From NCBI RefSeq assembly GCF_018129995.1, contig NZ_JAFCKS010000001.1, positions 1,275,001 through 1,339,000 of the forward strand: a stretch of DNA of 64,000 nucleotides, read 5' to 3'. Source of the stretch: Bradyrhizobium sp. SZCCT0153 (GTDB taxonomy: Bacteria; Pseudomonadota; Alphaproteobacteria; Rhizobiales; Xanthobacteraceae). The translations under genes were made by a program, and so were the position numbers. The notes below the pieces were generated by a model. That model saw nothing but the letters and a program-made list of their open reading frames with translations, made no database searches and was not told where the DNA came from. Positions 1 through 64,000 of this stretch are shown here, piece by piece (positions within the stretch are counted from its first letter, which is position 1; every line of letters begins with the position of its first letter).

Positions 1-1
1 G

Positions 2-400
2 AACAGGACCCGCGAGTGGGATTTCGACATCGTCACCAATTCCTGGGGCGAGTCGCAGTCGCCGGGCAATGAGCAGCGCGAATTCTGGTCGTCGAAGTCG
101 GCCGACATCCCGGGGTCGCGCAACATTGCCGGCATCAAGAATCCGGCGATCGACAAACTGGTCGAGCGAGTGATCTACGCCACGGGGCGCGACGATCTCG
201 TCGCGGCAACCAAGGCGCTCGACCGCGTGTTGCTGTGGAACCACTACGTCGTGCCGCAATGGACCTATTCGAAGGTCCGCACCGCCCGCTGGGATCGTTT
301 CGGTCGGCCGGCGGAGTTGCCCAAATACGGGCAGTCGGGCTTCCCGTTCATCTGGTGGTACGACGCAGACAAGGCGGCGCGGATCGCAAAGAAGTCGTGA
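2..400 (+). CDS. Peptide ABC transporter solute-binding protein, family 5, C-terminal part only
   Basis: The gene is cut by the left window edge; only the last 132 residues are visible, ending in a TGA at 398-400. The visible part has the features of the C-terminal lobe of family 5 (SBP_bac_5) periplasmic binding proteins: DFDIVTNSWGESQSPGNE, a segment beginning ITN-like with an NPAIDKLVE helix, then VVPQWTYSKVRTARWDRFG and a terminal IWWYDADKAARI. The same landmarks (VPQWYNKTHRLAYWDQFG and IWWSDPAKVAKL) recur in the next gene, so the two are tandem paralogues. By family and context it captures oligopeptides in the periplasm and delivers them to the YejBEF-type permease encoded just downstream. 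Confidence 0.9.
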   Translation, partial: NRTREWDFDIVTNSWGESQSPGNEQREFWSSKSADIPGSRNIAGIKNPAIDKLVERVIYATGRDDLVAATKALDRVLLWNHYVVPQWTYSKVRTARWDRFGRPAELPKYGQSGFPFIWWYDADKAARIAKKS

Positions 401-414
401 AGGACATCCCCCGC

Positions 415-2301
415 ATGACGCAGATGTCACGCCGCCATGTGCTAGCCTTCGGTGTCGGCGGTGCCCTCGGTGCGTCCCTTGGAGCGCCGCTGTTGCGCGG
501 CGCGGCGGCGTCGGAAGCGGGGACCGAGGCGCACGGCATCTCGGCGTTCGGCGATCTCAAGTACCCGGCTGACTTCCGCCATTTCGACTATGTCAATCTC
601 GACGCGCCGAAGAGGGGCACGTTCTCGCTGATTCCTTCCGTGCGCGCGTATAATCAGTCCTATCAGACCTTCAACTCGCTCAACGCCTTCATCCTGAAAG
701 GGGATGGCGCGCAAGGCATGGACATGACGTTTGCGCCGCTGATGCTGCGCGCGAATGACGAGCCGGACGCGATGTACGGGCTTGCCGCCAGATCCGTGCG
801 GATATCGCCGGACAGGCTGGTCTATCGCTTCACGATGCGGCCCGAGGCGAAATTCCACGACGGCGCCAAGCTCACTGCGCACGATGCTGCGTTTTCGCTG
901 ACCGCACTGAAGACCAAGGGCCATCCGCTGATCATCGTGCAGCTGCGCGACATGGTCAGCGCGGAAGCGATCGACGATGCGACGCTTGTCGTGACCTTCG
1001 CCAAGGGGCGAGCACGTGACGTTCCGCTCTATGTGGCGAGCCTGCCGATCTTCTCGAAAGCGTATTATGCGTCCCGGCCGTTCGACGAAACGTCTCTGGA
1101 GATCCCGCTGGGCTCGGGTCCGTACAAGGTCGGCAAGTTCGAGGTCAATCGCTACATCGAGTTCGAGCGGGTGAAGGACTGGTGGGCCGCCGATCTGCCG
1201 CCCTGTCGCGGTAGCTATAATTTCGACGTCGTGCGCTACGAATTCTATCGCGACCGCGATGTCGCCTTCGAGGGGTTCACCGGCAAGAATTATCTCTACC
1301 GCGAGGAGTTCACCTCCCGCATCTGGGCGACGCGCTATGACTTCCCCGCCGCGAAGGATGGTCGCGTCAAGATGGAGGTCGTGCCCGACGACACGCCGTC
1401 CGGTGCGCAAGGCTGGTTCATCAACACGCGGCGTGACAAATTCAGGGATCCTCGCGTACGCGAGGCCCTGATCGATGCCTTCGACTTCGAGTGGACCAAC
1501 AAGACCATCATGTACGGTGCCTATGCCCGTACGGTGTCGCCGTTCCAGAATTCGGACCTCATGGCGAGCGACGGGCCGCCGTCACCGGAGGAGCTCAAGC
1601 TGCTGGAGCCTTTTCGCGGCCAGGTTCCCGACGAGGTGTTTGCCGCACCGTTCACGCCGCCGGTTTCGGACGGCTCCGGGCAGGACCGCAGCCTGCTGCG
1701 CAAGGCGCAGCAATTGCTGAGCGAGGCCGGCCTGCCGATCAAGGACGGCAAGAGGGTGCTGCCGAACGGCGAGATCTTCAGGATCGAATTCCTGTTGGAC
1801 GAGGCTTCGTTCCAGCCGCACCATGCGCCCTACATCAAGAATCTTGCGACGCTCGGGATCGAAGCGAGCGTGCGCCTGGTCGATGCCGTGCAACACAAGG
1901 CGCGCCAGGAAGATTTCGACTTCGACATGACGATCCAGCGCTTCAGCATGTCGGCGACTCCGGGCGATGCCATGCGCGCGTTCTTTTCTTCGCAGGTCGC
2001 CGCAACCAAGGGCTCGTACAATCTCGCTGGCGTCGCCAGCCCTGCCATCGATGCCATGATCGAGAAGATCATGGCGGCCGACAACCGCGAGGAATTGACC
2101 GTCGCCTGCCGTGCCTTCGACCGACTGTTTCGCGCCGGCCGTTATTGGGTGCCGCAATGGTATAACAAGACGCACCGGCTTGCTTACTGGGATCAGTTCG
2201 GTCATCCGCAAAAGCTACCGCGCTATGCCAATGGCGTCGGCGCCCCCGATATCTGGTGGTCCGACCCCGCCAAGGTCGCCAAGCTCGAGCAGGCAAAATA
2301 G
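415..2301 (+). CDS. yejA: YejA-type peptide ABC transporter solute-binding protein
   Basis: A 628-residue periplasmic binding protein of the YejA (COG4166) branch of family 5. The N-terminus carries a twin-arginine-type signal (SRRHVLAFGVGGALGASLG, residues about 4-23) ending near AAAS, followed by the YejA-like segment FGDLKYPADFRHFDYVNLD. The SBP_bac_5 domain fills most of the remainder and ends with IWWSDPAKVAKL. The start at 415 is chosen because it directly precedes the signal sequence; an in-frame ATG at 424 is an alternative. The gene begins 14 bp after a paralogous binding-protein gene and ends 2 bp before the permease gene at 2304, so it belongs to one operon. Likely ligands are oligopeptides, including peptide antibiotics or murein-derived peptides (inferred from the Yej family). 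Confidence 0.93.
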   Translation: MTQMSRRHVLAFGVGGALGASLGAPLLRGAAASEAGTEAHGISAFGDLKYPADFRHFDYVNLDAPKRGTFSLIPSVRAYNQSYQTFNSLNAFILKGDGAQGMDMTFAPLMLRANDEPDAMYGLAARSVRISPDRLVYRFTMRPEAKFHDGAKLTAHDAAFSLTALKTKGHPLIIVQLRDMVSAEAIDDATLVVTFAKGRARDVPLYVASLPIFSKAYYASRPFDETSLEIPLGSGPYKVGKFEVNRYIEFERVKDWWAADLPPCRGSYNFDVVRYEFYRDRDVAFEGFTGKNYLYREEFTSRIWATRYDFPAAKDGRVKMEVVPDDTPSGAQGWFINTRRDKFRDPRVREALIDAFDFEWTNKTIMYGAYARTVSPFQNSDLMASDGPPSPEELKLLEPFRGQVPDEVFAAPFTPPVSDGSGQDRSLLRKAQQLLSEAGLPIKDGKRVLPNGEIFRIEFLLDEASFQPHHAPYIKNLATLGIEASVRLVDAVQHKARQEDFDFDMTIQRFSMSATPGDAMRAFFSSQVAATKGSYNLAGVASPAIDAMIEKIMAADNREELTVACRAFDRLFRAGRYWVPQWYNKTHRLAYWDQFGHPQKLPRYANGVGAPDIWWSDPAKVAKLEQAK

Positions 2302-2303
2302 CC

Positions 2304-3413
2304 ATGAGCGCCTATATCGCCCGCCGCATTCTCCTGATGATCCCGACCTTGCTCGGGATCCTCTTCGTCTCCTTTGTCGTTGTGCAGTTCGCGCCGGGCG
2401 GCCCGGTCGAGCGCGTGATCGCGCAACTCTCCGGTGCCGACACCGGCGGCAGCTCGCGCATTTCGGGCGGCAGCGACTTTGCGCAGCGCGCCCCGGGGCA
2501 GTTAGGGGCCGGCGGCGATGCCATCAACTCGAAATATCGCGGTGCGCAGGGACTTGACCCCGATTTCATCAAGAAGCTGGAGGTGCAGTTCGGCTTCGAC
2601 AAGCCGGCACCGGAGCGCTTCGCGCTGATGGTATGGAATTTCGCCCGCTTCGACTTCGGCAAGAGCTATTTTCGCGACGTCAGCGTGCTCCAGCTCGTCA
2701 AGGAAAAGTTGCCGGTCTCGATCTCGCTCGGCATCTGGCTGACGCTGCTGACCTATCTGATCTCGATTCCGCTCGGCATCCGCAAGGCGGTCAGGGACGG
2801 CACGCGCTTCGACACCTGGACATCGAGCGTGCTCGTGCTCGGCTATGCCATACCCGGCTTCCTGTTCGCGATCCTCCTGATCATCCTGTTTGCCGGAGGC
2901 TCGTTCTTCAACTGGTTTCCGCTGCGCGGACTGACCTCCGACGGCTGGTCGCAGTTTCCCTGGTACTGGAAGATCATCGATTACTTCTGGCATTTGGCGC
3001 TGCCGCTGATCGCCATGGGGCTCGGTGCGTTCACCACCATGACGTTCCTGACCAAGAACTCGTTCCTGGACGAAATCCGCAAGCAATACGTGATGACGGC
3101 GCGCGCGAAGGGCTGCAGCGAGAACCGGGTGCTCTATGGCCACGTCTTCCGCAACGCGATGCTGATCGTCATCGCGGGCTTTCCCAGCACCTTCATTCAC
3201 GCCTTCTTCTCGGGCTCGCTTCTGATCGAGACGATCTTCTCGCTGGACGGACTGGGGCTGCTCAGCTTCGAGAGCGTACTCAACCGCGACTACCCCGTGG
3301 TGTTCGGCACGCTCTTCATCTTTTCGCTCGTCGGCCTCGTGGTCAACCTCATCTCTGACCTGACCTACATGTGGATCGATCCGCGGATCGATTTCGAGGC
3401 ACGGGAGGTCTGA
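2304..3413 (+). CDS. yejB: ABC transporter permease, YejB-like
   Basis: A 369-residue inner-membrane permease of the dipeptide/oligopeptide (DppB/OppB/YejB) class. It begins with a hydrophobic helix (IARRILLMIPTLLGILFVSF), has a polar insertion rich in Gly, Ser and Ala at about residues 45-85 that is typical of YejB, and carries the coupling-helix motif around residues 260-290 (EIRKQYVMTARAKGCSENRV). Several further membrane helices follow. It starts 2 bp after the binding-protein gene and its TGA overlaps the ATG of the next permease gene, so translation is probably coupled. Confidence 0.94.
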   Translation: MSAYIARRILLMIPTLLGILFVSFVVVQFAPGGPVERVIAQLSGADTGGSSRISGGSDFAQRAPGQLGAGGDAINSKYRGAQGLDPDFIKKLEVQFGFDKPAPERFALMVWNFARFDFGKSYFRDVSVLQLVKEKLPVSISLGIWLTLLTYLISIPLGIRKAVRDGTRFDTWTSSVLVLGYAIPGFLFAILLIILFAGGSFFNWFPLRGLTSDGWSQFPWYWKIIDYFWHLALPLIAMGLGAFTTMTFLTKNSFLDEIRKQYVMTARAKGCSENRVLYGHVFRNAMLIVIAGFPSTFIHAFFSGSLLIETIFSLDGLGLLSFESVLNRDYPVVFGTLFIFSLVGLVVNLISDLTYMWIDPRIDFEAREV

Positions 3414-4591
3414 TGACGCTGACCGCCCCTACCCCGATCGAAACCACCGCGAAGTCGCCGCTCGGCGATGCGGTGCCGATCACGCGCAAGCCGTTCGTGC
3501 CGTCGCCGCTCAACAGGCGGCGCTGGCAGAACTTCAAGGCGAACCGGCGCGGCTTCTGGTCGCTCTGGATCTTCATGATCCTGTTCGTGGTGTCGCTGTT
3601 CGCCGAGCTGATCGCAAACGATCGGCCATTTCTGGTGAAGTATGACGGTCATCTCTACTGGCCGGCCTTCGTCACCTATTCGGAGACGACTTTCGGCGGC
3701 GATTTCGAAACCGCGGCCGACTACCGCGATCCCTATCTACAGAAGCTGATCAAGGACAAGGGCGGCAGCATCGTCTGGCCGCTGATCCGCTACTCCTACG
3801 ACACCCACAACCTCGATCTGCCCACGCCGGCCCCCTCGGCGCCGACCTGGATGCTGACGGAAGCGCAGTGCAAGCCGGTCGTCGAGAAGAAGGGCCTGAA
3901 GAGCTGTCGCGACCTCGAATACAACTGGCTCGGGACCGACGACCAGGGCCGCGACGTGGTGGCGCGGCTGATCTACGGTTTCCGCATTTCGGTGCTGTTC
4001 GGCCTCTGCCTGACCATTGTCTCCTCCGTCGTCGGCATCGCAGCCGGCGCGGTGCAGGGCTATTTCGGCGGCTGGATCGACCTGCTGTTCCAGCGTTTCA
4101 TCGAGATCTGGACCGCGATCCCTTCGCTCTATCTGCTGCTGATTCTGTCGTCAGTGCTCGTGCCGGGCTTCTTCGTGCTGCTCGGTATCCTGCTGTTGTT
4201 TTCCTGGGTATCGCTGGTCGGACTCGTGCGCGCGGAATTCCTGCGCGGGCGCAATTTCGAGTACATCCAGGCGGCGCGGGCACTCGGGGTTTCCAACGCC
4301 GTGATCATGTTCAAGCATCTGCTGCCGAACGCGATGGTCGCGACCATGACGTTCCTGCCGTTCATCGTCTCCTCGTCGGTCATGACGCTCACGGCCCTCG
4401 ATTTCCTCGGCTTCGGATTGCCACCCGGCTCGCCGTCGCTCGGCGAGCTGCTGTCGCAGGGCAAGTCGAACGTGCAGGCGCCTTGGCTGGGTTTCTCCGG
4501 CTTTTTCTCGGTCGCGATCATGCTGTCGCTTTTGATCTTCATCGGCGAAGCCGTGCGCGACGCCTTCGATCCGCGCAAGACCTTCAGGTAA
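3413..4591 (+). CDS. yejE: ABC transporter permease, YejE-like
   Basis: A 392-residue partner permease of the DppC/OppC/YejE class. One N-terminal membrane helix (LWIFMILFVVSLFAELIA, residues about 50-67) is followed by a long periplasmic segment of roughly 110 residues, as in YejE, before the transmembrane core. The coupling motif EYIQAARALGVSNAVIMFKH lies near residue 280. The ATG at 3413 overlaps the stop of the preceding permease by one base, and the ATP-binding gene starts 4 bp downstream, so all the transporter genes form one transcription unit. Confidence 0.94.
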   Translation: MTLTAPTPIETTAKSPLGDAVPITRKPFVPSPLNRRRWQNFKANRRGFWSLWIFMILFVVSLFAELIANDRPFLVKYDGHLYWPAFVTYSETTFGGDFETAADYRDPYLQKLIKDKGGSIVWPLIRYSYDTHNLDLPTPAPSAPTWMLTEAQCKPVVEKKGLKSCRDLEYNWLGTDDQGRDVVARLIYGFRISVLFGLCLTIVSSVVGIAAGAVQGYFGGWIDLLFQRFIEIWTAIPSLYLLLILSSVLVPGFFVLLGILLLFSWVSLVGLVRAEFLRGRNFEYIQAARALGVSNAVIMFKHLLPNAMVATMTFLPFIVSSSVMTLTALDFLGFGLPPGSPSLGELLSQGKSNVQAPWLGFSGFFSVAIMLSLLIFIGEAVRDAFDPRKTFR

Positions 4592-4595
4592 GTCG

Positions 4596-6233
4596 ATGGA
4601 CGCGATCAACCAGCCCCTGCTTGCCGTGCGCGACCTCTCGGTAGCCTTCCACCAGGGCGGCGCCACCACGCTCGCGGTCGACAAGGTTTCGTTCCAGATC
4701 AGGCGCGGCGAGTGCGTGGCGCTGGTCGGCGAATCCGGTTCCGGCAAGTCGGTCAGCGCGCTTTCGATCCTGAAACTGCTGCCCTATCCCAACGCGTCGC
4801 ATCCCTCGGGCAGCATCCGCTTCAAGGGACGCGAGCTGATCGATCAGTCCGAGCGAGAGATGCGGGAGATTCGCGGCAGCGACATCTCCATCATCTTCCA
4901 GGAACCGATGACCTCGCTCAATCCGCTGCACACGATCGAGGCGCAGATCGGCGAGATCATCCAGCTGCACAATCCGACCAGCAATGCGCAGGCGCGCAAG
5001 CGGACGCTGGAACTGCTGACGCAGGTCGGCATTCCCGAGCCCGAGACGCGGCTGAGCAGCTATCCGCACCAGCTTTCCGGCGGCCAGCGCCAGCGCGTGA
5101 TGATCGCGATGGCGCTCGCCAACGAGCCGGACCTGCTGATCGCGGACGAGCCGACCACCGCGCTCGACGTCACCGTGCAGGCGCAGATCCTGGCGCTGCT
5201 CGCCGAGATCCGCTCACGGCTCGGCATGAGCCTGCTCTTCATCACCCACGATCTCGGCATCGTGCGCCGCATCGCCGACCAGGTCTGCGTCATGAAGGGC
5301 GGCGAGATCGTCGAGCAGGGACCGGTCGAGCAGGTCTTCAAGACCCCGAAACACCCTTATACGCGCGACCTGCTCGCGGCGGAGCCGAAGCCGGATCCGG
5401 CGCCGCCGCAGCCGGACGCGCCCGTGGTGATGTCGGCCGACGATCTGAAGGTATGGTTTCCGATCAAGCGCGGCCTGATGCGCAAGACGGTCGGCCACAT
5501 CAAGGCGGTCGACGGCGTCAGCCTCGCCGTGCGCAAGGGCGAGACGCTCGGTGTCGTCGGCGAATCCGGCTCGGGCAAGACGACGCTGGGGCTCGCACTG
5601 CTGCGGCTGATCTCCTCGAACGGACGCATCGTGTTTCTGGGCAAGGACATCCAGGGCCTTCGCTTCAAGGAGATGCGGCCCTTCCGGCGCGACATGCAGA
5701 TCGTGTTCCAGGACCCGTTCGGCTCGCTCAGCCCGCGCATGTCGATCGCGGACATCATCGCCGAAGGTCTTTCCGTGCACCAGCCAAAGCTGTCGCGCGA
5801 GGAGCGCGAGACGCGCGTCGTCAAGGCGCTCGAGGATGTCGGGATGAAGCCGGACACCCGCTACCGCTATCCGCACGAGTTCTCGGGCGGGCAGCGCCAG
5901 CGCATCAGCATCGCGCGGGCCGTGGTGCTGGAGCCGGATTTCGTCGTGCTGGACGAGCCGACCAGCGCGCTCGACATGTTGTTCCAGGCGCAGATGGTTG
6001 ACTTGTTGCGCGAGCTCCAGCGCAAGCGCGAGCTCACCTACATGTTCATCTCGCACGATCTGCGCGTCGTTGCCTCGCTTGCGAGCCATCTCATCGTGAT
6101 GCGCGGCGGCAAGGTGGTCGAGGAAGGCCAGGCGGCCGAGCTGTTCAAGAACCCGAAGACCGATTACACGCGCGCGCTGTTCGCGGCGGCGTTCCGGCTG
6201 GAGACGGCTGGGAACGGGTCGGTCGCAACCTGA
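4596..6233 (+). CDS. yejF: Dual-domain ABC transporter ATP-binding protein, YejF-like
   Basis: A 545-residue cytoplasmic ATPase with two complete ABC domains in one chain, the YejF arrangement. The first domain (about residues 5-260) has Walker A GESGSGKS, signature LSGGQRQRV and Walker [13 protein letters not shown]. The second (about 280-535) has Walker [12 protein letters not shown], signature FSGGQRQRI and Walker [12 protein letters not shown]. Each domain ends with the oligopeptide-transporter C-terminal segment ([12 protein letters not shown] and [12 protein letters not shown]). It powers the two permeases encoded immediately upstream and is the last gene of the operon. Confidence 0.95.
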
Positions 6234-6329
6234 TCCTGCGTGATCGCAATCACGGCGGCTGAGCGATCGCTGCGACATCCTGTGCGCATGGTCGTGAGAC
6301 GGTCTCGCGGCAGCGACAGGAGTGCAGAG

Positions 6330-6527
6330 ATGACATCCAGTGCAATCGACGCGCAAGCGACGTGTGAGCTATCCGCAGGCGAGCTCGAGCAGGTTGCCGG
6401 TGGCGGCGTATGGACGACAGGCCCCGGCCGGAACTACGAACCGCCCCCGCCGCTGCGCGTCGAGAATGCACCCCAAATGGGTGGTGGCGGCAATAAGCTG
6501 AACCTGCCGCACTTGCACGCATTCTAG
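6330..6527 (+). CDS. Small peptide with double-glycine (bacteriocin-type) leader
   Basis: A 65-residue peptide with a good ribosome-binding site (GACAGGAG, 6315-6322) upstream of the ATG. Residues 13-26 read ELSAGELEQVAGGG. This matches the pattern of double-glycine leaders cut by C39-type peptidase transporters: a short acidic amphipathic helix with L-S-x-x-E-L spacing, ending in Gly-Gly. The putative mature part (about 40 residues) is unusual: VWTTGPGRN, a PPPPL run, a GGGG run and the end LNLPHLHAF; it has no cysteine. No C39 transporter or modification enzyme is visible in the window. I infer a secreted or processed peptide of unknown role. It lies about 100 bp after the Yej transporter operon and may have its own promoter. 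Confidence 0.65.
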   Translation: MTSSAIDAQATCELSAGELEQVAGGGVWTTGPGRNYEPPPPLRVENAPQMGGGGNKLNLPHLHAF

Positions 6528-6602
6528 TCTAGGAGGCATACGGTGAGATGGATGGAGCGGACGATGGACTTCGTTGCGCTTTACCCATCCTGCGGCATGA
6601 CT

Positions 6603-7457
6603 CTACAGCCGCTTGATCGCGATGATTTCGCTGCCTGCCTGCTTGATTCGCGCGATCGCCGGTCCGATCGGCTCGATCGCAGTGGCCATGTGATGCGCGT
6701 TGGCGTGAACGATGGTGCTGCCATCGCGGACGATGGCGACATGGCCCTTCCAGAAGATCAGGTCGCCGCGTTGCAGCTTGCTGCGCTCATGCGGTTCCAG
6801 CGCGCGGCCGAGACCAGCGTGTTGCATGTCGCTGTCGCGCGGGCAGCCGATCCCCGCCGATGTCAGCGAGACCTGGACCAGACCTGAGCAATCGATACCG
6901 AAACTGCTCTTGCCGCCCCAGAGATAGGGGGTGCCGACAAAGCGCTCGGCGACTGCGACGAAATCCGGCTCGCGATGATCGAGCGGGGCGAGATGGGTCT
7001 TCGGCAGATATGCCCCGTCGCGCGTGACGGCGAAACTGCCGTCCTCGCGCGCGACCGCGATCTTCGATCCCAGCAGCAGCGTGCCGGCCGGTGGCAGCTT
7101 GATCGAGGGGCCGGGGAAGGCGAACGTCCGCAGCGCGCTGACCACGTGGGTCGGAGCGGCCGAGGGCTTCATGAGCGCCGCGTCCGGCAGCCAGCCGACA
7201 TAGCCGTCATCGGAAAGCTGCCCCCAGGCCCAGCCTTCGCCGTTGCGATCGTAGACCGTGACCCGTTCGCCGCGCAGCGCTTCCGTCATCAGCATCGCGT
7301 TCGACGACGGCTGTTCGCGCATGGGCGCGATCGCCTCGACTATCTCGAACTCCTCGCCCGTGACGAAGCGATCGGCCGGCACCTTGCCTTCGAGATATTT
7401 CGCGGCGATGTCACCCCGCGCCGGTGTCAGCCTAGGATCGTTTCGTGGATCATGCAT
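6603..7457 (-). CDS. NlpC/P60-family cell-wall peptidase with SH3 domains
   Basis: A 284-residue C40-family cysteine peptidase, probably a gamma-D-glutamyl-diamino acid endopeptidase acting on murein peptides. Residues about 35-95 form a bacterial SH3 domain (PMREQPSSNAMLMTEALRGE to WGQLSDDGYVGWL), with a second SH3-like stretch at about 105-155. The NlpC/P60 domain occupies residues 165-284, with the catalytic Cys190 in GIDCSGLVQ, a His in GHVAIV and a third polar residue in the VHANAHH segment. No signal peptide is seen, so it may act in the cytoplasm on recycled peptides, as YkfC-like enzymes do. Its ATG overlaps the end of the aminopeptidase gene by 8 bp, indicating coupled expression. 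Confidence 0.93.
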   Translation of the reverse strand: MHDPRNDPRLTPARGDIAAKYLEGKVPADRFVTGEEFEIVEAIAPMREQPSSNAMLMTEALRGERVTVYDRNGEGWAWGQLSDDGYVGWLPDAALMKPSAAPTHVVSALRTFAFPGPSIKLPPAGTLLLGSKIAVAREDGSFAVTRDGAYLPKTHLAPLDHREPDFVAVAERFVGTPYLWGGKSSFGIDCSGLVQVSLTSAGIGCPRDSDMQHAGLGRALEPHERSKLQRGDLIFWKGHVAIVRDGSTIVHANAHHMATAIEPIGPAIARIKQAGSEIIAIKRL

Positions 7458-8823
7458 AGCGCTCGCTCAGCAATGTGTAGATAGCGCGCGCGGCCTGGCA
7501 CTCGCCGCCCTCGGGACGCGCCGGCTTTGCCGATGGCGTCCAGCCATAAATATCCACGTGAAGCCAACTCTTGGCCTGCTCGACGAAGCGCTGCAGGAAC
7601 AGCGCGCAAACGATCGAGCCGGCGAAGCCGCCCGAGGGCGCGTTGGTGATGGTGGCGGTCTTGGAGTCCAGCCACGCATCGTAAGCCGGCCACAGCGGCA
7701 TGCGCCACAACGGATCGTTCTCCTTCGCCGCGCAGCGCGCGACGTCGGCGGCAAGCGTCTCATCATTGGTGTAAAAGGGCGGTAAATCAGGCCCTAGCGC
7801 GACGCGTGCGGCGCCGGTCAACGTGCCGAGATCGATCAGCAGGTCGGGGCTTTCCTCGTCGGCGAGCGCCAGCGCATCGGCGAGCACAAGGCGCCCTTCC
7901 GCGTCAGTATTGCCGATCTCGACCGTGATGCCCTTGCGCGAGGTAAAGATGTCGAGGGGGCGGAAGGCATTGCCGGCGACCGCGTTCTCGACCGCCGGGA
8001 TTAGCACGCGCAGCCGCAGCTTCAGCTTCGCATCCATCACCATCCGCGCCAGCGCCAGCACGTTGGCGGCGCCGCCCATGTCCTTCTTCATGATCAGCAT
8101 GCCGCTCGACGGCTTCAGGTCGAGGCCGCCGGTATCGAAGCAGACGCCCTTGCCGACCAGCGTCACCCTGGGATGAGCCGGATCGCCCCAGCCGATGTCG
8201 ATCAGCCGCGGCGCGCGGTCCGAGGCCATGCCGACGGCATGGATCAGCGGAAAATTCGCTTTCAAATCCTCGCCGATGGTGCAGTCGAAGCTTGCGCCGA
8301 ATTCGGCGGCGAGATCCTGCGCGGCTGCGGCCAGCTCCTCCGGCCCCATGTCGTTGGCCGGCGTGTTGATGAGGTCGCGCGCCAGCATCGCGGCATCCGC
8401 CATGCGGTCGATCTCGGCCGCGTCGACGCCGTCGGGCGACACCAGGCGGACCTCGGGGCGATCCGCCTTGCGGTAGCGGGCGAACCGGTAGCTGCCGAGC
8501 GCGAAGGCGAGTGCGGCGAGCCGTGCATCGTGCGGTGCATTGGCGAAGCGATAGATGCCCGGCGGCAGCAGTCCGGGCAGGGCGCCCGGCCGGAACAGGT
8601 CGCGCGATCTTGCGGCCGCGTCCTCGATGCCGAACAGCACTTGCGCGATCGCGCCGTCGGGCGCGGGCAGGGCGAGATAGCCGCCCGGCTTGGCGGCAAA
8701 GGCGTTTGCTGCGGCGAACTGACGCTGCGCCGGCGGCAGCGTCTCGGCGACCTGATCCCAGCTCGACTTGGTGACGAAGGTGATCGGGATGGCGGTGGAC
8801 GACGTCTCGAAGACAGAAGGCAT
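7450..8823 (-). CDS. Leucyl aminopeptidase family protein (M17)
   Basis: A 457-residue cytosolic M17 metallo-aminopeptidase that removes N-terminal residues from peptides. The catalytic domain (about residues 150-455) shows the dizinc ligands and active-site motifs VGKGVCFDTGGLDLKP, KKDMGGAANV and the family signature NTDAEGRLVLADAL. The N-terminal macro-like domain is short, as in many alphaproteobacterial paralogues. The gene is read first in a two-gene operon with the NlpC/P60 peptidase, overlapping it by 8 bp. Together with the peptide transporter upstream, this suggests uptake and breakdown of peptides, possibly murein peptides (inference). Confidence 0.95.
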   Translation of the reverse strand: MPSVFETSSTAIPITFVTKSSWDQVAETLPPAQRQFAAANAFAAKPGGYLALPAPDGAIAQVLFGIEDAAARSRDLFRPGALPGLLPPGIYRFANAPHDARLAALAFALGSYRFARYRKADRPEVRLVSPDGVDAAEIDRMADAAMLARDLINTPANDMGPEELAAAAQDLAAEFGASFDCTIGEDLKANFPLIHAVGMASDRAPRLIDIGWGDPAHPRVTLVGKGVCFDTGGLDLKPSSGMLIMKKDMGGAANVLALARMVMDAKLKLRLRVLIPAVENAVAGNAFRPLDIFTSRKGITVEIGNTDAEGRLVLADALALADEESPDLLIDLGTLTGAARVALGPDLPPFYTNDETLAADVARCAAKENDPLWRMPLWPAYDAWLDSKTATITNAPSGGFAGSIVCALFLQRFVEQAKSWLHVDIYGWTPSAKPARPEGGECQAARAIYTLLSERYA

Positions 8824-9024
8824 TGGCGGGTCCGGATCGTCAGATCAAACGGGTCATGCGAACGGACGAGACTTCGCAGAGTTTCGCGGCGGCCGCAATC
8901 GGCTTTGCTATCACCGCCCGGTGAGCCGCTACTCGCAGCAAGGGTGCCATGCTAGGTTCCGGCAACGGCCACAAGGCGCCAGATCGCCGGCGGCCGACGA
9001 CGAAGCCGCCGGGGAGGGAATGCA

Positions 9025-9228
9025 ATGGAATCTGTGTGGAGCATGGTCACATTCATCGGCCAGGCCGTCGAGGCGATTTTCGGCTATGTCGAGCACCATC
9101 ATTGGATCTTCGCATTCCTTGCCGGTGGCTACGTCCTCTACCTCCACGACCGTTCCGTTCATGCGCGCTTCGATGCGCTCGACAAGCGCATCGACGAAAT
9201 CCGCAAGCGGCTCGCCATCGAATATTGA
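9025..9228 (+). CDS. Small single-helix membrane protein of unknown function
   Basis: A 67-residue protein with a strong ribosome-binding site (GGGGAGGGA, 9011-9019). Residues about 28-42 form one hydrophobic helix (HWIFAFLAGGYVLYLHD), followed by a charged, probably helical tail (RFDALDKRIDEIRKRLAIE) with heptad-like spacing that could form a short coiled coil. I do not recognise a family. It stands alone between the divergent aminopeptidase gene and tadD. Confidence 0.6.
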   Translation: MESVWSMVTFIGQAVEAIFGYVEHHHWIFAFLAGGYVLYLHDRSVHARFDALDKRIDEIRKRLAIEY

Positions 9229-9380
9229 CTGGGCGAGAGCATCATCGGGCAGGCCAGTATCCATGTTGGGAACTGCCGTTCACGTGAGCGCGGCCACGGG
9301 ACAATGTGCTCGGCCTCGATCCGGGGCTCCGCGGCGAGTCGCCGCCGCGCACGCCGCCATGACAGGCGCGGCCGTCCGGC

Positions 9381-9405
9381 GTTAACCGGCCGTTAGGGTT
9401 AACAG
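9381..9405 (+). promoter_or_regulatory. Possible CtrA-type box upstream of tadD
   Basis: The short palindromic stretch GTTAACCGGCCGTTAGGGTT at about 9383-9402, continuing into AAC, contains TTAA-N7-TTAG, one base away from the TTAA-N7-TTAA consensus of the alphaproteobacterial cell-cycle regulator CtrA. CtrA controls pilin genes in Caulobacter, so a role in pilus expression is plausible. A near-match of this length may be chance. Confidence 0.25.
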
Positions 9406-9456
9406 TCTATTGCTGGCGCGTTCGGCTCGATCAATAGGCTCGAGAGTCAAAGCGTC

Positions 9457-10269
9457 ATGCGTCAACGGTTCAGTCTTGCACGGCTTCTTGCGTCCACCTC
9501 GCTGGTCGCGGCGGTGGCCATGGGCCTCGGCGGCTGCACGGCGATGTCGAAACTCTCCGACGTCACGGGCTCGATCGGGCCGCATGCGGAGGCCGCTCCC
9601 GCCGATCCCGCACGCGCCGTCGACGTCTATGGCGAGCGCTACCGTGCCAATCCCAAGGACGCCGACGCGGCCCTCGCTTATGGCCAGGCCTTGCGCGCCA
9701 ACGGTCAGCGCGCCCAGGCTGCCGCCGTGCTCGAGCAGGCGACCATTGCCAATCCCGGCAACAAGGCGCTGCTAGCCATGTACGGCCGTGCGCTCGCCGA
9801 CAACGGCAATTTCCAACAGGCCTTCGACGTGTTGTCGAAGGCGCATTCGCCCGACAACCCGGATTGGCGCCTGCTCTCGGTGCAAGGGACCGCGCTCGAT
9901 CAGATGGGCCGTCATGATGAAGCGCGTTCGTATTATGCGAGTGCGCTGAAGATCGCGCCCGGCGATCCCGGCGTGCTCTCCAATCTCGGCCTGTCCTATA
10001 TGTTGTCGAGAGATCTGCCGAAGGCAGAAGACGCGCTTCGGCAGGCCTACGCCTCGCCGCGCGCAAACGCGCGGGTGCGTCAGAATCTCGGTCTGGTGGT
10101 CGGTCTCCAGGGCCGATTCGCCGAAGCCGAGACCATCGTGAAGGCGGACCTGCCGCCCGACCAGGCCGCGGCCAATGTGGCCTATCTCAAGGAAATGCTG
10201 ACCCGCAGCGACGCCCCGCGTGGCGGGCCGAAGCGGACTCCGGTCGCCTCGCTCCGCCAGCCCGACTGA
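9457..10269 (+). CDS. tadD: TadD-like tetratricopeptide-repeat lipoprotein
   Basis: A 270-residue pilotin-like lipoprotein of the Tad/Cpa pilus system. The signal peptide (residues about 1-28) ends in the lipobox LGGC, predicting lipid attachment to the following cysteine. Residues about 48-250 hold TPR-type repeats with the usual Ala/Gly/Tyr/Pro pattern, for example ALAYGQALRANGQRAQAAAV and GVLSNLGLSYMLSRDLPKAE. TadD-type proteins help secretin assembly at the outer membrane. It is convergent with tadC, the distal gene of the minus-strand pilus operon, so it has its own promoter. Confidence 0.85.
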   Translation: MRQRFSLARLLASTSLVAAVAMGLGGCTAMSKLSDVTGSIGPHAEAAPADPARAVDVYGERYRANPKDADAALAYGQALRANGQRAQAAAVLEQATIANPGNKALLAMYGRALADNGNFQQAFDVLSKAHSPDNPDWRLLSVQGTALDQMGRHDEARSYYASALKIAPGDPGVLSNLGLSYMLSRDLPKAEDALRQAYASPRANARVRQNLGLVVGLQGRFAEAETIVKADLPPDQAAANVAYLKEMLTRSDAPRGGPKRTPVASLRQPD

Positions 10270-10332
10270 TCACACCTGACCGTCTCGATCGTGGAGCCGC
10301 CGGCGCGAGCCGCGCGCGGCCCGCGTTCTATG

Positions 10333-11307
10333 TCATTGCATCTCGGAGATCTTGATGCCGGTCGGTCCGAGAATGACGACGAACAGCACGGGCAGGAAGA
10401 ACAGGATCATCGGCACCGTCAGCTTCGGCGGCAGGGCTGCAGCCTTCTTCTCGGCCTCGTTCATGCGCATGTCGCGATTTTCCTGCGCCATGACGCGCAG
10501 GGAATGCCCGAGCGGGGTGCCGTAACGCTCCGCCTGCTGGAGCGCGAGACAGACCGACTTGACGCCCTCGAGCCCGGTGCGCCGTGCCAGGTTCTCATAG
10601 GCGACCTTTCGATCCTGCAGATAGGACAACTCGGCCGTGGTCAGGGTGAACTCTTCCGACAGCGCGATCGACTGGCCCACGATTTCGGTTGCTACCTTCC
10701 GGAACGCCATCTCGACCGACATGCCGGATTCGATGCAGATCAGGAGAAGGTCGAGTGCATCGGGGAAGGCGCGCTTGATCGAGAGCTGTCGCTTGGAGAT
10801 CGCGTTCCTGAGGAACAGCATCGGCGCCTGAAGGCCGAGATAGGCCGCGCCGACGCAGATGCCGATCTTGATCGGTATCGACTGCTGCATATGCGCAATC
10901 AGGAACACGTAGACGACGGACCCGACGAACAGCACCATCGGGGCGACCATGCGGGCAAACAGGAAGGTGACGTAAGGCGCCTGGCCGCGATAACCCGCCA
11001 TGATGAGCTTGTCCCGCGCGGCTTCCTGCGCGAGCCATTTGGTGAGGTTGAAGTCCTCGACGACCTTCGAGACGAGTTGCTTCGGCGTCTGGCGCAGCGA
11101 GACCTTTTCGCTCTTGTGGAGGCGTTCGCGCTCGCGCTGCCGGATGCGCTCACGCTCGCTCGCCACGGCCTTCATGCGCTTGGAGAGGCCCTCGCCGGCG
11201 AATAGCGGCATCACCAGCGTGTAGACGGTGGCGCTGGCGGCGATGGCCGCCAGCAGCATGGTCATGAAGCGGACGTCATGTAGCTTCGAAACGAGAAACT
11301 CAACCAT
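10333..11307 (-). CDS. tadC: Type II secretion F-family inner-membrane protein TadC
   Basis: A 324-residue inner-membrane platform protein of the Flp pilus. Hydrophobic helices lie near the N-terminus (FMTMLLAAIAASATVYTLVM), in the middle (ARMVAPMVLFVGSVVYVFLI) and at the C-terminus (LTVPMILFFLPVLFVVILGP). The T2SSF domain is at about residues 180-310, with FPDALDLLLICIESGMSVE as its first half. With TadB it forms the membrane base on which the TadA ATPase works. It starts 9 bp after the end of tadB and is the last gene of the operon. Confidence 0.93.
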   Translation of the reverse strand: MVEFLVSKLHDVRFMTMLLAAIAASATVYTLVMPLFAGEGLSKRMKAVASERERIRQRERERLHKSEKVSLRQTPKQLVSKVVEDFNLTKWLAQEAARDKLIMAGYRGQAPYVTFLFARMVAPMVLFVGSVVYVFLIAHMQQSIPIKIGICVGAAYLGLQAPMLFLRNAISKRQLSIKRAFPDALDLLLICIESGMSVEMAFRKVATEIVGQSIALSEEFTLTTAELSYLQDRKVAYENLARRTGLEGVKSVCLALQQAERYGTPLGHSLRVMAQENRDMRMNEAEKKAAALPPKLTVPMILFFLPVLFVVILGPTGIKISEMQ

Positions 11308-11316
11308 ACTGCACCG

Positions 11317-12294
11317 TCAGAAATCGAAGTTGATCATCTTCTTCATCACCATGATGCCGATACCCATCCAGACGACACAGCAGACCAGCATGAGCTGGCC
11401 GGTAGGATGGGTCCACAGCATCGAGATGTAATGTGGCGTCGTGAGATAGACGAGGAACATCACGATCGGCGGCAGCGAACCGATGATGCCGGCCGAGGCC
11501 TTGGCTTCCATCGACATCGCCTGGATCTTTTCCTTCATCTTCTTGCGGTCGCGCAGCACCTTGGAGAGGTTGCCGAGCGCTTCGGAGAGATTGCCGCCTG
11601 ATTTCTGCTGGATCGAGATGACGATGCCGAAGAAATTGGCCTCCGGCAGCGGCATGCGATCGTAGAGGCGCGAGCAGGCCTCGCCGAGCGGCATGCCGAT
11701 CGCCTGCGTCTCGATGATCTGGAGGAACTCGCCGCGCAGCGGCTCCGGCGCGTCGGCGGCGACGACCTTGATCGATTCGAACAGCGGCAGGCCTGCCTTG
11801 ATGCCGCGGACGATCACGTCGACCGCGTCGGGCAGCGCCTTCAGGAATTTGGCTTCGCGACGCTTCTTCAGGAAGCCAAGCGCCCAGCGCGGCAGGCCGA
11901 AGCCGCCGGCAAAGGCGAGGCCGGCGGCGCCGAGCAGGCCGCCGCCGACGAACATGGCGACTGCGAACAGCGCGCCCGCCACGACGGCGGACACGATCCA
12001 GAATTTCTGCGGCGTCCAGTCGAGCCCTGCCTGCGACAGCCGGACGTTGAGCGGAACGCTCTTCTCCTGCTGGCGCCGTGCCTCGAGGTCCTTGAGCGAG
12101 CTCTCGACCTGCTCGCGGCGCGAACGCTGGCTCTTCTCGCTCTGCTTGGCAGCGGGTGCGTCGGCGCGCGCGATCGAGGCGCGGCGACCTTCCGCCTTTC
12201 GCTCTCCGGACAGGAGCGGATAGAGGAACACCCAGGCGATGCCGCCGACGGCGGCGGTGGCGAGGAAGGCGAGGGCGAGGACCTGCATGTTCAT
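11317..12294 (-). CDS. tadB: Type II secretion F-family inner-membrane protein TadB
   Basis: A 325-residue paralogue of TadC and the second platform protein of the Flp pilus. It begins with one helix (LALAFLATAAVGGIAWVFLY), then a basic linker with SGERKAEGRR, further helices, and the T2SSF domain at about residues 150-275 (LPDAVDVIVRGIKAGLPLFE). The start at 12294 places the first helix at the N-terminus; an upstream in-frame start would add an unlikely basic stretch. It follows the TadA/CpaF ATPase gene by 16 bp. Confidence 0.93.
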   Translation of the reverse strand: MNMQVLALAFLATAAVGGIAWVFLYPLLSGERKAEGRRASIARADAPAAKQSEKSQRSRREQVESSLKDLEARRQQEKSVPLNVRLSQAGLDWTPQKFWIVSAVVAGALFAVAMFVGGGLLGAAGLAFAGGFGLPRWALGFLKKRREAKFLKALPDAVDVIVRGIKAGLPLFESIKVVAADAPEPLRGEFLQIIETQAIGMPLGEACSRLYDRMPLPEANFFGIVISIQQKSGGNLSEALGNLSKVLRDRKKMKEKIQAMSMEAKASAGIIGSLPPIVMFLVYLTTPHYISMLWTHPTGQLMLVCCVVWMGIGIMVMKKMINFDF

Positions 12295-12310
12295 GGCTGT
12301 GCTGACCTGC

Positions 12311-13774
12311 TCACGTCGTCGGCGCGACTTCCGCGGCGTCGAGCGCAGCGGCAAGGCGTTTCTCGTCGCCGTAATAGCGGGCGCGCTCCCAGAACTTCGG
12401 ACGGCCGATGCCGGTCGAGCGGTGCCGGCCGATGATCTTACCGTTGGCGTCCTCGCCGACCATGTCGTAGAGGAAGATGTCCTGCGTGATGATGGTGTCG
12501 CCTTCCATGCCCATCACCTCGGTGATGTGGGTGATGCGGCGCGAGCCGTCGCGCAGACGCGCCGCCTGGACGATGACGTCGATCGAGGCGCAGATCATCT
12601 CGCGAATTGTTCGCGACGGAAGCGAGAAGCCGCCCATCGTGATCATGGATTCGCAGCGCGACAGCGCCTCGCGCGGATTGTTGGCGTGCAGCGTGCCCAT
12701 CGAGCCGTCATGGCCCGTGTTCATGGCCTGAAGCAGGTCGAACGCTTCGGGTCCGCGGACCTCGCCGACGATGATGCGTTCGGGGCGCATACGCAGGCAG
12801 TTGCGCACCAGCTCGCGCATGGTGACCTGACCCTCGCCCTCGATGTTGGGCGGCCGGGTTTCCAGCCGGACCACATGCGGCTGCTGAAGCTGGAGTTCGG
12901 CGGCGTCTTCGCAGGTGATGACGCGCTCGTCGTGCTCGATGTAGTTGGTCAGGCAGTTGAGCAGCGTGGTCTTGCCCGAGCCGGTGCCGCCGGAGATCAG
13001 CACGTTGCAGCGGACGCGGCCGATGATCTGGAGGATCTCGGCGCCCTCCGGCGAGATCGCGCCGAACTTGACGAGCTGATCGAGCGTCAGCTTGTCCTTC
13101 TTGAATTTGCGGATGGTGAGCGTGGGGCCGTCGATCGACAGCGGCGGCACGATGGCGTTGACGCGGGATCCGTCGGCAAGGCGCGCGTCGCAGATCGGCG
13201 AGGATTCGTCGACGCGCCGGCCGACCTGGCTGACGATGCGCTGGCAGATGTTGAGGAGCTGCTGGTTGTCGCGGAAGCGGATACCGGTGCGCTGGATCTT
13301 GCCGGCGACCTCGATGTAGACGGTGTTGGCGCCGTTGACCATGATGTCGGCGATGTCGTCGCGTGACAACAGCGGCTCCAGCGGACCGTAGCCGAGGACG
13401 TCATTGCAGATGTCGTCGAGCAGCTCTTCCTGCTCGGCGATCGACATCACGATGTTCTTGATCGCGATGATCTCGTTGACGATGTCGCGGATTTCCTCGC
13501 GCGCGGATTCCGAATCGAGCTTGGCGAGCTGGGCAAGGTCGATGGCTTCGATCAGCGCGCCGAAGATGGTCGCCTTGACTTCGTAATAATTGTCCGAGCG
13601 GCGGGCATCCATGGTCGGCGCGGGCTTCGCCGGGGCAAGCGGCGGCGAGGCGACGGCCGGGGGCGGCGGCGCGCGCGACACCGCGGGCGCCGGAGCCTGG
13701 ATAGGCTCTGGCGCCACGGCGCCGGGCTTCGGGGCCCGAGAGTCGGTGTCTGTTCCGCTACGCTTACCGAACAC
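12311..13774 (-). CDS. cpaF: Pilus assembly ATPase CpaF/TadA
   Basis: A 487-residue cytoplasmic secretion ATPase (VirB11/GspE superfamily) that drives polymerisation, and in TadA also retraction, of Flp pili. A Pro/Ala-rich N-terminal tail (residues about 10-55) precedes the N-terminal domain. The ATPase core has Walker A SGGTGSGKTTLL (about residue 268), an Asp box, IIVGEVRGPEAFDLL as Walker B, and the His box MGTLHANNP. The start is a GTG at 13774. It lies between cpaE (20 bp upstream) and tadB. Confidence 0.95.
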   Translation of the reverse strand: MFGKRSGTDTDSRAPKPGAVAPEPIQAPAPAVSRAPPPPAVASPPLAPAKPAPTMDARRSDNYYEVKATIFGALIEAIDLAQLAKLDSESAREEIRDIVNEIIAIKNIVMSIAEQEELLDDICNDVLGYGPLEPLLSRDDIADIMVNGANTVYIEVAGKIQRTGIRFRDNQQLLNICQRIVSQVGRRVDESSPICDARLADGSRVNAIVPPLSIDGPTLTIRKFKKDKLTLDQLVKFGAISPEGAEILQIIGRVRCNVLISGGTGSGKTTLLNCLTNYIEHDERVITCEDAAELQLQQPHVVRLETRPPNIEGEGQVTMRELVRNCLRMRPERIIVGEVRGPEAFDLLQAMNTGHDGSMGTLHANNPREALSRCESMITMGGFSLPSRTIREMICASIDVIVQAARLRDGSRRITHITEVMGMEGDTIITQDIFLYDMVGEDANGKIIGRHRSTGIGRPKFWERARYYGDEKRLAAALDAAEVAPTT

Positions 13775-13794
13775 TTAACAGCTCCATGCGGCGG

Positions 13795-15063
13795 CTATTT
13801 TCCCCGCAACTTCTCAATCAGGGGTGAAAGCAGGGACGACTTTTGCTTCTTCGTCTCGCTGCGGCCGGTCAGCCGCTGGGCGATCTGAAGGAACATTTCG
13901 ATCGACTTGTGGTTGGCCGAGATCTCCGCGATCATCTGGCCGTTATTGGCTGCCGAGCCGAAGATCTGCGGCTCGAACGGGATCGAGACGACCGGCTGGC
14001 TCTCGATCGCCTTGGCGAACTCCGCTGCGGCGATCTCGGGCCGTTTTGGCACGCCGACCTGGTTCAGGCAGTAGAGCGGCGGCCTGTCGTTGGGGCGCGC
14101 GGCCTTCAGGAGATCGAACAGGTTCTTGGTGTTGCGCAAATTGGCGAGATCGGGCGCCGCCACGATCAGAATGTCGTCGGCTCCGATCAGGGCGCGCTTG
14201 GTCCAGCCGGTCCATTGGTGCGGAACGTCGAGCACGATGCAGGGCATCGTGGAGCGCAGTGTGTCGAATACGGCATCGAAGGCGTCGGTGCCGAAATCAT
14301 AGACCCGGTCGAGCGTGGCCGGCGCCGCCAGCAGGCTGAGGTGGTCGGTGCATTTCGACAGCAGGCGATCGATGAAGGCGGTGTCGACGCGGTCGGGCGA
14401 GAACACGGCGTCGGCAATGCCCTGGGGCGGGTCCTGGTTGTAGTCGAGCCCGGCAGTGCCGAAGGCGAGATCGAGGTCGGCGACGACCGCGTCCATCGCG
14501 AGATCGCGCGCGATCGCCCAGGCGACGTTGTGGGAAATGGTCGAAGCGCCGACGCCGCCCTTGGCGCCGACCACCGCGATGATGCGGCCGACCGCCTTGG
14601 CTTCGGGGGCCGAGAACAGGTTGCAGATCGAGCGCACGACGTCGATCGCGCCGACCGGCGCGAGCACGTAATCGCTGACGCCGCGGCGCACCAGCTCGCG
14701 GTAGAGCGTGACGTCGTTGATGCGGCCGATCACGACGACCCTCGTGCCGGCGTCGCAGACGGTTGCGAGGTGGTCGAGCCCGCCCAAGAGGTCGTTGCGC
14801 CCGTCGCTCTCGAGCACGATCACGTTCGGCGTCGGCGCCGAGCGGTAGGCTTCGACCGCGGCGGCCATGCCGCCCATCTGGATCTTCAGGTGGGCCTTGC
14901 CGAGACGGCGATCCTCGCCGGCCGACTGGACCGCGGCAGCAGTTTCCACGGTCTCGCAGAAGGCCTGGACCGAGACGCGCGGCGCAGGCGCAATATGCTC
15001 CTCGACCGGCGTGGGAGCCGCGTCCGGCTGCTCTTCGGGTGTCTGGCGAGCGTAGCTGATCAT
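13795..15063 (-). CDS. cpaE: Pilus localisation ATPase CpaE (TadZ)
   Basis: A 422-residue MinD/ParA-superfamily protein with an N-terminal receiver-like domain (about residues 50-155, with NVIVLESDG and VVVIGRINDVTLYRELVRRG) and a C-terminal ATPase-like domain (about 160-400). The Walker A segment GAKGGVGASTISHN is the deviant MinD type. CpaE/TadZ proteins place the pilus machine at the cell pole. Its ATG overlaps the stop of cpaD by four bases (ATGA), so the two are translationally coupled. Confidence 0.93.
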   Translation of the reverse strand: MISYARQTPEEQPDAAPTPVEEHIAPAPRVSVQAFCETVETAAAVQSAGEDRRLGKAHLKIQMGGMAAAVEAYRSAPTPNVIVLESDGRNDLLGGLDHLATVCDAGTRVVVIGRINDVTLYRELVRRGVSDYVLAPVGAIDVVRSICNLFSAPEAKAVGRIIAVVGAKGGVGASTISHNVAWAIARDLAMDAVVADLDLAFGTAGLDYNQDPPQGIADAVFSPDRVDTAFIDRLLSKCTDHLSLLAAPATLDRVYDFGTDAFDAVFDTLRSTMPCIVLDVPHQWTGWTKRALIGADDILIVAAPDLANLRNTKNLFDLLKAARPNDRPPLYCLNQVGVPKRPEIAAAEFAKAIESQPVVSIPFEPQIFGSAANNGQMIAEISANHKSIEMFLQIAQRLTGRSETKKQKSSLLSPLIEKLRGK

Positions 15064-15794
15064 TTGCCGGTATCGCTGAGTTTGGCCCTGTCGGCTTCCG
15101 GATAGGCAACCGCCGTCGGCACGCCCTTGCGATATTTCTCGAACGCAGCGGTGCGCCGCGCCGTGTAGGACGGCGTTTCGGGACGCGGCTGCTCGAGGTC
15201 CGAGGGATTGTCGACCATGGCTGCGAGGTTGCGCTGATAGGCGCAGCCGTAATTGTAGTATTCCTTGTTCTCGAACCAGCCCTTGTTCTTCATCGAGGGG
15301 CCGATGTCATCCGGCCACAGGCCGCAGGGGCCCGCGACCGCGGCGATCTTGGAATAGGTCAGCCGGATCGGTGGCAGGAAGCGCTTGTCTTCCGGCTGAT
15401 AGGGGCGGGCGATGATGCCACGTGGCGGAACCCCCGCCGCCGCCAGCATCGCCTGAATTTCATGCATCGACTCGGCGACCGGACGCGCGTTGGGCGTACC
15501 GGCCGGCACGTCGATATGGATGGCGCCGGTGCCCTCGTGCAGCCAGGACGATGCCACACCCATCACGTCGGCGCGCTGCGCCGCGGTCAACCCGCCGCGG
15601 GCGTGGCCGACGAAGACGACGATCGAGCGGTTCTGCTCCTCGATCGCGATCGGATGACGCTGCTTGTAGCTGTCGGGAATGGATGCCGTGACCGCTTCGT
15701 CGTGCTGGCAGCCGCCGAGCGCGAGCGCGATGCCGACGAGCGCGCCACCGAAGCCGATGGCGCGTCTGCGAATCTGGGGTGGTGTTGTGGTCAT
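15060..15794 (-). CDS. cpaD: CpaD-family pilus assembly lipoprotein
   Basis: A 244-residue outer-membrane-associated lipoprotein of the Cpa/Tad system. The signal peptide (RRRAIGFGGALVGIALALGG) ends in the lipobox LGGC at about residue 29. The CpaD domain follows, with the family segment CGLWPDDIGP near residue 155 and a conserved NYGCAYQRNLAAMVDNPSDL block. It overlaps cpaE by four bases and lies 20 bp after the secretin gene, as in other alphaproteobacterial cpa operons. Confidence 0.92.
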   Translation of the reverse strand: MTTTPPQIRRRAIGFGGALVGIALALGGCQHDEAVTASIPDSYKQRHPIAIEEQNRSIVVFVGHARGGLTAAQRADVMGVASSWLHEGTGAIHIDVPAGTPNARPVAESMHEIQAMLAAAGVPPRGIIARPYQPEDKRFLPPIRLTYSKIAAVAGPCGLWPDDIGPSMKNKGWFENKEYYNYGCAYQRNLAAMVDNPSDLEQPRPETPSYTARRTAAFEKYRKGVPTAVAYPEADRAKLSDTGK

Positions 15795-15814
15795 AACGAA
15801 GTCCCCGTTCCGCT

Positions 15815-17290
15815 TTAGTCGGTGATGAAGCCGTAGGTGCCGCGGTAGTTCCGGGCCGGTTCGGTCCGGCCAGGCACGCCGTAGATTCGGTTGATGTTGC
15901 CGAGCAGCTCGACTTGCGGATCGGGAGGCGCCGAGAAGCCGTCATCCGGCCGCGACAGATCCTTTTGCGCCACTGCGCGAACGATATAGGGCGTCACGAT
16001 CACGACCAGCTCGGTCGCGTTGTTGACGAAGTCGCGGCTGCGGAACAGCGTGCCGAGGACCGGCAGCTGCATCAGGCCCGGCAGTCCGCTGATCGCCTGC
16101 TTGGTCTGCTGCTGGATCAGGCCGGCCATCGCCATCGCGCCGCCGGAGGGAATCTCCAGCGAGGTCTCGGCCCGGCGTGTCTTGATCGAAGGCACCGTGA
16201 GCGAGTTCACCGAGGTCGAGGTCACGGCCTGCGACAGTGTGATCGCATTCTCGTTCGACAGTTCCGAGACCTCGGTCATCACCCGCAGGCTGATCTTGCC
16301 TTCGGTCAGAACGACGGGGGTGAAGTTGAGCGAGATGCCGAACTTCTTGAAGCTGATCTGGGTGGTACAGACATGCGTCGTGGGATCGCACGCATAGCCC
16401 GCCGGCACCGGGAATTCACCGCCGGCGATGAAGGTCGCCGACTCGCCGGAGATCGCGGTCAGGTTCGGCTCGGCCAGCGTCCGGATCACGCCGGCGGTCT
16501 CCATGGCGCGCAGGGTGGCCTGCACCGACGGGGTCGCGCCGAACTTCGTGGTCAGACTGTTGCCGTCCACCAGATTCTTGCCGAGAGCGGTAAACGGGTT
16601 GGAATTCGAGAAGCTCACCACGGACGTGCCGTAGTTGAGGTTGGCGGTAAGGTCGATGCCGAGCTGCTTGACGATGTTGCGCGCGACTTCCGCGACCGTC
16701 ACCTTGAGCATGACCTGGTCGCGGCCGCGGACCACGATCGAATTCACGACCTTGTCGGCGCCGCCGGCGAGGCGCGCGGCGACATCGTTTGCCTGCTGCG
16801 CTTCCAACGGGTTCGCCGCAGTGCCGGTCAGCACGATGCCTTCGCCGAGGCCGTCGATCTGGATGTCGGAATTGGGCAGGATCTGCTTCAGCGCGGCCCG
16901 CGCGCCGTTGAGGTCGCGCTTGACCGCGATGTCATAGGCCGCAATTTGCTGGCCGGCGGAATCGAAGAACACGATGTTGGTCTGCCCGACCGCGGCGCCG
17001 ATGATGTAGGCGCGCTGCGCCGAGCGGACCACCGCATTGGCAATCTTGGGGTCGGCGACCAGCACGTCCTTGATGTCGCGCGGAAGGTCGATCACGATGG
17101 ACTTGCCGATGCCGAGCGAGAGGAATCGCGCGTTCATCTGGCCGTCGGCCGCGACCGGCGCCGTGGGCCGGTAGTCGGCGGCGACCACGGGGGTCAACAC
17201 CGGGTTGAGTGCCAGCGCGAAGGCGGCCGAAAACGACAGGGCGCGGACCATTGAGGTTCGCATCGTCGCAAGCTCAGCCCTGCATTTCAT
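15815..17290 (-). CDS. cpaC: Pilus secretin CpaC (RcpA)
   Basis: The outer-membrane secretin of the Flp pilus, about 491 residues. After a signal peptide (ALSFSAAFALALNPVLTPVVA), an N-terminal pilus-and-secretin domain (about 40-115; SIVIDLPRDIKDVLVADPKI) and a BON-like region precede the secretin domain (about 245-420). That domain includes SGESATFIAGGEFPVPAG, KFGISLNFTPVVL and VPSIKTRRAETSLEIPSGGA. I chose the ATG at 17290 because AGGACAGG lies 5 to 12 bases upstream; another ATG at 17305 overlaps the cpaB stop as ATGA. Confidence 0.94.
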   Translation of the reverse strand: MKCRAELATMRTSMVRALSFSAAFALALNPVLTPVVAADYRPTAPVAADGQMNARFLSLGIGKSIVIDLPRDIKDVLVADPKIANAVVRSAQRAYIIGAAVGQTNIVFFDSAGQQIAAYDIAVKRDLNGARAALKQILPNSDIQIDGLGEGIVLTGTAANPLEAQQANDVAARLAGGADKVVNSIVVRGRDQVMLKVTVAEVARNIVKQLGIDLTANLNYGTSVVSFSNSNPFTALGKNLVDGNSLTTKFGATPSVQATLRAMETAGVIRTLAEPNLTAISGESATFIAGGEFPVPAGYACDPTTHVCTTQISFKKFGISLNFTPVVLTEGKISLRVMTEVSELSNENAITLSQAVTSTSVNSLTVPSIKTRRAETSLEIPSGGAMAMAGLIQQQTKQAISGLPGLMQLPVLGTLFRSRDFVNNATELVVIVTPYIVRAVAQKDLSRPDDGFSAPPDPQVELLGNINRIYGVPGRTEPARNYRGTYGFITD

Positions 17291-17301
17291 ATCGCCTGTC
17301 C

Positions 17302-18102
17302 TCATCGTGTCTTCGCCGTCTGACTTGGAATGCCGTAGCGGATGATCGAGACGCCGTCGCGCTTCTGCGTGGATTCATCGAGCGTGATTTCGCTCATCTT
17401 GACGTCGACGATGCTGCGCAGTGCCAGCGTCAGCGTGCCGCTCTGGCGCGCGGCGGAGAGCGTCGCAGTCTGCGCGGGGTTGAGCTCGAGGGTGACGGTC
17501 TTGCCGACCACCGCATTCTGGCCGTCCTTCTCCTTCGGCGCCTGGTCGATGGCGAGGACGCGGATATTGGCCAGGATGATCTCGGACGTGACGAGATCGG
17601 GAGCGCCGCTGTTCTGGTCCGGATTCTTGAGACGGCGTGTCAGAAGCACGTCGACGCGGTCGTTGGGCAGGATGAAGCCGCCTGCACCGCTCTCGGGCGA
17701 GATCTCGGTCGAGATCGCCCGCATGCCGGTGGGAAGGATTGCCGCCATGAAGCCCGAGCCTTCGGCCTTGACCAGCTTCTGGTCGCGAATCGGCTCACCC
17801 TGGATGAAGGGCGAACGCGCGATCGAACCGGTCACCTGGGTCGCGCCCTCGGGACGCTCGTTGCGGCGGATGAAGGTGGCGCTGGCGGTCGCGGCCGGCC
17901 AGGTCTGCCATTGCACGTCGTCCGGTTTGACGGTCTGGCCGAGTCCGATGTCGTTCTTGGCCACCAACACGTCGACGGTCGGAAGCTGCGCGACCGGAGC
18001 CGCCGGAGGCGGCGCAGAATTGTCCGAGCCGCTCGCCAGGTACGCGGCGACGCCGCCGGCGCAGATGGCGACCGTCAGGACGACAATGCGTGCCCTATTC
18101 AT
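17302..18102 (-). CDS. cpaB: Flp pilus assembly protein CpaB (RcpC)
   Basis: A 266-residue periplasmic protein anchored by an N-terminal helix (RIVVLTVAICAGGVAAYLAS). It contains a SAF domain (about residues 45-110; VDVLVAKNDIGLGQTVKPDD) and the RcpC/CpaB C-terminal domain with RAISTEISPESGAGGFILP. It stabilises or gates the CpaC secretin. The ATG at 18102 has GGAAAG upstream and directly precedes the membrane helix. It is the first gene of the cpaBCDEF-tadBC operon; the 128 bp before it, after cpaA, probably hold the operon promoter. Confidence 0.92.
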   Translation of the reverse strand: MNRARIVVLTVAICAGGVAAYLASGSDNSAPPPAAPVAQLPTVDVLVAKNDIGLGQTVKPDDVQWQTWPAATASATFIRRNERPEGATQVTGSIARSPFIQGEPIRDQKLVKAEGSGFMAAILPTGMRAISTEISPESGAGGFILPNDRVDVLLTRRLKNPDQNSGAPDLVTSEIILANIRVLAIDQAPKEKDGQNAVVGKTVTLELNPAQTATLSAARQSGTLTLALRSIVDVKMSEITLDESTQKRDGVSIIRYGIPSQTAKTR

Positions 18103-18230
18103 ACGCTTCACTTTCCAACTAAACGCCGCGACGCTGCCGCCGCCGTAATCGGCAGTTGACCAGCTATTCGTCAAAGCATGGTTAATGAGGCGTATCTAAA
18201 TCGCCTTAACGCCGGGTTTACCCGATGCGT

Positions 18231-18755
18231 TCAGCGCAGTGCGAGATGGGCAAGGTCGATCGCCTTCACCCATTCGGTCTCCGGGTAGACCATCAGCGCG
18301 CTCATCGCGAGCGCGATACCGTAGGGAATGCCACTCTCCTTGGCGTGCAGTCGTGCGAGCCAGGCCTGGCCCGCCAGCCCGTAAGGCAGCGGCCATTGCC
18401 GGAACTGGAGCAGGAGCAGCGTCAGCGCCCCGCCGAACAGCGAGGCATAGAGCAGGAAGTTCATCAGCTGCGCGAAACCGAACCAGAGCGCGACGGATGC
18501 CGCGACCTTGGCGTCGCCGCCGCCGACCCAGCCCATCGCAAAACAGGTGAAGGCCGCGACCAGGACGAGCGCGCCTGCGCCGACATGGCCCAGCAGCTCG
18601 TAAGGTGCCATGCCACCGGCGAGCGCGAGCGCGAAGAAGCCGGCGACCAGCGCCAGCGACACGCGGTTCGAGATCGTCATCGTGAAGAGATCGCTCGCGG
18701 CGGCAAACGCGATCAGGGCAGGGAAGAGCAGAAGGCGCGCAAGGTCGAGGATCAT
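18231..18755 (-). CDS. cpaA: A24-family prepilin peptidase CpaA (TadV)
   Basis: A 174-residue inner-membrane aspartic peptidase that cleaves Flp prepilin. Five or so hydrophobic helices cover the chain. The first active-site Asp is in AAASDLFTMTISNRVSL, and the second in the GGGDAKVAASVALW segment, which carries the A24 family signature G-x-G-D. It sits between the pilin gene and cpaB, the usual order. Confidence 0.93.
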   Translation of the reverse strand: MILDLARLLLFPALIAFAAASDLFTMTISNRVSLALVAGFFALALAGGMAPYELLGHVGAGALVLVAAFTCFAMGWVGGGDAKVAASVALWFGFAQLMNFLLYASLFGGALTLLLLQFRQWPLPYGLAGQAWLARLHAKESGIPYGIALAMSALMVYPETEWVKAIDLAHLALR

Positions 18756-18876
18756 GAGCTGCGTCTTGAGGCCTGGGTTTGCCTGGGAGCTGGCGTCGCC
18801 GGATGCTAGCCCGCAGTGCTAAATAAACCGACAACGGCGATGCGGTCTTGCGGGGCGGATCTCGCCGGTTGCGCGC

Positions 18877-19023
18877 TCACCAGAGGCTGGCAATGCGCGC
18901 GGCGAGCGCGGCCGTCGCAAGCAGAAGCGCAAGGCAGACCCAATAGGCCGGCGAGCCGGTCCGAGCGTCCTGCGCCTCGTTCGCCGCGACCGCGGCATCC
19001 GTTCTGTACTCGTGCAACGCCAC
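18877..19023 (-). CDS. Possible 48-residue single-helix membrane peptide
   Basis: An open frame from a GTG at 19023 to a TGA at 18877-18879 between the pilin gene terminator and cpaA. The product has a polar N-terminal half (LHEYRTDAAVAANEAQDA) and a C-terminal hydrophobic helix (YWVCLALLLATAALAARIAS) ending in LW. The clean polar-then-hydrophobic design argues for a real membrane peptide, but the ribosome-binding site is weak and the start is not ATG. Function unknown. Confidence 0.35.
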   Translation of the reverse strand: MALHEYRTDAAVAANEAQDARTGSPAYWVCLALLLATAALAARIASLW

Positions 19024-19040
19024 TGGAACTTGCCGTCTTG

Positions 19041-19073
19041 AAAAACAAAGGCCCCGGGAGCTCCGGGGCTTTT
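19041..19073 (-). terminator. Bidirectional rho-independent terminator after flp
   Basis: A strong hairpin, GCCCCGG-GAGCT-CCGGGGC, lies 3' of the pilin gene. On the minus strand it is followed by CCTTTGTTTTTC; on the plus strand it is followed by a short T run. It would end the abundant pilin transcript before cpaA. Confidence 0.8.
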
Positions 19074-19092
19074 GCCGTCGTTCGTCGGTCGC

Positions 19093-19257
19093 TTACTTCA
19101 GCGAGGTGCTGATCGAGGTGAACTTGGTGTTCAGCGTGGTGCCGAGATTGTTGACGACGGTGATGATGGCCAGTGCGATACCGGCGGCGATCAGGCCGTA
19201 TTCGATGGCGGTGGCGCCGGATTCATCCTTCGCGAAACGCGCAATCAGGTTCTTCAT
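19093..19257 (-). CDS. Flp-family type IVb pilin
   Basis: A 54-residue major pilin subunit, shorter than most gene-finder cut-offs. The sequence has the diagnostic Flp features: a short basic leader (MKNLIARFAKDESG), the processing site followed by ATAIEYGLIAAGIALAIITV, in which the Glu-Tyr pair is invariant, and a short polar C-terminus ending TSLK. CpaA/TadV-type peptidase would cut after the Gly at residue 14. The start has GGAG about 10 bases upstream. It has its own terminator and is likely transcribed apart from cpaA. Confidence 0.95.
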   Translation of the reverse strand: MKNLIARFAKDESGATAIEYGLIAAGIALAIITVVNNLGTTLNTKFTSISTSLK

Positions 19258-19520
19258 GAACAAAACTCCGTCTGGGTTGGATCGCCTCGTTCGGCGCTGG
19301 ACTTGACGGGATGAACATGAGAGCGAGCTCTTTCGGTAGAGTTAATTCGATCGGGCAAACCCCCTTGCTTCGCGGTGCTTTTGGCCAGAGTGAATTTCGC
19401 CTTAAGGCGGCGGTTGCAATTCGTTCCGGTTCCCGATGTGCAACAAGCGCGGTGCCGGCTTCACCGGTCCTTAAATTTAGCGGAGTACGCGTAAACCAGC
19501 CATTTGGAAGAGAGGCGACG

Positions 19521-20348
19521 ATGTCGAGCCTGCCCATGCAAGTCGCCCTGATGCTCGGAGAGACCATCGCCAAGGTGATCCCCGTCACCTTCGTCCTCGC
19601 GATGGTCTTCACCGTGCTCGAGCATTTCTGGGCCTGCAATCCCGGCGCGCCCTGGTGGCGCAAGCGGGAGATCGTCACGGACATCTGCTACTGGTTCTTC
19701 GTTCCGGTGTTCGCACGCACCATGCGGATCGGACTTCTGATCGTTGGCGCGAGCCTTGTTTTCAACATCCATGATGCCGACGAGCTCATCGCCTTCTACG
19801 ACAACGGTCACGGCCCGCTGTCGCTGTTGCCCCTCTGGATTCAGGCCGCGCTGTTCCTGGTCCTGTCCGATTTCATGCTGTACTGGCTGCACCGGCTGTT
19901 CCACGGCGGCGGCTTCTGGAAGTACCACGCGATCCATCACTCCTCGGAGGAGATCAGCTGGATTTCGGCCGCCCGCTTCCATCCCGTCAATCTCGTGCTC
20001 GGCTCGATCGGGGTCGACGTCGTGCTGCTGATGGCCGGCATTTCCCCGAACGTCATGATCCTGGTTGCCCCGTTCACGACCTTCCATTCGGCCTTCGTGC
20101 ACGCCAACCTCAACTGGACCTTCGGGCCGTTCAAATATCTGCTGGCGACGCCGGTGTTCCACCGCTGGCACCACACCTCGCTCGAAGAGGGCGGCGACAC
20201 CAATTTTGCCGGTACCTTCCCGATCTGGGACGTGCTGTTCGGCACTTTCCGCATGCCCGAGGGGCAACTGCCGCAGGATTACGGCAAGGACGAAGCCACC
20301 ATGCCGAAGGAAATCGCAGGGCAGCTCGCCTATCCGTTCCGCCGCTAG
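19521..20348 (+). CDS. Sterol desaturase / fatty acid hydroxylase superfamily protein
   Basis: A 275-residue integral membrane di-iron enzyme. Membrane helices occupy the first 120 residues, and the characteristic histidine boxes follow: HRLFH (about residue 124), HAIHHS (about 136) and HRWHHTSLEEGG (about 214). The start at 19521 has GGAAGAGAGG just upstream. Family members hydroxylate or desaturate lipids such as sterols, hopanoid-linked chains or fatty acids; the substrate here cannot be told. It is divergent from the pilin gene. Confidence 0.9.
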   Translation: MSSLPMQVALMLGETIAKVIPVTFVLAMVFTVLEHFWACNPGAPWWRKREIVTDICYWFFVPVFARTMRIGLLIVGASLVFNIHDADELIAFYDNGHGPLSLLPLWIQAALFLVLSDFMLYWLHRLFHGGGFWKYHAIHHSSEEISWISAARFHPVNLVLGSIGVDVVLLMAGISPNVMILVAPFTTFHSAFVHANLNWTFGPFKYLLATPVFHRWHHTSLEEGGDTNFAGTFPIWDVLFGTFRMPEGQLPQDYGKDEATMPKEIAGQLAYPFRR

Positions 20349-20502
20349 GGCTTTATCGAGAGCCACAAAACGCCGGTCCGTTCAAACAATAGTCCGCGAA
20401 TTTGCGGAACGTTCACGAATTGAGGGCAGGTTAACCGGGTCGGGCACCGGCTCCGCTGTATCGAATCGTTCTGCCGGTTTGTGACGTCCCGGGAGTAAGA
20501 GT

Positions 20503-20994
20503 ATGCGTAAAGAACTGCGCCGTCATGTGCGCGTCTGCCTTCTGGTTGCGACCGCGGTGCTGGCATCGCCGGCTGCCGGCCTTGCCGAATCCACCGCCGA
20601 TACCATCGCCGTCAGTGTCGACCAGGCCAAGCTGGTGCGGCTGCCCGGGAAGGTGGCGACCATCGTGGTCGGCAATCCGCTGATCGCCGACGTCACGCTC
20701 CAGCCCGGCGGCATGATCGTCGTGACCGGGAAAGGCTACGGCGGCACCAATTTCATTGCGCTCGACCGGGGCGGCGAAATCCTGGTCGACCGCCAGATCC
20801 AGGTCGAAGGTCCGAGCGACCGGCTCGTCACCGTCTATCGCGGGGTCGAGCGCGAGTCCTATAGCTGTATGCCGACCTGCCAGCGCCGGGTCACGCTCGG
20901 TGACAGCGATGCCTACTTCAACAACACGATGAGCCAGGCCGGCACGTTGAGCAACAATGCCAGCGGCGGTGCCGGGGGCGCCAAGACGAACTGA
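20503..20994 (+). CDS. Stand-alone pilus assembly protein N-terminal-domain protein
   Basis: A 163-residue exported protein. A signal peptide (CLLVATAVLASPAAGLAES, ending near residue 29) is followed by a domain like the N-terminal part of CpaC: DTIAVSVDQAKLVRLPGK, VATIVVGNPLIADVTLQPGG and GTNFIALDRGGEIL. The C-terminal third has two Cys (SCMPTCQ) and a low-complexity Ser/Asn/Gly tail. It lacks a secretin domain, so it cannot form the pore itself and may be a periplasmic accessory of the Flp pilus. A terminator follows at 21058. Confidence 0.85.
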   Translation: MRKELRRHVRVCLLVATAVLASPAAGLAESTADTIAVSVDQAKLVRLPGKVATIVVGNPLIADVTLQPGGMIVVTGKGYGGTNFIALDRGGEILVDRQIQVEGPSDRLVTVYRGVERESYSCMPTCQRRVTLGDSDAYFNNTMSQAGTLSNNASGGAGGAKTN

Positions 20995-21057
20995 CACAAG
21001 ACGAGCTGACAAGACGAACGAACGGGTCGTGCTGAATTCCGCGGGCAGAAACCGCAA

Positions 21058-21094
21058 TGAAAAAAGGCCGGGCATCGCGCCCGGCCTTTTCTTT
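21058..21094 (+). terminator. Rho-independent terminator
   Basis: An AAAAAAGGCCGGG stem with a short loop and the matching CCCGGCCTTTTCTTTT lies about 65 bp after the pilus accessory gene. T runs on both strands let it also end the minus-strand cold-shock gene that stops at 21136. Confidence 0.85.
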
Positions 21095-21135
21095 TGACTT
21101 GTTCGCTCGAGCCGATCGGGGCCGAAAGCGGTAGC

Positions 21136-21348
21136 TCAGCCGGCCGAGCGGAGGTTGTCCGCTGCCGACTTGCCGGAACGGCGGTCGGCCACGATCTCGT
21201 AGGAGATCTTCTGACCTTCGCGCAGCGTGCCGAGGCCCGCACGCTCCACAGCGCTGATGTGGACGAACACGTCCTGGCCGCCGTCGTCGGGCTGGATGAA
21301 GCCGAAGCCTTTGGTCGCGTTAAACCACTTCACGGTTCCCATGCTCAT
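21136..21348 (-). CDS. Cold-shock domain protein (CspA family)
   Basis: A 70-residue single cold-shock domain protein. The RNP-type motifs are present: [15 protein letters not shown] (residues 4-18, RNP1 KGFGFI) and DVFVHISAV (RNP2). Such proteins bind single-stranded RNA and act as RNA chaperones. It lies downstream of a DEAD-box helicase and an IF-1 gene on the same strand, which supports a role in RNA unfolding at low temperature. The 269-bp region before it may contain a long regulated leader. Confidence 0.95.
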
Positions 21349-21541
21349 GGGGGTAGTCCCTTCTCAGATAACACAATGTCAGAGCCCGCTCGCGCGGACA
21401 GGTTAGATCGAATTTTTGGAAGGGTCGTCAGCGTGTCTGAACCGGCTGTACCGGTGGATGCTAATGTCGTCCGGCCGAAAATCGATTAATTCATTTTATT
21501 GGAAACAGGCCCTCAAAACAATCCTGACGTGCACGATTTTT

Positions 21542-21570
21542 TGATCCGCCGTGGAGTCCACGGCGGATCA
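21542..21570. repeat. Perfect 14-bp inverted repeat between infA and the cold-shock gene
   Basis: TGATCCGCCGTGGA and its exact reverse complement are separated by one base. In RNA this makes a 13-bp stem with a three-base loop. It has no T run in the direction of infA transcription, so it is not a classical terminator. It could act as an mRNA 3' stabiliser, a weak terminator or a protein-binding site. The rest of the 21349-21617 gap is AT-richer and contains no visible gene. Confidence 0.6.
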
Positions 21571-21617
21571 GCATACAGGTTAGAATTTTAATTCCGCGCT
21601 CGCGCGCCAAGGGGCCG

Positions 21618-21905
21618 TTAACGGCGGCGGAACTGGCCACCGCGCTGTCCGGGACGTGGAGGTCCGCCCACACCGCTCGGACGTTCGTCCTTGTGGCGGA
21701 AAATCAGCCGGCCCTTTTCGAGGTCATAGGGCGACATTTCCACCGTCACGCGATCGCCCGCCAGCGTCTTGATGCGGTTCTTCTTCATCTTGCCGGCGGT
21801 ATAGGCGACGATCTCGTGTCCGGCATCGAGTTGCACGCGGTAGCGGGCATCGGGGAGGATTTCGGTGACCAGTCCTTCGAACTGGATCAGCTCTTCCTTA
21901 GCCAT
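21618..21905 (-). CDS. infA: Translation initiation factor IF-1 with basic C-terminal extension
   Basis: A 95-residue S1-like OB-fold protein that binds the ribosomal A site. Residues 1-72 match IF-1 ([40 protein letters not shown]). Bacterial IF-1 is usually about 72 residues; this one carries about 22 extra residues rich in Gly, Pro and Arg ([19 protein letters not shown]). The extension and its place behind a DEAD-box helicase (23 bp spacing) suggest a second, specialised IF-1. GGAG lies upstream of the ATG. Confidence 0.93.
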
Positions 21906-21928
21906 GAATTTCTCCAGGTCGTGGACGG

Positions 21929-23467
<1,539 letters not shown>

Positions 23468-23895
23468 AAGGGGGTTCTTTCCATGTCAAAAGCGGGCGCC
23501 CGGCGCATTCGGCGCGGCGCGCGCAAAAGGGTGTCGTGAAGACACCTGCGTGTTTGGGGTGTCGGATGGCTTGATGGGATGGGGCAAGCCAGACGCCCGT
23601 AAGGGCTTAAGAACACGCGGCTCGCAACGGTCTCTTGATTCGCAAGAGGCCTCGCGCTCCATATGGAACATCGAAGGGGCGCTTTCAAGGCAAGTCTGCC
23701 GCAAACCGCGATTGCGGTGCAGAAATAGTTATGCCGGAATTTTAGCCAGAGTCCGCAATTTGCTCATAAAATAATCTGCCTGCCGCTTTCGCATACATTT
23801 AAATTGCCCATCGTTTAGGCGAAGCGGTTGCGGCGAAACTTTGTTTTAGATCTATTTTATAAACAAAAACAATGGTTTGAGTGGTGTTTACTCCA
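23468..23895 (+). other. Intergenic region upstream of urtA
   Basis: This stretch of about 430 bp separates the helicase start from the urtA promoter. I see no convincing gene in it. From about 23720 it becomes clearly AT-rich. It contains an imperfect inverted repeat, TTTGTTT (23840-23846) and AAACAAA (23861-23867), centred about 68 bp before the predicted transcription start, where an activator of a sigma-54 promoter could bind (inference). Confidence 0.5.
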
Positions 23896-23910
23896 TGGCA
23901 TGGTTCTTGC
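23896..23910 (+). promoter_or_regulatory. Sigma-54 (RpoN) -24/-12 promoter of urtA
   Basis: TGGCATGGTTCTTGC matches the sigma-54 consensus TGGCACG-N4-TTGC at 10 of 11 fixed positions, with the required 10 bases between the GG and GC pairs. Transcription would start near 23922, leaving a leader of about 67 bases before the urtA ATG. Sigma-54 with NtrC is the standard nitrogen-limitation control of urea uptake, so the signal fits its gene. Confidence 0.8.
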
Positions 23911-23988
23911 GAATCCGTTAATCGCAGGCGGCCGTGGGGCCGTTTCGCAGCGTCTTTTTCACGTCTGCGTCAGGGAGATGAGATACTC

Positions 23989-25311
23989 ATGCTTAACAAA
24001 TCCACTCACGATATAGCGGCGTCATTTAGCCGCCGCGGCGTGCTCGCCGCGACCGCCGGACTGATGCTCGGTCTGGCTTCATTGACCGGCGCCAAGGCCG
24101 CCGACGACACCATCAAGGTCGGCGTGCTTCACTCCCTCTCCGGCACCATGGCCATCAGCGAAACCACGCTGAAGGACACTATCCTCTTCCTGATCGATGA
24201 GCAGAACAAGAAGGGCGGCGTGCTGGGCAAGAAGCTCGAAGCCGTCGTCGTCGATCCCGCCTCGAACTGGCCGCTGTTCGCCGAGAAGGCGCGCGAGCTG
24301 ATCACCAAGGACAAGGTCGCGGTCGTGTTCGGCTGCTGGACCTCGGTGTCGCGCAAGTCGGTGCTCCCGGTCTTCAAGGAGTTGAACAACATCCTGTTCT
24401 ACCCCGTGCAGTACGAGGGCGAGGAGAGCGAGCGCAACGTGTTCTACACCGGTGCTGCGCCGAACCAGCAGGCGATCCCCGCCGTCGACTACCTGATGAA
24501 GGAAGAGAAGGTGAAGCGCTGGGTGCTCGCGGGCACCGACTACGTCTATCCGCGCACCACCAACAAGATCCTGGAAGCCTATCTGAAGTCCAAGGGTGTC
24601 GCCCAGGAAGACATCATGATCAACTACACGCCGTTCGGTCATTCCGACTGGCAGACGATCGTGGCCGACATCAAGAAGTTCGGCTCGGCCGGCAAGAAGA
24701 CCGCGGTGGTCTCGACCATCAACGGCGACGCCAACGTCCCCTTCTACAAGGAGCTCGGCAACCAGGGCATCAAGGCGAAGGACATCCCGGTGGTCGCGTT
24801 CTCGGTGGGTGAGGAAGAACTCGCCGGCATCGACACCAAGCCGCTGCTCGGCCATCTCGCCGCCTGGAACTACTTCGAATCGATCAAGACCCCGGCGAAC
24901 GAGAAGTTCATCAAGGACTGGCAGGCCTACACCAAGAATCCGAAGCGCGTGACCAACGACCCGATGGAAGCGCACGTGATCGGCTTCAACATGTGGGTGA
25001 AGGCCGTCGAGAAGGTGAAGTCGACCGATCCGGACAAGGTGATCGACGCGCTTCCCGGCATCGAAGCGCCGAACCTGACCGGTGGCGTGTCGAAGATGCT
25101 GCCGAACCACCACATCACCAAGCCGGTGTTCATCGGCGAGATCAAGGGCAACGGCCAGTTCGACGTGGTCTGGAAGACCCCGGGTCTCGTTGCTGGCGAT
25201 GCCTGGTCGAAAGAGCTCGACGGCTCCAAGGACCTGATCGGCGACTGGGTCGGCAAGAAGTGCGGCAACTTCAACACCAAGACCAACAAGTGCCTCGGCT
25301 CGGGCTCCTGA
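23989..25311 (+). CDS. urtA: Urea ABC transporter substrate-binding protein UrtA
   Basis: A 440-residue periplasmic urea-binding protein. The signal peptide contains a twin-arginine-like motif (SRRGVLAATAGLMLGLASLT) and ends near AKAAD. The mature protein follows the UrtA pattern from IKVGVLHSLSGTMAISETTL, through VFGCWTSVSRKSVLPVFKE and FYPVQYEGEESERNVFYTG, to the C-terminal WVGKKCGNFNTKTNKCLGSG. The start at 23989 has GGGAG upstream. It is the first gene of urtABCDE and is preceded by the sigma-54 promoter. A 12-bp stem-loop separates it from urtB, which probably allows more UrtA than permease to be made. Confidence 0.97.
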   Translation: MLNKSTHDIAASFSRRGVLAATAGLMLGLASLTGAKAADDTIKVGVLHSLSGTMAISETTLKDTILFLIDEQNKKGGVLGKKLEAVVVDPASNWPLFAEKARELITKDKVAVVFGCWTSVSRKSVLPVFKELNNILFYPVQYEGEESERNVFYTGAAPNQQAIPAVDYLMKEEKVKRWVLAGTDYVYPRTTNKILEAYLKSKGVAQEDIMINYTPFGHSDWQTIVADIKKFGSAGKKTAVVSTINGDANVPFYKELGNQGIKAKDIPVVAFSVGEEELAGIDTKPLLGHLAAWNYFESIKTPANEKFIKDWQAYTKNPKRVTNDPMEAHVIGFNMWVKAVEKVKSTDPDKVIDALPGIEAPNLTGGVSKMLPNHHITKPVFIGEIKGNGQFDVVWKTPGLVAGDAWSKELDGSKDLIGDWVGKKCGNFNTKTNKCLGSGS

Positions 25312-25339
25312 TCCGGACCTGACGCTCCGTTACACGATC

Positions 25340-25369
25340 GGAGAAGGCGGCGATCCCGCCGCCTTCTCC
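25340..25369 (+). terminator. Stem-loop between urtA and urtB (attenuator or mRNA stabiliser)
   Basis: A perfect 12-bp stem (GGAGAAGGCGGC and its complement) with the loop GATCCC sits in the 84-bp gap between urtA and urtB. Only a weak pyrimidine run follows, so read-through is expected. Elements of this kind in ABC-transporter operons protect the binding-protein mRNA or partly end transcription. Confidence 0.65.
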
Positions 25370-25395
25370 ACTCCTTTCTGCCGGGGTCATTCACA

Positions 25396-27003
25396 GTGCC
25401 AGCCCATTTGTCCGCCCGTCTCTGCACCTTTGTCCTCTCGTTGTTCCTGATCGCGTTCGCACTGCCGGCCTTTGCCGGTCCGTTCGAGGACGCCGTCGCC
25501 AAATTCGCCAACGATGATTATTCCGAGACGGAAGAGGCGATCGGCGTGGTCGCGAGCAGCGGCAACAAGCTGGCCTTCCCCATCATCAGCGCGCTCCAGG
25601 ACGGCCGCCTCATGGCCGATCCTGAAAGCAAGAAGGTTTACGTCACCGGCGCCGACGGCAAGTCGATCGATGCCGCAACCGGCGAGCCGGTCGCCAGCGT
25701 TCCCGACAGCGCGAGCGCGGTCCGCCTCAACAACCGCCTGCGCCGCAGCGTCGACGCCGCGGTCGGCAGCCTGACGCTGCAGTCGCCGGATCTCGGAGTG
25801 CGCCTCCAGGCCGCGCAATCCGTCTTCAAGTCGCATGAGGAGACGGCGCTCGAAGCCGTCGACGGCGCGCTCGCCAAGGAAACCAACCGATCCGTCAAGG
25901 CCGCGCTGGTCGATGCCCGCGCGGCAATCCTGTTGTTCAAGTCCGACGCCACCGAGGTCGAGAAGCTCGAGGCGGTCGCCACCCTCAAGGCGCGTGGCGA
26001 CCAGGAAGCGCTGGCGCTGCTCACCGGTATGGGCGACCAGCCGGCCTCGGTGACCAAGGCGGCCGCCAGCGCGATCGGCTCGATCCAGAGCTCGCTCGCG
26101 GTCTGGTCCATGGTTCAGAATGCCTGGTACGGCCTCTCGCTCGGCTCGGTGTTGCTGCTCGCCGCGATCGGCCTCGCCATCACCTTCGGCGTGATGGGCG
26201 TGATCAACATGGCCCATGGCGAGATGGTGATGATCGGCGCCTACACCACTTTCGTGGTGCAGGAGGTGATCCGCACCAGCTATCCCGGCCTGTTCGACTA
26301 TTCGCTGCTGATCGCGGTGCCGCTCGCCTTCCTCGTCGCCGGCGCGATCGGCGTGCTGATCGAACGCAGCATCATCCGCTTCCTCTATGGGCGTCCGCTG
26401 GAGACGCTGCTCGCGACCTGGGGCCTGTCGCTGGTGCTGCAGCAGGCGGTGCGCACCATGTTCGGTCCGACCAACCGCGAGGTCGGCAACCCCTCCTGGA
26501 TGAGCGGCGCGTTCGAGCTCGGCCAGATCACCATCACCTATAACCGCCTCTGGATCCTGGTCTTCACGCTCGCGGTGTTTGCGATCCTGCTCGCGATGCT
26601 GCGCTATACCGCGCTTGGCCTCGAGATGCGCGCGGTGACCCAGAATCGCCGCATGGCGGCCTCGATGGGCATCGCGACCTCGCGCGTCGACGCGCTGACC
26701 TTCGGGCTCGGCTCGGGCATTGCCGGCATCGCCGGCGTGGCGCTGTCGCAGATCGACAATGTCAGTCCCAATCTCGGCCAGAGCTACATCATCGACAGCT
26801 TCATGGTCGTGGTGTTCGGCGGGGTCGGCAATCTCTGGGGCACGCTGGTCGGCGCCTTCACGCTCGGCATCGCCAACAAGTTCCTGGAGCCGGTCGCCGG
26901 TGCCGTGCTCGGCAAGATCGCCATCCTTGTTCTCATCATCCTCTTCATTCAAAAACGCCCGCGCGGCCTGTTCGCGCTCAAGGGCCGTGCGGTGGAAGCA
27001 TGA
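25396..27003 (+). CDS. urtB: Urea ABC transporter permease UrtB
   Basis: A 535-residue permease of the LivH class with the long periplasmic N-terminal extension characteristic of UrtB. A signal peptide (FVLSLFLIAFALPAFAGP) is followed by a soluble helical region to about residue 235. The membrane domain then begins (LGSVLLLAAIGLAITFGVMG), with the branched-chain permease landmark INMAHGEMVMIGAY. The start is a GTG at 25396. The last four bases overlap the ATG of urtC. Confidence 0.96.
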   Translation: MPAHLSARLCTFVLSLFLIAFALPAFAGPFEDAVAKFANDDYSETEEAIGVVASSGNKLAFPIISALQDGRLMADPESKKVYVTGADGKSIDAATGEPVASVPDSASAVRLNNRLRRSVDAAVGSLTLQSPDLGVRLQAAQSVFKSHEETALEAVDGALAKETNRSVKAALVDARAAILLFKSDATEVEKLEAVATLKARGDQEALALLTGMGDQPASVTKAAASAIGSIQSSLAVWSMVQNAWYGLSLGSVLLLAAIGLAITFGVMGVINMAHGEMVMIGAYTTFVVQEVIRTSYPGLFDYSLLIAVPLAFLVAGAIGVLIERSIIRFLYGRPLETLLATWGLSLVLQQAVRTMFGPTNREVGNPSWMSGAFELGQITITYNRLWILVFTLAVFAILLAMLRYTALGLEMRAVTQNRRMAASMGIATSRVDALTFGLGSGIAGIAGVALSQIDNVSPNLGQSYIIDSFMVVVFGGVGNLWGTLVGAFTLGIANKFLEPVAGAVLGKIAILVLIILFIQKRPRGLFALKGRAVEA

Positions 27004-28172
27004 CCCCTCACATGCTGACGCGATCGCTGGACCGCGGCGCGACCATCTTCCTCGCCATCGTCGTGGCCTGCGGCATCCTGATCCCGCTCTCCAACCTGCT
27101 GCTGCCCGCGGGCTCGTTCCTGCAAGTGCCAACCTATCTCGTCGCGCTCTGGGGCAAGTACGTCTGCTACGCGATCCTCGCGCTCTCGATCGATCTGATC
27201 TGGGGCTATTGCGGCATCCTCTCGCTCGGTCACGGTGCCTTCTTCGCGCTCGGCGGCTACGCGATGGGCATGTACCTGATGCGGCAGATCGGCACCCGCG
27301 GCGTCTACGGCAACCCGATCCTGCCCGATTTCATGGTGTTCCTGAACTATTCGAAGCTGCCCTGGTACTGGTACGGCTTCGACATGTTCTGGTTCGCGGC
27401 GCTGATGGTGCTGGTCGTGCCCGGCCTGCTCGCCTTCTGCTTCGGCTGGCTCGCCTTCCGCTCCCGCGTCACCGGCGTGTATCTGTCGATCATCACGCAG
27501 GCGATGACCTACGCGCTCCTGCTCGCCTTCTTCCGCAACGATTTCGGCTTCGGCGGCAACAACGGCCTCACCGACTTCAAGGACATCCTGGGCTTCAACG
27601 TCCAGGCCGAAGGCACCCGCGCCGCGCTGTTCGCGCTGAGCTGCCTGGCGCTGATCGCAAGCTTCCTGATCTGCCGCTCCGTGGTGTCCTCCAAGCTCGG
27701 CAAGGTCCTGATCGCAATCCGCGACGCGGAATCGCGCAGCCGCTTCCTCGGCTACCGCGTCGAATCCTACAAGCTGTTCGTGTTCACGTTGTCGGCCTGC
27801 ATGGCCGGCGTCGCCGGGGCGCTCTATGTGCCGCAGGTCGGCATCATCAACCCATCCGAATTCGCGCCGGGCAATTCGATCGAAGCGGTGATCTGGGTCG
27901 CGGTCGGCGGCCGCGGCACCCTGGTCGGCGCGGCGCTCGGTGCGGTCGTCGTCAACTACGCCAAGACGTTCTTCACCTCGGGCATGCTGGCGCCGTACTG
28001 GTTGTTCATGCTGGGCGCGATGTTCATCCTGGTGACGCTGTTGCTGCCCAAGGGCATCGTCGGCACCTTCAACGCCTGGTGGGATCAGTCGAAGGAGAAG
28101 CGCGCCGCCGCCGCGACGACCGCGAGCGCAGCGGCGGAAGACGGCATCACCGAACCCAAGATGGCGGAGTAG
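27000..28172 (+). CDS. urtC: Urea ABC transporter permease UrtC
   Basis: A 390-residue permease of the LivM class that pairs with UrtB. Membrane helices span the chain; conserved segments include LSIDLIWGYCGILSLGHGAF, GNNGLTDFKDILGF and IRDAESRSRFLGYRVESYKL, the cytoplasmic loop that meets the ATPases. It overlaps urtB by four bases and precedes urtD by 6 bp. Confidence 0.96.
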   Translation: MTPHMLTRSLDRGATIFLAIVVACGILIPLSNLLLPAGSFLQVPTYLVALWGKYVCYAILALSIDLIWGYCGILSLGHGAFFALGGYAMGMYLMRQIGTRGVYGNPILPDFMVFLNYSKLPWYWYGFDMFWFAALMVLVVPGLLAFCFGWLAFRSRVTGVYLSIITQAMTYALLLAFFRNDFGFGGNNGLTDFKDILGFNVQAEGTRAALFALSCLALIASFLICRSVVSSKLGKVLIAIRDAESRSRFLGYRVESYKLFVFTLSACMAGVAGALYVPQVGIINPSEFAPGNSIEAVIWVAVGGRGTLVGAALGAVVVNYAKTFFTSGMLAPYWLFMLGAMFILVTLLLPKGIVGTFNAWWDQSKEKRAAAATTASAAAEDGITEPKMAE

Positions 28173-28178
28173 CCGGTC

Positions 28179-28940
<762 letters not shown>

Positions 28941-28943
28941 GCA

Positions 28944-29639
28944 ATGCTTGAGGTCAAGGACATCAACCTGTTCTACGGCGCGGCGCAGGCGCTGCGCGGC
29001 GTCTCGATCGCCGCAGAGCCCGGCAAGGTCACCTGCGTGCTCGGCCGCAACGGCGTCGGCAAGACCTCGCTCTTGCGCGCCATGGTCGGGCAATATCCGA
29101 TCTCCTCGGGTGCCATCGTGCTCGACGGCAGCGACATCACGGCCCTGAAGCCCTATGAGCGGGCGCGCAAGGGCATCGGCTTCGTGCCGCAAGGCCGCGA
29201 GATCTTTCCTCTTCTGACGGTCGAGGAAAACCTCAAGACCGGCTTCGGTCCGCTCAAGCGTGAGGACAGGCACATTCCGGACGACGTGTTCTCGCTGTTC
29301 CCGGTGCTGCAAAGCATGCTCGGCCGGCGCGGCGGCGATCTCTCCGGCGGCCAGCAGCAGCAGCTCGCGATCGGACGTGCGCTGGTGATGCGGCCAAAGC
29401 TGCTGCTGCTCGACGAGCCGACCGAGGGCATCCAGCCCTCGATCATCAAGGACATCGGCCGCGCCATCTCTTACCTGCGCAACCTCGGCAACATCGCCAT
29501 CGTGCTGGTCGAACAATATCTCGACTTTGCCTGCGAACTCGGCGACAGTTTCGCCGTGATGGATCGCGGCGCGGTGAAATTCGCCTGCGATCGCTCCAAT
29601 CTCGACCCGGCCGAAATCAGCCGCCAGATGGCCCTGTAG
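28944..29639 (+). CDS. urtE: Urea ABC transporter ATP-binding protein UrtE
   Basis: A 231-residue ATPase of the LivF class. Walker A is GRNGVGKTSLLR (about residue 34), the signature LSGGQQQQLAIG, and Walker B LLLLDEPTEGIQPS. A stretch IPDDVFSLFPVLQ between Walker A and the signature is typical of UrtE. It is the last urt gene; ureD starts 32 bp downstream, so import and hydrolysis of urea are probably co-transcribed. Confidence 0.96.
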   Translation: MLEVKDINLFYGAAQALRGVSIAAEPGKVTCVLGRNGVGKTSLLRAMVGQYPISSGAIVLDGSDITALKPYERARKGIGFVPQGREIFPLLTVEENLKTGFGPLKREDRHIPDDVFSLFPVLQSMLGRRGGDLSGGQQQQLAIGRALVMRPKLLLLDEPTEGIQPSIIKDIGRAISYLRNLGNIAIVLVEQYLDFACELGDSFAVMDRGAVKFACDRSNLDPAEISRQMAL

Positions 29640-29671
29640 GCTATTTCTGCCGCGACCGGCTGGGGAGGCGG

Positions 29672-30502
29672 ATGCGCAGCGACGTTTTAGTCACGTCTGG
29701 GGATTTCGAGGCGAACCGTGCCCGCGGCGCGGTGCATTTCGACGTGCATGCGCGCGATGGCGTGACGCGGCGCGGGACCTTGCATGAGTCCGGATCCCTG
29801 CGTGTGCGCTTTCCCTCGCCGGAAGGCGAGGGGCTCTCCGGCGTGTTCGTCAACACGGCCGGTGGCGTTGCCGGCGGCGACATTTTCGATGTCGACATCG
29901 TGGCGGGCGAGGGCTCGCGCCTGACATTGACTACGGCGGCGGCCGAGAAGGTCTATCGTGCGCCCGGGAATGCGGCGCAGCTCAGTATCGCCCTGAAGGT
30001 CGCTGCCGGCGCGCATCTCGGCTGGCTGCCTCAGGAGACGATCCTGTTCGATCGCGCCCGGGTTCACCGCAGCTTCGACATCGAGCTCGATGATTCCGCC
30101 TCGCTCGTGCTTTGTGAAATCGTCGTATTCGGCCGCACCGCCATGGGTGAGCGGATGGAGCAGGGCGAGTTCGTCGACCGCTGGCGGCTGCGTCGTGGTG
30201 GCAGACTGGTGTTCGCAGAGACCGTCAGGCTCGACGGCCATGTCGGCGCAAAACTCGGGCGGTCCGCCGTTGCCAGGGGTGGTGCTGCGATCGGAACGGC
30301 GCTGATCGCGCCCGGTGACGAGGCCCTGGTCGAGCGCATCCGCGAGGCGTCGGATTCCTTTTCCGGCGAGGTCGGAATCTCGGCCTGGAATGGATTTGCA
30401 ATGGCGCGGTTCTGTGCCCAAGATGCGGCGCGCCTGCGGGCCGACATGATGGCCGTGCTGGCGCGCACCAGTGCGGCGCTGCCCCGGCTCTGGTTGAATT
30501 GA
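29672..30502 (+). CDS. ureD: Urease accessory protein UreD
   Basis: A 276-residue urease maturation protein that, with UreF and UreG, forms the complex inserting nickel into apo-urease. Family segments seen: GVFVNTAGGVAGGDIFDVDI (about residues 50-69), TTAAAEKVYRAPG, WLPQETILFDRARVHRSFDI and VVFGRTAMGERMEQGEFVDRW. It leads the ure cluster and follows urtE by 32 bp. Confidence 0.95.
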   Translation: MRSDVLVTSGDFEANRARGAVHFDVHARDGVTRRGTLHESGSLRVRFPSPEGEGLSGVFVNTAGGVAGGDIFDVDIVAGEGSRLTLTTAAAEKVYRAPGNAAQLSIALKVAAGAHLGWLPQETILFDRARVHRSFDIELDDSASLVLCEIVVFGRTAMGERMEQGEFVDRWRLRRGGRLVFAETVRLDGHVGAKLGRSAVARGGAAIGTALIAPGDEALVERIREASDSFSGEVGISAWNGFAMARFCAQDAARLRADMMAVLARTSAALPRLWLN

Positions 30503-30526
30503 AGTGTTGAACGGAAGAGATTTCGC

Positions 30527-30829
30527 ATGAACCTGTCTCCCCGCGAAAAGGACAAGCTCCTGATCTCGATGGCGGCCATCGTGGCCCGCCGCCGGCTGGA
30601 TCGCGGCGTCAAGCTCAACCATCCCGAGGCGATCGCGATCATCTCCGATTTCATCCTCGAAGGCGCGCGCGACGGCCGCACCGTTGCCGAACTGATGCAG
30701 TCCGGCGCCCAGGTCCTCACGCGTGATCAGGTGATGCCGGGCATCCCTGAGATGATCCACGACATCCAGGTCGAGGCGACGTTTCCGGACGGCACCAAGC
30801 TCGTCACCGTGCACGAGCCGATCAGGTAG
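30527..30829 (+). CDS. ureA: Urease subunit gamma UreA
   Basis: A 100-residue structural subunit of urease. It matches UreA over its whole length: [40 protein letters not shown] and VTVHEPIR at the C-terminus. Length equals the family standard. Followed 10 bp later by ureB. Confidence 0.97.
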
Positions 30830-30839
30830 GAGCGAGAAC

Positions 30840-31145
30840 ATGATCCCCGGCGAACTCTTCATCCAGGACGGCGAGATCGAGCTCAACGCCGGCCGCAAGA
30901 CCGTGACCTTGACGGTCGCCAACACCGGCGACCGCCCGATCCAGGTCGGCTCGCACTACCATTTCTTCGAGACCAACCCGGCGCTGAAGTTCGACCGCAG
31001 GAAAGCCCGCGGCATGCGCCTCGACATCGCCGCCGGCACCGCCGTTCGCTTCGAGCCGGGCCAGACCCGCGACGTCCAGCTGGTGGCTGTGGCCGGCAAG
31101 AAGACGATCTACGGTTTTCGTGGCGACGTCATGGGGAAGCTGTAG
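30840..31145 (+). CDS. ureB: Urease subunit beta UreB
   Basis: A 101-residue structural subunit of urease. It begins with the classical MIPGE and contains [39 protein letters not shown] and the C-terminal FRGDVMGKL. In most bacteria ureC follows directly; here about 1.3 kb of other sequence intervenes, bounded by repeats. Confidence 0.97.
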
Positions 31146-31175
31146 GGCAGGTTAAGGCGAGCACAGTGATCTACA

Positions 31176-31237
31176 GTGAGGTGAGCACGGCTGTCTCGCT
31201 CCCTCCCCCCTTGCGGGGGAGGGTTGGGGAGAGGGGT
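31176..31237 (+). repeat. Intergenic repeat, copy 1 (direct)
   Basis: The repeat starts with GTGAGGTGAGCACG (31176-31189) and has a C-rich/G-rich palindromic core at 31199-31237 (CTCCCTCCCCCCTTGCGGGG as its first 20 bases, then GAGGGTTGGGGAGAGGGGT). The same core recurs at 31786-31824 in the same orientation and at 31600-31637 inverted. Confidence 0.85.
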
Positions 31238-31714
31238 ATGCCACACGACGAGGTCTCTCCACTGCAAAGAACCCGCGCCAAACGATTGAGGCGCGAGATG
31301 ACTCGCGCTGAGACGTTGCTGTGGCGTCACCTGAAGGCCGATCGTCTTGCGGGCCTGGCCTTTCGCCGTCAGACCCCCATGGGCAATTACATCGCCGATT
31401 TCGTCGCCCATTCATGCAAGCTTATCGTTGAGCTCGATGGTGAGAGCCATGTGTTCGAAGAACGTATCCGGCACGATGAGTGGCGCGACCAATGGTTCGC
31501 GTCGCGTGGCTATCGTGTGCTGCGTTTCACCAATGACGACGTGATGAAAAATCTTGAGGGCGTCGTTCTCTCCATTCTCGAGGCAGCGGAGCCCGTGGCA
31601 CCCCTCTCCCTAACCCTCCCCCGCAAGGGGGGAGGGAACCCTTCCACGGATGCGTCCCTAACTAGCGACGATATTTATCCTTCTGCTTCTCCACAGACTG
31701 AGGAGAAGCCATGA
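31238..31714 (+). CDS. DUF559 domain protein, Vsr/restriction-endonuclease-like
   Basis: A 158-residue protein of the DUF559 family, which has the restriction-endonuclease-like fold related to very-short-patch repair nucleases. The conserved core is visible: RREMTRAETLLWRHLK, GLAFRRQTPMGNYIADFV, the probable metal site IVELDGESH, and WFASRGYRVLRFTNDDV. The C-terminal part (LSLTLPRKGGGN) is encoded by an inverted copy of the flanking repeat and is probably not functional. ATG 31238 is preferred; a GTG at 31166 would translate through repeat copy 1. It splits ureB from ureC and is probably mobile cargo. Confidence 0.85.
   Translation: MPHDEVSPLQRTRAKRLRREMTRAETLLWRHLKADRLAGLAFRRQTPMGNYIADFVAHSCKLIVELDGESHVFEERIRHDEWRDQWFASRGYRVLRFTNDDVMKNLEGVVLSILEAAEPVAPLSLTLPRKGGGNPSTDASLTSDDIYPSASPQTEEKP
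31600..31637 (-). repeat. Intergenic repeat, copy 2 (inverted)
   Basis: The reverse complement of the core at 31199-31237, reading ACCCCTCTCCCTAACCCTCC and then CCCGCAAGGGGGGAGGGA on the plus strand. It lies inside the 3' end of the DUF559 gene and encodes that protein's LSLTLPRKGGGN tail. Confidence 0.85.
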
Positions 31715-31762
31715 CTCAACGTTGTGCGGCGTGTGCATTCGGTTGTCAGGCTTTCATTCGTG

Positions 31763-31824
31763 GTGAGGTGAGCACGCTATCCAGGCTCCCTCCCCCCTTG
31801 CGGGGGAGGGTTGGGGAGAGGGGT
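31763..31824 (+). repeat. Intergenic repeat, copy 3 (direct)
   Basis: The second direct copy: GTGAGGTGAGCACG at 31763-31776 and the core at 31786-31824, differing from copy 1 mainly in the short spacer between them. Copies 1 and 3 lie 587 bp apart and frame the DUF559 gene. An open frame of 64 codons runs through this copy but is not considered a gene. Confidence 0.85.
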
Positions 31825-31910
31825 CTGCCCCGGGCGCTGACGGAAGCGACGGGGCAATTTCGTGCAGCGCGCATTTGCAGCGCGCGCGGACATGGAGTCC
31901 TGTGACCGCC

Positions 31911-32450
31911 ATGCTGTCGCCAATCCGCCTCATCTCCGAAGCCGCCGAACTTGCCGCGCGCCGTCACAACGGAATGGCGCGCAAGGGGCGCGGCAACGAG
32001 CCCTACATCAACCATCTCGCGGAGGTCGCGAACCTGCTCGCGACCGCGACAGATGGTGCGGATGCCGAACTGGTCGCGGCCGGCTGGCTGCATGATTCGA
32101 TCGAGGACACCGAAACCACGCGCGAGGAGCTCGCGCAGACATTCTCCGAACGTGTCGCCTCCCTTGTCGTTGAATGCACCGACGATATGAACCTGCCAAA
32201 GCCGGAGCGGCGGCGGCATCAGGTGCTCGATGCGCCTAAGAAATCGCCCAACGCCAAGCTGATCAAGATCGCCGACAAGATCAGCAATATCGGCGCGCGC
32301 GTCCATTCCGATCCGACGGCCGAGGAGCGTGACGACCTCGTCGACTACACTGACTGGGCCGAGCAGGTTGTCGCCGGTTGCCGCGGCGGAAACTCCAGGC
32401 TCGATACGACATTCGACGATATTGTGCTCACAGCGAGGGCTTCACTGTGA
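31911..32450 (+). CDS. MESH1-like HD-domain hydrolase ((p)ppGpp hydrolase-like)
   Basis: A 179-residue single-domain HD phosphohydrolase like the hydrolase half of SpoT/RelA and the small MESH1 enzymes. Metal-ligand motifs are in order: ARRHNG near residue 20, [25 protein letters not shown] (the HD pair and the ED motif), and [11 protein letters not shown], which supplies the distal Asp. There is no synthetase domain. Family knowledge suggests hydrolysis of (p)ppGpp or NADPH. A GTG at 31902 with GGAG four bases upstream is an alternative start. It stands 37 bp before ureC inside the urease cluster. Confidence 0.85.
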
Positions 32451-32487
32451 GCGCCGAACGACAATTCAAACGCAAACGGGGCTTGTG

Positions 32488-34203
<1,716 letters not shown>

Positions 34204-34332
34204 AATAGCGTCTCAACGCATGCCTCCGGAGGATGTCCCGGGGGCCGGCTTTTCCGGTTTTGCGTTCGATCCCGCATGGTCTAAGGTCCCGCCCGGTATC
34301 TTAATCCAGAAGAAAAGCCGGGAGGATTTCTC

Positions 34333-34632
34333 GTGATCTACGTCGTTGCCACCTTGACCATCAAGCCCGAAACGCGCGCCGAATTCATCGCAGCCGCCAC
34401 CGCCTGCATCAAGGAGACGCGGAAAGAGCCCGGCAATATCGCCTATGATCTGCACGAGAGCGTCACCGATCCCGCCAGGATGGTGTTCGTCGAGCAGTGG
34501 GAAAACGCCGAGGCGCTGGTGCCCCATCGTGCCATGGAGCACATGAAGACGTTCGGCCGCGTCGCGGTGAAGTGTTTTACGGCGCCGCCGAAGATCGAAG
34601 TGATCACGCCCGAGAAGGTCGAGACACGGTAA
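34333..34632 (+). CDS. Antibiotic-biosynthesis-monooxygenase (ABM) domain protein, putative quinol monooxygenase
   Basis: A 99-residue protein filled by one ABM (YgiN-like, dimeric ferredoxin-fold) domain: VVATLTIKPETRAEFIAAAT, ACIKETRKEPGNIAYDLHES, MVFVEQWENAEALVPHRAME and MKTFGRVAVKCFTAPPKIEV. Relatives oxidise quinols without a cofactor, but many members are uncharacterised. The start is GTG with GGAGG at 34321-34325. It lies between ureC and ureE on the same strand; no known urease function explains it. Confidence 0.88.
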   Translation: MIYVVATLTIKPETRAEFIAAATACIKETRKEPGNIAYDLHESVTDPARMVFVEQWENAEALVPHRAMEHMKTFGRVAVKCFTAPPKIEVITPEKVETR

Positions 34633-34646
34633 CGGGGTAAAAGCGC

Positions 34647-35267
34647 ATGATCCGGGCAACGCAGGTCAGGGGACAGTACCGCTTCACGGAGGCGCCGGCT
34701 GATACGGTAGTGCTCGATTTCGACGATCGGCACCGCCGCCGCATGGCGATGACGGGAACGCGGGGGCTCGAATTCCTGCTCGACCTGGAGAACGCCGTCG
34801 CCTTGCGCGGCGGCGATGCGCTGGTGCTGGAGGACGGCCGGCTGGTCGAAGTGGTCGCCGCGCCCGAGCCGCTGCTCGAAATTCGTGGCCACGATCCGCA
34901 CCACCTCATCCGCGTCGGCTGGCATCTCGGCAACCGCCATCTGCCGACGCAGATCATGGCCAAGGGCCTGCGCATCCGCCGCGACCACGTCATCGAGGCC
35001 ATGGTGAAAGGCCTCGGTGCGCGTGTGATCGAGATCGATGCGCCGTTCGATCCCGAAGGCGGCGCCTATGCCGATGCCGGCCACGCGCATGGGCACGACG
35101 ACCATGCCCATCACGACCACGATCACCACGATCACGGGCACGATCATCACCATCATGATCATGCCGCGCATGACCATGGCCACGATCATCATGCTCATGA
35201 CCACGACGAGCATTGCGACCACGGCGACCATCACCACGGCCACAAGCATGCTCATGACCACAAATGA
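34647..35267 (+). CDS. ureE: Urease accessory protein UreE with long histidine-rich tail
   Basis: A 206-residue nickel metallochaperone that delivers nickel to the UreDFG complex. Residues 1-145 are the normal UreE N- and C-terminal domains, with the Ni-binding His in [19 protein letters not shown]. The final 60 or so residues contain about 30 histidines mixed with Asp and Gly ([19 protein letters not shown] and similar), ending HAHDHK. Such tails bind several nickel ions and may store metal. The tail's DNA overlaps the start of ureF. Confidence 0.95.
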
Positions 35268-35976
35268 GCCGGCCGGCGCCGGTGATCTCGCAGAGCGCGA
35301 GGCGGCGGCGCTGTACCGGCTGATGACCTGGCTGTCGCCGGCGTTCCCCGTCGGCGGTTTCTCCTATTCCAGCGGCATCGAATGGGCGGTCGAGGCAGGC
35401 GACATCACCGACACCGCCACGCTGGCGGACTGGCTCGATGCGATGCTCGGCGATGGCTCGGGCTTCTGCGATGCGACGTTTCTGGTCCATGCCTATCGCG
35501 CCACTGAACTGGGCGAGGACGCCACCTTGAGCGATGTCGCCGAGCTCGCCGCCGCCTTCGTGCCGTCGCGCGAGCGGCAGCTGGAGACGACCTCGCAGGG
35601 ACGCGCCTTCATCGACATCGCCCGCGCCGCGTGGGATGCGGAAGGGCTGGATGCAATGGTTGCGGCATGCCGCACGCCACTGGTCTACCCGGTGGCGGTC
35701 GGCGTCGTTGCCGCGATGCACGGCGTGCCGCTGGCGCCGACGCTGCACGCCTTCCTGCATGCGCTGGTCTCGAACTGGATTTCCGCGGCCAGCCGGCTCA
35801 TTCCGCTCGGCCAGACCGACAGCCAGCGCGTGCTGGTGAGGCTGGAAGCGGCCGTCGCCGCGACCGCCAATCGGGCGCTGAATGCGGCGTTGGACGACCT
35901 CGGCAGCGCGACGTTTCGCGCCGATCTCGCCAGCCTGCGGCACGAAACGCAATATACGCGGCTGTTTCGATCATGA
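35254..35976 (+). CDS. ureF: Urease accessory protein UreF
   Basis: A 240-residue all-helical urease accessory protein. Family segments: [20 protein letters not shown] near the N-terminus, [28 protein letters not shown] and [21 protein letters not shown]. The ATG at 35254 lies within the last codons of ureE (14-bp overlap), and one at 35248 is equally possible; longer N-termini would be translations of the ureE histidine tail in another frame. UreF acts as an activator and fidelity factor for UreG GTPase. Confidence 0.94.
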
Positions 35977-36015
35977 GCGGCATGGCCTAAAATCAATCAG
36001 GAGAGAGCGAGTTAC

Positions 36016-36639
36016 ATGTCTACTTCTCACGGCCCCTTGCGTGTCGGCGTCGGAGGCCCGGTCGGATCGGGCAAGACCGCGCTGATGGACCTGCTCTGCA
36101 AGACCATGCGCGAGCGCTACGACATCGCGGCGATCACCAACGACATCTACACCAAATGGGATGCGGAATTCCTCGTGCGCTCGGGCTCGCTGACGCCGGA
36201 CCGCATTGCCGGGGTCGAGACCGGCGGCTGCCCGCACACCGCGATCCGCGAAGACGCTTCGATGAATTTGGCCGCGGTGGCGGACATGCGCGCGAAATTC
36301 CCCGGACTCGATCTCGTCCTGATCGAATCCGGCGGAGATAATCTCGCTGCCACTTTTTCCCCGGAGCTCGCCGACCTCACCATCTACGTCATCGACGTCG
36401 CGGCCGGCGACAAGATCCCGTCCAAGGGCGGCCCCGGCATCACAAGGTCGGACCTCCTTGTGATCAACAAGATCGACCTGGCGCCCCATGTCGGCGCTTC
36501 CCTGGAAAAGATGGAGACGGACGCCAGGCGCATGCGCGGCGAGCGTCCGTTCGTCATGACCAACCTGAAGAAGAGCCAGGGCCTCGACCGCATCATCGGC
36601 TTCATCGAGGCCAAAGGCGGCCTGAAAAGGGGCAGCTGA
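36016..36639 (+). CDS. ureG: Urease accessory GTPase UreG
   Basis: A 207-residue SIMIBI-class GTPase that couples GTP hydrolysis to nickel insertion into urease. The P-loop is [13 protein letters not shown] (about residues 11-23), followed by the nickel-site segment [17 protein letters not shown] (Cys-Pro-His), the [20 protein letters not shown] block and the guanine-specificity motif [10 protein letters not shown]. It closes the urease cluster. Confidence 0.97.
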
Positions 36640-36939
36640 CGGACGCGACGACTTAACGCAGGCGTTTCGCTTCGTTAACGCCCTGGCGGCAGTGCCGTCC
36701 ACGGAACAAATTTTCGACACGGCGATTAACTACCTCCGGTGCCCGGGGAGCCAATCCGTCCCGGCCGGACCATCGGCCGGACGGATTAAGCTTCTCAGGC
36801 GACCCAAGTTGCGTACTGATGCCTCCTCCTTCATTATCTCCGCCACCGGGGGTCACCCTGTTTCGGCACCTGGCCGTTCGAACGGCGTTCATATGCTCCG
36901 TGCTTATTGCCGACCTCCTGCGTTCGCCTGAGTAGTCGC
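36640..36939 (+). other. Intergenic region with a short leader open frame
   Basis: This 300-bp gap after ureG contains an inverted repeat CCGGCCG...CGGCCGG near 36762-36781. A 38-codon frame at 36819-36935 begins MPPPSLSPPPGVTLFRHLAV and stops 4 bp before the GTG proposed for the downstream kinase. The frame might be a leader peptide or an older N-terminus of the kinase cut off by a stop codon. No other gene is visible. Confidence 0.4.
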
Positions 36940-38601
36940 GTGGTCCGGCTGGGATTCATCATCGGCTTCATCGCTCTGCTCGGGGTCTTGCTCTCCGGGC
37001 TTGCGGCCTATCGCGTCCACGACCAGGAGCTGGCGCTGGACCGGATCGCGCTGGCGCGTGCGATCGACGTCCATGCGAGCCTGGTCCAGGACCGGCTGAC
37101 CGAGCGCGAGCTGCTCGCACGGGTTGCCTCAGGCCTGTTCCGGGCGCCCTCGGTGCTCAAGCCGAACATGCTCGAGCCGCTGCGCTCGGCCATCTACGCC
37201 TTCAAGACCGATTTCGTGGTGGCCGGCTGGGTCGCTCGCCTGAAGCCGAACGAGCTTGCCGCGGCGCAGGCCGCCATCGCCAGCGCCGGTTTTCCCAATC
37301 CGCAGATCCGCAGCTATGACGACAAGCCGATCGACCCGGCGAGCGTCACCCAGCCGATTGACGTGCTGTTGGACCTCGAACCGCGCAGCAACGAGACCAA
37401 GGCGCTGCCTGGCCGCAGCTACGACCAGGATCAGGTGCGCAGCGCCATGCTGACGCGCGCCAGGGTCGAGAAGAGGTCGGTCGCCTCGGACCCGATTCCG
37501 CTGCTGCGCAGCGGCGGGCCGATCGGCGTCATCGTGGCCGCTCCCGTCATCCCCGAGGGTGCGACTGAGCCGGCAGGCTTCATCACCTTTTCCTACGAGC
37601 TCGCCTCCCTGATGCTGACCAACGACGACATGTCGCTGTTCTCGGTCGCGCTGAAGGATCCGCGCAGGGACGGCGGCGAGCTCGTCGCCAATGATCAAGG
37701 CGTTGTCTCGGACCGCATGACGGCGGCGGACGGACCGGCGCCGTCGGCGACGCGCACGGTGAGCTTCGGCGCTCGCGACTGGCAACTCGGCTATTACGCC
37801 AAGACCAACTCGGCGCGTCGCGCCGAGCAGACCGCGATCATCGTGGCGGCGATCGGCTTTGCGATCACCGCGATGGTGTGCGGCCTGTTCGGCTATGTCG
37901 CCTACAACAATCTGCGGCTCAGCCGGGAAATCCAGGTGCGGATCGGCTTCGAGCGCCGGTTGACGGCTGTGATCGACGAGCTCAACCACCGGGTCAAGAA
38001 CATCCTGGCGGTGATCCAGTCGATCGTGACGCGCACGCTGCGCCACGGCTCGGACATCGACGTCGCGCGCGAGCTGCTGATCGGCCGCATCCACGCCATG
38101 TCCAACGTGGTCTCGCTGCTCAGCGAGAGCCAGTGGCAGGGCGTCAAGCTGAAGGGCCTGTTCGAGGCGCGCGCCATCCCGCATGCCGACCGCATCGCGG
38201 TCACAGGTCCCGACATCGCGGTCAGCGCGCGGGCGGCGCAGAGCCTGTCGCTGCTGTTCTTCGAGCTCGCCTCGCACTCCGATGAGGGCCTGTCGCTGGT
38301 CGGCAAGCACCCGCACATCACCGCGAACTGGACGGTGACGGGCGAGGGGACCGACGAGGTCTTCCATTTCCGATGGGAGGAGTTCAACACCAGCGAGGCG
38401 ACGCGCCGCCCCGATTCCGATTTCGGCCTGATCCTGCTCGACCGCGTCGCCCCCGAGGCGCTCGGCGGCACCGCCAAGCGCTATTTCACCGACGTCTCCT
38501 ACGTCTACGAGCTGACCGCGCCGATGGAGACGGTGGTCGACATGTCCGAACGCGACCGCACCGACAAGATCTCTGCACCGGTCCGGCCGGTGCGGAGCTA
38601 G
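36940..38601 (+). CDS. CHASE-domain HWE-family sensor histidine kinase, probably degenerate
   Basis: A membrane sensor of about 553 residues. One N-terminal helix (LGFIIGFIALLGVLLSGLAA) is followed by a periplasmic CHASE domain (about 30-290) and a second helix (TAIIVAAIGFAITAMVCGLF). The H box DELNHRVKNILAVIQSIV is typical of HWE/HisKA_2 kinases, and a W-x-E motif (RWEEF) is present. The N box is not normal: where the family has HELATNA, this protein has FELASHS, so the Mg-binding Asn is missing, and the glycine loop is weak. It may be a poor or inactive kinase. The start is uncertain: GTG 36940 or TTG 36907. Confidence 0.8.
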   Translation: MVRLGFIIGFIALLGVLLSGLAAYRVHDQELALDRIALARAIDVHASLVQDRLTERELLARVASGLFRAPSVLKPNMLEPLRSAIYAFKTDFVVAGWVARLKPNELAAAQAAIASAGFPNPQIRSYDDKPIDPASVTQPIDVLLDLEPRSNETKALPGRSYDQDQVRSAMLTRARVEKRSVASDPIPLLRSGGPIGVIVAAPVIPEGATEPAGFITFSYELASLMLTNDDMSLFSVALKDPRRDGGELVANDQGVVSDRMTAADGPAPSATRTVSFGARDWQLGYYAKTNSARRAEQTAIIVAAIGFAITAMVCGLFGYVAYNNLRLSREIQVRIGFERRLTAVIDELNHRVKNILAVIQSIVTRTLRHGSDIDVARELLIGRIHAMSNVVSLLSESQWQGVKLKGLFEARAIPHADRIAVTGPDIAVSARAAQSLSLLFFELASHSDEGLSLVGKHPHITANWTVTGEGTDEVFHFRWEEFNTSEATRRPDSDFGLILLDRVAPEALGGTAKRYFTDVSYVYELTAPMETVVDMSERDRTDKISAPVRPVRS

Positions 38602-39212
38602 CTCTTCGGCCGCAACACGAGGTCAACCAGAGCCCGCGCGTAGGCCGGCGTGATCGGCGCGATGCCGAAGACGTAGCGGTAGAACAGGCCGCCATAGATC
38701 GCGTCGTAGAGATCCTGGGGCGGTCCTTCCGCGCTGATGCTGCCGTCGCTCTGGCCCGCGGCGATCATCTCGATCAGCGCGTCGCGGCGGAATTGCAGAT
38801 AGCGGGCGTAGAACAGCTCCGCCGAGCCGGTCTTGGAGATGCATTCGGAGATGACGGCGAGCTGGACCTTGCCGAACTCGCCCTGCAGTGCTTCGGCGTA
38901 GGCCGCGGCATGGCGGCGTGCCCGCGCGGCGGGGCTGCCGGAGCTCGCTGGCGGCAGCGGCAGCATCTGCGCGGCATGATGGAGGAAGGCGTCGATCAGC
39001 AGCGCCTCGCGGGACGGCCACCATTTGTAGATCGTCATCTTGGAGACGCTGGAGTGCCGCGCGACCGCGTCGATGGTGGTGGCGGCAAGGCCGGTGGCGG
39101 CCATCAGCGCATAGGCGCTTTCGAGAATGGCGTTGGTGGTCTCGATCGATCGCGGCCTCCCGCGCCGGGGCGCGCTGTCAGCCTCGTCACCCCCGCTTTT
39201 CGCCATCGCCAC
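38598..39212 (-). CDS. TetR/AcrR-family transcriptional regulator
   Basis: A 204-residue repressor. The N-terminal helix-turn-helix domain spans about residues 18-65 (TTNAILESAYALMAATGLAA, then TTIDAVARHSSVSKMTIYKW). A ligand-binding domain with the TetR_C-like segment follows (AAGQSDGSISAEGPPQDLYD). A GTG at 39212 has AGGAG seven bases upstream; the ATG two codons later is an alternative. Its 3' end overlaps the kinase gene by 4 bp in convergent orientation. The regulated genes are not evident; the nearby membrane genes are candidates. Confidence 0.88.
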   Translation of the reverse strand: MAMAKSGGDEADSAPRRGRPRSIETTNAILESAYALMAATGLAATTIDAVARHSSVSKMTIYKWWPSREALLIDAFLHHAAQMLPLPPASSGSPAARARRHAAAYAEALQGEFGKVQLAVISECISKTGSAELFYARYLQFRRDALIEMIAAGQSDGSISAEGPPQDLYDAIYGGLFYRYVFGIAPITPAYARALVDLVLRPKS

Positions 39213-39291
39213 GTCCGGTCTCCTCACGCAGAGTCACTCGGAATAGCGCAGCCACAGCCTTCGGCCTAGCAGAATCGCACGATTATGTGAG

Positions 39292-40434
39292 CTATGCCTG
39301 CTGCCGCAGCGCCGCAGGCAGGTCCTGCCGTCTGGACCAGGCGATGTAATAGGCGACCGCAGTCATCGCGGCGAAGCCAGCGATGCTCACCGCGATCTGC
39401 ATCACCACCAGGTTCGGGCCTGTGATCAGGATGAGATGCCCGGCGAAGGACAGGAAAACGGCGGCGCAAAAGACGGCGAGCCATTCTTCGCCGCAAGTGA
39501 TCACCGCCTGAAGCGGCTTCAATTGCAGGCCGGGATGATCGGCCGGAATGAGATGGGTCGCAAGGAAGGCGAGCGCGAGGAAGTGGACGATGCGGTAGGG
39601 CGCGAGGTTTTCCTTGTCGGTCGGCGCGATGCTGTCGAGGACGACGTCCGGCAGATAAACCGACAACGTCGGCGAATGCCGCATCAAGGTGAACGCCATC
39701 GCGAATACGAGATAGCTCCCAGCGAGGATCCGCAGCCAGGACATGCCGCGCAGCGCCCGCCCGGGCGCGCCCGTCACGGCGAACCAGCCGCCCAGCACCA
39801 TCAGCATCTGCCAGCACAGCGGATTGAAGGTCCATTCCTGGTCCGGATAGACCCGGAAATTCCAGTCGAACCAGCGCGCGGCAAGATACAGCGCGACCGA
39901 TGCGCCGAGCGTCAGGTTCGGCCACCGCAACAGCCCCCACAGCGCAAACGGAAAGAAAGCCATCAGCGGGATCATCAGCTGCAGCAGGTCGAGGTTCAGC
40001 GGTTCTTCCTGCAACACGAGGCCGCGGACCAGGGTGCGCAGCGGGTGGTCGAGAATGCCGGAGATGTTGTATTCGTGGATGATCTCGGGCGCCATCGATT
40101 GCGAGGCGACATAGGCGATGGTGTCGATATAGATCACGAACAGCACGACATAGGCGGCGTAGAGCCGCCAGACGCGGCGGAAGATTCGCGTTGCCGCGAC
40201 GACATAGCCGCGCTCCAGCGCCATCCTGCCGTGGATGATCGCGACGCCATAGCCCACCACGAACACGAACAGATCGGCTGCCCCGCTGAAGCCGAAATTG
40301 CGCAGCGTCAGCAGGTTGACGACGTTGTTCGGGATGTGATCGACGAACACCGACCAGTTGGCGATGCCGAGCGTCAAATACAGCCTGGCGTCGTGATGGA
40401 ATGCGGCGAGGTTCGCCTTGACGGACGGTTTCAT
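39292..40434 (-). CDS. OpgC-family membrane protein (acyltransferase-like)
   Basis: A 380-residue protein with about ten membrane helices and the OpgC domain. N-terminal landmarks are RLYLTLGIANWSVFVDHIPN, LLTLRNFGFSGAADLFVFVV and GYGVAIIHGRMALERGYV. OpgC proteins succinylate osmoregulated periplasmic glucans; in rhizobia these glucans matter for osmotic adaptation and host contact. The 186-bp gap upstream holds a 10-bp inverted repeat (AAAATTGCGC at 40539-40548, GCGCAATTTT at 40594-40603) that could be an operator. Confidence 0.9.
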   Translation of the reverse strand: MKPSVKANLAAFHHDARLYLTLGIANWSVFVDHIPNNVVNLLTLRNFGFSGAADLFVFVVGYGVAIIHGRMALERGYVVAATRIFRRVWRLYAAYVVLFVIYIDTIAYVASQSMAPEIIHEYNISGILDHPLRTLVRGLVLQEEPLNLDLLQLMIPLMAFFPFALWGLLRWPNLTLGASVALYLAARWFDWNFRVYPDQEWTFNPLCWQMLMVLGGWFAVTGAPGRALRGMSWLRILAGSYLVFAMAFTLMRHSPTLSVYLPDVVLDSIAPTDKENLAPYRIVHFLALAFLATHLIPADHPGLQLKPLQAVITCGEEWLAVFCAAVFLSFAGHLILITGPNLVVMQIAVSIAGFAAMTAVAYYIAWSRRQDLPAALRQQA

Positions 40435-40620
40435 TGAGTAAAATAGCTTTGGGAATCAGGGTGATGCTTTTACCGGCAACCACCTGCCTATCCGAGTAGC
40501 GTTTGCGTGAGCAGGGCCGGATTTGTCCCCGGTGGCGAAAAATTGCGCAGGCCCACCCCCAAACTTGCGCGAACCCGCTTATTCGACGCTGCGGCGCAAT
40601 TTTCAAACGCGCTCTGACCG

Positions 40621-41076
40621 CTACTCGGCGGGTTCAGCCGACGTCTCGTCGGGTACGCCGGCGCGGCTGGCCATGATTCCCAGGGCGACGCCGCCGATCG
40701 CCAGGATCGGCAGCAGCCGCTTGACCCCGATGGCGCGAGCGATCTGGAGTCCCGTTGCGAGCAGCATCGGGTCCGCGAGCATGCTCTGTGCCGCCGACTT
40801 CGCGGCGCGCTCGGCCGCGATGTGAGCTTGCTTGCGCAACTGACGCTTGTAAGCCCAATAACTCAGCGCCGCGGTCAGGGTCAGGAGAAAGAAGACGCCG
40901 GCACCGGCGAGGCAGGCCTGCACCGGACCATATTTTTCCAGCACCGAGATGAAGGCCGCTGCGCATAGAAAGCATGTGGTGATGAAGAGAGCGAACGCCG
41001 CGCCCGCAGCGAGCGAGGTCAGCCGCACGGTTGTGCCGGTGGATGCGCTGATCCCGTCGATGATGCGCTGAAACAT
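40621..41076 (-). CDS. Small inner-membrane protein with holin-like/DUF1469-like architecture
   Basis: A 151-residue protein with two adjacent membrane helices in the first half (LAAGAAFALFITTCFLCAAA and CLAGAGVFFLLTLTAALSYW), a basic, Ala-rich helical linker (KRQLRKQAHIAAERAAKSAA), and a short third hydrophobic stretch (LLPILAIGGVALGIMAS). The arrangement recalls phage-holin superfamily III/YqjE-like proteins; family assignment is tentative. AGGAG precedes the ATG at 41076. It follows the DUF883 gene on the same strand, like the yqjD-yqjE pair. Confidence 0.7.
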   Translation of the reverse strand: MFQRIIDGISASTGTTVRLTSLAAGAAFALFITTCFLCAAAFISVLEKYGPVQACLAGAGVFFLLTLTAALSYWAYKRQLRKQAHIAAERAAKSAAQSMLADPMLLATGLQIARAIGVKRLLPILAIGGVALGIMASRAGVPDETSAEPAE

Positions 41077-41167
41077 GGCCTTGCTCCTCAAATCCCCACA
41101 AGCCTGGTCGTCGCAACCGAGCCCCGGCGGCGCCGCAGCGCCGCCGTCTCGAAATCGATTTGCGACC

Positions 41168-41539
41168 TCAGCGGCGCCAGACCGCGCCGATCAGGAATCC
41201 AATTCCGAGCGCAAGCCCGACGGTCGCGAGCGGCCGCTGCGTGATCGCGTCCTCCAGCGTCTCCTCGATCGAGCCGTAGGCCTCCTGTGCCGCGTCCATC
41301 ATCGCGCTGCCGCGCTCCGACACGTCGTCGATCGCGGAATCCACGTTCTCGCGCGCCTGGCGGTAGCCGCGGCGGGCCTGCTTGCTGGAGGAGTTGGCAA
41401 AAGTATTGAGCGCGTCGGTGATCTGATCGGTGAGGGCGGCGATATCGCTTTTCACGGCTGCTACATCCTTCTCGAGGCGTTCTCTGGTGGCTTTGTCGGT
41501 CCAGTCTCTCATCCCGGCTTCGGCATTGGTCGTGGACAT
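41168..41539 (-). CDS. DUF883 (ElaB/YqjD-like) membrane-anchored protein
   Basis: A 123-residue protein with a long amphipathic, probably coiled-coil region (LEKDVAAVKSDIAALTDQIT and onward, residues about 20-95) and one C-terminal anchor helix with the glycine-rich motif PLATVGLALGIGFLIGAVWR. This is the DUF883 pattern; E. coli YqjD and ElaB are tail-anchored and bind ribosomes in stationary phase. A two-helix membrane protein gene follows it. Confidence 0.88.
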   Translation of the reverse strand: MSTTNAEAGMRDWTDKATRERLEKDVAAVKSDIAALTDQITDALNTFANSSSKQARRGYRQARENVDSAIDDVSERGSAMMDAAQEAYGSIEETLEDAITQRPLATVGLALGIGFLIGAVWRR

Positions 41540-41617
41540 CAGGAGCTCCGAGCTGTTGACGGCTGAGATAGCCGGAAAACGTTTCGTCGTCGGGTAAGTT
41601 CCGTTCGCGGAAACCAG

Positions 41618-42730
41618 TCAGTCCTGCGGAAGCTGCGGCGAATCCTGCGGCAGCAGATGCTCCTTCAGGATCAGGGCGACGATCAGCAGCGGCGACGATA
41701 GAAACGCGCCCATCGGGCCCCACAGCCAGGTCCAGAACGCCAGCGCGAGCAGCACGGCGAGCGCGTTGAGCTCCAGCCGCCGGCCGATGATGGTCGGCGT
41801 GAGGAAATGTCCCTCCAGGAAGGTAAGGCCGCCGAAGGCGAGCGCCGCCATCAGGCCGCCGCTGACGGTCGGGAAGGTGACAAGTCCCACCACGACCAGA
41901 ATGACGAACATTGCGACCGGTCCGATGATCGGAATGAAATTGAGGGTGGCCGCGAGGGCGCCGAGGCCGGCCGGATTGGGCATGCCGGTGAGTGCGCAGA
42001 CAATGCCGGCGGCGACGCCGACGCCGACATTGATGAGGGTCACGGTCAGGAGGTAGTTGCCGAGATGGACTTCGATCTCGTTGAGGATGCGCAGGGTGCG
42101 CAGCCGTGCGTCATGATCGCCGAAGGTCATGATCATCGCCCGCCGCAGATCGCGCCAGCTGGCGATGAACAGGATCAGGGTAACGAAAAACAGCAGGAAT
42201 TCGGTAAAGGTCGGTGACAGGAATTCGATCGTCGGCTGCACCCACTCGAATTTCGGCATTTGAAGGCTGGGCAAACCCTCCGAGCCGCCGAGCATCGCCT
42301 GCAGCTCCCGCCACAGCGCCAGCGGCCGGTCGAACACGTGCAGCTTGTCCTTCAACTTCGCGCCGAGTTCGGGCAGGCGCGAGCTCCATTCCATCGCAGG
42401 CGAGGCGATCAGCGCGACGACGAAGCCGACCAGGGTGGTCACCGCGATCACGATCAGCGCGGCGGCGAGCCCTCGCGGCACTTTCCGCTTCTCCAGGAAG
42501 GTCGCCGCCGGCGAGAGCATCGTGCCGGTAACGAAGGCCATCACCACCGGCAGAAAGAACGCCCTTCCGAGATAGAGCACCGTGACGATTGCGATGAGGA
42601 GCAGCCCGGCCAGCGCGAATGCGACGAATTCGGTGCGGCGTATCACCGGCGGAAGTTCGCCCGGTCTCTCGGGAAGCGGAGTGCCCTCGCCATTGCCGGG
42701 AATGGGACGTTCACTGGGGAGGACGCGCAC
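41618..42730 (-). CDS. AI-2E family transporter
   Basis: A 370-residue polytopic membrane protein of the AI-2E (YdiK/PerM/TqsA) family. After a polar Pro-rich N-terminus, paired helices begin at about residue 35 (FVAFALAGLLLIAIVTVLYL). Conserved features include LGRAFFLPVVMAFVTGTMLS, the central soluble loop with LPSLQMPKFEWVQPTIEFLS, and a C-terminal GPMGAFLSSPLLIVALILKE. Members export small molecules or act as Na+/H+ antiporters; the substrate is unknown. The start is GTG. Confidence 0.92.
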   Translation of the reverse strand: MRVLPSERPIPGNGEGTPLPERPGELPPVIRRTEFVAFALAGLLLIAIVTVLYLGRAFFLPVVMAFVTGTMLSPAATFLEKRKVPRGLAAALIVIAVTTLVGFVVALIASPAMEWSSRLPELGAKLKDKLHVFDRPLALWRELQAMLGGSEGLPSLQMPKFEWVQPTIEFLSPTFTEFLLFFVTLILFIASWRDLRRAMIMTFGDHDARLRTLRILNEIEVHLGNYLLTVTLINVGVGVAAGIVCALTGMPNPAGLGALAATLNFIPIIGPVAMFVILVVVGLVTFPTVSGGLMAALAFGGLTFLEGHFLTPTIIGRRLELNALAVLLALAFWTWLWGPMGAFLSSPLLIVALILKEHLLPQDSPQLPQD

Positions 42731-42937
42731 AATACTTCTCCGGCACGGAAACTACGGTCGGCGCCCATCGACGCCTAAGGAACGTGCGAGCGCGGCTCCG
42801 GTTCCATCGCGGCTTCGTGAAGGGACGATCGCTCGACTGTGACGCGGCTGCCGCATTCCGCGGCGGAACTTGTAGCGGCTCGGCCGCGTTTGATGGAAAG
42901 CGCATCACCCTGATGCAGGCATCCTACGGGGCAGCCC

Positions 42938-43744
42938 ATGACGAAGTTCTCTGCAGTCCGACGCCGCTTTTCGCCGCGCCGCATCTCCGCTCTCGCGTTC
43001 GCAACCGCCTTGCTGGCCGTGCCTTTCGGCGCCGCAAGCGCGCAGACCCTCGGCTATATGCCGATGCAGCCTCAAGCCTATTCGCCACAGGCCTATCCGC
43101 AGGATCAGGGCTATTCAAGCCAGGGCTATGCAAGCCAAGGCTATGCAAGTCAGGAATCGCAGGCGCCCGACGAGGATGCCGCGCTTCCCGATCGCCTGCG
43201 CAAGCAGATCGTCAGCTTCGACCGGAGCGAGCCCGCCGGCACCATCGTCATCGATACCAACAACACCTATCTCTACTACGTGCTCGGCCAGGGACGCGCC
43301 ATTCGCTATGGCGTCGGCGTCGGCCGCGAGGGCTTCACCTGGTCGGGTGTGCAGAGCGTCAGCCGCAAGGCGGAATGGCCGGACTGGCATCCGCCGGCCG
43401 AGATGATCGCGCGCCAGCCCTATCTGCCGCGCTTCGTCGCAGGCGGCCCCGGTAATCCGCTCGGCGCGCGTGCGATGTATCTCGGTTCGAGCGAATACCG
43501 CATCCACGGCACCAACGATCCCACCACGATCGGCAAGTTCGTCTCGTCCGGCTGCATCCGCATGACCAACGAGGACGTCACCGACCTGTTCAGCCGCGTC
43601 AGTGTCGGCGCCAAGGTCGTGGTGCTCCCGAAGAACGCCCCGCTGATGGCGAAAGGCAGCGATCCCGTGCGCAAGCGCTCGCCGGTGACGACGCTGCCCT
43701 CGGGCCGGCAGGCCCTGAACATTTCGACGTCGGCCGTGAACTGA
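42938..43744 (+). CDS. L,D-transpeptidase (YkuD domain)
   Basis: A 268-residue exported enzyme that makes 3-3 cross-links in peptidoglycan or links outer-membrane proteins to it. The signal peptide (RISALAFATALLAVPFGAAS) is followed by a Tyr/Gln/Ser/Pro-rich linker with repeats (SPQAY, QGYSS, SQGYASQGYAS), then the YkuD domain (about 100-240). The active site is clear: the His in YRIHGTNDP and the catalytic Cys in SSGCIRMTNEDV. It is followed 17 bp later by a DUF2865 gene. Confidence 0.94.
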   Translation: MTKFSAVRRRFSPRRISALAFATALLAVPFGAASAQTLGYMPMQPQAYSPQAYPQDQGYSSQGYASQGYASQESQAPDEDAALPDRLRKQIVSFDRSEPAGTIVIDTNNTYLYYVLGQGRAIRYGVGVGREGFTWSGVQSVSRKAEWPDWHPPAEMIARQPYLPRFVAGGPGNPLGARAMYLGSSEYRIHGTNDPTTIGKFVSSGCIRMTNEDVTDLFSRVSVGAKVVVLPKNAPLMAKGSDPVRKRSPVTTLPSGRQALNISTSAVN

Positions 43745-43761
43745 GAGTTGAGTGAGGTCAC

Positions 43762-44415
43762 ATGAAGAGACGTTCGATCGGCAGACTGGCCGGCGGCGCG
43801 GCGGCGTTCCTCGCCGTCGCCTCCTTCGGCTTCGCGCTGACGCCGCCGGCGCATGCGGAGGACTTTTTCTCGGCGCTGTTCGGCGGCTTCCGCGGGCGGC
43901 CGGCGCCGGAGATCCGCATGCCGTTCCCGACCGATGACATGCCGCGTTACGACACGCCGCGGCAGCGGACCTCCTATGGCGGCGGCACGGCCTATTGCGT
44001 GCGCGGCTGCGACGGGCGTTATTTCCCGGCGCAGGGGAATGATGCCGAGAGCAAGGCGCAGTCCTGCAAGAGCTTCTGCCCCGCTTCCGAAACCTCACTG
44101 GTCTATGGCAGCGATATCGACGACGCCACGACGGACAAGGGAAAATCCTACTCCGACCTGCCGAACGCCTTCCGGTATCGCAACGAGATCGTGGCGGGCT
44201 GCACCTGCAACGGCAAGGATCCGGCCGGGCTCGCCCAGGTCAAGATCGACGCCGATCCCACCTTGCGCAAGGGTGACATCGTCGCGGGCGCCGACGGCCT
44301 AGTGGTCGCCAGCCGCAATGCCAACGCCAGCCGCGGCGTCGCAATGAACTTCTCCCCGCTGCCGGATTCGGTGCGCGCAAGATTCCGCCAGGTGCCGGTG
44401 GTGGCGAAGGAGTAG
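43762..44415 (+). CDS. DUF2865 domain protein, exported
   Basis: A 217-residue exported protein. The signal peptide is RLAGGAAAFLAVASFGFALT, ending near AHAED. The DUF2865 domain (about residues 60-180) contains conserved cysteines in YCVRGCDGRYFP, QSCKSFCPASET and AGCTCNGKDP, probably as disulfides in the periplasm. The family is common in Rhizobiales and its function is unknown. Its position after an L,D-transpeptidase suggests an envelope role. Confidence 0.88.
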   Translation: MKRRSIGRLAGGAAAFLAVASFGFALTPPAHAEDFFSALFGGFRGRPAPEIRMPFPTDDMPRYDTPRQRTSYGGGTAYCVRGCDGRYFPAQGNDAESKAQSCKSFCPASETSLVYGSDIDDATTDKGKSYSDLPNAFRYRNEIVAGCTCNGKDPAGLAQVKIDADPTLRKGDIVAGADGLVVASRNANASRGVAMNFSPLPDSVRARFRQVPVVAKE

Positions 44416-44423
44416 GCCCCACC

Positions 44424-44556
44424 GTCGTCCGGGCGAAAGCCAGGACCAGTTACCCCCAATGCCGATGTGGCGCGACGCCGCTAACCACCAGCCTACCTCT
44501 TGCAGAGGATGGTGGTTATGGGTCCTGGCTTTCGCCAGGCGAAAGCCAGGACGACG
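44424..44556. repeat. Palindromic repeat element
   Basis: GTCGTCCGGGCGAAAGCCAG at 44424-44443 (running on to 44446) and the stretch at 44521-44556 (GGTCCTGGCTTTCGCC, then AGGCGAAAGCCAGGACGACG) are inverted copies of one another. A second hairpin (TAACCACC and GGTGGTTA) lies between them. This is a REP-type intergenic repeat; it lies between the convergent DUF2865 and chemoreceptor genes, where its hairpins may stop transcription from both sides. Confidence 0.75.
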
Positions 44557-44579
44557 CCGAGCGTGTCGCTGACGCAGCC

Positions 44580-46673
44580 CTACGCCGCGCGGATCTTGCC
44601 GAGGAAGTCGCTGACCTCATGGCCGAGCTGGCGGCTCTGGCTGTCCAGCATCTCCGAGGCGCTCTTCACGTTGTCGGCGGCAGCGGCGGCAGCGTCCGCA
44701 TCGGCTTTGACGCCGGTGATGTTGTCCGAGACGTTCTTGGTGCCCTGCGCCGCAAACTGCGTGCTGCGGGTGATCTCCTGGGTCGCCGCGCCCTGCTCCT
44801 GCACGGCGGCGGCAATCGCGGTCGCGACCTCGTTGACCTCGCCGATGATGCCGCCGATGGTCTGGATCGCGTTGATGGCCTCGCCCGCGACCTTCTGGAT
44901 GTCGGCGATCTGCTCTGAGATTTCCTCGGTCGCCTTCGCGGTCTGGCTCGCCAGCGACTTCACCTCGGAGGCGACCACGGCAAAGCCGCGGCCGGCTTCG
45001 CCGGCGCGCGCCGCTTCGATCGTGGCGTTGAGCGCGAGCAGATTGGTCTGCTGTGCGATGGTGTTGATCAGGCCGACCACCTCGCCGATGCGCCCGGCGG
45101 ACTTCGCCAGGCCCTGCACGGTGCCGTCGGTCTCGCTTGCCTGCGTGACGGCGCGGCCGGCGATGCCCGCGGCATGCGCGGCCTGCTGGCTGATGTCGTT
45201 GATTGAAGCCGAGAGCTCTTCGGCGGCGGCGGCGACGCTGTCGACGCTCATGGAGGCGTCGTTGGAGGCCTTGCCGGCGACCTGGACGCGGTCGTTGGTC
45301 TGGCGCGATACCGCGGACAGGTCGCCCGAGGTCTTGCGCATCTCGCCGGAAGCCTCGCTCAATTCGCCCAGCGTCTTGCGCACCGCGCCCTCGAATTCGC
45401 CGACATAGGCTTCGACCGCGCGCTGGCGCGCGACGGCGTCCGCATTGCGCTCGCGCTCGTGCTCTTCGATCTTGAGCTTGTCGGTCGCCTGCTGCTTGAA
45501 GGTCTCCAGCGCGCCTGCGAGCGCGCCGATCTCGTCGTTGCGGCCGAGATAGCCGCTGTCGACGGCAAGGTCGCCGCCGGCGACCTTCAGCATGGCGTCA
45601 CGGATGGTGTTGAGCGGAGTGATGACGCGGCGGCTGACCAGCATGATCGCGCCGACGGCAAGGCCGATGGCGAGCGCCAGAAGTGCGAGCTGCATGACGA
45701 GTGCGCGTTGAGCTGCGTCGCGCTGTTCCAGCGTATGGCTCTTGGCGGCGTCGAGCGCGGTTTCGGCGACGGCAACCGCGGCGGCCAGACGGCCCACCGT
45801 CACCGGTGTCCATTGGTTCGCCGTCATCTCGGCCTTCTCACCCTTGGCAAGCGTATCGGCGAGGCGATCACGGAGCGCCAGATATTGCGGATCGAAATAG
45901 GCGGTCTTGACCGTCGCCAGGGCGGACGACAGTGCGGGCGGGAGCTGCATGCCCGACGCCGACAATTCCAGCGCCTTCCACATTGCGGCGGTTCCGCCGA
46001 CGAATTGGGTATAGGCGAGGCGGGCCTCCGGCGCCATACGGCCGGCGTTGAGTCCGGTCGAGATGATCAGCGACGCTTCGCCCCCGGTATTGCGCAACAG
46101 CCAGGCGCTCTGCTTGATCGACAGCAGCTGATCGATCGCCGCATCCTGGTGGTTGACGGTGGCGGCCAGGACGTTCGAGAGCTTGTCCAGTGTGTCCAGC
46201 AGGCCCTGCGTCGTCTCCATATACTCCTTCGGCAGGCCTGCGCGGCGCTGGTCCTTGGGCTTGGCGACGTCCTCCCAGAACTGCTTCTGCTCCTCGGTCA
46301 GCAATTTGAAGAGGCGCGCGAGCTCCGGCACCAGCGTGCCGGACTGCGGAAAGTCCATGGTCGGCAGCAGCTCGACCGCGCGTGCCATCGCCGGCATCTG
46401 GGCGTCCCGGATCGAGCGCAGATATTTCTCGATCTCGCCATCCATGGGCACGGTCGCGTTCAGCAGGCGGTTGGTGGTCGAGCGATCGGTGCGCAGATTG
46501 TGCATCGCCTTGAACAGATCGGCGGAGGCGTCCGCGATCCGCGAGATGCGATTGGCAGTCTGGAGGCGATCCCACGACTCATGGGCCGTCAGCGAGAGCG
46601 CGATCACCACGCAGATCGACGTAATCGCGATCACCGCCTTCAGCAGCACGGATACGGTCAGACGATTCAGCAT
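44580..46673 (-). CDS. Methyl-accepting chemotaxis protein
   Basis: A 697-residue chemoreceptor. A first helix ([20 protein letters not shown], about 9-28) and a second ([20 protein letters not shown], about 330) bracket a large periplasmic, mostly helical sensor domain of about 300 residues. A HAMP domain ([20 protein letters not shown]) and the signalling domain follow, with the conserved hairpin tip segment [20 protein letters not shown] near residue 570. The start at 46673 is preceded by GGGGGA and directly leads into the first helix. It stands alone, with no che genes nearby. Confidence 0.95.
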
Positions 46674-46943
46674 CGAAGTCCCCCAAATTCCCATTGCAAA
46701 GTTCGTGAAGACGCCCGGCAACATCGACAAGCGGGGGCGCGGCAGATCGGCAATCGCATGCCGTTGCCCCTCGGGGGGCCAAACGGTTTCTGCATCTGAA
46801 AGGAAAAGGGTAAAGTTTTAGACAGTTGGGCTGCCGGTAGAAGTACGTATTTACCAAAAGTTGCAATGGGTTGCCCGAATGGAACCGGCGCGCGAGATAG
46901 GCGTTAGGATATCGTTAGCAATCTGCCTGAAGGGGGCCTCGCG

Positions 46944-47099
46944 ATGCTGGTCGGCGTACTCGTCACCTTTCTCGTCGTCATTCTCGTGCTCTATCTCATC
47001 AACATGTTGCCGATGGACGGCCGCGCCAAGCAGATCGCGCGCGTTGTCGTCATCATCATCGGCATCGTGTCGCTGCTGAAATATCTCGCAGTGTTTTAG
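46944..47099 (+). CDS. 51-residue membrane protein, Thivi_2564-like
   Basis: A small protein below usual cut-offs, with GGGGG about 8 bases before the ATG. It consists of two hydrophobic helices (VGVLVTFLVVILVLYLINML and VVVIIIGIVSLLKYLAVF) around a short polar turn, MDGRAKQIAR. This matches my memory of the Thivi_2564 family of small membrane proteins, function unknown. A terminator follows at 47121. The 270 bp between the chemoreceptor start and this gene hold no other gene, only the presumed divergent promoters. Confidence 0.75.
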   Translation: MLVGVLVTFLVVILVLYLINMLPMDGRAKQIARVVVIIIGIVSLLKYLAVF

Positions 47100-47120
47100 C
47101 GGGGCTTAGGGTCCCCAAAC

Positions 47121-47150
47121 AAAAAAGCCCCGGCGTGAGCCGGGGCTTTT
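47121..47150. terminator. Bidirectional rho-independent terminator
   Basis: AAAAAAGCCCCGGC-GTGA-GCCGGGGCTTTT is a 10-bp GC-rich stem with A and T runs on the two sides. It ends the small membrane-protein gene on plus and malate synthase G on minus. Confidence 0.9.
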
Positions 47151-47169
47151 GGTGTTTGCGTATCCGGGC

Positions 47170-49335
47170 TTAACCCGCTGCCTTGGCCTCGCGGCGGCGG
47201 GCGGTCAGGATGTATTCGGTGTAGCCGTTCGGCTGCTCGCGGCCCTTGAAGATAAGGTCGCAGGCGGCCTTGAAAGCGACGCCGTCGAAGGCTGGCGCCA
47301 TCGGCTTGTAGATGGCATCGCCGGCGTTCTGCTTGTCGACGACGACCGCCATGCGCTTGAGCGATTCCATCACCTGCGCTTCGGTGATGACGCCCTGGTG
47401 CAGCCAGTTGGCGAGGTGCTGGCTGGAGATGCGCAAAGTGGCACGGTCTTCCATCAGGCCGACATCGTGGATGTCGGGCACCTTGGAGCAACCGACGCCC
47501 TGGTCGATCCAGCGCACGACATAGCCCAGAATGCCCTGGCAGTTGTTGTCGATCTCCTGCTTGACGTCATCGGGCGCCCAGTTCGACTTCGACACCGGAA
47601 TGGTGAGGATGTCCGACAGTTTCGCCCGCGGCCCGCCCTTGGTCAGCTCCTCTTGGCGCGCGGTGACGTTGACCTGGTGATAGTGCAGGGCGTGCAGCGT
47701 CGCCGCGGTCGGCGAGGGCACCCAGGCGGTGGTGGCGCCGGCCTGCGGATGAGCGAGCTTCTGTTGCAGCATGTCCGCCATCTTGTCGGGCGCGGCCCAC
47801 ATGCCCTTGCCGATCTGGGCATGGCCGGGCAGGCCACAGGTCAGGCCCATGTCGACGTTCCAGTCCTCGTAGGCCTTGATCCAGGCCTGCGCCTTCATCT
47901 CGTTCTTGCGGATCATGGGACCGGCTTCCATCGAGGTGTGGATCTCGTCGCCGGTGCGGTCGAGGAAGCCGGTGTTGATGAACATGATGCGCTTGGAGGC
48001 GCGCTGGATGCAGGCCTTGAGGTTGACGGTGGTGCGCCGCTCCTCGTCCATGATGCCGACCTTGAGCGTGTTCTCGGGCAGGCCCAGCATCTTCTCGACA
48101 CGGTCGAAGATCTCGCAGGTCAGCGACACCTCGTCCGGGCCGTGCATCTTCGGCTTGACGATATAGGCCGATCCCGTGCGGCTGTTCTTGGTCTTCGAGT
48201 TGCCCTTGAGGTCGTGGATCGCAAGCAGGCCCGAGACGGCGGCATCGAGCAGGCCTTCCGGAATCTCCTCGCCGGCTTCGTCCAGCACCGCGTCGGTGAA
48301 CATGTGGTGACCGCAATTGCGCATCAGCAGCAGGCTGCGGCCGTGCAGCTTGACCTCGCTTTTGCCGTCCGGCGTCTTGTAGCTGCGGTCGGCGTTGAGC
48401 GCGCGCGTCAGCGTCTTGCCGCCCTTCTCGAAATCGGCCGACAGCGTGCCGTTCATCAGGCCGAGCGTGTTGCGGTAGACCAACACCTTGTCTTCGGCAT
48501 CGACGGCGGCGACCGAGTCCTCCATGTCGAGGATGGTGGAGACCGCCGATTCCATGATCATGTCGGCGACGCCGGCCGGATCGTCCTTGCCGATCGTGCT
48601 GCTGCGGTCGATCTTCACTTCGACATGCAGGCCGTTATTGGCGAGCAGCACCGCGCTCGGCGCGGCCGCTTCGCCCTGAAAGCCGGCGAATTGTGCGGCG
48701 TTCTTCAGCGCGGTGGCGTTGCCGCTCTTGAGTTTCACCGCGAGCTGGCCCGCGACGATACTGTAGGCGGTGACGTCGGTGTGGCTGCCGGTCGCGAGCG
48801 GCACGGCGGCATCGAGGAATGCCTTGGCCTTGGCGATCACCTTGTCGCCGCGCGCCTTGTTGTAACCCTTGCCGCTCTCGGAAGGATCGTGCGCGATCGC
48901 GTCGGTGCCGTAGAAGGCGTCGTAGAGCGAACCCCAGCGCGCATTCGCAGCGTTCAGTGCATAGCGCGCATTGGTGAGGGGCACGACGAGCTGCGGGCCG
49001 CAGATCTTGCCGATCTCCTCGTCCACATTGGCGGTCTCGACCTTCTGCGTCGCAGGTTCAGGGACGAGATAGCCGATCTCCTTCAGGAAGGCGGTGTAGG
49101 CGTTGAGGTCGAACGCCTTGCCCTTGTTGGCGCGGTGCCAGTCGTCGATCTTGGCCTGCAGCGTGTCGCGGAATGCGAGCAGCGACCTGTTCTTCGGCCC
49201 CAGCTCCTTGATGATGGCGGCGAGTCCGGCCCAGAACGCATCCGGCGCGATCCCCGTTTTCGGGGCCGCTTCCTTGGCGATGAAATCGAACAGGACGGGA
49301 GCGATCTTCAATCCGTGGGCGTCGACGCGTTTCAT
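47170..49335 (-). CDS. glcB: Malate synthase G
   Basis: A 721-residue monomeric malate synthase that condenses glyoxylate with acetyl-CoA to malate. The length is that of the G isoform (about 720). Landmarks are the N-terminal [20 protein letters not shown], the clasp region, the TIM-barrel segments [18 protein letters not shown] and [20 protein letters not shown], and [15 protein letters not shown]. The start at 49335 excludes an upstream extension of low-probability residues. Isocitrate lyase is not in the window, so the gene serves glyoxylate or glycolate use together with genes elsewhere. Confidence 0.96.
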
Positions 49336-49563
49336 GATGGTCTTTCTTGTTTGAAATGGCTGTTTTTGGCTGCTTTTGACCCGACAGCAGCAAAATGCGC
49401 CCACTGGGAGCGGCTTTCGGCCCTATTAGCCCCAAAATCGGGGCCGTGAGAAGGCCCCCGACGCCTGTCAAAATGTCAAGAAGGGGGTGGCCGGACCCGC
49501 GCTGCCTGCAGTTTGCGCACGGTGAATGCGGCTGAGCACACTCGGCTCCCTCCCCCGCAGGGT

Positions 49564-49774
49564 CAGGGCTATCGCCTATGACAGCGAGAGGTTTCCGAAA
49601 GAGCTCGGCCCGCATGGTTCGAGACACCCGCTTTGGCGGGCTCCTCACCATGAGGGTCTGATACCTCACCGCAGAACGCCACCTCATCCTGAGGGCCCGC
49701 CGTAGGCGGGCGTCTCGAAGGATGGGCCGCAGGCAAGCTGCCCGCCACGCTTTTCTTCATATGCGATAGCCCTG
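49564..49774. mobile_element. 211-bp MITE-like element with 18-bp terminal inverted repeats
   Basis: The ends are CAGGGCTATCGCCTATGA (49564-49581) and TCATATGCGATAGCCCTG (49757-49774), reverse complements with one mismatch. The element has no gene. It lies in a C-rich/G-rich repeat palindrome: CTCCCTCCCCCGCA on the left and CCCCGCAAGGGGGGAGGGA on the right. CCCCGCA occurs on both sides, as expected if the target were duplicated, although four bases separate the left copy from the element. No transposase is nearby, so it would depend on one elsewhere in the genome. Confidence 0.65.
49611..49728. repeat. Two palindromic units in opposite orientation inside the MITE-like element
   Basis: Unit 1 (about 49612-49651) contains CATGGTTCGAGACACCCGCT; unit 2 (about 49684-49723) contains CATCCTGAGGGCCCGCCGTA and GGCGGGCGTCTCGAAGGATG. 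The reverse complement of unit 1 aligns with unit 2 over its length (CATgGTGAGGaGCCCGCC against CATcCTGAGGgCCCGCC). Each can fold into a hairpin. This repeat type is common between genes of Rhizobiales. The remainder of the 49336-49848 gap contains no gene. Confidence 0.7.
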
Positions 49775-49848
49775 CCCCGCAAGGGGGGAGGGAACGCAGT
49801 TGAGCGTGCGGAGAATGCGCGATGTCGATCGAGGGAGCTTGCGCCCCC

Positions 49849-51765
49849 TCAAATATTGGCGGCGAGGTCCACGACCTCGTCGAACAGTACGCCGGTGGTC
49901 TTCAGCATCTGTTCGATCTCGTCCGCCGCCTCGGCGACCGTCCGCGACGACGTGTCGATCACGAGTTCGGCGGCCTGCGGCGCCTCGTAGTCGTTGCCGA
50001 TGCCGGTGAACGAAGCCAGCGCGCCGGCGCGGGCCTTCTTGTAGTGGCCCTTGGGATCGCGCTCCTCGCAGATTTCGGCCGGCGTTGCCACGTGGATCTC
50101 GCGGAACGCGGTGTCGGCGATGCGGCGCGCGGTGGCACGGTCCTCGCGGGCCGGCGAGACGGCGGCGACGATGGCGACGTGGCCGTTGCGGGCCAGATGC
50201 GTCGCGACTTCGGCAAGACGACGGATGTTCTCGCTGCGGTCGGCGGCGGAGAAGCCGAGATCGCTGTTGAGCCCGGCGCGCAGCGTGTCGCCGTCAAGCA
50301 GGATCGGCGAGCCGCCATTGGTGAAAAGCCGGCGCTCCAGCGCCTTGGCCAGCGTCGATTTGCCGGAGGCGGGCAGGCCCGTGAGCCAGACCACGGCGCC
50401 GTTGTGCTGATAGCGCGCGGAGCGCTCATCCAGCCGCAGCGCGGATTCCACCGGCACGATGTCGACCGGCACGGCGCGCTGGCCGGCGTCGACCGACAGC
50501 ACCAGGCCGCCGCCGGCGATACGGCCGGAGACCTCGATCACGAGGCGGCCGGTGCGCGGATTCTCGGTGTAGGGATCAGTTGCGATCGGATTGGACAGGG
50601 AAATGTCGATCTCGCCGACATGGTTGCGGCCGATCGCCTTGTTCTCGACGCTCGACAGCTCGCCGGGATCGACCGCCTTCTCGATCGCGACCACGGTGGC
50701 GCGACTTTCTTTCGGCCCGCAGCGAACCAGAAGCTGATCCCCCTTGGCGAGCGGCTTGTCGTGCAGCCAGAAGATCCGCGCGCGCAGCCGGCGTGTCTCG
50801 CGCGGGGCGGCGCTGGCATGGGCGATGATGTCGCCGCGCTCGACGAACAGCTCGCGGTCGAGCGTGATGCCGACCGAGCGGCCCGCACCCTGCCGTCCAG
50901 CGACCGGCGTCACCGGCCAGCTTTCGACCGTCTTGATCTTGGCGATCTTGCCGGCCGGCATGATCACGATCTCGTCGCCGGCGGTGAGGCTGCCGGATTC
51001 GATGCGGCCCGCGACGATGCGGCGGTCGTCGAATTTGTAGATCGCCTGCACCGGCAGCCGCAGCGCCAGCGCTTCCAGCGGCCGCGCCGGCTCGAGCCGG
51101 TCCAGCGCCTCGACCACCGTCGGTCCGTTGTACCAGCCGATACGTTCGGTGCGCTCGGCGACACCGTCGCCGTCGCGGGCCGAGATCGGGATCACTGCCG
51201 TGGGCTTCACGCCGAGTCCCTGCAAATGCGCGGAAATCTCGTCGCTGATCTCCTTGAATCGCGCGGCGGAGAAATCGACGCGGTCCATCTTGTTGACGAC
51301 GATCGCGACCTGCTTCACGCCCAGAAGATGCAGCAGATAGCCGTGCCGCCTTGTCTGGTCGCGCACGCCTTCGAGCGCGTCGATGATCAGCACCGCACCG
51401 TCGGCCTGCGAGGCGCCGGTGATCATGTTGCGCAGGAATTCGGCGTGGCCGGGCGCGTCGATCAGCACGATGTCGCGTGAATTGGTGCGGAAGCGGATCT
51501 GCGTGGTGTCGATGGTAATGCCCTGGTCGCGCTCGGTCTGGAGCGCATCGAGCAGGAACGACCATTCGAACGGCATGCCGCGCCGGGCGCTGACCGCCTT
51601 CAGCATTTCGAGCTTGCCGTCGGGCAGGCTGCCGGTCTCGTGCAGGAGGCGCCCGACCAGCGTCGACTTGCCGTGGTCGACATGGCCGACGATGACGATC
51701 CGGACCTGGGGACGCGTGGTGCCGTTCGGGGTGGCAGGCGAAGCGGGGGTGACGATCATGTTCAT
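49849..51765 (-). CDS. cysN: Bifunctional sulfate adenylyltransferase subunit 1 / adenylylsulfate kinase CysNC
   Basis: A 638-residue fusion. Residues about 20-440 are CysN, the EF-Tu-like GTPase that drives APS formation by CysD: G1 [13 protein letters not shown]3 DAPGH, G4 NKMD. Residues about 455-635 are CysC, APS kinase: Walker [16 protein letters not shown], the [16 protein letters not shown] segment and [11 protein letters not shown]. The kinase makes PAPS. The fusion resembles rhizobial NodQ and CysNC. It follows cysD by 19 bp on the minus strand. The ATG at 51765 is chosen; upstream in-frame codons look non-coding. Confidence 0.95.
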
Positions 51766-51784
51766 AGCCGCATTGCGTCCTTGA

Positions 51785-52681
51785 TCAGAGATAGCCGGCG
51801 ACGCGGAGGCGCTCGAAAGCGTCCTCGGTCTCGTGGTCGAGCGCGCGGCCGGCACGCTCCGGGACCTTGGTCTGTTCGAGTTCGATCAGGATCTCGTCGA
51901 TGGTCGATGCGGTTGAAGCGACCGGATTGGTGATGTCCTGATCACCCAGCGAGCGATAGCGCTTGCCGTCCTTGGCGAGATACAGCGGGATGATCGGGAT
52001 ATTCTCGCGCTTGGTGTAGGCCCAGATGTCGGCCTCGGTCCAATGCAGGATCGGATGGATGCGCAAATGCGCACCCTGCGGCGGCGAGGCGTTGAAATGG
52101 TCCCAGAATTCCGGCGGCTGGTCGCGTACGTCCCAATTGCCTTCGAGCCCGCGCGGCGAGAACACGCGCTCCTTGGCGCGGGTCGCTTCCTCGTCGCGGC
52201 GGATGCCGGCGATCAGGCCGTCGAAGCCGTATTTGCTGAGCGCCATCTTGAGGCCCTCGGTCTTGCGCGCGGCGGAACGGGCGGCCGGCGGCAGCGTTGG
52301 GTCGACGGCATCGATGGGCGGGCAGGGCTCGACGCGCAGGTCGAGATCCCATTCCTTCCCGTAATGGTCGCGGAAGCGATACATCTCCGGAAACTTCTTG
52401 CCGGTGTCGACATGGAGGGCCGGGAACGGCAGACGGCCGAAGAACGCCTTGCGCGCCAGCCAGATCATGACGTTGGAGTCCTTGCCGAGCGACCACAGCA
52501 GGGCGATCTTCTTCAAGCGGGCAAAAGCCTCGCGGAAGATGTAGATGCTCTGGGCTTCGAGCTGGTCGAGATGGTCCATGCTCGGGGCAAGGTCAGCAGA
52601 AAATTCTTGCGCGTGCGCGCGCTCGGCCGGGGCCGGGCTGCTCAGTCCGCGAGCAGCGGAATTGTCCTTGAGAAGATGCAT
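51785..52681 (-). CDS. cysD: Sulfate adenylyltransferase subunit 2 CysD
   Basis: A 298-residue ATP-pyrophosphatase-type subunit that transfers AMP from ATP to sulfate. Motifs: the PP-loop-like [58 protein letters not shown] and [20 protein letters not shown]. The ATG at 52681 gives an N-terminal extension before [19 protein letters not shown]; the ATG at 52579 would give a shorter form matching many relatives. It is the first gene of cysD-cysNC, transcribed away from cysG. Confidence 0.95.
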
Positions 52682-52710
52682 CTCTGCCACTTTGCGTTTG
52701 GAGGCGAAAA

Positions 52711-52781
52711 TTCTATAGTTACGATGCAAGAGAGAAGAAAAAATTTTCTCTTTGCACGCTCGAAACGACACATATATAGAA
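52711..52781. promoter_or_regulatory. Divergent cys promoter region with nested inverted repeats
   Basis: Between cysD (minus) and cysG (plus) lies a 143-bp AT-rich region. It has an outer inverted repeat, TTCTATA (52711-52717) with TATAGAA (52775-52781), and an inner one, GCAAGAGAGAA (52726-52736) with TTCTCTTTGC (52746-52755). Both are centred near 52740-52746, midway between the two genes. This arrangement would suit a regulator that controls both halves of the sulfur pathway (inference). Confidence 0.55.
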
Positions 52782-52824
52782 AATAATTCCAGTCAACCCC
52801 GGATGTGGGGGGAGCGAGTATCGC

Positions 52825-54261
52825 ATGCGGTTCTTGCCGGTGTTTCTCGATCTCAAGGCCGGTCCGGTGGTCCTCATCGGCGCGGGCGAGCTTCTGCGTG
52901 CCAAGCTGCGCGTGCTCGCCGCCGCCGGTGCGCGCATCCGCGTGCATGCGATCGACGGCAATCACGATCTGGGCCTCGGTGCTGACGATGCCGCGCGCAT
53001 CGACATCGCGGCCGCCGATCCGCTGACCGCCGATCTCTCGGGCGTCATCGCCGTCGTCTGCGCCGGCGCCGGCGATGTCGGCGTTGCGATGTCGGTCCGC
53101 GCCAAGGCGCTCGGCCTGCCCGTCAACGTCATGGACGATCTCGAACATTCCAGCTTCATCTTCCCGGCGATCGTCGATCGCGGCGATGTCGTGGTCGCGG
53201 TCGGCACCGGCGGCACCTCGCCGGTGGTGGCGCGGCGCGTGCGCGAAAAGATCGAGGCGCTGCTGCCGGCGCGCATCGGCGAACTCGCCGAGTTCATCGG
53301 CGGCTTTCGCAAATCCATCAACGAGCGCATTGCCGAGTTTCCGCTGCGCCGCCGCTTCTGGGAGCGCGTCATCGACGGCCCGATCGGCGCTTCCGTGCTC
53401 GCCGGCCGCAAGGGTGAGGCGGATGCCGCGCTCAAGGCGATTGCCGATCCGTCTGCGTTCGCGCGTGCCGGCAAGCCGGAAGGCGCCGTCGCGCTGGTCG
53501 GCGCCGGGCCCGGCGATCCGGATCTGCTCACCATCAAGGCGCTGCGCGCGCTCCAGGATGCCGACATCGTCTTCCACGATGAGCTGGTCTCGCCTGAGAT
53601 TCTCGACCGCATCCGCCGCGACACCACGCGCGTTGCGGTAGGCCGCCGCGTCGGCAAGCCCGGCATCGGTCAGGACGCCATCAACAAGCGCATGATCGAG
53701 GCCGCGCAATCCGGCCAGCGCGTGGTGCGGCTGAAGGGCGGCGATCCCTTCGTGTTCGGGCGCGGCGGCGAAGAAGTCGAAGCGCTGCGCGCAGCGGGTG
53801 TCGCCTATTCGATCATTCCCGGCATCACCGCAGGTCTCGGCGGCGCCGCTGATTTCGAGGTGCCGCTCACCTACCGCCATGAAGCGACCCGCATCACATT
53901 CCTCACCGCGCACAAGGCGCGCGACGCCGAAGTCGTCGACTGGTCGACGCTGAACGACTCCAGAATGACCGTCGTGGTCTACATGGGCATGACGGCTGCC
54001 CCCGCCATCCGCGCCGGCCTTTTTGCCGCCGGCCGTTCGCCGGAGACGCCGGTCGGCGTGTTCGCCCGCGTCACGCGCCCCGATGCGCAAGGCGCGATCG
54101 GCACGCTTCGCGACCTGCCCGAGCTCGTGCGCCGGACCCATGGTGGTCCCGCCATTCTCATCATCGGCGACGTGGTCCGGCATGCCGGTTCGCTTCGCCG
54201 CGAAACTTCCGAGAAAACCCCGAAGCAAATCATCTCTGACCTATTGGATGCAGCCGAATGA
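52825..54261 (+). CDS. cysG: Siroheme synthase CysG
   Basis: A 478-residue multifunctional enzyme that makes siroheme for sulfite reductase. Residues 1-210 form the precorrin-2 dehydrogenase/ferrochelatase part (FLPVFLDLKAGPVVLIGAGE; VGTGGTSPVVARRVREKIE). Residues about 215-460 are uroporphyrinogen-III C-methyltransferase, with VALVGAGPGDPDLLTIKALR, VVRLKGGDPFVFGRGGEE and TYRHEATRITFLTAH. It begins the plus-strand operon and overlaps the DUF2849 gene by four bases. Confidence 0.95.
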   Translation: MRFLPVFLDLKAGPVVLIGAGELLRAKLRVLAAAGARIRVHAIDGNHDLGLGADDAARIDIAAADPLTADLSGVIAVVCAGAGDVGVAMSVRAKALGLPVNVMDDLEHSSFIFPAIVDRGDVVVAVGTGGTSPVVARRVREKIEALLPARIGELAEFIGGFRKSINERIAEFPLRRRFWERVIDGPIGASVLAGRKGEADAALKAIADPSAFARAGKPEGAVALVGAGPGDPDLLTIKALRALQDADIVFHDELVSPEILDRIRRDTTRVAVGRRVGKPGIGQDAINKRMIEAAQSGQRVVRLKGGDPFVFGRGGEEVEALRAAGVAYSIIPGITAGLGGAADFEVPLTYRHEATRITFLTAHKARDAEVVDWSTLNDSRMTVVVYMGMTAAPAIRAGLFAAGRSPETPVGVFARVTRPDAQGAIGTLRDLPELVRRTHGGPAILIIGDVVRHAGSLRRETSEKTPKQIISDLLDAAE

Positions 54262-54575
54262 CCTCCCCGCTCGAACAGAAGAAGATCAAGATCGCCGGCC
54301 CCTCGGTCGTGACCGCCAACCGCACCTGGGACGGCATCGTGGTGTACCGTACCGCCGCCAGGAGCTGGTCCGCGGAGCTCTCGGAAGCCGCGATCGTGCG
54401 CAACTCCGACGAGGCGAAAGCGTTGCTTGCCGAGTCGGTCGCCGATGACGTCGGCGCGATCGGTCCCTATATCGCACCGGTGCAGGTCGGCGCGGACGGC
54501 AAGATCGAACCCGGCAATCTGCGCGAACAGATCCGCCGCACCGGTGTGACCATCGGACAGCCGGCCCAGGTTTAA
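54258..54575 (+). CDS. DUF2849 domain protein
   Basis: A 105-residue soluble protein of the DUF2849 family, which is found almost only between cysG and cysI in alphaproteobacteria. Conserved segments: GPSVVTANRTWDGIVVYRTA, SWSAELSEAAIVRNSDEAKA and IGPYIAPVQVGADGKIEP. There are no cysteines or catalytic motifs. The strict gene order suggests a helper of sulfite reductase, but the function is unknown. It overlaps cysG by four bases and lies 11 bp before cysI. Confidence 0.9.
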   Translation: MTSPLEQKKIKIAGPSVVTANRTWDGIVVYRTAARSWSAELSEAAIVRNSDEAKALLAESVADDVGAIGPYIAPVQVGADGKIEPGNLREQIRRTGVTIGQPAQV

Positions 54576-54586
54576 GGCATTCTCTT

Positions 54587-56242
54587 ATGTACGCTTACGA
54601 CGAAATCGACCGCACGCTCGTCAACGAGCGCGTTTCGGAGTTCCGCGACCAGGTGAAGCGCCGTCTCTCGGGCGAGCTCACCGAGGACGAGTTCAAGATC
54701 CTGCGGCTCCAGAACGGCGTCTATCTGCAACTGCACGCCTACATGTTCCGCGTCGCGATTCCCTACGGGACGCTGGCGTCGAACCAGTTGCGGGCGCTCG
54801 CCCACGTCGCGCGCAAATACGACCGCGGTTACGGCCATTTCACCACGCGGCAGAACATCCAGTTCAACTGGATCAAGCTCGCCGAACTGCCGGACGCGCT
54901 GGCCGATCTCGCCGAGGTCGGTATCCATGCGATGCAGACCTCCGGCAACAACATGCGCAACGTCACGTCGGACCAGTGGGCCGGCGTTGCGCCCGGCGAG
55001 ATCGAGGATCCCCGCATCTGGTCGGAGCTGATCCGTCAGCACACCACGCTGCATCCGGAATTCTCGTTCCTGCCGCGCAAGTTCAAGATCGCGATCACTG
55101 CGTCGGACCACGACCGCGCCGCGATCAAGATCCACGACATCGGGCTGAAGCTGATCAAGAACGAGAAGGGCGAGACCGGCTTCGAAGTGCTGGTCGGCGG
55201 CGGTCTCGGCCGCACGCCGTTCATCGGCAAGACGATCAAGCATTTCGTCCATGGCCGCGATATTCTCAGCTATATCGAGGCGATCCTGCGGGTTTACAAC
55301 CAGTACGGCCGCCGCGACAACATCTACAAGGCGCGCATCAAGATCCTGGTGCACGAGCTCGGCATCGAAAAATTTTCGCGCGAGGTCGAGGAGGAGTGGC
55401 AGCACATCCGCAACTCCTCGCTCCAGATCGACGACGAGGTGATCGAGGACATCCGCTCGCGCTTCACCTATCCCTTTTACGAGAAGCTGCCGCACAATCC
55501 CGACGAGCTGCGCCAGGCCGCGGCCGATCCGGATTTCGAGGCATGGCGCAAGAACTCGGTCGCCCCGCACAAGAACCCGGGATACTCCATCGTCACGATC
55601 TCGCTGAAGCCGATCGGGGCGCCTCCGGGCGATGCCACAGCCGAGCAGATGGACGCGCTCGCCGATCTCGCCGACAAATATTCCTTCGGTGAGATTCGCG
55701 TCGGCCACGAGCAGAACCTCGCACTGCCGCACGTCGCCAAGCGCGACCTGCCGGCGCTGTGGAAGGCGCTCGACAAGCTCGGGCTGGCGACGCCGAACGT
55801 CAATCTGATCACCGACATCATCGCCTGCCCGGGACTGGATTACTGCTCGCTGGCGAATGCGCGCTCGATCCCGATCGCGCAGGAGCTGACGCGGCGCTTC
55901 GCCAACCACGAGCTGGCCAATCTGATCGGCCGGCTGCACATCAACATCTCAGGCTGCATCAACGCCTGCGGCCATCACCATGTCGGCCATATCGGCATTC
56001 TCGGCGTCGAGAAGAACGGCGAGGAGGTCTACCAGATCACCATCGGAGGCCGCGCCGACGAGAGTGCCGCGCTCGGCAATCTGATCGGTCCCGGCGTCAA
56101 GTTCGACGAGGTCGCCGACGTCGTCGAGGACATCGTGGAAGCTTATCTGGCGCTGCGCGAGCGGCCCGAAGAGCTGTTCATGGACACGGTGAAGCGCCTC
56201 GGCGTCGAACCCTTCAAGGAGCGCGTCTATGCCACTCGTTAA
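54587..56242 (+). CDS. cysI: Nitrite/sulfite reductase, assimilatory (CysI-type)
   Basis: A 551-residue siroheme and [4Fe-4S] enzyme. It has the duplicated ferredoxin-like/siroheme-binding halves. The cluster cysteines are in CPGLDYCSLANARS and SGCINACGHHHVGHIG, giving C-x5-C and C-x3-C. The segment GHFTTRQNIQFNWIKL binds siroheme. The sulfur context indicates six-electron reduction of sulfite to sulfide. Its end overlaps the DUF934 gene by 14 bp. Confidence 0.94.
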   Translation: MYAYDEIDRTLVNERVSEFRDQVKRRLSGELTEDEFKILRLQNGVYLQLHAYMFRVAIPYGTLASNQLRALAHVARKYDRGYGHFTTRQNIQFNWIKLAELPDALADLAEVGIHAMQTSGNNMRNVTSDQWAGVAPGEIEDPRIWSELIRQHTTLHPEFSFLPRKFKIAITASDHDRAAIKIHDIGLKLIKNEKGETGFEVLVGGGLGRTPFIGKTIKHFVHGRDILSYIEAILRVYNQYGRRDNIYKARIKILVHELGIEKFSREVEEEWQHIRNSSLQIDDEVIEDIRSRFTYPFYEKLPHNPDELRQAAADPDFEAWRKNSVAPHKNPGYSIVTISLKPIGAPPGDATAEQMDALADLADKYSFGEIRVGHEQNLALPHVAKRDLPALWKALDKLGLATPNVNLITDIIACPGLDYCSLANARSIPIAQELTRRFANHELANLIGRLHINISGCINACGHHHVGHIGILGVEKNGEEVYQITIGGRADESAALGNLIGPGVKFDEVADVVEDIVEAYLALRERPEELFMDTVKRLGVEPFKERVYATR

Positions 56243-56744
56243 CGGCGGAAAGATCGCCGACGACAGCTTCGTCAAGCTCGCCGTCGACACGCCGCTGCCC
56301 GAGGGCGGCGACATTCTGGTGCCGGCCGAACGTTTCGTCGGCGAGGCGGATGCATTGCTCGAGCGGGCCGGCAAGGTCGGCGTGATCTGGCCGAACAATC
56401 GCGACATCGCCGAGCTGGTGCCCTATCTCGGCAAGATCGCCGTCGTCGCGCTGGTGTTCCCGACCTTCCGCGACGGGCGTGCCTACAGCCAGGCGCGGCT
56501 GCTGCGCGAGCGTTACAATTATCGCGGCGACTTGCGTGCCACCGGTCAGGTGCTGCGCGATCAGTTCGTGTTCATGCTGCGCGCCGGCTTCGATTCCTTC
56601 GAGGTCAAGAAGCAGGCCGATGCGGAAGCCTTCATGCAGACCGCCAAGCGCTATTCGGTGTTCTATCAGCCGACCGGCGACGGCCGCATCACCGCGCTGC
56701 ACCGGCGCATGCAACTGCGTCACTCCGAAGGTGTCGGCACATGA
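56229..56744 (+). CDS. DUF934 domain protein
   Basis: A 171-residue protein of the DUF934 family that accompanies cysI and cysH in proteobacteria and is sometimes called an oxidoreductase. Conserved parts: VGVIWPNNRDIAELVPYLGK, ALVFPTFRDGRAYSQARLLR, NYRGDLRATGQVLRDQFVFM and CGFD-like RAGFDSFEVK. No signal peptide. It overlaps both cysI (14 bp) and cysH (4 bp), so the three products are likely made together. Function unproven. Confidence 0.9.
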   Translation: MPLVNGGKIADDSFVKLAVDTPLPEGGDILVPAERFVGEADALLERAGKVGVIWPNNRDIAELVPYLGKIAVVALVFPTFRDGRAYSQARLLRERYNYRGDLRATGQVLRDQFVFMLRAGFDSFEVKKQADAEAFMQTAKRYSVFYQPTGDGRITALHRRMQLRHSEGVGT

Positions 56745-57472
56745 ACGCGATCGCACCTCCGGTTTCGTCGACATCCGTCTCTGCGCTGCCCTCGGCGGAT
56801 GAGCTCGATCGTGCCCTGCGCGATGCCTCGCCCGCCGAAATCATCGCTGCTGCGCTCAAGACGGTCGGGCGCGACAAGCTGGCGCTGGTGTCGTCCTTCG
56901 GCACGGAATCGGCGACGCTGCTGAAGGTCATGGCCGACGTCGATCCTGCGATCCCGGTGATCTTCCTCGACACCGGCTGGCTGTTCGAGGAAACGCTGGC
57001 CTATCGCGATACGCTGATCGCGACGCTGGGCCTGAAGGACGTCCGCTCGATCAAGCCGGCAGAGGAGACGCTGTCGCGCGACGATCCCGACCGCGATCTC
57101 TGGTTCTCCGATCCCGACGCTTGCTGCCGCATCCGCAAGGTGGAGCCGCTGGCGCGCGCGCTGAACCCGTTCGATGCGTGGCTCAACGGCCGCAAGCGTT
57201 TTCAAGGCAATGCGCGCGCCGACATTCCGGTCGTCGAGGACGACGGCGCGCGGTTGAAGTTCAACCCTTTCGCCAACGTCTCGCGCGAGGAACTCGAGGC
57301 TCTTTTCGTCCGCGCCAAATTGCCGCGTCATCCACTTGCGGCGTCCGGTTTTCGCTCGGTTGGGTGTATGCCTTGCACGAGCAGAACGACCGAGGGCGAA
57401 GACGAGCGCGCAGGTCGCTGGCGCGGCCGGGCCAAGACGGAATGCGGCATCCACACGATGAAGACTTCGTAG
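56741..57472 (+). CDS. cysH: Adenylylsulfate / phosphoadenylylsulfate reductase CysH
   Basis: A 243-residue thiol-dependent reductase that makes sulfite. The PP-loop-type segment is LALVSSFGTESATLLKVMAD, followed by FLDTGWLFEETLAYRDTL. The catalytic cysteine is in the C-terminal KTECGIHTM. In addition there are two cysteine pairs, CCRIRK and CMPC. These pairs bind a [4Fe-4S] cluster in enzymes that prefer APS, such as plant-type and many bacterial reductases, and are absent from PAPS-specific E. coli CysH. It is the last gene of the cysG operon. Confidence 0.94.
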   Translation: MNAIAPPVSSTSVSALPSADELDRALRDASPAEIIAAALKTVGRDKLALVSSFGTESATLLKVMADVDPAIPVIFLDTGWLFEETLAYRDTLIATLGLKDVRSIKPAEETLSRDDPDRDLWFSDPDACCRIRKVEPLARALNPFDAWLNGRKRFQGNARADIPVVEDDGARLKFNPFANVSREELEALFVRAKLPRHPLAASGFRSVGCMPCTSRTTEGEDERAGRWRGRAKTECGIHTMKTS

Positions 57473-57589
57473 CAAAGTTGCGCTGCCGCGCCGCGAACAA
57501 GAAAATCCGGTTCCGTTGACTCGAGCGCGTTTCGACCCGAGTTATGCCTGCATGTCTTCGCTGACTCCAAGTCCTCGAAGTGAACGGAG

Positions 57590-57741
57590 ATGGACAAGAT
57601 ACGTCGTATCGGTCCGCTCGCTGCAGGACTCCTCGTGACGGGTTTGCTGGCCGATGCCGACCTGCAATATTGGTATACCAAGGCAGGCCAGGAGATCGCG
57701 GCGCGCAACTTCTACCGGCCGCGCGATCCCGAGATCGCTAA
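57590..57741 (+). pseudogene. Short exported-like open frame fused to a TOBE remnant
   Basis: The first 50 or so codons from an ATG at 57590 encode a plausible start with a hydrophobic stretch (RRIGPLAAGLLVTGLLADAD) and YWYTKAGQEIAARNFYRPRD. After about 57741 the same frame runs out of phase through the TOBE-like remnant and becomes Arg/Pro/Ser-rich. GGAG abuts the ATG too closely for a good start. The original gene was probably broken by a deletion or rearrangement; it may also be a short real protein. Confidence 0.3.
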
Positions 57742-57882
57742 AAACGCGAAAACTCCGTTGCCGAGGTCGCGCTGTCGGGCGGGGAGACCATCGAGATCGA
57801 CGCCCCCCGCGGCCGGCAACTGCGCGCCGGCGACACGATCGGCCTGGAGCCCCGCCGCTACCGGATCTTTGCGGGCGCCTGA
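57742..57882 (+). pseudogene. Orphan C-terminal TOBE-domain remnant of an ABC transporter ATPase
   Basis: From about 57751 a frame different from the upstream open frame encodes NSVAEVALSGGETIEIDAPR, then GRQLRAGDTIGLEPRRYRIF and AGA before a TGA at 57880-57882. This looks like the end of the TOBE domain that closes sugar-, iron- or sulfate-type ABC ATPases. A stop at 57739-57741 precedes it in frame, and no ATPase domain is nearby. It is probably what remains of a deleted transporter gene. Confidence 0.5.
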
Positions 57883-57972
57883 GCTGCCACGTTGGGTCGA
57901 ATTTTCTTCAAAATTCACCTTTCAGCCACGGTTGGTATGCAACAACGGCCCCTCATTTGGGGGCTTCCGACC

Positions 57973-58476
57973 ATGCGCGCTGCGGCCGCAATTCTCATCA
58001 CTTTGCTGCTTGCCGGCTGCGCCGGCAATGAAGCGCCGGTCCAGCAACCCTCGATGTATGCCGACATGGCGGTTCCGGGCTCCAAGCTCGATGCGCAGGC
58101 GGCCGCGATCATGATTTCGCAATACCGCCAGAACAACGGCCTCGGCACCGTCGTCGTCGACCCCGATCTGATGCGGCTCGCCGAATCCCAATCGCAGGCC
58201 ATGGCGGCGGCCAACAAGATGGACCATGACGTGCGCGCGCCGCTGGCCAAGCGACTGGCCGCCGGCAGCTATCCCGCCACCGTGGCGGTCGAGAACGTCT
58301 CGGCCGGCTATCATACGCTGGCGGAAGCGTTTTCCGGCTGGCGCGACTCGCCCCCGCACCGCGCCAACATGCTCAAGAGCGGTGTCACAAAATTGGGCAT
58401 AGCGGCGGGCTATGCTCCCGGCACCAAATACAAGGTGTTCTGGACCATGATCCTGGCCTCGACTGATCCCCGATAA
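57973..58476 (+). CDS. CAP-domain (SCP/PR-1-like) lipoprotein
   Basis: A 167-residue secreted protein. The signal peptide AAAAILITLLLAGC ends in a lipobox with the lipidated Cys at about residue 16. The CAP domain follows: ISQYRQNNGLGTVVVDPDLM, LAESQSQAMAAANKMDHDV, AVENVSAGYHTLAEAFSGWR and DSPPHRANMLKSGVTKLGIA. Bacterial CAP proteins of this kind are poorly known and may bind lipids or act at the cell surface. ATG 57973 is chosen because the lipoprotein signal starts there. Confidence 0.9.
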   Translation: MRAAAAILITLLLAGCAGNEAPVQQPSMYADMAVPGSKLDAQAAAIMISQYRQNNGLGTVVVDPDLMRLAESQSQAMAAANKMDHDVRAPLAKRLAAGSYPATVAVENVSAGYHTLAEAFSGWRDSPPHRANMLKSGVTKLGIAAGYAPGTKYKVFWTMILASTDPR

Positions 58477-58554
58477 GCCAGACTTGATCCCGGGATGCAT
58501 TGACGCCGCGGCGATCTGTCGCCACGGTCGCTCGCCATCTGCTATTGTTCCAGC

Positions 58555-59730
58555 ATGATCGATCATAGCCCGGAAGTCGCAACAGTCCCCGCGAATGCGC
58601 AACGCGTCCTGGTTCTCCAGGGCGGCGGCGCGCTCGGCTCCTATCAGGCCGGCGCCTATCAGTCGCTGTGCCATTTCGATTTCGAGCCCGAGTGGGTGGC
58701 CGGCATCTCGATCGGCGCCGTCAACGCCGCGATCATTGCCGGCAACGAGGGCCCGACCCGCGTCAAGCGGCTAAAGGAATTCTGGGAGATGGTTTCCGCG
58801 CCGGTGCCGTGGAAACCGATCGGCAAGAGCGACCATAGCCGTGAACTGTTCAATTCGACCAGCGCGGCGCTGATCGCGACCTTCGGCGTGCCCGGCTTCT
58901 TCACGCCGCGCGTTCCGCCCGCGCCGATGTGGCCACCCGGGAGCCCGCAGGCCGAAAGCTATTACGACACTGCGCCGCTGAAGAAGACGCTGGAGCGGCT
59001 GGTCGATTTCGATCGCATCAACGATCTGAAAACGCGCCTGTCGGTCGGCGCGGTCGGCGTCACCTCGGGCAACTTCAAATATTTCGACAATTACGAGTTC
59101 AGGAAGCTCGGCAAGAAGATCGGCCCCGAGCACATCATGGCCTCGGGCGCGTTGCCGCCGGGCTTTCCGTCCGTCGTGATCGACGGCGAGCATTATTGGG
59201 ACGGCGGCATCGCCTCCAATACCCCGCTCGATTACGTGCTCGATGCCGAGGTCGATCGCGACATGCTGATCTTCCAGGTCGATCTGTTCAGCGCGCGCGG
59301 CGATCTGCCGAATTCACTGCTCGAGGCCACCGAGCGCGAGAAGGACATCCGCTTCTCCAGCCGCACGCGGATGAACACCGACAAGAACAAGCAGGTGCAC
59401 AACGCCCGCAGGGCGGTGCGCGACCTGATCGGCAAATTGCCGGATTATCTGAAGAACGACCCGTCCGTCGAATTCCTCGCCAAGATCTCGCGCGAAAGCA
59501 CCGTCACCGTGGTGCATCTGATCTATCGCAGCAAGAACTACGAATCATCGTCCAAGGATTACGACTTCTCGCATGTCGCCATGGTCGAGCATTGGGAGGC
59601 CGGCGTGCGCGACGTGCATCTGTCGATGCGCCACAAGGATTGGCTCGAGCGGCCGCAGTCCGGCGAGACCATGGTGACCTACGATCTCACGGGGGACGTC
59701 ACCGCGCCCCCGCCAAAAAGGAGCGAATAA
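58555..59730 (+). CDS. Patatin-like phospholipase with DUF3734 domain
   Basis: A 391-residue serine lipid acyl hydrolase. The oxyanion segment is LQGGGALGSYQAGAYQSL, the nucleophile is in GISIGAVNAA (G-x-S-x-G), and the catalytic Asp is in WDGGIASNTPLDYVL (D-G-G). A C-terminal DUF3734 follows (about residues 270-380; VVHLIYRSKNYESSSKDYDF). The next gene, 3-hydroxybutyrate dehydrogenase, starts one base after its stop, and this pairing suggests a role in polyhydroxybutyrate or lipid turnover (inference). Confidence 0.93.
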   Translation: MIDHSPEVATVPANAQRVLVLQGGGALGSYQAGAYQSLCHFDFEPEWVAGISIGAVNAAIIAGNEGPTRVKRLKEFWEMVSAPVPWKPIGKSDHSRELFNSTSAALIATFGVPGFFTPRVPPAPMWPPGSPQAESYYDTAPLKKTLERLVDFDRINDLKTRLSVGAVGVTSGNFKYFDNYEFRKLGKKIGPEHIMASGALPPGFPSVVIDGEHYWDGGIASNTPLDYVLDAEVDRDMLIFQVDLFSARGDLPNSLLEATEREKDIRFSSRTRMNTDKNKQVHNARRAVRDLIGKLPDYLKNDPSVEFLAKISRESTVTVVHLIYRSKNYESSSKDYDFSHVAMVEHWEAGVRDVHLSMRHKDWLERPQSGETMVTYDLTGDVTAPPPKRSE

Positions 59731-59731
59731 T

Positions 59732-60520
59732 ATGGGTAGTCTGTCAGGCAAGAATGCCGTCGTGACCGGGTCGACCAGCGGCATCGGGCTCGCCTATGCG
59801 CGGGGCTTCGCCGGCGCCGGCGCCAACGTCGTCATCAACGGGTTCGGCTCGCCCGAGGACATCGAGAAGGAGCGCGCCAAGATCGAGTCCGATTTCGGCG
59901 TGAAGGCGGTCTATTCTCCTGCCGACATGACCAAGCCGGCGGAAATCGCCGGGATGATTGCCCTCGGCGAGAAGAGCTTCGGCTCGGTCGACATCCTCGT
60001 CAACAATGCGGGCATCCAGTTCGTTTCGCCGATCGAGGAATTCCCGCCGGAAAAGTGGGACCAGATCATTGCGATCAACCTGTCTTCGGCCTTCCATGCC
60101 ATTCGCGCCGCCGTCCCCGGCATGAAGAAGAAGGGCTGGGGCCGCATCATCAACACGGCGTCGGCGCATTCGCTGGTCGCCTCGCCCTTCAAGTCGGCCT
60201 ACGTGTCGGCCAAGCACGGCATCGCCGGTCTCACCAAGACCGTGGCTCTGGAGGTCGCGACCAACAAGATCACCTGCAACTGCATCAGCCCCGGCTATGT
60301 CTGGACGCCGCTGGTGGAGAAGCAGATCCCCGACACGATGAAGGCGCGCAATCTGACCCGCGAGCAGGTCATCAACGACGTGCTGCTCGACGCGCAGCCG
60401 ACCAAGGAGTTCGTCACCTCCGAGCAGGTCGCAGCACTCGCCCTGTTCCTGTGCAGCGATGACGCCGCGCAGATCACCGGCACCAACCTCTCGATCGACG
60501 GCGGCTGGACCGCGGAGTAG
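59732..60520 (+). CDS. bdhA: 3-hydroxybutyrate dehydrogenase
   Basis: A 262-residue short-chain dehydrogenase that interconverts D-3-hydroxybutyrate and acetoacetate with NAD. The cofactor motif is VTGSTSGIGLAYARGFAGAG (TGxxxGIG), then NNAGIQFVSPIEEFPPEKWD. Catalytic Ser, Tyr and Lys are in INTASAHSLVASPFKSAYVS and AKHG (YxxxK). The LVEKQIPD segment and the end TNLSIDGGWTAE match bacterial 3-hydroxybutyrate dehydrogenases. It is coupled to the patatin gene and followed by a terminator. Confidence 0.94.
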   Translation: MGSLSGKNAVVTGSTSGIGLAYARGFAGAGANVVINGFGSPEDIEKERAKIESDFGVKAVYSPADMTKPAEIAGMIALGEKSFGSVDILVNNAGIQFVSPIEEFPPEKWDQIIAINLSSAFHAIRAAVPGMKKKGWGRIINTASAHSLVASPFKSAYVSAKHGIAGLTKTVALEVATNKITCNCISPGYVWTPLVEKQIPDTMKARNLTREQVINDVLLDAQPTKEFVTSEQVAALALFLCSDDAAQITGTNLSIDGGWTAE

Positions 60521-60539
60521 GGCTTTCGGATCGGGTTAC

Positions 60540-60576
60540 GAAAACGGCGGGAGCGCGATGCTCCCGCCGTTTTTCG
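60540..60576. terminator. Rho-independent terminator, bidirectional
   Basis: AAAACGGCGGGAGC-GCGAT-GCTCCCGCCGTTTTT is a perfect 10-bp GC-rich stem, extended by A:T pairs. It separates the convergent bdhA and TauE/SafE-family genes. Confidence 0.9.
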
Positions 60577-60577
60577 T

Positions 60578-61402
60578 TCAATGGCTCCAGGCCAGCGCCG
60601 TCACGAACGCCGATGACAGGTTCAGCTCCGCGAAGATGATCTTGCCTGCGACCACGGCGAGCACGCAGGCAAGGGCGATGCGCAGTACCGTTTCCGGCAC
60701 ACGTGTCGCGCTGAAGCTGCCGACGATGATGCCGGGCAGCGAGCCCAGCAGCAGCACGCCCATGAGAGCCCAATCGACATCGCCAAGGGCCCAATGTCCG
60801 ATGCCGGCGACCAGCGTCAGCGGCACCGCATGGGCGATGTCGGAGCCCACGATGGTCGCCATCGGCAGGCGCGGGTAGAGCAGCAGCAGCACGGTGACGC
60901 CGACCGCGCCGGCGCCGACGGATGAAATCGAGACCAGCACGCCGAGCACGATGCCGGTGATGACGGTCGCGATCGCGGTGGTGCGGTCATCGACCTGCTC
61001 GAGGCGCCGGCGACAGCGCTCCATGATCGACCTGCGGAAGATCAGCGAGGTCGCAGTCAGCAGCAGTGCGAAGCACAGCACGAGGTTGACGAGATTGCGC
61101 TCGGAATCGCTTTTGAGGTCGAGCTTCCACAGCACGAGCAGGGTCAGCGCGCTCGCCGGAATGCTGCCGCAGGCAAGCCGCAGCACCGCCGGCCAGTGCA
61201 CGCTGCGCGACCAGCCATGCACGACGCTGCCGCCGGTCTTGGTGGCGGCGGCATAGAGCAGGTCGGTCCCGACGGCGGTGGAGGGATGCACGCCGAACAG
61301 CAGGATCAGCAGCGGCGTCATCAACGAGCCGCCACCCACGCCGGTCATCCCGACAAGCAGGCCGACGCCAAAACCGGAGGCGACATAGAGCGGATCAATC
61401 AT
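60578..61402 (-). CDS. TauE/SafE-family sulfite exporter-like membrane permease
   Basis: A 274-residue protein with about eight membrane helices in two halves. N-terminal: VASGFGVGLLVGMTGVGGGS; the TauE half repeat GVLVSISSVGAGAVGVTVLL occurs in the second half. The family exports sulfite, sulfoacetate or similar anions, or imports sulfur compounds. It is not in the cys operon but lies 3 kb from it; a link with sulfur metabolism is possible. Confidence 0.92.
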   Translation of the reverse strand: MIDPLYVASGFGVGLLVGMTGVGGGSLMTPLLILLFGVHPSTAVGTDLLYAAATKTGGSVVHGWSRSVHWPAVLRLACGSIPASALTLLVLWKLDLKSDSERNLVNLVLCFALLLTATSLIFRRSIMERCRRRLEQVDDRTTAIATVITGIVLGVLVSISSVGAGAVGVTVLLLLYPRLPMATIVGSDIAHAVPLTLVAGIGHWALGDVDWALMGVLLLGSLPGIIVGSFSATRVPETVLRIALACVLAVVAGKIIFAELNLSSAFVTALAWSH

Positions 61403-61599
61403 GCCTTTTGAATCTTAGGTTTATCTCGTCGATTGGGCAATACGACGTAGAATGAACTTTCCCTGTGGCGCAACTGCTTGGGTGCAATAAGAAGAATCGT
61501 GCTGCCGCCCGTGAACAGGCAGGAGTTTCGCCGCGTTCATCGGCATGGCGCGAAACCGTTGTTCCCCAGGGCAAGCGCCGAAAGAGCAGTACGCTGGAC

Positions 61600-62958
61600 C
61601 TATTTTCCGAACGCCAGCACGTGCAGGCCGAGCCGCTGCCGCACGATCCAGAACAGCAGCACCGTCTCGAAGCAAAGCGAGATCGAGGTCGCGGCCGCGG
61701 CGCCTTGGCCGCCGTAGCGGGGCACCAGCGCGATGCAGAGCACCAGGTTCATCACGAAGGCCAGCGCATAGGCCAGCGCGCAGATCTTCTGCTGGCCGAG
61801 CATGTTGAGCAGACGTTCCACCGGCCCGATCGCGGAGCGGACCACGAGGCCAATCGCGGCGACGAACATGATGTCGTAGCCGACGGTGAATTGCGGCCCG
61901 AACAGCCAGAGCAGTGGCTTGCCGAGCGCGAGCAAAACGATCGTCGCCGCCAGCGACGGCCAGAACGTCCAGTTGATGGCGTGCGCGACATAGGCGGACA
62001 GGCGGGCCTTGTCGCCGAGCGCATTGTATTCCGCAAAGCGGTGCGCGGTCGTCGCCGACATCGCGTAGTGGATGAACGACACCAGCGCCAGCGTCTTCAC
62101 CACCGCGAAGTAGACGCCAACCTCGTCGGAGGGGCGGAACTGCTGCAGCACCAGCACGTCGGTGTAGGACAGCAGCAGGTAGAAGCTCTCGACCAGCAGG
62201 ATCGGCAGCGAAACGGCGAGCCAGCCGCGGATGTCGTAGGCCTTGGGGCCCTGCTCGATGTGATCGGCGAGCCTGCGGTTCAGCACGACCATCTGTCCGG
62301 TCATCGCGATCCACACCGCGCCGGCGCTCGCGGCCATCGCGGCGACCGCGCCCAGATGATAGCCGAGCAGGAAGGCGCTCGCCGTGATGCCGATGATCAG
62401 GGTCTGGCGGATGATGAATTGCGGCATCAGGCCGAGCTGCATCCAGTCATGCGAGCGCGCGATGCCGTCCTGGGCGTTGGCGACGACGAAGGCGGGCAGC
62501 GTCATGCAGCCGATATAGAGCGGCAGCACCTCGGCCGGATTGATCCAGGGCGACAGCAATTTGACGATGCCGGCGAGGCCAAGCGACACCAGCGCGGAGA
62601 CAGCGAAGGTCAGCCAGCGGCTGCCGGAGAGAAAGCCGCGCAGCAGCGCATGCTCGCCGCCGGTACGATACTCCGGGATGATTTTTTGCGCGGAAGCGGA
62701 GATGCCGAAGTCCATCATGCTGCCGAGCAGCAGCACCCAGGTCCAGACATAGACATAGACGCCGTAGTCGGACGTGCCCATCCAGCGCGCGAGCAGGATC
62801 TGCGAGAAATACGCCAGGCCCGCGCTGATGACGCGGATGATGAAGATGGTGCCGGCCAGACGCCGCGTCAGCGACGCCTCGCTCGAGCCGTCCGTGAGCT
62901 TGGCCCGCAGCCGCGCGATCAGCCCGGCCGGTCCGGTCGTTGCGGGGTCTGCATCCAT
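61600..62958 (-). CDS. Polysaccharide biosynthesis flippase (Wzx/MATE-like)
   Basis: A lipid-linked sugar flippase of about 452 residues with some 12-14 membrane helices. The first helix region, RRLAGTIFIIRVISAGLAYF, and SQILLARWMGTSDYGVYVYV are typical of the polysaccharide-biosynthesis family. It may move surface polysaccharide units. The ATG at 62958 is used; a TTG at 63036 would add 26 residues. No glycosyltransferase genes adjoin it. The 197 bp between its end and the TauE/SafE gene hold no clear feature. Confidence 0.88.
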   Translation of the reverse strand: MDADPATTGPAGLIARLRAKLTDGSSEASLTRRLAGTIFIIRVISAGLAYFSQILLARWMGTSDYGVYVYVWTWVLLLGSMMDFGISASAQKIIPEYRTGGEHALLRGFLSGSRWLTFAVSALVSLGLAGIVKLLSPWINPAEVLPLYIGCMTLPAFVVANAQDGIARSHDWMQLGLMPQFIIRQTLIIGITASAFLLGYHLGAVAAMAASAGAVWIAMTGQMVVLNRRLADHIEQGPKAYDIRGWLAVSLPILLVESFYLLLSYTDVLVLQQFRPSDEVGVYFAVVKTLALVSFIHYAMSATTAHRFAEYNALGDKARLSAYVAHAINWTFWPSLAATIVLLALGKPLLWLFGPQFTVGYDIMFVAAIGLVVRSAIGPVERLLNMLGQQKICALAYALAFVMNLVLCIALVPRYGGQGAAAATSISLCFETVLLFWIVRQRLGLHVLAFGK

Positions 62959-63095
62959 CACGGCCAATTCGAACAGTCCCCGGGGCGCACGCGCATGCCG
63001 CGGCAGGCTTGCCGCAGCAGCCTTTGGAATTAGCAACCATTCGTTAAGATTCTGTTGGGCGGGGCAATACCCCTCGCGCTAGGCCGGGACGACAA

Positions 63096-63935
63096 CTACT
63101 CCAGATTCATATTGAATTCGTACGATTTCTCCGGCCCGACCAGCGTGAATTTCAGCGCCGCGCCGTCGGGCTTGGCGCCCGGCGGCAGCCCATCGAGCTC
63201 GAACGAGAAACGCTTCACGCCGGGCGGGCTGGGCTCGACCGGCGCGGGAATCGGCAGCGACCAATCCGGCGTCGGGCCTTCCACGTACAAATTGACGCCG
63301 CGGCTGTCAGGCACGACCACGTCGACCACCACGTTCTTGGGTCCGTCGCGCCTGATGTCGCGGATGGTGAGCGGATTGGGATCGCCGACATTCGCGGGTT
63401 TCGGCACGGTGTCGAGCGCTGCACGCAGATTGGCGTCCTCGGTCGAGGCGACGTTGTTGAAACCAAGCTCGGCGCTGGCCTCGACAGGAATGCAGAGCTT
63501 CTCGCACACCGCGTAATTGATCTCGGCGCGCAGCGTCACCGGCTTGTCGGCGGCCTTGGCGACGATGCGCAAGGGCAGCACGATCTGGTCGTGATAGCCG
63601 ATCGAATGGCCGCCTGCGCCGTCGTCGAACTTCTGCGGCGCCGGCCACATCACGGTCACCGCTTCGACATTGTCTGATTTCGAGAAGTCGAACCGTGGCG
63701 GGACGCCGGAATCGCCGGGCATGCGCCAGTAGGTTTTCCACCCCGGCTGGATCTGGAACGCGATACCGCCGAGCAGGACCGCGCCGCTGCGCGATCCTGC
63801 GAGCAACCGCACCGCGGAATGTCCGTCGCGCTGCCACGGCGAGGAGTCGTCGGCACGGGCTGCGATGGCCAGCGACGACGCAAGCAGGGTTGTCACGACG
63901 CCAACCGCCGCACGCAGGGGAACTCTTGTCAGCAT
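63096..63935 (-). CDS. DsbD-domain protein (periplasmic, ScsB-like N-terminal domain)
   Basis: A 279-residue exported protein. The signal peptide AAVGVVTTLLASSLAIAARA is followed by a DsbD/ScsB-type N-terminal domain (about residues 45-160): GIAFQIQPGWKTYWRMPGDS, PQKFDDGAGGHSIGYHDQIV and the cysteine pair NYAVCEKLCIPVEA. There is no membrane or thioredoxin part, unlike full DsbD. Relatives take part in periplasmic thiol-disulfide exchange; the partner is not visible here. The last 65 bases of the window upstream of it hold no gene. Confidence 0.9.
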   Translation of the reverse strand: MLTRVPLRAAVGVVTTLLASSLAIAARADDSSPWQRDGHSAVRLLAGSRSGAVLLGGIAFQIQPGWKTYWRMPGDSGVPPRFDFSKSDNVEAVTVMWPAPQKFDDGAGGHSIGYHDQIVLPLRIVAKAADKPVTLRAEINYAVCEKLCIPVEASAELGFNNVASTEDANLRAALDTVPKPANVGDPNPLTIRDIRRDGPKNVVVDVVVPDSRGVNLYVEGPTPDWSLPIPAPVEPSPPGVKRFSFELDGLPPGAKPDGAALKFTLVGPEKSYEFNMNLE

Positions 63936-64000
63936 GGCACGTCTTTACAGGGGCGTCCCGAGGCAAGCCATTGAATTGCTTGTGATGGATGCACTTCAAT

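Follow-up and report, generated by a model that had tools for sequence, protein, structure and literature searches.

A DUF559 nuclease gene in the urease region of Bradyrhizobium and its association with intrastrand-triplex (TM/PIT) repeats

What ties a small nuclease-like gene in the urease region of a Bradyrhizobium genome to the repeats that frame it, and do gene and repeats form a mobile unit? The gene, of the DUF559 family (PD-(D/E)XK, Vsr/EDxHD-like), lies at 31238..31714 on the + strand of the window, the whole 64,000-nucleotide stretch that was analysed, and encodes 158 aa (PF04480, 127.5 bits). DUF559 is the sole clear family of this open reading frame, the related nuclease family MTES_1575 falling below its cut-off. 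An alternative GTG start at 31166 would give 182 aa; the ATG at 31238, directly 3' of the GGGGT tail of the first repeat, is most likely the start. The left neighbour is ureB (urease beta; 30840..31145, +, PF00699). On the right stands an HD_4-domain gene (31875..32450, +, PF13328), found at the same place in relatives, and 3' of it, from the ORF list and a reading of the sequence, an open reading frame at 32488..34203 (+) that we take to be ureC from its protein sequence. A sequence-only reading of this DNA had regarded ureB and ureC as normally adjacent, which is not the case in this genus, where the HD-domain gene stands between them. Among 117 genomes, 79 ureB-HD loci were collected (that of the window's own genome plus others with a long HD-gene match); ureB lay 5' of the HD gene in 77, and the other two stopped at a contig edge. 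No methyltransferase was found among the immediate neighbours of the DUF559 gene.

The same reading had described two direct repeats 587 bp apart around the gene and a third, inverted copy in its 3' end that codes for its tail, and all three were recovered. R1 (31176..31242, +; TM core 31201-31235) runs up to the gene's ATG with its tail, and R3 (31763..31829, +; TM core 31788-31822; second loop TTG) is a direct copy of it, the two being 67 nt long each, 88% identical and spaced by 587. R2 (31600..31640, -; TM core 31602-31636; second loop TTA) lies inverted inside the 3' end of the open reading frame, which ends at 31714, is 95-97% complementary to R1 and R3, and encodes the tail APLSLTLPRKGGGN. 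With up to 3 mismatches, the repeat occurs at 3 places in the 64 kb and at 0 in 100 shuffles. R2 and R3 together form a head-to-head dimer (31597..31832, without assigned strand), the halves of which are matched at dispersed places in relatives. As single-stranded DNA the dimer folds into one long hairpin (z -10.6; R1 by itself, z -2.1), and 100 of the 117 genus genomes have matches to it at E<=1e-8; because at most six candidate stretches were scored per genome, these counts were kept out of the tests below.

The three repeats fit a motif described in Escherichia coli. The TMECO consensus, CCCTCNCCC N3-6 GGGNGAGGG N3 GGGNGAGGG, comprises a C-arm, a pairing G-arm and a second G-arm able to serve as a third strand (Holder et al. 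2015, PMC4666352). R1, R2 and R3 each fit it with 0 mismatches, and the window holds three matches, compared with 0 in 100 shuffles; by sequence, the repeats thus belong to the TM/PIT intrastrand-triplex kind. Triplex formation in vitro is published in that source for the E. coli motif only. E. coli MG1655 has 23 TM motifs, including five inverted pairs that each combine a TTA-loop and a CCG-loop type (PMC4666352). A comparable rule appeared in the genus: in 18 of 19 hand-picked two-repeat loci, the second loop of one repeat ends in A (TTA, CTA, TCA) and that of its partner in G (CGG, TCG, TTG, CTG, TGG, CAG), L272 being the sole exception; R1 and R2 of the window obey it with TTG and TTA. Around the E. 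coli motifs, Holder et al. saw no remnants of transposases or integrases, and they called the mechanism and evolutionary origins of the motifs unanswered (PMC4666352). A word search of the main text of that paper found no mention of DUF559 or ycjD, and among the matches listed from the open-licence literature none linked DUF559/YcjD to REP, TM or PIT repeats. Other repeat identities were tried and rejected: the CGTC tag and CCA tail of CGTC REPs are absent from the aligned consensus, and GTAG stands at neither hairpin foot in the consensus of 63 aligned repeats. A RAYT partner was ruled out, as the window's genome contains no match to RAYT/Y1 transposases (PF01797). Two other Bradyrhizobium repeats, Br-REP1 and Br-REP2, have been described (PMC5082802).

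The protein has the features of a nuclease. Residues E25, D54, E65, D67, H71, D80, R96 and N99 are among those invariant in 66 diverse sequences, and the acidic residues and histidine among them are the presumed active site, by analogy with the family. In an AF2 model (mean pLDDT 79, most domain blocks above 80, the tail low), the fold matched the DUF559 protein structure 3hrl (Z 15.2), the homing endonuclease I-Bth0305I (Z 11.4) and Vsr (Z 10.1), with TnsA at a middling Z of 7.0 that was given no weight as evidence. I-Bth0305I was also matched by sequence (3r3p, E 7.7e-5); matches to enterotoxin B chains in the PDB (E 0.026 and above) were weak and taken as chance. The structure 3hrl is that of NGO0050 of Neisseria gonorrhoeae, a species in which one DUF559 gene (L218) has three TM-like motifs on its right side. 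YcjD, the E. coli member, has been assigned to the PD-(D/E)XK superfamily and described as related to Vsr (PMC1189080). In Caulobacter without a cytosine methyltransferase, the SOS response depends on the DUF559 protein VsrA (PMC12907096), which agrees with nuclease activity in vivo. None of the PADLOC anti-phage defence models matched the window protein at E<=0.01. Judged by a median dN/dS of 0.087 (374 usable pairs from 29 orthologues), the window-type gene is under purifying selection.

Framing by repeats proved to be a property of DUF559 genes well beyond this locus. The score was that of the strongest inverted match joining left and right flank, with a threshold of at least 14. This score was reached by 48 of 51 genus loci, which are not independent because they comprise orthologues at about nine sites, and by 52 of the 80 named loci, which span several phyla and are biased toward close relatives because they are the best 80 of 565 loci fitting one active-site pattern. 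Of 435 control spans offset by 800 to 1400 bases at the named loci, only 3 did so. At class level, 19 of 30 loci scored at least 14, and none of 118 shifted spans exceeded 13. The framed loci include records from Chloroflexi (L145, L153), Melainabacteria/Gastranaerophilales (L140, L142, L208), Spirochaetes (L210), Desulfo- and Delta-type bacteria (L194, L205), Thiobacillus (L161) and Xanthomonas (L207); the lone Nitrospirae record scored 13.5. Allowing up to 1 mismatch per block, the TM consensus itself lay within 300 nt of 36 of 51 genus, 27 of 80 named and 16 of 30 class loci, as opposed to 2 of 136, 7 of 295 and 0 of 118 offset spans, respectively. Repeats are common in some genomes, and intergenic copies could happen to fall near a small gene; the offset controls refute this explanation and leave it a negligible chance. 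The association between repeat and nuclease is real, strong and general. The sequence-only reading had named two findings that would count against its interpretation of a mobile unit, namely the gene at the same position in distant relatives without repeats and a lack of repeat enrichment beside DUF559 genes. Neither was found, and 28 of the 80 named loci fell below the threshold, ten of them Rhizobium, Agrobacterium and Mesorhizobium records.

The window's own genome has seven DUF559 loci, two of which are one locus inside an inverted duplication of contig C16. Inverted repeats, their sequence varying by locus, surround the domain in 5 of the 6 distinct loci. L007 (C18:517355-517669), a weaker DUF559 match within a long frame, has no framing repeats, and several relatives list just one DUF559 match, weak like this one. 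The duplication on C16 extends from about 434 kb to 1026 kb, where mirror-image repeats and one DUF559 gene point to a large inverted duplication; it is probably an assembly artefact.

Whether gene and repeats move jointly was approached through their genomic positions. Among genus DUF559 protein pairs at 75% identity or above, 256 of 257 shared flanks. Window-type loci lay beside ureB and/or ureC in 29 of the 30 read (the exception is L252), and the window-type gene was listed once in each of 33 genomes. Other subtypes have their own sites, in the dnaN/recF, pheS/pheT and glyQ/glyS gaps; in Sphingomonas, DUF559 genes sit before dnaG and between NAD(P) transhydrogenase genes, and no TM-like motif was seen at the latter site. 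The repeats themselves are dispersed, as solo copies or as inverted dimers, whose core matches are 20-120 nt apart in the examples read. The sequence-only interpretation is partly supported: the repeats disperse and are associated with the gene, but a mobile unit is not supported for the gene, whose orthologues keep their sites within the genus. A composite cassette in which gene and repeats move together like a transposon would account for repeat-gene-repeat units between co-operonic genes and for a type-I gene at another site in genome G064. We reject it as the main account, and consider it very improbable, because orthologues keep their sites; the single listing of the window-type gene per genome also argues against it. 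An insertion sequence or composite transposon would be expected at many sites, and was likewise rejected on the shared position of close pairs.

Several individual loci deserve mention. In several cases the cassette separates genes for subunits of a single enzyme. In the pheS-pheT gap, different genomes appear to have different DUF559 types, L005 and L081, of about 45-50% identity, the neighbours being identified by family search for L005 and by near-identical sequence for L081. On plasmid p1 of Azospirillum argentinense MTCC4035 (L225), an IS110-family element adjoins the cassette and has a 98% identical copy on another replicon. On Azospirillum chromids the cassette occupies one place in all seven replicons covering the query, and is therefore uninformative on gain or loss.

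Relatives with an empty site were looked for and found. Of the 77 ureB-HD sites with ureB, 19 carried gene and repeats, 7 carried repeats without an intact gene, and 51 were repeat-free in this search; thus, by the one search, repeats accompanied the gene at 19 of 19 sites and were absent from 51 of 58 gene-less sites. Hairpin-arm remnants were seen in three of the 51 repeat-free sites (G050, G079, G080). Of the 7 sites with repeats and no intact gene, four have solo repeats (G087, G010, G069, G067), and two have remnants of the gene between repeats (G026, G095). In three ureB-HD intervals of about 1.17 kb (L058 and two more; genomes G060, G055 and G062), an unrelated-looking gene takes the place of the DUF559 cassette, and no search gave an identifying match for it. 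In the genus, then, gene losses and scars are seen, and frequent gene hopping is not. Sister genomes G050 and G090 differ by the stretch between two hairpin loops, one having the joined outer hairpin halves and the other the full cassette. Such a pair, together with the existence of gene-less and filled alleles, is what might be seen if a selfish nuclease gene invaded pre-existing repeat dimers, using them as target and homology arm and without spreading any repeats, in the manner of a homing gene. The kinship of the protein with I-Bth0305I in fold and sequence fits such an invasion, as does the tandem duplication of a repeat-gene-repeat unit 5' of a glyS-like gene (L363, G040:C147:5500-7300). 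Even so, a deletion between short direct repeats accounts for the lack of the gene in G050 just as well as precise excision does, orthologues sit at fixed sites, and neither an intron nor an intein was seen next to the window gene; we regard invasion of this sort as quite unlikely.

The types of gene and repeat correspond. At the named loci, the left repeat matched its own right repeat with a mean of 23.4 and those of other loci with a mean of 10.9, a difference reached by 0 of 10,000 permutations; among the 44 loci with a score above 16.5, 29 had their own partner as the top match out of all 80. A second repeat subtype gives a further view of this pairing. Subtype I, CTTGCGGGGAGGGGTCGGGGGTGGGGG, was defined from two loci, in G064 and G031, and searched for with up to 2 mismatches; it is present in 15 of 117 genus genomes. 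Its cognate, the type-I DUF559 clade, comprises genes of G064, G031, G040, G044, G006, G024 and G052 (bootstrap 88, SH-aLRT 89), a grouping that rests on the tree because identity, at 56-57% on either side, does not by itself separate the clade from its neighbours; the tree was built after the repeat had been counted. All 7 genomes of the type-I clade carry the subtype I repeat, as do 8 of 110 others (p=1.3e-7, kinship ignored), two of the seven having supplied the subtype definition. Copies, including those that flank the gene, number 28, 15, 15, 6, 6, 5 and 2 in the order given above, and each of the seven genomes has at least 2 copies away from the gene. Without the cognate gene, subtype I is found with 9 copies in G097 and with one in each of seven other genomes. 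At the four genes of a separate sub-clade within the type-I clade, the repeat has a long-loop form.

Repeat numbers also vary with the presence of the gene. The window subtype has a median of 14 copies in 33 gene-plus genomes (DUF559 at 76% identity or above to the window type) and of 5 in 84 gene-less genomes (p=1e-6, kinship ignored), and the difference remains after the three own copies are subtracted (p=5e-4). Zero copies were found in 20 of the 84 gene-less and in 0 of the 33 gene-plus genomes. Eight genomes have at least 20 window-subtype repeats without the cognate gene; in G048 and G083 the gene may be missing from the assembly because the ureB-HD site falls at a contig end. Five of the other six repeat-rich gene-less genomes (at least 20 repeats) have a remnant, either a repeat or a hairpin arm, at the ureB-HD site (G010, G058, G067, G079, G087), compared with 5 of 52 other gene-less genomes (p=3e-4). 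Loss of the gene subsequent to the spread of the repeats would give this pattern, and the test is weakened because chance may also place a repeat beside ureB in a repeat-rich genome. A ureAB tree of 76 genomes, in which the trait was a window-type gene anywhere in the genome (G073 was scored as present, its HD-side site being without the gene), provided only four well-supported independent pairs for gene against repeat number; on this weakly resolved tree, gene presence changes at least 17 times.

The E. coli DUF559 gene, ycjD, offers a parallel in the organism of the published motif. It was found at 80% coverage or above in 3,364 of 5,426 complete genomes, usually in one copy. In strains 118UI and KE47 (L217), an inverted TM motif overlaps the 3' end of ycjD, and farther downstream come first a degenerate second copy and then a TM motif in forward orientation; this is the gene-R2-R3 order of the window. 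The inverted copy of MG1655 is degenerate, and the distance between the end of ycjD (1351407-1351760) and TMECO no. 9 (1351239-1351204) is 168 nt. No left repeat was found at E. coli ycjD. Beside fabI in three ycjD-minus strains the full TM motif is absent, with at most a CCCCAACC(T)CCCC-like remnant. The stretch containing ycjD's TM motifs was compared with an even draw of ranked records (60 rows, one plasmid row dropped): it matched 14-33 places (median 22) in 37 ycjD-plus genomes and 2-23 places (median 7.5) in 22 ycjD-minus genomes (p=9e-9, kinship ignored). Because ycjD follows phylogroups, being present in A, B1 and C and mostly lacking in B2, D, E, F and G (PMC12817139), this split may reflect few events. 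A megablast count, which sees near-exact copies of one TM variant only, revealed no difference (25 plus rows with mostly 4 places, 14 minus rows with 2-6).

These copy-number correlations, for the window subtype, subtype I and E. coli alike, would be equally compatible with a housekeeping nuclease that processes or repairs unstable triplexes or hairpins, the repeats spreading by other means and gene-plus genomes tolerating more of them. TM sites are unstable in E. coli (PMC4666352), and Caulobacter VsrA has been proposed to be a mismatch-repair endonuclease (PMC12907096). Such a role leaves unexplained both the framing of the gene by inverted repeats of the matching subtype and the subtype specificity of the pairing, and we judge it unlikely. 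On balance, we favour the DUF559 gene as a resident, domesticated nuclease partner of TM/PIT repeats that would spread them in trans. The observed association, its breadth, the orientation of the repeats, subtype pairing, purifying selection, fixed sites, loss scars and copy-number correlations all bear on this reading, and recognition, cleavage and copying are the steps that it proposes. In such a partnership, the repeat would form a hairpin or triplex when single-stranded during replication or transcription, and the Vsr/EDxHD-fold enzyme would recognise this structure in its cognate repeat and nick or cut there. Repair or template switching might then copy repeat dimers to other intergenic sites, so that repeats would spread in trans as the gene stayed single-copy and vertically inherited at a fixed site. 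More tentatively, and as a proposal that falls a little short of an even call, DUF559/YcjD proteins may be dedicated TM/PIT mobilisers across phyla, a non-HUH counterpart of RAYT-REPIN systems with one repeat subtype per nuclease clade. The pairing may explain how a widespread and long-puzzling class of bacterial repeats spreads. If it holds, TM/PIT repeats would gain a partner enzyme, and with it an origin, a mode of spreading and a genetic handle, in E. coli K-12 through ycjD, and DUF559, a widespread family of unknown role, would gain a function.

Among known systems, Vsr shares the fold of the window protein and Caulobacter VsrA its DUF559 domain (PMC12907096), whereas the window gene differs from both in having a repeat partner. 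The EDxHD homing endonuclease family (PMC3943268) shares catalytic-domain homology and fold through I-Bth0305I; the protein here is, in contrast, small and single-domain and is framed by genome-wide repeats. CGTC REPs of alphaproteobacteria are also short palindromes that occur as dimers and have no known dedicated transposase according to PMC3733652, but their stem and tag are unlike those of the window repeat. The E. coli TM/PIT motifs share the consensus and the pairing of A- and G-ending loops (TTA/CCG in E. coli); they differ in that mobility genes are reported to be absent near them (PMC4666352), whereas a DUF559 gene accompanies the repeats here. The closest resemblance in organisation is to RAYT-REPIN systems, or REPtrons, in which a gene and a repeat population occur together (PMC8049555, PMC3733652). 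The likeness to REP-associated systems that the sequence-only reading had drawn is borne out by a gene that is inherited vertically in single copy with cognate inverted repeats on its flanks, and by dispersed inverted repeat dimers. In raw counts the repeats are also commoner where the gene is present, a correlation for which the ureAB tree offered too few pairs for a phylogenetic correction and which the megablast count in E. coli did not show. The differences lie in the enzyme, which has a Vsr/EDxHD fold (PF04480) where theirs is a Y1/HUH transposase, and in the repeat, which lacks a GTAG tag and is built as a C-arm/G-arm/G-arm triplex motif. If the partnership proposed here is correct, systems of the RAYT-REPIN type, each a domesticated enzyme plus a repeat population, would have arisen more than once from unrelated enzymes.
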